Source: a virus. Taken from it: 23,134 bases of DNA. The translations under genes and the position numbers were made by a program. The stretch's first letter is position 1. The number at the start of each line of letters is the position of its first letter. The notes below the pieces were generated by a model. The model saw nothing but the letters and a program-made list of their open reading frames with translations. It had not been told where the DNA came from and did no database searches. The DNA lies in IMG/VR virus record IMGVR_UViG_3300021197_001115, positions 1 through 23,134 of that record. One strand, given 5' to 3'. This document shows positions 1-23,134 of the stretch, piece after piece.

Positions 1-207
1 ATCCCTCATTGTAGTTTCTAATTTAATACCAATATAACCTGTTGCGGCGGTGCCACCCATTATACCTTTAAAAATAGCATCATCTCTTTTTCTTTGTTTA
101 ATTCTTTTGATAACTTTACTTTCAGATCGGTCGAGAAAGGTTTTTTTCTTTTTCTTCTTTTTACCTAAAAGACCCAAGCCTTTTTTTGCAATACCGAAGA
201 TGCCCAT
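1..207 (-). CDS. Small Lys-rich phage protein, 3' end cut by window edge
   Basis: The frame opens with ATG at 207 behind a good Shine-Dalgarno site (AGGAG, 7 nt from the start) that lies in the last codons of the gene before it. It stays open for 69 codons to the left edge with no stop, so the protein is truncated here. It begins MGIFGIAKKGLGLL, followed by a run of seven lysines (residues 16-22), a basic stretch (KRIKQRKRDD) and then a Gly/Ala-rich weakly hydrophobic segment (GIMGGTAATGYIGI) near residues 57-70 that could be a short membrane or membrane-surface helix. I do not recognise the family. Small basic proteins of this style recur through the operon. A virion-associated or nucleic-acid-binding role is possible but is only inference. 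Confidence 0.6.
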   Translation of the reverse strand, partial: MGIFGIAKKGLGLLGKKKKKKKTFLDRSESKVIKRIKQRKRDDAIFKGIMGGTAATGYIGIKLETTMRD

Positions 208-209
208 GA

Positions 210-338
210 TTAATCTCCTGTGAGTTCGTCTTCAAGCTGAATGATTTCAGCCATAACTTCTGATTCGTTGTCCTCGGTCATTGAGCCACGAAGCTCTCTA
301 ATTCTCTCTAGGATATCTTCTTCTTTATCATATGACAT
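210..338 (-). CDS. 42-aa acidic helical protein, unknown function
   Basis: This is a 42-residue frame starting at ATG 338, whose A overlaps the TAA stop of the upstream Lys-rich gene (TAATG). It ends at a TAA two bases before the next gene. The product is rich in Glu and Asp, with the pattern EEDILERIRELRGSM followed by EVMAEIIQLEDELTG, which reads as two amphipathic helices and a possible helical hairpin or coiled coil. It is the only clearly acidic protein in a group of very basic neighbours, so an interaction with one of them is conceivable, but nothing in the sequence shows it. I do not recognise a family. Support comes from the stop/start overlap, the Shine-Dalgarno site for the following gene inside its last codons, and tight spacing. 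Confidence 0.6.
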   Translation of the reverse strand: MSYDKEEDILERIRELRGSMTEDNESEVMAEIIQLEDELTGD

Positions 339-691
339 TATTTCTTACCTTTTTTTGACATACCAGCTTTAGAGCTAGATCCTAAAATTATTGATTTAGC
401 TTTACCTTTTGGTTTACCAGTATTTTTCGCCTTTTTCTTTTTGTTTGTTGTTATGGTGTCGGCTACTGCAACAGTTGGGGCACCAACAAAAGCTATACCT
501 TTCATAGTTTCTTCAACAGTGTCACCTATTCTATCTTTTTTGCTTCCAACATCTCTAGTTTGTTTTTTTTGCATTCCTGCTTTTGAACTAGGATTACTTA
601 CAGAAAATTTTGAAGGTGCTGATTTACCACCTTTTTTGCTTGCTTTAAATCCACCCGTAACACCTTTTTTCACTACTGTGAATAAACCCAT
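338..691 (-). CDS. Lys-rich 117-aa phage protein with duplicated SSKAGM motif
   Basis: The ATG at 691 overlaps the stop of the preceding gene by one base (TAATG), and its own stop overlaps the next start the same way, so it is embedded in the operon. The protein is very rich in lysine, serine and glycine. The motif SSKAGM followed by a lysine-rich tract occurs twice: near residues 35-43 (SSKAGMQKK) and again at the C-terminus (SSKAGMSKKGKK). Between them is a modestly hydrophobic stretch (MKGIAFVGAPTVAVADTI) that could be a membrane or buried helix. No family is recognised. The charge suggests binding to DNA, RNA or another acidic surface, which is inference from composition only. The long T-rich runs on the plus strand here are lysine codons, not terminators. 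Confidence 0.7.
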   Translation of the reverse strand: MGLFTVVKKGVTGGFKASKKGGKSAPSKFSVSNPSSKAGMQKKQTRDVGSKKDRIGDTVEETMKGIAFVGAPTVAVADTITTNKKKKAKNTGKPKGKAKSIILGSSSKAGMSKKGKK

Positions 692-861
692 TAGTTTGGC
701 CTTACGTTGTAACCTAAGCCTTTAGTAGCTGCTCCGCCACCTCTAGCTGTTCCTCTAACAACACCACCATCTTTCATGTAACCCATTTTGTTACGGACTT
801 TTTTTGGTAGTTTTGCTAGACCTTTATTCTTTGCAGGTACTGGTTTTAAATTCTTTTTCAT
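691..861 (-). CDS. 56-aa basic Gly-rich protein, unknown function
   Basis: A strong Shine-Dalgarno site (AGGAGG) lies 4 nt before ATG 861, and the stop TAA overlaps the next gene's ATG by one base. The product starts MKKNLKPVPAKNKGLAKLPK, continues with a basic patch (KKVRNKMGYMKDGG) and ends in a Gly/Ala-rich tail (RGTARGGGAATKGLGY, then NVRPN). The GGGAATKG element is reminiscent of short tails seen on many small marine phage proteins, but I cannot name a family. Its neighbours are other small basic proteins and, upstream, the lysozyme gene. There is no signal peptide, clear membrane helix or cysteine pair. It is well supported as a gene by the ribosome binding site and the coupling at both ends; the function is unknown. 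Confidence 0.7.
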   Translation of the reverse strand: MKKNLKPVPAKNKGLAKLPKKVRNKMGYMKDGGVVRGTARGGGAATKGLGYNVRPN

Positions 862-872
862 AGAGCCTCCTA

Positions 873-1031
873 TTACTTCTTTTTAGCGTCTCTGGCTTTT
901 CTAGCTCTATCCATAGCTTTTGCAGTCACGCTTACTGGATCTAACTTAATTTCTATTATTTTAGATTCATCAATTACGCCAGGAGATGAGAAGAGTTTGT
1001 GTCCTAAATGTTTATAAGTATATTTACCCAT
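873..1031 (-). CDS. 52-aa protein with basic C-terminal helix, unknown
   Basis: The ATG at 1031 is preceded by AGGA at a workable distance, and the frame ends at a TAA 11 bases before the next gene's ATG; the Shine-Dalgarno site of that next gene sits in this gap. The protein begins MGKYTYKHLGHKLFSSPGVI, has a central acidic-hydrophobic strand (DESKIIEIKLDPVSV) and ends with a strongly basic helix (AKAMDRARKARDAKKK). It lies directly after the lysozyme stop with 15 bases between. I do not recognise a family and see no catalytic motif. It has the size and layout of small late accessory proteins in phage operons. The confident part is that it is coding; no function is assigned. Confidence 0.65.
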   Translation of the reverse strand: MGKYTYKHLGHKLFSSPGVIDESKIIEIKLDPVSVTAKAMDRARKARDAKKK

Positions 1032-1046
1032 GCTTGAATCCTACTC

Positions 1047-1502
1047 TTATACGTTCGTTTTTGCAACTATTTCTGCAAGACTTTCGCATCTTTTTGTTGT
1101 CTGTTTATGCCACTTCGAGTCCTTCATTTCAGTAGCTGCGTCTTTCCAGCGTTTTTCACGCATGGCTTTCCACATGTTTTTGAACTTACGAACACCGTTT
1201 GTGCCTAATTGAAACACCATTTCTAGTATAACTTCAGATACATTGTCAGGTAAATCGTGTCCAACACACTCATCTATCAATAGATCAGCCCCCGCAGCAG
1301 CTCTATTCAGGTCTATATCAAATAGTTCTTCGACTTCTTCCATGGATATTTCAACGCCTTCAGCGTATCGTGTCCGTTCGTGAGGCTGAATAAGGTGGCC
1401 TATGCCGATCGTGGCTTTTCCTAGTGTGTCTAAATACATTACTGTGCGCACCCCTTCATGCAAACGCACCCTTGCTTTCAAGTCATCTGTTAAATCAATC
1501 AT
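1047..1502 (-). CDS. T4-type lysozyme (endolysin), GH24 family
   Basis: This is an N-acetylmuramidase of the T4 lysozyme type, which cleaves the bond between MurNAc and GlcNAc in host peptidoglycan at lysis or, if carried in the virion, during entry. The diagnostic site is clear: L-H-E-G, then Asp and Thr in the spacing E-x8-D-x5-T (E16, D25, T31 from the chosen start), within RLHEGVRTVMYLDTLGKATI followed by GIGHL. These match Glu11, Asp20 and Thr26 of T4 lysozyme. The C-terminal half (LEMVFQLGTNGVRKFKNMW, then DSKWHKQT and RCESLAEIV) also fits the family. I chose ATG 1502 over a TTG 15 bases upstream because ATG 1502 overlaps the stop of the preceding micro-gene as ATGA. There is no signal peptide, so export would need a holin, which I cannot identify with confidence nearby. 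Confidence 0.93.
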   Translation of the reverse strand: MIDLTDDLKARVRLHEGVRTVMYLDTLGKATIGIGHLIQPHERTRYAEGVEISMEEVEELFDIDLNRAAAGADLLIDECVGHDLPDNVSEVILEMVFQLGTNGVRKFKNMWKAMREKRWKDAATEMKDSKWHKQTTKRCESLAEIVAKTNV

Positions 1503-1597
1503 GATCCTATTCCCCAATGCTTTTGATGTTCATCGGGATCTCCTTTCTTAAATAAATTTTTAATTTTAAATGTTATAACTGCCCACAGGTTTTTCAT
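1499..1597 (-). CDS. 32-aa micro-protein upstream of lysozyme
   Basis: A 33-codon frame starts at ATG 1597, inside the last codons of the 179-aa gene, and ends at TGA 1499-1501, overlapping the lysozyme ATG as ATGA. The product begins with a hydrophobic/aromatic segment (MKNLWAVITFKI), then a basic patch (KNLFKKGDPDE) and ends HQKHWGIGS. The ATGA coupling to the lysozyme start and the sensible amphipathic composition argue that it is real and not a chance frame. The Shine-Dalgarno site is weak. The N-terminal hydrophobic stretch is too short for a typical holin helix but could bind membrane, so a lysis accessory role is possible. No family is recognised. Confidence 0.5.
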   Translation of the reverse strand: MKNLWAVITFKIKNLFKKGDPDEHQKHWGIGS

Positions 1598-2105
1598 TAT
1601 CTAGTTTACCTAATAAATCAAAAATACCATTATTCCCAACATTTTGCAAGTTAGCTTCTAATAATTGTGGCATGCCTCCCATTGGCATATTAGGATTCGG
1701 TGGAATTCCCATGATCCCTGGATCGGGGTCCATGGGATATACTTCTTGTGGTCTAATTGTAGGTGTATTAAATAATCTTTCTTCAAACTCAATACCCTCA
1801 CTTAGTCTGTCTGCTCCAGGTACAGATCTGATGTCAGGTTCGCTAGGCATGACTCCTTTAGGTACTGGAAAAGGAAAAGTTTGACCCTGTATATTAGGTA
1901 TAACATTCGGCTCACTTGGTATCACCATTTCTTCTTCGGGTAACATAAACTGATTAGGTCCTGGTTCAAAGCCCTCGAACCTTGGTAACATATCTATGTT
2001 TTCTGGTGGACCTTCAGCAAGTTTTTTTGTTGCACCACCCTTATTCATTTTCAATGGCTTCATCGGTAATTGACTTAACGGTGTTACAGCATCTAAAGCG
2101 ATCAT
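1566..2105 (-). CDS. Pro/Met-rich 179-aa virion-operon protein, unknown
   Basis: ATG 2105 overlaps the TGA of the 951-aa gene upstream (ATGA), indicating coupled translation. The protein is dominated by proline, glutamate, methionine and asparagine, with segments such as PKGVMPSEPDIRSVPG and PMDPDPGIMGIPPNPNMP, so most of it is probably extended or disordered. Near the N-terminus is KMNKGGATKKLAEGPP, a Lys/Gly-Gly element of the type common at the ends of marine phage virion proteins. The C-terminus (LLEANLQNVGNNGIFDLLG, then KLDNEKPVGSYNI) looks helical. There are no catalytic motifs or membrane segments. From its place directly behind the large internal-protein genes I infer a virion or assembly partner, but cannot name the family. 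Confidence 0.75.
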   Translation of the reverse strand: MIALDAVTPLSQLPMKPLKMNKGGATKKLAEGPPENIDMLPRFEGFEPGPNQFMLPEEEMVIPSEPNVIPNIQGQTFPFPVPKGVMPSEPDIRSVPGADRLSEGIEFEERLFNTPTIRPQEVYPMDPDPGIMGIPPNPNMPMGGMPQLLEANLQNVGNNGIFDLLGKLDNEKPVGSYNI

Positions 2106-4957
2106 AGTGTTCCTATTCCTTTTTTCATCATTTGACTTTCTAAGGCATCATCTAAAGTTCCAAAAGCTAAATCACTTCGAGTTTGTGGTGCAAGTTGTAC
2201 TCCTGGAATATTTGGTTGTAGTGAAACGTCAGGTTGAAAGGTAGTATCATAAAAACGTTGTTCTTGCGTATCAGGCGTAACTCTTCTGTCAATCTCACGT
2301 AAAGTTTCTAAATCACGTCCTTGTGGAGTTTCAGTCATTAATTCAATTTGTTTATCTCTAGCTGCGTTTTGTTCTAATTTACTTTGAGGATTTTGTATTA
2401 AACTAATAATCGATTGATCAATCTCTTTCATAAAGTCTTGTTCTTCTAAATCTTCATCAGTTGGTAAGAATTCATTTGCCCATTGTATGAGGTCATTTCT
2501 TCTTGACTTTGTAAGAGGATCTTTTGTAGGAAACTTAACAGCGTCAGTATACACTTCAGTAAATGCTTTTAAAGCTTTAGGACTTGTTAATAATTTTGAA
2601 CCATACTTTAACATTAATGCTGTCATAATAGGATTCATAGCCACAAATCCACCTGCGCCTGCGCCCATAGCAGAACCTAACATGATTCCTTTAAAACCAC
2701 TCAAGGTAATCCTTCTAGTAACGAAGGTTGAAGGATCATTAACAATGAAAGCACCTGCCGCATCTGCTGCAGATAAAAAGTCTTTTATACCATTAACTGT
2801 TACGCCTGTGCCCTCTAATGCTTCAGTAAGAACTTCAATACCATCTTCAGTATCTAAACCTAGTTTCTTAGCAAATGCTTGTGGACTAAATTCTACTTGA
2901 CCAAATTCTAACATTTCTGGTGCTGCTTTTTTCAAACCCTGCTTTTGAATTAAATCAGGACTTGCGGAAGTAACATTTAAGTATTGATTAGGTGTTACAC
3001 CAACAGGAAGACCTACGATTGAATCATTAAGGGCATCACCTAAGAGTCTTCTTACAACTCTTAATTGACCCGCATTGGGTGCAACGCTCGTAATAGGTAG
3101 AACTTTTTTAATGGTTTGATTATATGTTGGACTTTTTGGATCTAAATCTTTTACAAGAGTTTCTATATTAACAACCACTCCCTCTTTGTTACCCGCTTTT
3201 CTAAAAGCTTGTACTTGTTCAGGTGTTGCTTTTGATAGTTCTAATAAATGTCTCATTGCATCAGGATCATTTTTCGCTCTTTGTAAAATGGTGTCAAAAA
3301 CTTCTTTTGTATACATCATGCCATATTTTTGATCAGGTCCTGGACCAAATATGTTTGCATTAACTTGTTTTACATTTGATGCCACGCCTCCTGTATAATC
3401 AGGTATGGTTGCTGCAAAATATTCATTAGCAGCAGAAAGTTTTTTCAAAGCAGTATTAAAGACAACATCATCCACTTCATTACCTATATTTTTAAGATTG
3501 GTAATATCCATTTCTAACATCGCAGCTAAATTACCAATGGCTTGTGCTTGGTTTTCTGGAATCTTACCTTTAAATTCTGTTTTAAAATTAACTGCAAAAT
3601 CATTAAACATTTGACGAAGTGTGATTGCTTGTTCCATTGTAATATTAGGATCTAATTTTCCTAACATTCCATATAACTTTCCAAAAGATTCTTGAGATTT
3701 TGAACCTGGAAATTGAAAAGGTTCTCCTGTCGTAAGACCGGGAATACCCTCTTCGTACGATGCTCGAGTGTCATTAGCAAGTTTTCTAAAATTGTCTATG
3801 TTTATAACTTTTTTACCTTTTAGTTTTTTGGCATACTCTTCAAAGTTTTCATATAAATATCGTTGTGCATTTCTTACAGACTCATAATTACTTTGCATCA
3901 TCTTAGACAAATCCTTTCCTAACATTGAAACTGTTTGTAGGGGTGCTACAGAGTTCATTAATTTACCTAAATATTGTCTTGAAGCTTCTTGCACAGCTTG
4001 TTGTTGTGTTCCAAATTCTTTACCTACCCATGGTAAAACACCAATAACTTTACTGTACGCTCTCCAAAATGGCATATTGGTAGCCTGAATAATACCCAAT
4101 GGCATACCGTAAGTGTCTGATATCTCAGCTAATTTTTGTAAATTCTTTTTTGTAGGACTAATGCCAAATATTTTATTACCAATAAATCCTTTTGTATGAT
4201 TGAAGATAGGTCCCATTGCAGCGGCTCCACCTGTAAATGCAGCGTTTAACATAGTGTCATATAAAAATTGTGAACTTGCTTCTTTCAAACTAGGGTTTGG
4301 TAAATCTAATAATGTTCTAAGAATTCTGTTACTAAAATCATAGGCATAACCACCCGCTTGTGTTCCAAGTAGTTCAGAGCCATATAATTCTTGCGGAGTT
4401 AATAAAGTAAAAGGATTTCGTGTACCCATTATCTTTGCAGCCTGTGCAGCTGTTACAGCACCCATGCCTCCTATCATTTCAGCAGATGGTTTAGAAACTA
4501 AGTTTTGAGGTAGTCTAATATCGTCAGGCAAGTATTGCCCTACAAAAGGAATGTAAGAACCGGGGTTAGGTAGTGAAAACTCTTTTGCTGCTTGATTATA
4601 GTAAAAGTTTGCTGGATCTTTTATTAACTCTTCACGAGCCATAACATCAGAAGTTTTATTAGCTAGTTCGCCATAGTATTCTTTACTTCCTTTTTCAAAA
4701 GGAATTCCAGAAAGTAACATTTGTTTGTCACTAGCTTCAATTTTTTTTAATACTTCTTGAGTTCCCTCAAATGTTAAATCAGCAGGTAAGCCGTAAGCTT
4801 TTTTTATTTTACTTAAATCTTGTGAAGACATCTTACCTCCAGGCATCTCTAACATAATTGTTTTTTGATTAGGAGTGCCTTTCATTAAGGTAATTGGCTT
4901 GCCTTTTTTTGTTCCTGGTGTGAAAGAATCTATTTGTACAATGTTATCTCTTTCCAT
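2102..4957 (-). CDS. Large internal virion / ejection protein candidate (951 aa)
   Basis: The largest gene of the window encodes 951 residues and starts at ATG 4957, one base overlapped with the stop of the 626-aa gene. It is mostly helical and soluble by composition, with one notable Gly/Ala/Met-rich hydrophobic stretch around residues 755-785 (IMLGSAMGAGAGGFVAMNPI and beyond) that could insert in or cross a membrane. Short-tailed phages carry internal proteins that are ejected ahead of DNA and form a conduit across the cell envelope, and these are typically long, helical and encoded together after the tail genes; size and position here fit. I see no lytic transglycosylase, protease or polymerase motif. 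Naming it an ejection protein rests on synteny and composition and not on a recognised domain. Confidence 0.7.
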   Translation of the reverse strand: MERDNIVQIDSFTPGTKKGKPITLMKGTPNQKTIMLEMPGGKMSSQDLSKIKKAYGLPADLTFEGTQEVLKKIEASDKQMLLSGIPFEKGSKEYYGELANKTSDVMAREELIKDPANFYYNQAAKEFSLPNPGSYIPFVGQYLPDDIRLPQNLVSKPSAEMIGGMGAVTAAQAAKIMGTRNPFTLLTPQELYGSELLGTQAGGYAYDFSNRILRTLLDLPNPSLKEASSQFLYDTMLNAAFTGGAAAMGPIFNHTKGFIGNKIFGISPTKKNLQKLAEISDTYGMPLGIIQATNMPFWRAYSKVIGVLPWVGKEFGTQQQAVQEASRQYLGKLMNSVAPLQTVSMLGKDLSKMMQSNYESVRNAQRYLYENFEEYAKKLKGKKVINIDNFRKLANDTRASYEEGIPGLTTGEPFQFPGSKSQESFGKLYGMLGKLDPNITMEQAITLRQMFNDFAVNFKTEFKGKIPENQAQAIGNLAAMLEMDITNLKNIGNEVDDVVFNTALKKLSAANEYFAATIPDYTGGVASNVKQVNANIFGPGPDQKYGMMYTKEVFDTILQRAKNDPDAMRHLLELSKATPEQVQAFRKAGNKEGVVVNIETLVKDLDPKSPTYNQTIKKVLPITSVAPNAGQLRVVRRLLGDALNDSIVGLPVGVTPNQYLNVTSASPDLIQKQGLKKAAPEMLEFGQVEFSPQAFAKKLGLDTEDGIEVLTEALEGTGVTVNGIKDFLSAADAAGAFIVNDPSTFVTRRITLSGFKGIMLGSAMGAGAGGFVAMNPIMTALMLKYGSKLLTSPKALKAFTEVYTDAVKFPTKDPLTKSRRNDLIQWANEFLPTDEDLEEQDFMKEIDQSIISLIQNPQSKLEQNAARDKQIELMTETPQGRDLETLREIDRRVTPDTQEQRFYDTTFQPDVSLQPNIPGVQLAPQTRSDLAFGTLDDALESQMMKKGIGTL

Positions 4958-6837
4958 TACATTAACCCTTCTACAGAAGATACACTAAATAAATCATCAA
5001 GATCTATCACTTCACCTTCGTTATCAAATTCATTAGGTACAGTTCTTTGTTGATTTTCTGGTTGTTGACTTTGTGTGGTACCCTCTTCAGGACTTGTACC
5101 TTCTTGATTTATTTGACTTAAATATTGATTAAAGTCTTTAGGATCAAGACCTAAATTTCTTAAAATGCTTTCTGTTTTTGTACGATCGGAGAAAGTTGGA
5201 TCTCTTGTTAAAATCTCAGGGTATGCACGTAGTAAACCACCTTGAGCTTGTCTAATTTTACGATCAACTTCTTTTAACGCAGCGATCACATCTTGTGGAG
5301 CTTTTGCACCATAAATAGAAATCGCATCACTGGCACGTTTAATATCATCCACGTTCAAACGACCTGTTGGTTTGTTAGCTCTAGCTAAACCATAAATAAT
5401 AAAGTTTTCACGAACTTTGTTTTCTGCATAACTTGTGTCATAACCTTGGCTTACGAACCAATCTTCATTGAATAAATCAGCCATGGATGCTTCTACATCT
5501 TTAGTTGTTGATGCAAAAGGATTATTTCCTGAAGGTAGATCAGTAAGAGTAATAACAGTTTCTTTGTCGTTATAATCATCAAACTCAAGGAAATCTTTAT
5601 TGTATAGCTGTTCACCACCACTGGTTAAGTTAGTACCTGCTAGTCCACTTCCACCTGATTGTTTTGAAATTTCGTTAAAAATAGATTCAATATTAAAGGC
5701 CGTGCTTTGAATAATACTTTGAATATTACCAGGTAAACCTAACTTATTAATATCACTTGAAGCAGTCACTAAAATACTTGATATGTCTGATCTAATACCG
5801 TCTAGTGATGCAAAGTCTTGAACACCTTCTGTAATCTTCTGCACGGAGGGTGTCAATGATTCAAGTGTAGCTTGTTCTGTTCCAGGTTGTGTTTTTCCAA
5901 TAATTGTTGCATTAAAAGTGCCGTCAGGGCCAGCAGGAATAGGCACATCAAAAATCTGTACTTGTCTTCCATCTTCTAACCCTTGTACTCGACCTAACAT
6001 TAATTGTGGTCCGAATTCGGAAGCAACCATTCTACCACTGCCATATTGTCTTGCACCTGTTGGATCAATGTAGCTAACATTTAAAGGCGCATCCAAATCA
6101 TTTAACATACTCAAAGAAGATTTTATTCTTTCTTTTTGCACGTCAAGATTGTGTGAGGATACATCTTTTAAAATATCAGAATTAAAACTCATAAATTTGG
6201 TCATGTCATCATTGTCATAACCCATCATCTTCAAAAAGAAATCAGCTTCTTTTTCCATAATTATTTTATTTGCATCTTGTGCTTGTTGAACAGCAAGCTC
6301 TCCAACTTTCATTTGATAATTAATTTTGTTTAATTGGTCTTGATCTGCTCTACTTAAAGCTTTTCCAGTGGCTTGTGCTAATACATCAAGAGCACCTGCA
6401 ACGCCTTTAAATTGTGTTCTGCCATTTAAGGCATCAATGACAAAATTAAGAGTTGAATCTAAACCACTTCTTTTTGGAAGTTCTCCTAAAGATTGTCTAA
6501 TCTGTGCTTCAAAATCAGCAGGATTGTAACGATCACCTAGACCTAAAGCTTTGTAGTATTGATCGGCATATTCTCTTCTTTGATCTCTCACAGGTAAATA
6601 CTGACCCGCAAACTGATTGGCCATGGCATTCATATAAGATGTTGTATCAACATCTTGTGCCGCTTGTTGTACACTGGTTGCAGCATTAGCTTCCATTTCA
6701 GGAGTTGGTGCTTCTTGCTGTTCCGATATAGAAAATTTACCTCCTTGATGAGGTCTAATAGAATTTATTGGTTGAATAGGATCAACTGTTAAGTCGATTT
6801 TGAAATCGCTAAGGGTATCATATCCTAAAGAACTCAT
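4957..6837 (-). CDS. Internal virion / ejection protein candidate (626 aa)
   Basis: ATG 6837 follows a strong GGAGGG Shine-Dalgarno site that overlaps the previous stop. The product has a disordered N-terminus, then a long helical region rich in Gln, Ala and Asp (for example TSVQQAAQDVDTTSYMNAMA and the segment around DQDQLNKINYQMKVGELAVQ), a middle portion with more beta character, and a Gln/Glu/Pro-rich acidic tail (SPEEGTTQSQQPENQQ, then EVIDLDDLFSVSSVEGLM). It has no signal peptide, cysteine cluster or clear membrane helix. Its stop is coupled to the 951-aa gene (TAATG), so the two are likely made in similar amounts. I infer an internal virion protein from its place between two other proteins of that kind; the exact role is unknown. 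Confidence 0.7.
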   Translation of the reverse strand: MSSLGYDTLSDFKIDLTVDPIQPINSIRPHQGGKFSISEQQEAPTPEMEANAATSVQQAAQDVDTTSYMNAMANQFAGQYLPVRDQRREYADQYYKALGLGDRYNPADFEAQIRQSLGELPKRSGLDSTLNFVIDALNGRTQFKGVAGALDVLAQATGKALSRADQDQLNKINYQMKVGELAVQQAQDANKIIMEKEADFFLKMMGYDNDDMTKFMSFNSDILKDVSSHNLDVQKERIKSSLSMLNDLDAPLNVSYIDPTGARQYGSGRMVASEFGPQLMLGRVQGLEDGRQVQIFDVPIPAGPDGTFNATIIGKTQPGTEQATLESLTPSVQKITEGVQDFASLDGIRSDISSILVTASSDINKLGLPGNIQSIIQSTAFNIESIFNEISKQSGGSGLAGTNLTSGGEQLYNKDFLEFDDYNDKETVITLTDLPSGNNPFASTTKDVEASMADLFNEDWFVSQGYDTSYAENKVRENFIIYGLARANKPTGRLNVDDIKRASDAISIYGAKAPQDVIAALKEVDRKIRQAQGGLLRAYPEILTRDPTFSDRTKTESILRNLGLDPKDFNQYLSQINQEGTSPEEGTTQSQQPENQQRTVPNEFDNEGEVIDLDDLFSVSSVEGLM

Positions 6838-6846
6838 GAACCCTCC

Positions 6847-7731
6847 TTATCCTGCGTATCCGCCTAATGCACTTATTCCTTGTAAAAGAGGATTACCCAT
6901 TCCTGGTGCTGAAGCTTGCATGAAAGATGGTGCGGCACCACCAAGTAAGCCAGCTTGAAATGATAATTGTTGATAGGGCTGTTGATACTGAGACATTGCA
7001 TTTTGATAAGCAGTTTGTGCTGCTTGTTGATCGGCAGCAGTTTGTGTGACACCTAGTTGACTTAGTTGTGTCGCTAAATTTGCTTGTGTTGTTGGAGCTT
7101 GTACACCAAAACCTCCATATAATTGACCAATGCCTGTGCCCAGTTCACCACCTGCAAGTTGTAAACCTGCAGCAGCTTGTTGTGCTTGTCGTTGATTTTC
7201 AAATGCTGATTGTGCTTGTTGTTGTGCAGTTTGAAAACCTGATGATAATAGGCCAGCTATACCTGTGCCTAACTGTTGTTGAAAACCTCTTTGTGCTTCT
7301 GCTTCTAAAACTCCTTCACGACCACCACCGAAAGCACCTGCGCCTAAAGCCTGTGCTGCTCTTCCTTGACGTGAGATATCAAAATTTCTTTGCATTTCTT
7401 GACTGTACTTATCAATCACTTCTTGTTGATAAGGATTCATAAACTGTTGATAGGACTGTGGATCGTAGGCCCCGGTTGTTTGCGCTGAGGTTGTCATCGC
7501 ATTGCTAATAGCTGCATTTGCACCTTGTAGTGCTCCTACACCCATTCCGAAATAATCAGGTCCTGTTGTAGCTGCATTAGCGGCTAAATTTGTTGCTTGA
7601 CCAATAGCGGCTGAAGGGGAAACAACTGTTTGTGTTGGGATTGCTGCAGCATTAGACGTTAAAGCCTGACCTGCAGTTAGCACATTACCATATTGTTGTG
7701 CAATTAAATCTTGTAATTCTTGTGGTGTCAT
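6847..7731 (-). CDS. Gln/Ala/Gly-rich internal virion protein (294 aa)
   Basis: The product is heavily Gln, Ala and Gly. Its central region NPYQQEVIDKYSQEMQRNF followed by DISRQGRAAQALGAGAFGGG and REGVLEAEAQRGF matches a pattern I recognise from internal virion proteins of many short-tailed and marine phages: a predicted long amphipathic helix, a flexible GAFGGGRE hinge, then another helix full of QQAQ repeats. The C-terminus is Gly/Pro-rich and probably disordered. In such phages these proteins are packaged inside the head and ejected with DNA. ATG 7731 overlaps the TAA of the 314-aa gene. There are no enzymatic motifs. The general class (internal/ejection-type virion protein) is moderately secure; the exact function is inferred. 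Confidence 0.78.
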   Translation of the reverse strand: MTPQELQDLIAQQYGNVLTAGQALTSNAAAIPTQTVVSPSAAIGQATNLAANAATTGPDYFGMGVGALQGANAAISNAMTTSAQTTGAYDPQSYQQFMNPYQQEVIDKYSQEMQRNFDISRQGRAAQALGAGAFGGGREGVLEAEAQRGFQQQLGTGIAGLLSSGFQTAQQQAQSAFENQRQAQQAAAGLQLAGGELGTGIGQLYGGFGVQAPTTQANLATQLSQLGVTQTAADQQAAQTAYQNAMSQYQQPYQQLSFQAGLLGGAAPSFMQASAPGMGNPLLQGISALGGYAG

Positions 7732-8675
7732 TAAACTCTACCTATTCCCATGTTTTGTGCTTTGTCTTCTAAAGAATACATCATGTCATACATTTGTTTA
7801 GTACCTTGTTCTCTATTACCATTACCCGCAGCCATTACTGCTTGTTTCGTCATTACAAATTCGCCATCGGAGAGCATTGCAGGGATATCGTCAGATTGAC
7901 CATCACCTGGACCATTAATCATACCGTCTTTTTCAGGAAAGTCCATCACTCCACCTTGGTTCATAGTGGCTGCATAAACGGGATTAATATCTTCATAAAA
8001 AGCTTTGTCTCTTCCACCACTAGGTAGGTAAGGATTTTTTGTTGGATCGTAAAACATTTCTTTTTCTTCATCAGACATTGCTGCTGCTGCAACAGTTGCA
8101 CCAACAGATCCTAGCTTTAGTAAAGTGCCATATTTTTCAAAAAAGTCTGTGACTGGAACTATTTGCTGTGAACCATCAGCATTTGTAATAACTTTTGATT
8201 TTTTAATTAAAGAATCAAAGAATCCTGACTTCTCGATTGGTGCATTTAAATTAGTGCCTCCTGAACCGATTGATCCTATAGAGCCTCCTCCATCAACAGT
8301 GAAAGAACCTCCTTGTTGTGGTGTAATAATTGGATCTGTCATACCGCCAGGAGTCATACCAAAACCACTTTTTACTCCACTCATAAATGTATTACCTTTA
8401 CCCAAGGCATCAATACCTTGGCCAATTGATCCGTAGGCCACGTTTCTTAAAACGTCTTCAGGTTTTGCACCAGTAGCTAAACCTAGTCCTGCTTGTGTTA
8501 GCATGGGATTCGCTGCAGCAAAAGATCCAATACCACCTAATGCTCCTTTAATACCACCTAACCCTTTCATTGCACTTAACTGAGGAGCGAACTGAGGTAA
8601 TAGTAGTCCAATACCGATTTGTCCAACAGGACTTTTTATTAAATCTTTAGCAGCTTTGAATATCTTCTTAAACAT
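7731..8675 (-). CDS. Virion protein with C-terminal GxGTSD/LSDGEFVM-type motif (314 aa)
   Basis: The N-terminus is a basic amphipathic helix (MFKKIFKAAKDLIKSPVGQI) followed by a hydrophobic Gly-rich stretch (GIGLLLPQFAPQLSAMKGLG), a profile suited to membrane insertion. The middle is Gly/Ser-rich. The C-terminal third carries MNQGGVMDFPEKDGMINGPG, then DGQSDDIPAMLSDGEFVMTK and MAAGNGNREQGTKQMY. The pattern G-P-G-(T/D)-G-x-S-D-x-I-P-A-x-L-S-D-G-E-(F/Y)-V is widespread in phage tail, tape-measure and internal proteins and resembles a small folded beta element. ATG 8675 has a GGAG site that covers the stop of the previous gene. I call it an ejection or internal virion protein; it begins the run of four such genes read from 8675 to 2102. 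Confidence 0.75.
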   Translation of the reverse strand: MFKKIFKAAKDLIKSPVGQIGIGLLLPQFAPQLSAMKGLGGIKGALGGIGSFAAANPMLTQAGLGLATGAKPEDVLRNVAYGSIGQGIDALGKGNTFMSGVKSGFGMTPGGMTDPIITPQQGGSFTVDGGGSIGSIGSGGTNLNAPIEKSGFFDSLIKKSKVITNADGSQQIVPVTDFFEKYGTLLKLGSVGATVAAAAMSDEEKEMFYDPTKNPYLPSGGRDKAFYEDINPVYAATMNQGGVMDFPEKDGMINGPGDGQSDDIPAMLSDGEFVMTKQAVMAAGNGNREQGTKQMYDMMYSLEDKAQNMGIGRV

Positions 8676-8677
8676 TT

Positions 8678-8929
8678 TTACTCCGGTAGTGTATGTGCTC
8701 CAGCGAATACATTCGGAGCTGTTACATGAACGTCTCTTCTAATATCCGCTTCTTTTGTGTCTGTATCTGGATTGTCAATATCTGCCTGACAGTCCTCGTG
8801 TGAATTATATTCTTGACCTGTTTTAGTATTAGTGACAGTTGTTTCTACTTTTGCACTATATACAGGAATTTTTTGACCATCGATCGAGTCATAACGCAGG
8901 ATCTTTGGTTCATCTACAATCTTTGCCAT
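8678..8929 (-). CDS. Conserved 83-aa phage protein, unknown function
   Basis: This is an 83-residue protein beginning MAKIVDEPKILRYDSIDGQK, then a beta-rich section (IPVYSAKVETTVTNTKTGQ), an acidic segment with an E-x-DCQAD-x-DNPDTDTKEADI pattern and a hydrophobic C-terminus (RRDVHVTAPNVFAGAH). The style is familiar from small conserved proteins next to tail genes in marine phages, although I cannot name the family. There is one cysteine and no membrane helix. The start at ATG 8929 lacks a strong Shine-Dalgarno site and follows a 40-bp gap, the second longest in the window. The 3' end carries the ribosome binding site for the next gene. Confidence 0.7.
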   Translation of the reverse strand: MAKIVDEPKILRYDSIDGQKIPVYSAKVETTVTNTKTGQEYNSHEDCQADIDNPDTDTKEADIRRDVHVTAPNVFAGAHTLPE

Positions 8930-8969
8930 ACTCTATTTTTATAGGTAGAAAGCTAGGAAATCAACAGGT

Positions 8970-9323
8970 TTATTGCTGTTGCTTGACTTCTAATACAGAT
9001 ATATCAGAGGTGAGATCTGTACTATCAGCTTGAATCTTTAAAGAATCTCCACCTTCATACACAAAAGGTCCATTGAGTTGTTGAGTAGATCCATGAGCTA
9101 CATCAATGTTATTAATTTCTACGTCAGTAGAACCATTATTATGTGTTATTTTTGCATTAACAGTACCTGATCCTGAATCATTATGAAGAACTATCGTTTG
9201 AACTATGAAGGTAGAAACAGGTGTTGGAGGAGTTGCTGCCACATTTGCAACAGGAACTGTAAAAATTGTTATAGCTGCAGTGTTAGCTGCTTTTTGTGTA
9301 AACCTTTTAAATACGTCAGCCAT
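8970..9323 (-). CDS. Small beta-rich virion protein (117 aa)
   Basis: ATG 9323 follows immediately after the TAG of the 55-aa gene. After a short helical N-terminus (MADVFKRFTQKAANTAAIT) the rest alternates polar and hydrophobic residues as in a beta sandwich: STFIVQTIVLHNDSGSGTVN, AKITHNNGSTDVEINNIDVA, then HGSTQQLNGPFVYEGGDSLK and a final strand DISVLEVKQQQ. This layout, with a GGDSLKIQA turn near the end, is characteristic of a common class of small phage structural proteins found near heads, necks and tails. No enzyme motif is present. I place it as a minor virion or decoration protein by fold impression and by its position next to the tail nozzle gene. Confidence 0.7.
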   Translation of the reverse strand: MADVFKRFTQKAANTAAITIFTVPVANVAATPPTPVSTFIVQTIVLHNDSGSGTVNAKITHNNGSTDVEINNIDVAHGSTQQLNGPFVYEGGDSLKIQADSTDLTSDISVLEVKQQQ

Positions 9324-9491
9324 CTATCTAAAAAACCACGCTCTTCTTGTGGACTCCTCTTGAGTGTCTTGTGTATATTGAGTGTTCAATTGTTGTATCA
9401 TTTCCTCTAATTGTCGAATTAGTTCAGCAGACTGTTGAGCATCATACTCAGGTCTAGGGTCAGGAAATCTTTGTAGTATTAATTTTGCCAT
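9324..9491 (-). CDS. 55-aa coiled-coil-like protein behind tail nozzle gene
   Basis: A short gene whose ATG (9491) overlaps the stop of the 608-aa tail gene (TAATG) and whose TAG directly abuts the next ATG. It begins MAKLILQRFPDPRPEYDAQQ, then has a heptad-like helix (SAELIRQLEEMIQQLNTQYT) and ends QDTQEESTRRAWFFR. The helix could trimerise or pack against the tail. In P22 the gp10 nozzle gene is followed by the gene for the trimeric coiled-coil needle gp26; the position here is similar, but 55 residues is far shorter than a needle, so I do not equate them. Tight coupling at both ends makes the gene itself secure. The family is not named. Confidence 0.7.
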   Translation of the reverse strand: MAKLILQRFPDPRPEYDAQQSAELIRQLEEMIQQLNTQYTQDTQEESTRRAWFFR

Positions 9492-11317
9492 TATCTTCTA
9501 CCATCGGGTTGAATATCAAAACGTTGTGTTCCTAATCTCCAAGCGGTGCCTGTTGTATTAGAGACAACGTTGACTGTGAATTCTCTACCTCTTCCTCGTA
9601 AGCTTACAAACTCTGTAGTATCGGTAAAGGTTGCTGTCTTAATGACACTTGTCGTATTGTTTGGATAATATTTGAATTCTAAATTCATATTTAAAGTGCC
9701 TTCTTGATTTTGAATATCGGGTATTAGTTTTTGTACAAAAAGAATATCATTACCATCACCTATTTCTACAGATCCTGATTTCACAAAAGCAGTTATGGCT
9801 TCCCCATCTGCGTTATTTCCTGTCTCATGTAAAAACATTTGAGTGGCTCCTTGAGTCACTCCTAAGATTGTTTCATTATTGGCCGTGGTCGTTGGTAAGT
9901 AGTCCGAGGCTACAGGATTATCATAAACTTCTCTATCAATCCAAGTTGTTCTATCTAGTGTTCCTGTCCACCAAGTTTGTTCTAGGTAATTGTAAGCAAC
10001 AACAGCATTAATTTGATCAGAGCCTGTTCTATTATAGAACCATAGTATTTCGTTATACTCACCATTGTGTCCTGCAAAAGCATTTTCAGATCCAGTTTGA
10101 TTTATATTATTAAATACAAACTGTTCTACAGTGCAAGGTAGTTTTTTCACCGTACCATCAAAAAGATAAAAAGAATCTTGTGACATCCAATAAGAGACAC
10201 CGTTCAAATCAACACCTGCGTGACTACCAATAATTCCACAGTTCTGACCTAATTGTCTTAGACCAAAAGTAAAAGGAGGACCAATAAATTGCATTGAGTG
10301 CAATGATGTATCTGTCCATACAAGTATTTGACCTCTTGATCGCTCTGCTGCCACGATCCGTGATCCGTCAGCAATACGAAGTGAGCCCGCAGTGTTCTCC
10401 GCTGTTGGTTGATACGTATTAATATCCTCTTGACTTGAAAATCTTATCAATAAATCGTCTTGCGAACTTATTGTTCCAATTGTGTTTTCTGTTCCCATAA
10501 AAAGTAAATGTCTATCAGGAGTAGAAACTAAACTTAATCTTGAAGCAGTAGGAGCATTTGTTATAGCGGTTGCTCTTGTGCTTACACCACTTGAAGTGTC
10601 CCATCTAAAGGCACCACCATTTAGAGCGGTTGCGATTAAGTCTTCTCCAAAATTGTCCAAGGACCACTGACGAGCTTCCAAGGTTACGTTCGAAACTGTT
10701 GAGGGTTCTCCCCAAGCTCCATCACCATAGCCATCTGTACCCCAACCAAAAGCAGGTAAAGAGAATTCAGGACCAATACTTATTTGATAATTAGCATTAC
10801 CTGTTCCTCCACCTCCTGCGGTAGATCCCGATGCAGTATCTGTGTGCGTAACAACGTAAGCTGCTGTGTTTACAATAGAGGTGATTTCAAATTCATTATT
10901 CATATCTAACCCATCAATAGCTGAGAAAGAATCGAAAGTAACAAAATCTCCTTTTGAGGCACCATGACCAGTATCAGCTACCACCACTGAAGTTGTTGCG
11001 TTTGTTGTAAAAGGATTTGTAAGAGAGTCTGTAGCTCGAATAGGAGTAATGTCATAAGCTAGTCCTTCCTCTATAACATAAAGCTTTCTATCAGTGCCTA
11101 CAGCATTATATCGTGTGCCATCTAAAGCTACCCAAGCATGTTGATCACGAGCAACACCCACCAAAGTTGTAGAGATAAATTTCTCCCATCCTTTAATTTT
11201 CTGTGGTAATCCTTGAAAAAAACGTACATTATCACCATCTGTCCACTTGCCTTCGCCTGTGTAATCGGTGACTTCTTTATTGATACCTGGTGCTGGTCTA
11301 AAATTTACTAATGGCAT
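9491..11317 (-). CDS. Tail nozzle / P22 gp10-like stabilisation protein (608 aa)
   Basis: A 608-residue beta-rich protein whose N-terminus (PLVNFRPAPGINKEVTDYTG, then GKWTDGDNVRFFQGLPQKIK, GWEKF) is the pattern I associate with short-tailed phage DNA-stabilisation proteins: the P22 gp10 nozzle, equivalent in place to T7 gp12. The body contains repeated beta-propeller-like segments with aromatic pairs (GVSYWMSQDSFYLFDGTVKK, NEILWFYNRTGSDQINAVVA, YNYLEQTWWTGTLDRT). A Gly/Trp element (FGWGTDGYGDGAWGEPS) near residues 190-206 resembles the WG motifs of the 339-aa repeat protein encoded at 18511-19530. Such proteins form the lower tail tube below the portal-adaptor ring. It lies just beyond the enzyme island; its stop is coupled to the 55-aa gene. 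Confidence 0.75.
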   Translation of the reverse strand: MPLVNFRPAPGINKEVTDYTGEGKWTDGDNVRFFQGLPQKIKGWEKFISTTLVGVARDQHAWVALDGTRYNAVGTDRKLYVIEEGLAYDITPIRATDSLTNPFTTNATTSVVVADTGHGASKGDFVTFDSFSAIDGLDMNNEFEITSIVNTAAYVVTHTDTASGSTAGGGGTGNANYQISIGPEFSLPAFGWGTDGYGDGAWGEPSTVSNVTLEARQWSLDNFGEDLIATALNGGAFRWDTSSGVSTRATAITNAPTASRLSLVSTPDRHLLFMGTENTIGTISSQDDLLIRFSSQEDINTYQPTAENTAGSLRIADGSRIVAAERSRGQILVWTDTSLHSMQFIGPPFTFGLRQLGQNCGIIGSHAGVDLNGVSYWMSQDSFYLFDGTVKKLPCTVEQFVFNNINQTGSENAFAGHNGEYNEILWFYNRTGSDQINAVVAYNYLEQTWWTGTLDRTTWIDREVYDNPVASDYLPTTTANNETILGVTQGATQMFLHETGNNADGEAITAFVKSGSVEIGDGNDILFVQKLIPDIQNQEGTLNMNLEFKYYPNNTTSVIKTATFTDTTEFVSLRGRGREFTVNVVSNTTGTAWRLGTQRFDIQPDGRR

Positions 11318-11340
11318 GAAAGTAATATACCTTATAAATA

Positions 11341-11865
11341 CTATTTTTCTAGTATTTCTGTTTGAAAAGCAATAGTAGTTCTAAGCAAAGAACTAACCCT
11401 AGTGGGAGCAGTTGCTCTATGTGGATATTTTCCATCAAAAACTATTAATCTGTCCTGTTTAAAAGAGGCAACTTCTTTTGCTTCTTTGTTTTCATCATAA
11501 ACAATAAACTCTCCTCCCCATTCAGCTTTCCAAGGAGAAACACAATATAGATAAGTGGGAGTGCTATAATCCGAATCAGTGTGAATAGATCCATCAAATC
11601 CAGAAGGATAAATATTAGCGTGCCACCTGTGTATGTTTATATTAGGTTCGAGAAGTAATTGATTACATTTTTTATAAAGGTCATAAACTAAAGGAACAAT
11701 AAAATCTTTTTCATTTATTGACGAAGTAAAAGAGTGAGGATGTGTTTCGTCTTCATTACCTTTATTCTGAAAAGAAAATTGCAAGTGTCCTTCAATAACA
11801 TATTTATCAAAAAAACCAGTTATTAAATATGGATCGTTAATAAAATTATCAAAAATTTTAATCAT
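11341..11865 (-). CDS. 2OG-Fe(II) oxygenase-like protein (hydroxylase, 174 aa)
   Basis: This is a cupin-fold dioxygenase that would use 2-oxoglutarate, O2 and Fe(II) to hydroxylate an unknown substrate. The metal triad is visible as H95-T-D97 in GSIHTDSDYSTPTYLYCVSP, with the distal His149 in DRLIVFDGKYPHRATAPTR and R162 in LLRTTIAF as the likely 2-oxoglutarate anchor. The GGEFIVYDE strand after the HxD also fits prolyl-4-hydroxylase-like members. I chose ATG 11865, which overlaps the glycosyltransferase stop by 8 bp; a TTG four codons earlier is also in frame. There is no signal peptide. It is the last enzyme of the island before the nozzle gene. Family-level assignment is secure; the substrate is unknown. 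Confidence 0.85.
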   Translation of the reverse strand: MIKIFDNFINDPYLITGFFDKYVIEGHLQFSFQNKGNEDETHPHSFTSSINEKDFIVPLVYDLYKKCNQLLLEPNINIHRWHANIYPSGFDGSIHTDSDYSTPTYLYCVSPWKAEWGGEFIVYDENKEAKEVASFKQDRLIVFDGKYPHRATAPTRVSSLLRTTIAFQTEILEK

Positions 11866-12676
11866 TTTTTTTAGCAACTAAAGACCCAACATGACCTTTA
11901 AATGCTCTATTACCAAAGTGAGTTAAAGGCATAGCTAAGTCAGCCCAGATTTCACCACCGCACTCTTGCCATAGACGAGAGAAGTAGTAATCTTCAGATA
12001 AATATCTCATTTGTGGTTGACCTTCTTTAGTCTTAGTTTTGTAAGGTCCAACAGCGAATAAATCATAACAGTTATCAGATTTATAAGAACCCCCATTAAC
12101 TATTTGGTCAGACTCATACTTTCTTTCAGGAAACTTCTTCATCATAGTTCTAAATACTTTTCTTTTCACAAGCATCATACCTGTGGCTGCTTCTTGCACA
12201 CGAAAAAACCCTCCCTCACCTTTTAAATTTAGAGGGTCATCAAAGTTTACATTATAGCCTAAGGCTTTAGCTTCAATATCATCAGGAGTAGCATTTGGAT
12301 TTTCTTTTAAAATGTCTTTAATCTTTTCAAGATATAAATGTTTTCTAGGGTAAATTCCACAAGCTACATCTTTATCTGCACAAAGTAATCTTTGAATATT
12401 TTGCCAAGTGAAACCTATGTCAGCATCTATAAATAAAAGATGTGTAGCAACAAAATCTTGTTGATCCATCATCATAGAAACTATGGTATTTCTAGCACGA
12501 GTAATTAAACTTTCATTACCCATTGTTTGTATTCTCATTGCAACATTATTAGCTTGAGTCCAAGACTGTAACTCCAACAAGCCATGTAAAGTCGATTCAG
12601 TAAGCATACCACCATACATTGGCATTCCTAAAAATATTTTAAAGTTTTGATCTTTAATTTCTTCTGGTTTAATCAT
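11858..12676 (-). CDS. GT-A type glycosyltransferase (272 aa)
   Basis: The protein opens with a Rossmann-like strand (FKIFLGMPMYGGMLTESTLH), then RITRA-type nucleotide-binding context (GNESLITRARNTIVSMMMDQ) and the metal-binding DxD motif in THLLFIDADIGFTWQNI (D84-A-D86). Further on there is GMMLVKRKVF, an S-E-D motif (LSEDYYFSRLWQECGGEIWA, E228/D229) typical of the acceptor-side acidic residues in GT2-like enzymes, and histidines H253 and H262 (THFGNRAFKGH). It would transfer a sugar from a nucleotide-sugar to an acceptor that is not evident here. I start it at ATG 12676, which has AGAGGA just upstream; a longer frame reaching 12742 would run through the end of the previous gene and add an unconserved hydrophobic N-terminus. 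Related proteins occur in phage tail and AMG regions. Confidence 0.82.
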   Translation of the reverse strand: MIKPEEIKDQNFKIFLGMPMYGGMLTESTLHGLLELQSWTQANNVAMRIQTMGNESLITRARNTIVSMMMDQQDFVATHLLFIDADIGFTWQNIQRLLCADKDVACGIYPRKHLYLEKIKDILKENPNATPDDIEAKALGYNVNFDDPLNLKGEGGFFRVQEAATGMMLVKRKVFRTMMKKFPERKYESDQIVNGGSYKSDNCYDLFAVGPYKTKTKEGQPQMRYLSEDYYFSRLWQECGGEIWADLAMPLTHFGNRAFKGHVGSLVAKKND

Positions 12677-12689
12677 TTGTTCCTCTGTT

Positions 12690-13346
12690 CTATAATTTTT
12701 TGGGATAAAAAAAATATACAGTATTGTATCTCCAATTTCCATTAGAGTATTTACTGTGATCTTCTATATATCCTCCGTGGTTAATTGAACCATCAAAAAC
12801 AACCAACCTATTAAAAACTGAAGGTATCACACAGATATCACTTTTATAATTAGTCGTATCGAATTGTATATCAATTTCTTCAGGTGTGGGATTGTCAGGT
12901 TTCCTACTGTATAAAGCTGTGCCTCCAGAATTTATTTTGTCTAAGGTCACTAAAAAATTAAAAGTAGGGTCGGTGTGTGGCCAAAACTGTATTTCTTTTT
13001 TAGGAGTATTTATCCAAGTAAAGATGTTTGAATAAATTTCGTTGCAAGTAAAGTTACTTAAATCTATAAAAGTATTAAAAAAATCTTTTGTTTTATTCTC
13101 GTTTTTTAATCCCCATTTATTTATGTCAAATCTCATACGACAATCATAATAATCTTTGAAATTTCTACCTTCTTTACTTATTTTCCAATTAGGAAACCAA
13201 GAGTTTTCAAACATTGCGTGTATCTTTTCTGCATTTTTATAAAAATCGTCCACATATAAATATTGAAAAGAACCTATTGTTTTTTGATAAACTTTTAAAT
13301 TATCGTTTATTTCAAATAAGTTATCGTGAATGTAGGGAAAAGCCAT
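12690..13346 (-). CDS. 2OG-Fe(II) oxygenase-like protein of DUF6445 type (218 aa)
   Basis: The sequence fits the DUF6445 branch of 2OG-dependent oxygenases. The features are a W-P-H-T-D metal motif (H124, D126) in QFWPHTDPTFNFLVTLDKIN, a GGTALYSRK strand (141-149), the distal His190 in NRLVVFDGSINHGGYI and Arg206 in GNWRYNTVYFFYP. The spacing between the elements is as expected for the double-stranded beta helix. Residues 20-75 form an N-terminal helical lid. ATG 13346 overlaps the stop of the carbamoyltransferase gene (TAATG). The likely reaction is hydroxylation of a protein side chain, nucleobase or small molecule; nothing in the sequence fixes which. It is not closely similar to the other four oxygenases of the island. 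Confidence 0.83.
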   Translation of the reverse strand: MAFPYIHDNLFEINDNLKVYQKTIGSFQYLYVDDFYKNAEKIHAMFENSWFPNWKISKEGRNFKDYYDCRMRFDINKWGLKNENKTKDFFNTFIDLSNFTCNEIYSNIFTWINTPKKEIQFWPHTDPTFNFLVTLDKINSGGTALYSRKPDNPTPEEIDIQFDTTNYKSDICVIPSVFNRLVVFDGSINHGGYIEDHSKYSNGNWRYNTVYFFYPKKL

Positions 13347-14824
13347 TATTTAATCCACAAATCATTTCCGTAAACCAAAGCATCTAGCTCACTTGTATAT
13401 AATAGTTCTAAGGCATCTTTTTTATGTGCTGCAATAGGCTTACCATTAACATTTAAACTTGTATTTAATAGTACGTCACAGTTTGTTTCATTGTAAAACT
13501 TTTGTATGAGTTGAGTAAAAACTTCATTATTTTCAACAGTCTGATGTCTACAAGTCTCATCTACATGTGAAATAGCAGGGTATTTATTAAAATCAATAGG
13601 ATCTGCATAAAGCATATAAGGGCTTTTTGAAAAAGATTTGTTTATTGTAGAACAACCAAAAGGTCTAAACTTTTCTCTTTTTTTAATATTATTAACCTTT
13701 TCTCTCATATCTTTATCTCTTGGATCTGCTAATATAGATCTATTCCCTAACGCTCTAGGTCCTATCTCTCCGTGTCCTTGATACCAACCAACTATTTTTT
13801 GATTTTTTAAAAGCTCTACTGTCTTGTTCATTACCATTTCTGAGGGTGCTTCATTGGGACTTTCATCTGATTGACAGAAAGGAAAGTTGTCTAATTTAAA
13901 ATTAGATAAATTATGTTTCATTCTTAAATACTCTAAAGCTCCTAAACTTAAACCATCATCATTAGGATGAGGAGGTATAACAATATTTCTAAACTTTTTT
14001 CTAAACTGAGTATTCCAATTTACATTTAGTGCCACACCTCCTGTGTAACAAAAATATTCATCCTCTTTGAAATGTTTGGACATGTAGTCTAATAATAAAT
14101 CTCCAGCATACTGATGAAGAGTTCTCAACCAATCAATTCTTGGTTGAGGTCTATCTTTATAATAATTTACATCAAAAATATGTTCTACTTGTCTAATGCT
14201 AAACTGTTTTAGAAATTCATAAAATTCTTTATCTATCTGACCATAACTTTGTAAAGCCATTAATTTTCCCGCTATATCAATACTATCGTATGCTTTAACA
14301 TCAAAATAAGTTCCTGTTTCAGAAAGAAGATGGCCAATTGAACCGTATTGAGCATCTCCCCTTACTTTGCATTTACCTTGTTCTATCAGTGTCCAAATAG
14401 TGCCATAATCTCCAAAACCATCATAAGAAAAACCATTTAGTTTATGTGGTTCTTTCACTAAAGGCCAACAACTTAAATGATGTGCCCAATGATGATTTAC
14501 TCTAGTAACTTTACAATCAGCTTTAAAATCAACTTCTGGTCTTGAAGGAAAAAAAATATCGTTTCTAGTATTAAAATTGTAGAACCATGGATCAAAAACA
14601 ATTGCAATTTCATCAAGATTTTTTGATCTTATGCCCCACTCTTCTTCAATAATTTTTTCCCATAATGTCCAATCAAAACCTTGTTCTTTATAGTTTTGAT
14701 TTTTCATTACAGAATGATGTTTAATTTGATATTTTCTTTCAGTTTTTAAATACCTTACTTTTTCTCCATCAAAGTAACTAAAGTTACTGTCATGATCACA
14801 TATTCTTAAACCTAGTAATTTCAA
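13346..14824 (-). CDS. O-carbamoyltransferase, NodU/CmcH/TobZ family (492 aa)
   Basis: These enzymes move a carbamoyl group from carbamoyl phosphate, through carbamoyl-AMP, to a hydroxyl of a sugar or other acceptor. Both domains are present. N-terminal Kae1-like part: HDSN (11-14), the metal motif HHWAHH (111-116, with H112/H116 and D135 spaced as in TobZ), YDGFGDYG, GSIGHLLSETG, AGKLMALQSYG, TGGVALNVNWNTQ (261-273) and HPNDDGLSLGA (286-296). C-terminal part: GWYQGHGEIGPRALGNRSIL (346-365) with ADPR after it, KREKFRPFGCS, HVDETCRHQTV and LLNTSLNVNGKPIA. No active-site element looks lost. It starts at TTG 14824, overlapping the previous stop (TTGA), with GAGG upstream. At 492 residues it is somewhat shorter than typical NodU. 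The acceptor is unknown; it sits among hydroxylases and a glycosyltransferase. Confidence 0.95.
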   Translation of the reverse strand: MKLLGLRICDHDSNFSYFDGEKVRYLKTERKYQIKHHSVMKNQNYKEQGFDWTLWEKIIEEEWGIRSKNLDEIAIVFDPWFYNFNTRNDIFFPSRPEVDFKADCKVTRVNHHWAHHLSCWPLVKEPHKLNGFSYDGFGDYGTIWTLIEQGKCKVRGDAQYGSIGHLLSETGTYFDVKAYDSIDIAGKLMALQSYGQIDKEFYEFLKQFSIRQVEHIFDVNYYKDRPQPRIDWLRTLHQYAGDLLLDYMSKHFKEDEYFCYTGGVALNVNWNTQFRKKFRNIVIPPHPNDDGLSLGALEYLRMKHNLSNFKLDNFPFCQSDESPNEAPSEMVMNKTVELLKNQKIVGWYQGHGEIGPRALGNRSILADPRDKDMREKVNNIKKREKFRPFGCSTINKSFSKSPYMLYADPIDFNKYPAISHVDETCRHQTVENNEVFTQLIQKFYNETNCDVLLNTSLNVNGKPIAAHKKDALELLYTSELDALVYGNDLWIK

Positions 14825-15363
14825 TTCATAACCTCGAAGTTTGCCGAAAATATTATTCTTTGTTCATCCTTATTCGGAGGAACTTTATGTGGTAAATAAC
14901 CTGGAAAAATAACAAGTTTATTTTTTTCTGCTACAACACTTTTAATTATTTCAGGTGTGTAAGGAAATCCTGGAATATAAAAATTTGTAACGGAAGAATT
15001 GTTTGTGGCATCTACATAAAAAATTAAAGAATATGAGTTTTCCTTACAATGATGTACATGAATATCATGATGTTCATTTTTAAAATATTTTTGAAACCAT
15101 GATTCTGTTACTATAAATTTTTCTTTGTTTAATACATTTTTACAAAAAATATGAAGGTAAGAAAAAATAAAATTCTTAAAATTATTTAAACTTGAATTAA
15201 ATAAAATATTTTTTTCTAAATAAAAGGTTGAGTGAACATTTTCTTCTTTAGGCATCTGTAAATTATTTATATAATTTTTTAGAATCTGACTATCGTAATC
15301 AGTAATTATTTCATAAATAGAAATATCAAAAGATGTTTTAAAAATTTTTAAGTCAGTAGACAT
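14821..15363 (-). CDS. Putative 2OG-Fe(II) oxygenase, PF13759/TIGR02466-like (180 aa)
   Basis: The C-terminal half matches this family: W89 (TESWFQKYFKNEH), a His-rich metal region HHDIHVHHCKENSYSLIFYV (98-117), a beta segment FYIPGFPYTPEI, then KLVIFPGYLPHKVPPNKDEQ (149-168) with distal His159, and R169 in QRIIFSANF. The N-terminal ~85 residues are helical and unusually rich in Asn, Ile, Lys and Phe. The usual H-x-D position reads H-x-H (H102-V-H104), as seen in this family, so the third metal ligand is unclear. ATG 15363 is 10 bp after the previous stop. The local DNA is extremely AT-rich. The substrate is unknown, and it may have diverged from catalysis. Confidence 0.75.
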   Translation of the reverse strand: MSTDLKIFKTSFDISIYEIITDYDSQILKNYINNLQMPKEENVHSTFYLEKNILFNSSLNNFKNFIFSYLHIFCKNVLNKEKFIVTESWFQKYFKNEHHDIHVHHCKENSYSLIFYVDATNNSSVTNFYIPGFPYTPEIIKSVVAEKNKLVIFPGYLPHKVPPNKDEQRIIFSANFEVMN

Positions 15364-15373
15364 TAAAAGTTTA

Positions 15374-15967
15374 TCAAGTTTCTCCTAACATACTTCTTTT
15401 GTCATATTTGTATTCTTTAAACTCACCCTCTTGGTCAACATAATGCAAAAAGACAGTTATGAAGTGATCATGTGTGCATATCTCTCTCCAATGTATATTA
15501 TTCATACCTTTAAAAATTAATGCATTATTAGGTTTCATCGGATATTTATAGTTAATTTTATATCTATTATAGTTACCCTCAGCATCAAAATATTTATAGT
15601 CAGATGATTCATCTACTTCTCCTACAAACAATTCGTAAGGTTCATCTATAGGATCAGCTCCAAGACAGAGAGCCACTGTATATTCACAAGAAGGTCTATC
15701 TTTATGAATAGGTAAATCAGAACCTTTATCATATATTCTTAAAAAAGAATAAGTAGGAAATAATTTTTTACCTACATTTTGTTCAACGACAGGTGTACTT
15801 AAATCACATATTGTTTCCATAAGAAAATCACTATGCTCAGATATCAAAGAAGATGTTTGTGTATCAACTTTAAAACTTTTCTTGTTGCTATACTTTAAGA
15901 TGCAATAACTATTTAAAATAGTTAATACTTGGTTTGGTAAAAAGTTTTCTATAAATAAAGGAATCAT
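15374..15967 (-). CDS. 2OG-Fe(II) oxygenase-like protein (197 aa)
   Basis: The hallmark block FLRIYDKGSDLPIHKDRPSC followed by EYTVALCLG holds the metal pair H88-x-D90, and the distal part NNALIFKGMNNIHWREICTH ends with H159 and the strand FITVFLHYVDQEG. This arrangement, with HKDRPSCE and a terminal FLHY, is one I recognise from a group of uncharacterised phage and marine bacterial 2OG oxygenases. The usual 2OG-binding arginine is not obvious. I start at ATG 15967, which overlaps the upstream stop as TAATG; a GTG four codons earlier would intrude further into the previous gene. Residues 110-135 (SSDYKYFDAEGNYNRYK region) form an inserted acidic/aromatic loop. Substrate unknown. Confidence 0.8.
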   Translation of the reverse strand: MIPLFIENFLPNQVLTILNSYCILKYSNKKSFKVDTQTSSLISEHSDFLMETICDLSTPVVEQNVGKKLFPTYSFLRIYDKGSDLPIHKDRPSCEYTVALCLGADPIDEPYELFVGEVDESSDYKYFDAEGNYNRYKINYKYPMKPNNALIFKGMNNIHWREICTHDHFITVFLHYVDQEGEFKEYKYDKRSMLGET

Positions 15968-16515
15968 TATATAATCCACCCAATCAAAGCATACCTTGTG
16001 CCTTTTGTAATTTTATTAACTCTGTGTGGAAATATAAAATTAGAGGGAAAAACAATTGCATCCCCTGTGCCTTGAACATATTGTTCTAAGGAGTTGTCAT
16101 TTAAACTAAATACAAATTCACCACCTTCAAAAGAATCATTTAAATTTAGAGAAATGGATATATGTCTTTCATTGGCTTTATTTCCAAAATCTTCATGAAA
16201 ATCATAACCTACTTTATATTGATTGGTTTCGTACTTCAATAAATCTAATTGTGAAATTCTTTCAAAATGAAAAGAAGGATAATTCTTAGAATAATTATTT
16301 GCTATTTGATAAAATATAGACTGAACGTAATTAGATACAATTCTTTGACCAAAGGAATTTGGTTTTAATAAAGTTTTTGTGACACAGTTTCTTACCTCTT
16401 TATTTACACCACTAACTGTAGCAGCGTCATCAAAATCATTACCAAAATATTTAATTATTTTTTGACAAGCCTTTGAAGGTATGACTTTTCGTATTTCTTT
16501 AATATATTTTTTCAC
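15967..16515 (-). CDS. Prolyl-4-hydroxylase-like 2OG-Fe(II) oxygenase (182 aa)
   Basis: First enzyme of the island in reading order. The double-stranded beta-helix core is complete: H107-E-D109 in VGYDFHEDFGNKANERHISI, the GGEFVF strand (131-136), a G-D-A-I-V-FP element (151-157), distal H164 in FIFPHRVNKITKG and R174 in TRYALIGWII. This layout is that of prolyl-4-hydroxylase and PiuC-type enzymes, which oxidise a protein or peptide side chain. Proteins of this type in T4-like cyanophages are often encoded near tail-fibre genes, as here. The start is GTG 16515, four bases after the previous stop; no strong Shine-Dalgarno site is visible. A fairly secure oxygenase; proline as the target is only an analogy. 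Confidence 0.87.
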   Translation of the reverse strand: MKKYIKEIRKVIPSKACQKIIKYFGNDFDDAATVSGVNKEVRNCVTKTLLKPNSFGQRIVSNYVQSIFYQIANNYSKNYPSFHFERISQLDLLKYETNQYKVGYDFHEDFGNKANERHISISLNLNDSFEGGEFVFSLNDNSLEQYVQGTGDAIVFPSNFIFPHRVNKITKGTRYALIGWII

Positions 16516-16519
16516 TTGA

Positions 16520-16972
16520 TTAGTAAGTGATACTATGTCCTGAAAGGTAATTGTTTCGAGCTGTATCAGCCGCAGTTGTTGCCGCAGTTACAGCAGCAGA
16601 ATCATCGTCTGCATTTGCATCAGAATGTCCATTATATGTTGAGTTATAATTTGTTTTCCAAACATCTTGAGCTTCTGCTCTAATGACTACATTAGTGGCC
16701 CATTGAGGAAAAGAAGAAAGAGAAAGATTATCTCTGTTATCGATGTATTCAATATGACCTGTATTAGAACCTGCATCCCACTGTAAAGCATGAATACTAG
16801 CGTCCACTTCTGTGTGAGATCTTAAATTTAAATATACATTATTATCTAAATATACATCAGACTCAGTGTTACCTGTGCCTTTTGCTGGTCCATCACTATT
16901 TAAACTACCAGCAGCATCATAAATAATAGTTATTCTACTATTTACTGTTGTGTTGTTTACGGTTGTTGCCAT
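16520..16972 (-). CDS. Conserved 150-aa tail-region protein
   Basis: This protein starts MATTVNNTTVNSRITIIYDA and contains VDASIHALQWDAGSNTGHIE followed by YIDNRDNLSLSSFPQWA, a block that I associate with small conserved proteins next to tail-fibre genes of marine phages. The C-terminus (SAAVTAATTAADTARNNYL) is an Ala/Thr helix. It may be a fibre-associated component or assembly helper; no family name is certain. The ATG at 16972 lies inside the 3' end of the four-cysteine gene, a 35-bp overlap in a different frame, so translation is probably coupled. It is the last gene before the oxygenase island. Confidence 0.7.
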   Translation of the reverse strand: MATTVNNTTVNSRITIIYDAAGSLNSDGPAKGTGNTESDVYLDNNVYLNLRSHTEVDASIHALQWDAGSNTGHIEYIDNRDNLSLSSFPQWATNVVIRAEAQDVWKTNYNSTYNGHSDANADDDSAAVTAATTAADTARNNYLSGHSITY

Positions 16973-17399
16973 CTTTTTTTACCTTTTTACCTTTCTTCAC
17001 TTTTACCTTATTATTACTTAATTGTCTAATGGTTTCCTCTTCTAAACTTTTGTCATTGGTATCAATAGCTTTTTGATGATTACCAATTACTTCAAATATA
17101 GAGGAAGCAGTTTCCATGGCTTTTTTAGCATTACCACTTTGAGCTAAAACCTTTGTCATTATATTATTTGACTGCACCATTTCGTTTCTAAAAGATTCAG
17201 TAGCGGCTTTTGTGCCCATTATTTGTTGTGAGTTTTCAATTAAAAGTAAAGGAATCCATGCTATGGAACACCCCCACTCTTGTACATCTAATCCTGTTTG
17301 AGGATTCTTACCTTGAAGCATATTATACCAAACACATTGATGTTTAATACATTTCTTATTTAAAAGAGGACACTTACCATCAGGATCGAATATAGGCAC
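16938..17399 (-). CDS. Conserved phage protein with N-terminal four-cysteine motif (153 aa)
   Basis: The first 45 residues form a clear cysteine site: C10-x6-C17-x4-C22-x21-C44, in DPDGKCPLLNKKCIKHQCVW and QEWGCSIAWIP. It could bind zinc or an iron-sulphur cluster; the spacing does not decide between them. I recognise the MPIFDPDGKCPLL and GKNPQTG pieces as a conserved small phage protein of unknown role. After a hydrophobic bridge (WIPLLLIENSQQ) the rest is helical (AATESFRNEMVQSNNIM, then KKAMETASSIFEVIGNHQKA) and ends in a basic tail (KVKVKKGKKVKKDGNN). It starts at GTG 17399, overlapping the stop of the tail-fibre gene (TAGTG), so it is probably made together with it. Confidence 0.78.
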   Translation of the reverse strand: MPIFDPDGKCPLLNKKCIKHQCVWYNMLQGKNPQTGLDVQEWGCSIAWIPLLLIENSQQIMGTKAATESFRNEMVQSNNIMTKVLAQSGNAKKAMETASSIFEVIGNHQKAIDTNDKSLEEETIRQLSNNKVKVKKGKKVKKDGNNRKQHNSK

Positions 17400-18460
17400 T
17401 AATCTTTAGCGGCTACAATTACGTTTGCGTATTTAATGTTCATACCTGGCATTGCAAACTGAGCATTCGGTGCAGTAGCACCTGACAATGAAGCACTTGG
17501 AACAGAAAATGGGTGAGTATGTCCTCCACCACCACCTGCATTGTCTACTGTTGTGGTATCAGGGCTAGCTGATCTTTGTGTTCTTCCAAATTGACTAACA
17601 CTGCCTCCTCCTGGACCCGAACTTATAATGGTTGCTTGGTGATTATGAGAAGCTATTTCTGGAGTTGATAATGTGTGAGAACCAACAGAACCTGTTACAG
17701 AAACAGAACCTGAAACAGGTAAATCTTTTTGCTCTGTATTTCTAGAGGCTGCAAAAGTTGTTTGAAAAGTATCACTACCCCCTGTGCCTGCACCTGAACC
17801 TGTAGTCACACGAAAAGCAGCATCACTTAATGCAGCAGCAGTGTCTTGTGTCCAACCTGTTGGAGCTGAGGCTTGATAGAAAACCATTTTAGTTCCTGAA
17901 GCAAAAGGTTCAACTCCTGTTAAACCAGCACCACTACCTGTAAATAAAGTAGCCTGAACTTGTCCATTACTTCTAAGTGTGATGTTACCACCACCCGCTG
18001 TTAAATTTTCACCCGCAGCAATAGTCACTGCTCCTAATTTGTCGACGGCATTGTACATTTTAAAATTAGCTGTACCCTCACAGTAAACATGCGAGTAAGC
18101 ACTTTGTGCTATGACAATACCGTTAGCTGTATGTCCTGTTGCAGCTATGGTAAGAGTTTGAGAACCTGTTGTATTGTTAAAGAAAACATAATCGCTTTCA
18201 GTGGCAGGAATAAATACTACGATATCTCCTGTTAAAGCTCCTGTAAGTTCAATTACTTTATTAGAAGATTCAGCAGTTGGATCTGCATCCGCAGTTGAAA
18301 GAGTAATATTAGCAGAACCTGCAACAGATTTAGCTAAATAACCTGCTGAAAATGCATCTAAAACATCTAAATTATTATTGGTATTTGTACCCCAGGTATT
18401 AGCGTTAGCCCCTGTTTCCATCTTTTCTAATTTGAATCTACTTGTATATGTACTTGCCAT
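17399..18460 (-). CDS. Tail-fibre protein with tail-collar-like C-terminus (353 aa)
   Basis: Residues 1-45 (MASTYTSRFKLEKMETGANA, then NTWGTNTNNNLDVLDAFSAG) are a conserved marine phage fibre N-terminus, probably the part attached to the tail. The middle is beta-rich with an LFTGSGAGLTGV repeat-like element (172-183) typical of trimeric fibres. From about residue 190 the sequence follows phage tail-collar domains: MVFYQASAPTGWTQDTA (192-208), a Gly/Ser-rich insertion, ASHNHQ (H272, H274), GHTHPF (H314, H316) and the end AMPGMNIKYANVIVAAKD. The paired His-x-His motifs are likely metal sites in the trimer, as in related fibre tips. It therefore probably contacts the host. ATG 18460 has GAGAGG upstream in the 50-bp gap. 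It is a plausible substrate of the neighbouring modifying enzymes, which is only inference. Confidence 0.88.
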   Translation of the reverse strand: MASTYTSRFKLEKMETGANANTWGTNTNNNLDVLDAFSAGYLAKSVAGSANITLSTADADPTAESSNKVIELTGALTGDIVVFIPATESDYVFFNNTTGSQTLTIAATGHTANGIVIAQSAYSHVYCEGTANFKMYNAVDKLGAVTIAAGENLTAGGGNITLRSNGQVQATLFTGSGAGLTGVEPFASGTKMVFYQASAPTGWTQDTAAALSDAAFRVTTGSGAGTGGSDTFQTTFAASRNTEQKDLPVSGSVSVTGSVGSHTLSTPEIASHNHQATIISSGPGGGSVSQFGRTQRSASPDTTTVDNAGGGGGHTHPFSVPSASLSGATAPNAQFAMPGMNIKYANVIVAAKD

Positions 18461-18476
18461 GTTTAAACCTCTCTAA

Positions 18477-18504
18477 AATATATCTTTTTTTGTTATTCAA
18501 GCAA
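18477..18504 (-). promoter_or_regulatory. Weak candidate sigma-70-like promoter
   Basis: The longest gap of the window (18461-18510) holds TTGCTT (18504-18499) and TATATT (18482-18477) separated by 16 bases, upstream of the tail-fibre gene. The -10 box matches the consensus at five of six positions, the -35 at only three. AT-rich DNA makes such matches common, so this is speculative. Confidence 0.2.
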
Positions 18505-18510
18505 CATCTT

Positions 18511-19530
18511 TTATGCTGCGTCTACCCCTGTCCAAGTATTACTTGCACCTGTCGTTATGCCTGTCCATGTATTGCTAGCCCCTGGAGAAACATTTGCCCA
18601 AGGTGTGGCAAACGGATTTCCTGTGACTATTGATAAGTCAAGTCCTGTTACGTTAACAATAGCTCCACCTGTAGCTGTTGCTGTTCCTGCAGCAAAACTC
18701 ATGGCAACTGTGGAAACACTTACAATTACACCAGTTCCTACCTCTACTGTTTCCGTACCTAAAGCAGAGGTCATTGAAACTCCTGTAGGTTGTACAAGAG
18801 CATCTGCCTCTGCCACAGCAGTTCCAAGTGCAGAAGTCATAGTGACTGGAACAGGATCTACTTGTGTAAATATTTCAATAGTAGGAGTTCCAATAGCAAA
18901 GTCTAATTGATCGGAAGGTGCAATAACTGCAACACTTCCCTCACCAGAAACAGTCGCTCCTGATAAAGCTACACTTACTAATTGACTATCTAAAGTAACA
19001 AGAGATGTTCCTGTTTCAGTTGTATCACCTAGAGCACTTGTCATCTCTAAGCCTGTTACAGAAACTATGACACCTGAACCTACTTCAACTGTAGAAGTGC
19101 CTAAGTCCGTGGACATCGCCACACCTGTGACGCTAACCTCTTGAGTTATATTTTCATTCCATGCGAAAGAACCCCAAGTATTTCTTCCCCAACCTGCATC
19201 AACGGTTCCGTCTGCTACTTCAGTGCCTAAACCAAATGATGTGGATAAACTTCCGAGAACGACACCTGCGCCTTCTTCAATTGCTAATGCTCCAGAGAGT
19301 TGTGTTTCGAATGAAACACCTGTAGGAAACGTGACATTTTCAGGTTCACCTACTGCAGTGCCTAACGCACTGGTCATAGATAAAGTTGAAACGGCTACTA
19401 ATGCATCTGCAACAACAGACTCAGTTCCTAATGCTGTTGTAGTCGATAACCCAGTAACAGATACCGTGATCGAGCTTTGTTGGCCAAATGCCCCTTCGCC
19501 CCAATTATTTTCACCCCAAGCATCTGCCAT
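18511..19530 (-). CDS. Repetitive Ser/Thr/Val-rich beta tail protein (339 aa)
   Basis: The protein is built from degenerate repeats of about 20-25 residues centred on V-T-G-L-x-M-T-S-A-L-G-T-x-x-V-E (MTSALG at residues 52-57, 163-168, 231-236 and 253-258, with weaker copies between). It starts with a WG motif (WGENNWGEGAFG, 5-16), repeats it at 114-127 (WGRNTWGSFAWNEN), and ends with two copies of GASNTWTG (residues 317-324 and 328-335). It has no cysteine or charged core and would form an elongated beta structure. ATG 19530 has GAGGAG upstream. It probably belongs to the tail or an appendage, given the collar-fibre gene next to it. The high Thr/Ser content makes it a candidate for glycosylation; this is inference. 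Confidence 0.75.
   Translation of the reverse strand: MADAWGENNWGEGAFGQQSSITVSVTGLSTTTALGTESVVADALVAVSTLSMTSALGTAVGEPENVTFPTGVSFETQLSGALAIEEGAGVVLGSLSTSFGLGTEVADGTVDAGWGRNTWGSFAWNENITQEVSVTGVAMSTDLGTSTVEVGSGVIVSVTGLEMTSALGDTTETGTSLVTLDSQLVSVALSGATVSGEGSVAVIAPSDQLDFAIGTPTIEIFTQVDPVPVTMTSALGTAVAEADALVQPTGVSMTSALGTETVEVGTGVIVSVSTVAMSFAAGTATATGGAIVNVTGLDLSIVTGNPFATPWANVSPGASNTWTGITTGASNTWTGVDAA
18511..19530 (-). repeat. Internal amino-acid repeats of tail protein
   Basis: At least four good copies of the MTSALG core and several degraded ones are seen in the coding sequence, together with two WGxxxWG elements and two tandem TGASNTWTG-type units at the end. The DNA copies differ, so this is an old protein-level repeat and not a recent DNA duplication. 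Confidence 0.65.
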
Positions 19531-19547
19531 GGTAATGCTCCTCTAAA

Positions 19548-19991
19548 TTAAGATAATCTTAATATAGCACTTGAAGCATCATTAGTTGGGAATGCGATTG
19601 TGAATGTACCGTTTGTTGATGTCTTTACACTTCCGAAATCAAGAACACAAATAGCTGCGTTTGTATTAGCTGATGATCTATTATAGATCAAAGCTGCTTG
19701 AGCAGATATTGTTGCTGATGTAAAACTTGCGTTTGCAAAATCAACAAATGCTGTTGAAGCTGTTGCGCTAGTTGCTGTTAAGCCAATAGTTGCACCTGTT
19801 AAAGTTGCACCACCTGCTGCGTATGTTCCAGATGCGCCTACTTCGTTTGTTGCGGAATAGGCTGTTGTGTTTCCATTTAAAGTTACGGAATCTGTGTACA
19901 GAGCGAGATTGATTGTATCGCCGTCAATATCGTGATCCCCTGCTAACAGCTCCTGTTTAAAGGAAGCACAGACTGCTTGGTTTATTGCCAT
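19548..19991 (-). CDS. Small beta-rich virion protein (147 aa)
   Basis: This is a conserved phage protein that I recognise by its pattern: MAINQAVCASFKQELLAGDH, then INLALYTDSVTLNGNTTAYS, ATNEVGASGTYAAGGATLTG, FVDFANASFTSATISAQAAL, IYNRSSANTNAAICVLDFGS and FTIAFPTNDASSAILRLS. It is nearly all beta strands and loops with Gly, Ala, Thr and Asn. It occurs next to adaptor and tail genes in many marine phages and is probably a minor head, neck or tail component; the exact location is not known. ATG 19991 follows an excellent AGGAGGG Shine-Dalgarno site, suggesting strong translation. There is no enzymatic motif. Confidence 0.78.
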   Translation of the reverse strand: MAINQAVCASFKQELLAGDHDIDGDTINLALYTDSVTLNGNTTAYSATNEVGASGTYAAGGATLTGATIGLTATSATASTAFVDFANASFTSATISAQAALIYNRSSANTNAAICVLDFGSVKTSTNGTFTIAFPTNDASSAILRLS

Positions 19992-20005
19992 GTTTTATGC
20001 CCTCC

Positions 20006-20698
20006 TTAGGCTTTAGGGTCTGCAGAGGGAAGTGGTACTCTTAACACTCCGTCTACATACTCATCTCTTCGTTTACGTCCCATTTGCTCATTAGCGAAAG
20101 CTTGAAGAGCAGTCTGAAACTTTTGTGTGTATAATTGCATATCTTGTGTGTTTTTCAAGTATGAAAAAGCTTCCGATAATGTGCCATACAACAAAACTTC
20201 TGGTGCCTTATTTGATATAAATGTTGTTGTTGATGTAGTACCCGCACCATTTCCTAAACGTTCTGGTGTTTCGTCATACCACATTTCTACTGTGTAAGCT
20301 GTATTTGGAGTAGGAGCTACAATCAATGTTGTTGCGTCCCAGTTGCCCCAATATTTAGGTTGACCTGTAAAATTTGTATCTGTCGTAGATCTTTCTACTG
20401 AATATTCGTCCATAAAAGTAGCATCTCTTTGCTCTAACCAAGTTCTTGTTCCATCATCAGCTACAATTTGTAATGCTCTAGCAAACCTAAACCCACCTTC
20501 TGGGCCACTAACATCTAAAAAAGCATTGTTAGCTTCAAAAGTTGTTGTTGCATATCTTCTTTGTGCATCAGTATCTATAAGTCTATCAATTTGATTTTCA
20601 ATATTTGTAAGAAAAACATTTATAACTGTATTAGAAAGTACATCAGATGTAACCTCTGTGTAGTTTCTTACATTATCTAAAAGTTCAGAATAATTCAT
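20006..20698 (-). CDS. Head-tail adaptor-like protein (230 aa)
   Basis: The N-terminal helical part (MNYSELLDNVRNYTEVTSDV, then NVFLTNIENQIDRLIDTDAQ, RRYATTTFEA) and beta middle (PEGGFRFARALQIVADDGTR, TWLEQRDATFMDEY) followed by GQPKYWGNWDATTLIVAPTP, YTVEMWYDETPERLG and a terminal helix APEVLLYGTLSEAFSYLKN match the pattern of phage adaptor proteins that join portal and tail, of the type annotated in phage SU10. It follows the zinc-ribbon gene by an ATGA overlap and precedes a small virion protein. It likely forms a ring beneath the portal. I am fairly confident of the class and less so of its exact ring position. Confidence 0.75.
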   Translation of the reverse strand: MNYSELLDNVRNYTEVTSDVLSNTVINVFLTNIENQIDRLIDTDAQRRYATTTFEANNAFLDVSGPEGGFRFARALQIVADDGTRTWLEQRDATFMDEYSVERSTTDTNFTGQPKYWGNWDATTLIVAPTPNTAYTVEMWYDETPERLGNGAGTTSTTTFISNKAPEVLLYGTLSEAFSYLKNTQDMQLYTQKFQTALQAFANEQMGRKRRDEYVDGVLRVPLPSADPKA

Positions 20699-21138
20699 GA
20701 TATCACCACTGTCACATTACCAACCACTGATACAAGTGTCAATTTTTGATTCGGAATTTGAGGCAACATACTAGATGACGTTGTTGGTGCAGAACCATCA
20801 TTTGGTGAGGTTCCTTGCACAGTTGTCATAAAAGCACTATCTCCAGGATCACCAACAAACACAGTAACTGGCATTGGTTGCCCAAATGTATTAGTTGTTG
20901 CATCATCAGGACCTGGTGGTGAGTTAGCTTTTAAAATTTTATTTGATTCTGGTCTTGGATCTCTAAGTGCTACAGGATCGGCAGGGTGATAACCGGGATC
21001 TAATTGTGGGTGCTTAGGTTCAAAACACGAAGGACAAGTAAATAATCCATTCCATTCTTGTCTTAATTGTAAATATTTATATTGTTGCCCACATCTATCA
21101 CAGATAGCTAAAGAACGATTACCATTTGCAAAGGTCAT
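20695..21138 (-). CDS. Zinc-ribbon phage protein (147 aa)
   Basis: Residues 10-40 form a zinc ribbon: C13-D-R-C16 and C35-P-S-C38, in LAICDRCGQQYKYLQLRQEW and GLFTCPSCFEPKHPQLDPGY. The remainder is Pro/Thr/Ser-rich and extended (FGQPMPVTVFVGDPGDSAFM, then PQIPNQKLTLVSVVGNVTVV). I have seen this ribbon-plus-low-complexity arrangement between adaptor genes in marine phages but cannot name the family. Here it lies between two predicted adaptors and is coupled to the next gene by an ATGA overlap, so a neck or virion role is likely. A role in metal-dependent assembly or nucleic acid binding is possible. Confidence 0.75.
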   Translation of the reverse strand: MTFANGNRSLAICDRCGQQYKYLQLRQEWNGLFTCPSCFEPKHPQLDPGYHPADPVALRDPRPESNKILKANSPPGPDDATTNTFGQPMPVTVFVGDPGDSAFMTTVQGTSPNDGSAPTTSSSMLPQIPNQKLTLVSVVGNVTVVIS

Positions 21139-21139
21139 T

Positions 21140-21817
21140 TTACCCTACATAGAAACTACGAGGCACAATATTTACAGAAGTTGATTGACTATCTTCAGTC
21201 AACGCTCTTTGTAATTCTGCTTCATATCTTCTTTCTAATTCTTGAGAACGCTCAGGTGCAATTTCTTGTCCTATATAATAAGCTAATCCTGAAACTGTAC
21301 AGGGTAAAAATCTAAAAGGTGCATCTGGATCATTTGTGTAATTACCCACATCTTCTATTCTTGCCACATAAAAATAATTTATTTGTGTGTCAGTTGTATT
21401 AGGTGTTTGATAAAGACTAATTTCTACATTAGATAAGTTTCTTCTTACATAATACTGACTAGGTGTTCCTGTTGAAAACTTGTTAGGTATATTTTCATAT
21501 TCTGATCTTGATATTTTCGTCATACTTGTATCTGTCGTTGTGCTTCCACTTACATCTCTGAAAACTAATTCAAGAACATCTGAAGCATCACTAGGGGCAG
21601 TATATGTTGTAGTGCTGGCTGTTAGATTTTGTGTATGATTTTTTACTTTCCATAAATGAATACCTCGGTTTCCCCACTCAGAAAATAACAGATTAAGATT
21701 ATCTCTTGCTGCTTGTAATTCATATCCCGTTCTTAAAGACTTACCACATCGTGCATAAGCACGATCAATAATTCTATCAAAACTAAGATTAAAAGTAGTA
21801 GTACCCGAGGTAGCCAT
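21140..21817 (-). CDS. P22 gp4-like head-completion adaptor (225 aa)
   Basis: The N-terminal helical core LSFDRIIDRAYARCGKSL, then TGYELQAARDNLNLLFSEWG and NRGIHLWKV is the pattern of P22 gp4-like DNA-stabilisation proteins, which bind the portal after packaging and form the first adaptor ring of a short tail. The middle is beta-rich (ASTTTYTAPSDASDVLELVF, then RNLSNVEISLYQTPNT) and the C-terminus is helical (VSGLAYYIGQEIAPERSQEL, then RRYEAELQRALTEDSQ). ATG 21817 overlaps the stop of the 50-aa gene (TAATG). The gp10-like protein encoded at 9491-11317 would connect further down the tail. There is no transglycosylase-type motif. Confidence 0.68.
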   Translation of the reverse strand: MATSGTTTFNLSFDRIIDRAYARCGKSLRTGYELQAARDNLNLLFSEWGNRGIHLWKVKNHTQNLTASTTTYTAPSDASDVLELVFRDVSGSTTTDTSMTKISRSEYENIPNKFSTGTPSQYYVRRNLSNVEISLYQTPNTTDTQINYFYVARIEDVGNYTNDPDAPFRFLPCTVSGLAYYIGQEIAPERSQELERRYEAELQRALTEDSQSTSVNIVPRSFYVG

Positions 21818-21969
21818 TACATACCTCTTCTTGCTTTATGAGGGTTTGCGCTTGTAGAACCACCGCCACGCATTTTTTTAATCATGCCGCCGCCACGTTT
21901 CTTGACAACATTTTTCTTCTTAGCTCCGCCGCCACCTCTCATTTTAACAACATTTTTTTTCTTCATCAT
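21817..21969 (-). CDS. 50-aa Lys/Arg/Gly repeat protein
   Basis: A 51-codon frame starts at ATG 21969 with GGAG upstream and overlaps both neighbours (upstream TGA within ATGATG, downstream TAATG). The protein is composed of a repeated unit: MKKKNVVKMRGGGGA, then KKKNVVKKRGGGMI, then a shortened KKMRGGGSTS, followed by ANPHKARRGM. It is extremely basic and has no hydrophobic core. Such composition is seen in small phage proteins of low-GC marine viruses. It may bind nucleic acid or act as a linker, but the sequence only shows charge and repeat. The repeat at DNA level is partly preserved (two similar blocks in 21875-21965), suggesting duplication. Confidence 0.7.
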   Translation of the reverse strand: MMKKKNVVKMRGGGGAKKKNVVKKRGGGMIKKMRGGGSTSANPHKARRGM

Positions 21970-22550
21970 GATGTACGCTCCTTTTTAAATATACGTTCGT
22001 ATTCGTCTTGCCTTGTTTTTACAACTTCCTCGTAATACTCGGCTGGCCATTTTTCATAATAACCTATCTTATGTAGTTTGCAACTTGCTTCATACAACTG
22101 TTTAAACTTCTGTACCAACATCATAGAATAAGCAAGATCTGTGTGATATTCAAAATTATCAGTGGGTTCAACTAAAAATTCTTGTTCTTCAACTGAAGCA
22201 GGATTACTAGGATGAAAACCCATAAAATAAACATCTCGTTTATTATAGGTTTTATTATAAAAATCTATCTTATCTTGAAATTGTTCAGGTGTATATTGAT
22301 CCCAAAAAGGATCACAAAATATGATTATATCGTGTTTCTTTTTATTCCAATCTTTTAATACATTTGTGAGGTGCTTTTCATATTTGGTTTTGTCAGATCT
22401 AACCTCTATTCTTAGCTTACCATCTTTTCTCCACTTCGCAGCAAAAGGACATGCTGGAAAGCCTAGATGTTTATTCATTGGTTCTAAGACATTCTTAGAC
22501 CAATCAATTACATCATCTTTTATTTTTTCTGCTTGTTTTTTTCGAGACAA
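21966..22550 (-). CDS. CPFA/FHP-motif protein, DUF1415-like by motif layout (194 aa)
   Basis: The N-terminal part reads DDVIDWSKNVLEPMNKHLGF with PACPFAAKW following (CPFA at 34-37), then HDIIIFCDPFWDQYTPEQFQ and later KRDVYFMGFHPSNPAS (FHP at 112-114). This order, W...CPFA...strand...FHP, resembles DUF1415 proteins, whose function is unknown; similarity is at motif level only. The C-terminal third is Tyr/Lys/Glu-rich and helical. It begins at TTG 22550, inside the end of the DUF5872-like gene (38-bp overlap); no good Shine-Dalgarno site is visible, so the true start may be the ATG at codon 25 (22478). There is no signal or membrane segment. It lies among small basic virion-operon genes. Confidence 0.65.
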   Translation of the reverse strand: MSRKKQAEKIKDDVIDWSKNVLEPMNKHLGFPACPFAAKWRKDGKLRIEVRSDKTKYEKHLTNVLKDWNKKKHDIIIFCDPFWDQYTPEQFQDKIDFYNKTYNKRDVYFMGFHPSNPASVEEQEFLVEPTDNFEYHTDLAYSMMLVQKFKQLYEASCKLHKIGYYEKWPAEYYEEVVKTRQDEYERIFKKERTS

Positions 22551-22785
22551 TTGTTTTTACATTGGTGGGTTTACCACCTGGATTGCCAGCAGCACGTTTT
22601 CTTCGTACTGCTGACGCTTTTTGAGATGTGCTCATACCTCTTGCTTTTGCAAGTGGGACACATTTTGGATATTTTCTTTTTGAACCTTTAGACCTACCGC
22701 AGGGTTGGTACTTACCATCTTTTTTAGGTGCACCAATGTCCACCCATTTTTCTTTCACCCAAGCACGTAAACCTTTTTTAGCCAT
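22513..22785 (-). CDS. DUF5872-like small basic phage protein (90 aa)
   Basis: The sequence LRAWVKEKWVDIGAPKKDGK, then YQPCGRSKGSKRKYPKCVPL, AKARGMSTSQKASAVRRKRA and GNPGGKPTNVKTI follows the pattern I know as the DUF5872 family: W-V-x-E-x-W-V-D-I-G, a CGR...KYPKC pair (C29, C42) and MSxSQ...AVRRKR, then GGKPTNV. It is very basic, with two cysteines that could bind metal. It is found in phages and some other viruses; its role is unknown and may involve the virion or packaged DNA. ATG 22785 overlaps the stop of the 35-aa gene (TAATG). The C-terminus overlaps the start region of the next gene. Confidence 0.72.
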   Translation of the reverse strand: MAKKGLRAWVKEKWVDIGAPKKDGKYQPCGRSKGSKRKYPKCVPLAKARGMSTSQKASAVRRKRAAGNPGGKPTNVKTIVSKKTSRKNKR

Positions 22786-22892
22786 TACCAGATTTGATTA
22801 TAAATGGCCCAAAGAACAACTAACGCAAAAACAGCAGCTATCGCTTTGCCTTTTTTGTTTAAGCCATTCCACTTATTCCATAATTTTCCCAT
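22785..22892 (-). CDS. 35-aa single-helix membrane protein
   Basis: A 36-codon gene with a near-perfect AGGAGG Shine-Dalgarno site 6 nt before ATG 22892, ending in TAA that overlaps the next ATG. It begins MGKLWNKWNGLNKKGK, a basic Trp-rich N-terminus, followed by a hydrophobic stretch AIAAVFALVVLWAIYN and IW at the end. This predicts one transmembrane helix with the basic end inside. Such small proteins can be holin-like or other late membrane proteins, but the operon position (among virion genes, not next to the lysozyme) does not decide. The strong ribosome binding site suggests high expression. Confidence 0.7.
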   Translation of the reverse strand: MGKLWNKWNGLNKKGKAIAAVFALVVLWAIYNQIW

Positions 22893-22903
22893 GATTTACC
22901 TCC

Positions 22904-23134
22904 TTAGACATAAAGTTTGGTTTTTTTTCTTTTTGAATTTTCAACCATGCCACATCCTGCAGCAACGATTGATCCGCCCTCAGCCATACGATTAGCAGAT
23001 ACGGATTTTCTTTGTTGTGAAATTGTACCACCCATAGCTTTTTTCTTAGCTTTCTTTTTGCCACCAGGTGTTACTTTTCCACTACAAACTGCACTAGCGT
23101 ACATATTTGCATATGCGCTAGGATACACTTTAAA
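22904..23134 (-). CDS. Lys/Gly-rich protein, 5' end cut by window edge
   Basis: The frame is open to the right edge and ends at TAA 22904. The first in-window possible start is GTG 23128, but the frame continues upstream (Phe-Lys) to the edge, so the true start is probably outside. The visible part reads VYPSAYANMYASAVCSGKVT, then a Lys-rich linker (KKKAKKKAMGG), SANRMAEGGSIVAAGCGMVE and NSKRKKTKLYV. The YPSAYAN...VC-x-GK start is a pattern I associate with small marine phage proteins. No function is known. It is followed after 11 bases by the 35-aa membrane protein gene. Confidence 0.65.
   Translation of the reverse strand, partial: FKVYPSAYANMYASAVCSGKVTPGGKKKAKKKAMGGTISQQRKSVSANRMAEGGSIVAAGCGMVENSKRKKTKLYV

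What the first reader, a model, noticed from the sequence alone, without database searches (positions are those of the whole stretch)
11341..16515. Seven-enzyme modification island in tail genes: five 2OG-Fe(II) oxygenases, a carbamoyltransferase and a glycosyltransferase
Seven consecutive minus-strand genes encode five divergent 2OG oxygenase-like proteins, a NodU-type O-carbamoyltransferase with all motifs intact and a GT-A glycosyltransferase. They sit between fibre genes and the tail nozzle gene. Hydroxylases create hydroxyls that glycosyl and carbamoyl transferases can use, so the genes read like one stepwise decoration pathway. Targets could be a fibre or repeat protein, a host or phage glycan, or the DNA. 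Some phages pair TET-like oxygenases with such transferases on DNA, but these oxygenases do not look TET-like and no DNA methylase is seen. Five oxygenases in a row is unusual.
Basis: partly seen in the sequence, partly recalled or inferred. Interest (0 to 1): 0.9.

Follow-up and report, generated by a model that had tools for sequence, protein, structure and literature searches.

The report
Phage tail-fibre modification gene island
A marine phage, probably infecting SAR11 bacteria, carries five oxygen-using hydroxylases, a sugar-adding enzyme and a carbamoyl-adding enzyme beside its tail-fibre gene; the same cassette occurs in nearly all its relatives and most likely decorates the phage's own tail proteins, which nobody has yet tested.

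Summary
Five of the seven genes are 2OG-Fe(II) oxygenases, one is an intact NodU-type carbamoyltransferase and one a GT-A glycosyltransferase. The order is OX-OX-OX-carbamoyl-OX-GT-OX, so the longest unbroken run is three. Five oxygenases is not unusual: all 82 non-identical relatives have one GT and one to five oxygenases between fibre and nozzle genes, and 20 have five. Oxygenase runs beside tail genes also occur in cultured pelagiphages. New here: (1) g6, the 'ferrochelatase' family reported as an oxygenase partner in pelagiphages, is itself a 2OG oxygenase (AF2 pLDDT 91; top 50 PDB folds are Fe/2OG enzymes). (2) The two fibre-proximal oxygenases are exchanged with the fibre type (rank correlations 0.55-0.67) but not with the nozzle gene (0.06 and -0.03), and are fused in six loci. 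(3) The GT's closest solved structures are the collagen hydroxylysine enzymes LH3 and COLGALT1. The best reading is hydroxylate-then-glycosylate decoration of phage tail or adhesin proteins, with carbamoylation or sulfation as optional extras. Host-glycan modification remains a serious rival. DNA modification is unlikely. The substrate is untested.

The parts
15967..16515 (-). g7 / OX1, 182 aa: PKHD/P4H-like 2OG-Fe(II) oxygenase, first gene after the fibre accessory genes
   Evidence: PF13640 1e-13; PDB hits PKHD PiuC, P4H, mimivirus L230; H107, D109, H164, R174 invariant in 37 homologues
15374..15979 (-). g6 / OX2, 201 aa: 2OG-Fe(II) oxygenase of the family annotated 'ferrochelatase' (phrog_2954)
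   Evidence: phrog_2954 3e-34; AF2 pLDDT 91.1; top 50 PDB folds are all Fe/2OG oxygenases; H92, D94, H163 invariant; none of 43 members matches ferrochelatase in Pfam
14821..15363 (-). g5, 180 aa: 2OG-FeII_Oxy_5 family protein with an HxH...H metal motif
   Evidence: PF13759 1e-6; HxH conserved across divergent subfamilies
13346..14824 (-). g4, 492 aa: NodU/TobZ-type O-carbamoyltransferase
   Evidence: PF16861 7e-49, PF02543 2e-17; phrog_1601 5e-129; PDB 7xb6, GdmN, TobZ
12690..13346 (-). g3, 218 aa: DUF6445 protein, probable 2OG-Fe(II) oxygenase (phrog_1644 'minor coat protein')
   Evidence: DUF6445 in 10/10 and 2OG-FeII_Oxy_3 in 2/10 homologues; H124, D126, H190 invariant; hhalign 92.8% to g1's family
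11858..12676 (-). g2, 272 aa: GT-A glycosyltransferase, phrog_1574 (the ORF can be extended to 12742)
   Evidence: present in 82/82 relatives; Anp1 in 16/32 homologues; AF2 pLDDT 82.7; best PDB folds LH3, COLGALT1, Mnn9, mimivirus R699
11341..11877 (-). g1, 178 aa: 2OG-Fe(II) oxygenase (phrog_274, misnamed 'DNA endonuclease V')
   Evidence: PF13640 5e-7; phrog_274 2e-23; H99, D101, H153, R166 invariant
16520..16972 (-). w12, 150 aa: fibre accessory protein that marks fibre type A
   Evidence: between fibre and OX1 in type A loci
16938..17399 (-). w11, 153 aa: fibre accessory protein with a Cys-rich N-terminus
17399..18460 (-). 353-aa tail fibre; candidate substrate or partner
   Evidence: PHROGs 31104 (unknown function) and 12796 (tail fiber protein); conserved N-terminus, variable tip
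9491..11317 (-). 608-aa tail nozzle/stabilisation protein; downstream boundary of the island
   Evidence: phrog_3287 1e-86; homologues annotated as phage stabilisation or tail proteins

Best explanation
This is a fibre-linked virion-protein modification cassette. The constant core is an oxygenase pair next to the fibre (OX1 = g7, OX2 = g6) and one GT-A glycosyltransferase (g2). OX1 and OX2 most likely hydroxylate residues of the tail fibre, adhesin or its accessory proteins as these are made late in infection. The GT then adds a sugar to a hydroxylated residue, by analogy with collagen hydroxylysine glycosylation (LH3/COLGALT1; mimivirus L230/R699). Extra oxygenases (g5, g3, g1) and the carbamoyltransferase (g4) are interchangeable tailoring steps that vary between relatives. 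The decoration would tune receptor binding, stability or recognition of the virion. Shown: enzyme families, conserved synteny, exchange of OX1/OX2 with fibre type, OX2-OX1 fusion, predicted folds of OX2 and GT. Inferred: hydroxylation of protein, identity of the substrate, order of steps, late expression, benefit.
For: Fibre, accessory genes, OX1, OX2 and GT occur in this order upstream of the nozzle in nearly all informative IMG/VR relatives, and fibre-OX1-OX2-nozzle recurs in the HTVC023P lineage, whose nozzle is about 40% identical. The fibre type predicts the oxygenase subfamily (type A: 37 of 47 first genes are family 11; type D: 6 of 6 are the OX2-OX1 fusion). Rank Mantel correlations: fibre-OX1 0.55, fibre-OX2 0.67, OX1-OX2 0.69, against OX1-nozzle 0.06 and OX2-nozzle -0.03. 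HTVC033P, whose searched 18-kb tail region has no nozzle homologue, carries Gly-rich proteins (34% Gly) plus the same OX set, 46-65% identical. The g7 family matches PKHD, P4H and lysyl hydroxylases. The GT's top 12 PDB folds are all LH3 or COLGALT1. Relatives' cassettes also hold JmjC_2 proteins (a protein-hydroxylase family, from general knowledge) and sulfotransferases.
Against: No substrate, activity or virion modification has been measured. Within type A, OX1/OX2 do not track the fibre sequence (0.07 and 0.22), so matching is only at the level of type and may be gene linkage. Fibre N-terminus and GT co-vary in lineage 1 (partial rho 0.41 given the nozzle) but not in lineage 2 (-0.05). GT homologues of phiM12 and DLP6 lie in the DNA-replication region, as do cyanophage 'ferrochelatase' genes. 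GT-A folds resemble one another and TM-scores are only about 0.5.
Confidence: 0.48

Rival explanations
1. The enzymes modify the host's surface glycan or receptor (hydroxylation, glycosylation, carbamoylation, sulfation), for example to block superinfection or release virions from debris. The oxygenase set matches the fibre type because both concern the same receptor.
For: Carbamoyl-, sulfo- and glycosyltransferases usually act on glycans or small molecules (family knowledge). Co-exchange with fibre type is equally expected. Pelagimyophage glycosyltransferases have been discussed as LPS modification (cited in PMC9599517).
Against: The genes lie inside the structural (presumably late) gene block. 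g7's relatives are protein hydroxylases, and the GT's nearest folds act on hydroxylysine in protein.
Confidence: 0.22
2. The genes are tail-linked accessory genes with no shared pathway: oxygenases with separate targets accumulate at a recombination hot spot beside the fibre.
For: Content varies strongly; accessory oxygenases and carbamoyltransferase occur at several positions around fibre and nozzle. Island genes are AT-rich (oxygenases 29% GC, nozzle 38%).
Against: The GT is present in 82/82 and at least one oxygenase in 82/82 relatives; OX2-OX1 fusions; GT strongly conserved (76-86% identity); purifying selection.
Confidence: 0.16
3. The pathway modifies phage DNA bases (hydroxymethyl-type acceptor, then glycosyl and carbamoyl groups).
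For: TET-type phage systems pair oxygenases with such transferases (general knowledge). GT homologues in phiM12 and DLP6 sit among replication genes. Some HTVC023P-type clades carry thymidine hypermodification genes (PMC9599517).
Against: 0/8 near-complete relatives have thymidylate synthase and only 3/8 a C5-methylase. No TET match in 8 (no positive control rang). The published hypermodification genes lie near the polymerase, not here.
Confidence: 0.07
4. Auxiliary metabolism: the genes alter host 2-oxoglutarate or iron/heme metabolism, as proposed for oxygenase-ferrochelatase pairs.
For: Published interpretations for pelagiphages and cyanophages (PMC9599517; PMC11561400; PMC3037559).
Against: The 'ferrochelatase' is itself a 2OG oxygenase. 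The genes are linked to fibre type, not to metabolic genes.
Confidence: 0.05

Closest known systems
HTVC023P-type pelagiphages (HTVC023P, HTVC027P, 023Pt_psg01; Wittmers et al. 2022, PMC9599517)
   Same: Same phage lineage group and the same fibre-oxygenase-nozzle layout with a GT homologue nearby; co-located 2OG oxygenases and 'ferrochelatase' already reported.
   Different: Window lineage has a diverged nozzle (about 40% identity), its GT lies before instead of after the nozzle, and it has more oxygenases plus a carbamoyltransferase inside the island.
Pelagimyophages HTVC008M and Mosig EXVC030M; cyanophage S-RIM44
   Same: Runs of 2OG oxygenases including a 'ferrochelatase' member beside fibre, baseplate or neck genes; HTVC008M also has an oxygenase-carbamoyltransferase neighbourhood.
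   Different: Different phage families and gene sets; no GT of this family annotated next to those runs; the HTVC008M carbamoyltransferase is in another genome region.
Collagen lysyl hydroxylase-glycosyltransferase enzymes (human LH3, COLGALT1; mimivirus L230, R699)
   Same: Fe/2OG protein hydroxylase paired with a GT-A enzyme; the GT's top PDB folds, and L230 is matched by the g7 profile at 2e-4.
   Different: No usable sequence similarity for the GT; no collagen Gly-X-Y protein noticed; hydroxylase and GT are separate genes here; substrate unknown.
NodU/TobZ O-carbamoyltransferases
   Same: Both domains present; 2e-33 to a PDB carbamoyltransferase.
   Different: Phage subfamily phrog_1601; acceptor unknown.

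Membership tests
2OG-Fe(II) oxygenase superfamily (g7, g6, g5, g3, g1) | double-stranded beta-helix fold | tested here: met
   Predicted structure for g6 only; the others by profile match
2OG-Fe(II) oxygenase superfamily (g7, g6, g3, g1) | HxD...H metal triad | tested here: met
   Invariant in family alignments
2OG-Fe(II) oxygenase superfamily (g5) | HxD...H metal triad | tested here: not met
   Conserved HxH...H instead; still matches PF13759, so filed only as a PF13759 member
2OG-Fe(II) oxygenase superfamily (g6) | basic 2OG-binding residue after the distal His | tested here: inconclusive
   g7 has R174 at H+10; g6 has invariant R81, R95 and R165 but none at the usual spacing
Ferrochelatase (PF00762) | sequence match to the family and chelatase fold | tested here: not met
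   None of 43 members match at E<=10; no chelatase among the top 50 folds
NodU/CmcH O-carbamoyltransferase | Kae1-like N domain and Carbam_trans_C domain | tested here: met
   motifs HHWAHH, GGVALN and GEIGPRALGNRSI visible in the sequence
GT-A glycosyltransferase | GT-A fold with DxD | tested here: met
   D84-A-D86, both Asp invariant
Collagen-type hydroxylysine glycosyltransferase | transfer of sugar to hydroxylysine in protein | not testable with these tools
   Fold resemblance only
TET/JBP DNA-modification system | TET/JBP oxygenase with a C5-methylase | tested here: inconclusive
   No TET match in 8 relatives, but the control did not ring; C5-methylase in 3/8. The window's own genome is incomplete.

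The most novel reading that the evidence does not exclude
Abundant marine phages build their own collagen-like protein modification pathway: phage hydroxylases matched to the fibre type hydroxylate tail-fibre or adhesin residues, and a near-universal phage glycosyltransferase sugars them, with carbamoyl or sulfate as interchangeable caps. This would be a modular post-translational code on receptor-binding proteins.
Probability: 0.3. Interest if true: 0.88.

Novelty: new variant of a known kind. Interest (0 to 1): 0.62.

Why it matters
[quoted passage not shown] Their oxygenases have been read as metabolic genes paired with ferrochelatase, and the two gene categories were found enriched in seasonal viruses (PMC11561400). 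Showing that the 'ferrochelatase' is another oxygenase, and that the oxygenase pair is exchanged with the fibre type, moves the question from iron metabolism to host recognition. It becomes directly testable with virion proteomics on cultured phages.

Tried and rejected
DNA hypermodification: searched thymidylate synthase, C5-methylase and TET in eight near-complete relatives. Ferrochelatase identity of g6: rejected by Pfam and fold. PHROG names 'DNA endonuclease V', 'minor coat protein' and 'ferrochelatase' for g1, g3 and g6: rejected as transferred labels. GT relatives in the PDB by sequence: only STIV A197 at E 0.03, not relied on. Fine-scale matching of oxygenase and fibre sequence inside type A: absent. 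Fibre-GT covariation: present in lineage 1 but not replicated in lineage 2, so not used as proof. Conserved Lys/Pro/Asn in fibres: only candidate sites, no decisive pattern. A first idea that the P-RSM6 'porphyrin biosynthesis' gene was an OX fusion was dropped because that label is used for cobS. Expression timing of the HTVC027P oxygenases could not be read from the main text. Literature searches found no report of hydroxylated phage fibres.
Full report
What is there. The window is a 23,134-base IMG/VR virus record, a structural-gene fragment coded almost wholly on the minus strand. Its nozzle protein (9491-11317, phrog_3287) is 39-47% identical to those of HTVC023P-type pelagiphages and of phage DSL-LC04 and 84-92% identical to 80 further IMG/VR loci. 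A SAR11 host is therefore inferred, not shown. The seven genes of the finding are present. Pfam places g7 and g1 in 2OG-FeII_Oxy_3, g5 in 2OG-FeII_Oxy_5 and g4 in the two carbamoyltransferase domains. g3 belongs to DUF6445 (10 of 10 homologues), has an invariant H-x-D...H and aligns by profile to g1's family (92.8%), so it is very probably an oxygenase too.

The 'ferrochelatase'. g6 has no Pfam match but is phrog_2954, named ferrochelatase. None of 43 family members matches the ferrochelatase model. The AlphaFold2 model is confident (pLDDT 91.1, pTM 0.88), and all 50 listed PDB matches are Fe/2OG oxygenases, led by Pseudomonas putida prolyl 4-hydroxylase (E 1e-7). H92, D94 and H163 are invariant. 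The cultured HTVC023P gene annotated 'putative ferrochelatase' is a homologue. Wittmers et al. 2022 (PMC9599517) report that wherever ferrochelatase occurs an oxygenase is adjacent and call them partner genes; a 2024 time series (PMC11561400) builds on this; Sullivan et al. 2010 (PMC3037559) list a 'ferrochelatase domain' protein in cyanophages. On this evidence the pair is two oxygenases, here called OX2 (g6) and OX1 (g7).

The glycosyltransferase. g2 (phrog_1574, no function assigned) is 76-86% identical across relatives while OX1 is 23-80%. 16 of 32 homologues match Pfam Anp1. The model (pLDDT 82.7) has as best PDB folds human LH3 and COLGALT1 (ranks 1-12, E 4e-8 to 4e-7), then Mnn9 and, after two unnamed glycosyltransferase entries, the mimivirus protein R699. 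Work on a mimivirus collagen glucosyltransferase is listed in PMC9546862 (abstract only). TM-scores are about 0.5 and the LH3 domain matched was not reported, so this suggests but does not prove a hydroxylysine acceptor.

Comparative anatomy. After removing identical nozzle sequences, 82 relatives of the window's lineage (the window included) have a complete fibre-nozzle interval: all have exactly one GT and one to five oxygenases there (five in 20), and 18 have a carbamoyltransferase anywhere in the locus. Other cassettes hold sulfotransferases and JmjC_2 proteins. A second lineage around HTVC023P has fibre-accessory-OX1-OX2-nozzle, with the GT behind the nozzle next to another glycosyltransferase. 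Pelagimyophages HTVC008M and Mosig and cyanophage S-RIM44 have oxygenase runs beside tail, baseplate or neck genes. Fe(II)-dependent oxygenases were already listed among genes of marine phage metaviromic islands with 'host recognition' as inferred function (PMC3909814). So the locus type is known at annotation level; its logic was not.

Fibre-oxygenase exchange. In 85 dereplicated loci the fibre accessory type predicts OX1 and OX2. Rank Mantel correlations are 0.55 (fibre-OX1), 0.67 (fibre-OX2) and 0.69 (OX1-OX2), but 0.05 for fibre-nozzle, 0.06 for OX1-nozzle and 0.09 for OX2-GT. The gene directly before the fibre correlates with it at only 0.16, so adjacency alone does not give the pattern. 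Type D carries an OX2-OX1 fusion in 6 of 6 loci; phrog_3531, matched in two halves by g6 and g7, looks like the same fusion. In HTVC033P, whose searched 18-kb stretch has no nozzle homologue, two Gly-rich proteins (34% Gly) and an accessory gene precede the same three oxygenases. Limits: inside type A the oxygenases do not follow the fibre sequence, and fibre-GT covariation in lineage 1 (partial 0.41 given the nozzle) is not seen in lineage 2. Mantel tests on related sequences are only a partial guard against shared ancestry.

Mechanism. The most economical reading is late modification of tail proteins: type-matched hydroxylases act on the fibre, adhesin or accessory proteins, the GT adds sugar, and carbamoyl or sulfate groups are optional. 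That the oxygenases are protein hydroxylases rests on g7's match to PKHD and P4H enzymes and g6's fold neighbours. Host-receptor modification predicts much of the same genomics and cannot be excluded. DNA modification is disfavoured, although GT homologues of other phages sit among replication genes, while one cyanophage homologue sits directly behind tail collar fibre genes.

Verdict. The corrected annotation of OX2, the exchange of the oxygenase pair with fibre type and the collagen-enzyme-like GT make virion protein modification the leading, testable hypothesis.

Noticed in passing
window 14821-15363 and about 150 of 890 related oxygenases: The PF13759-type protein g5 and divergent relatives keep HxH...H instead of HxD...H, a possible three-histidine metal site; its metal and co-substrate are worth testing.
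   Followed up: partly
window 16938-17399: w11 has a Cys-rich N-terminus (CPLLNKKCIKHQCVW...GC) and no Pfam hit above its cut-off; it sits between fibre and oxygenases in type A loci and may bind a metal.
   Followed up: no
window 17399-18460: The fibre's C-terminal part carries HNH and HTH pairs, conserved in type A fibres, resembling HxH metal-binding fibre tips.
   Followed up: partly
window 18511-19530: The 339-aa repeat protein family is nearly free of Lys, His, Tyr, Arg and Cys (each 0.4% or less) and rich in Thr/Ser/Ala/Gly.
   Followed up: no
L156 1-525 and L157 1-3023: Tryptophan halogenase genes lie near the oxygenase runs in HTVC008M and S-RIM44; halogenation could be a further decoration step.
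   Followed up: no
L034 and L035, upstream of the nozzle: Two relatives carry four cassette genes in inverted orientation between the fibre accessory gene and the GT; HTVC027P and some lineage 2 loci also have inverted oxygenase genes.
   Followed up: no
PHROGs 274, 1644, 2954: The PHROG labels DNA endonuclease V, minor coat protein and ferrochelatase are attached to families that g1, g3 and g6 show to be (probable) 2OG oxygenases, so marine phage annotations using them are likely wrong.
   Followed up: yes
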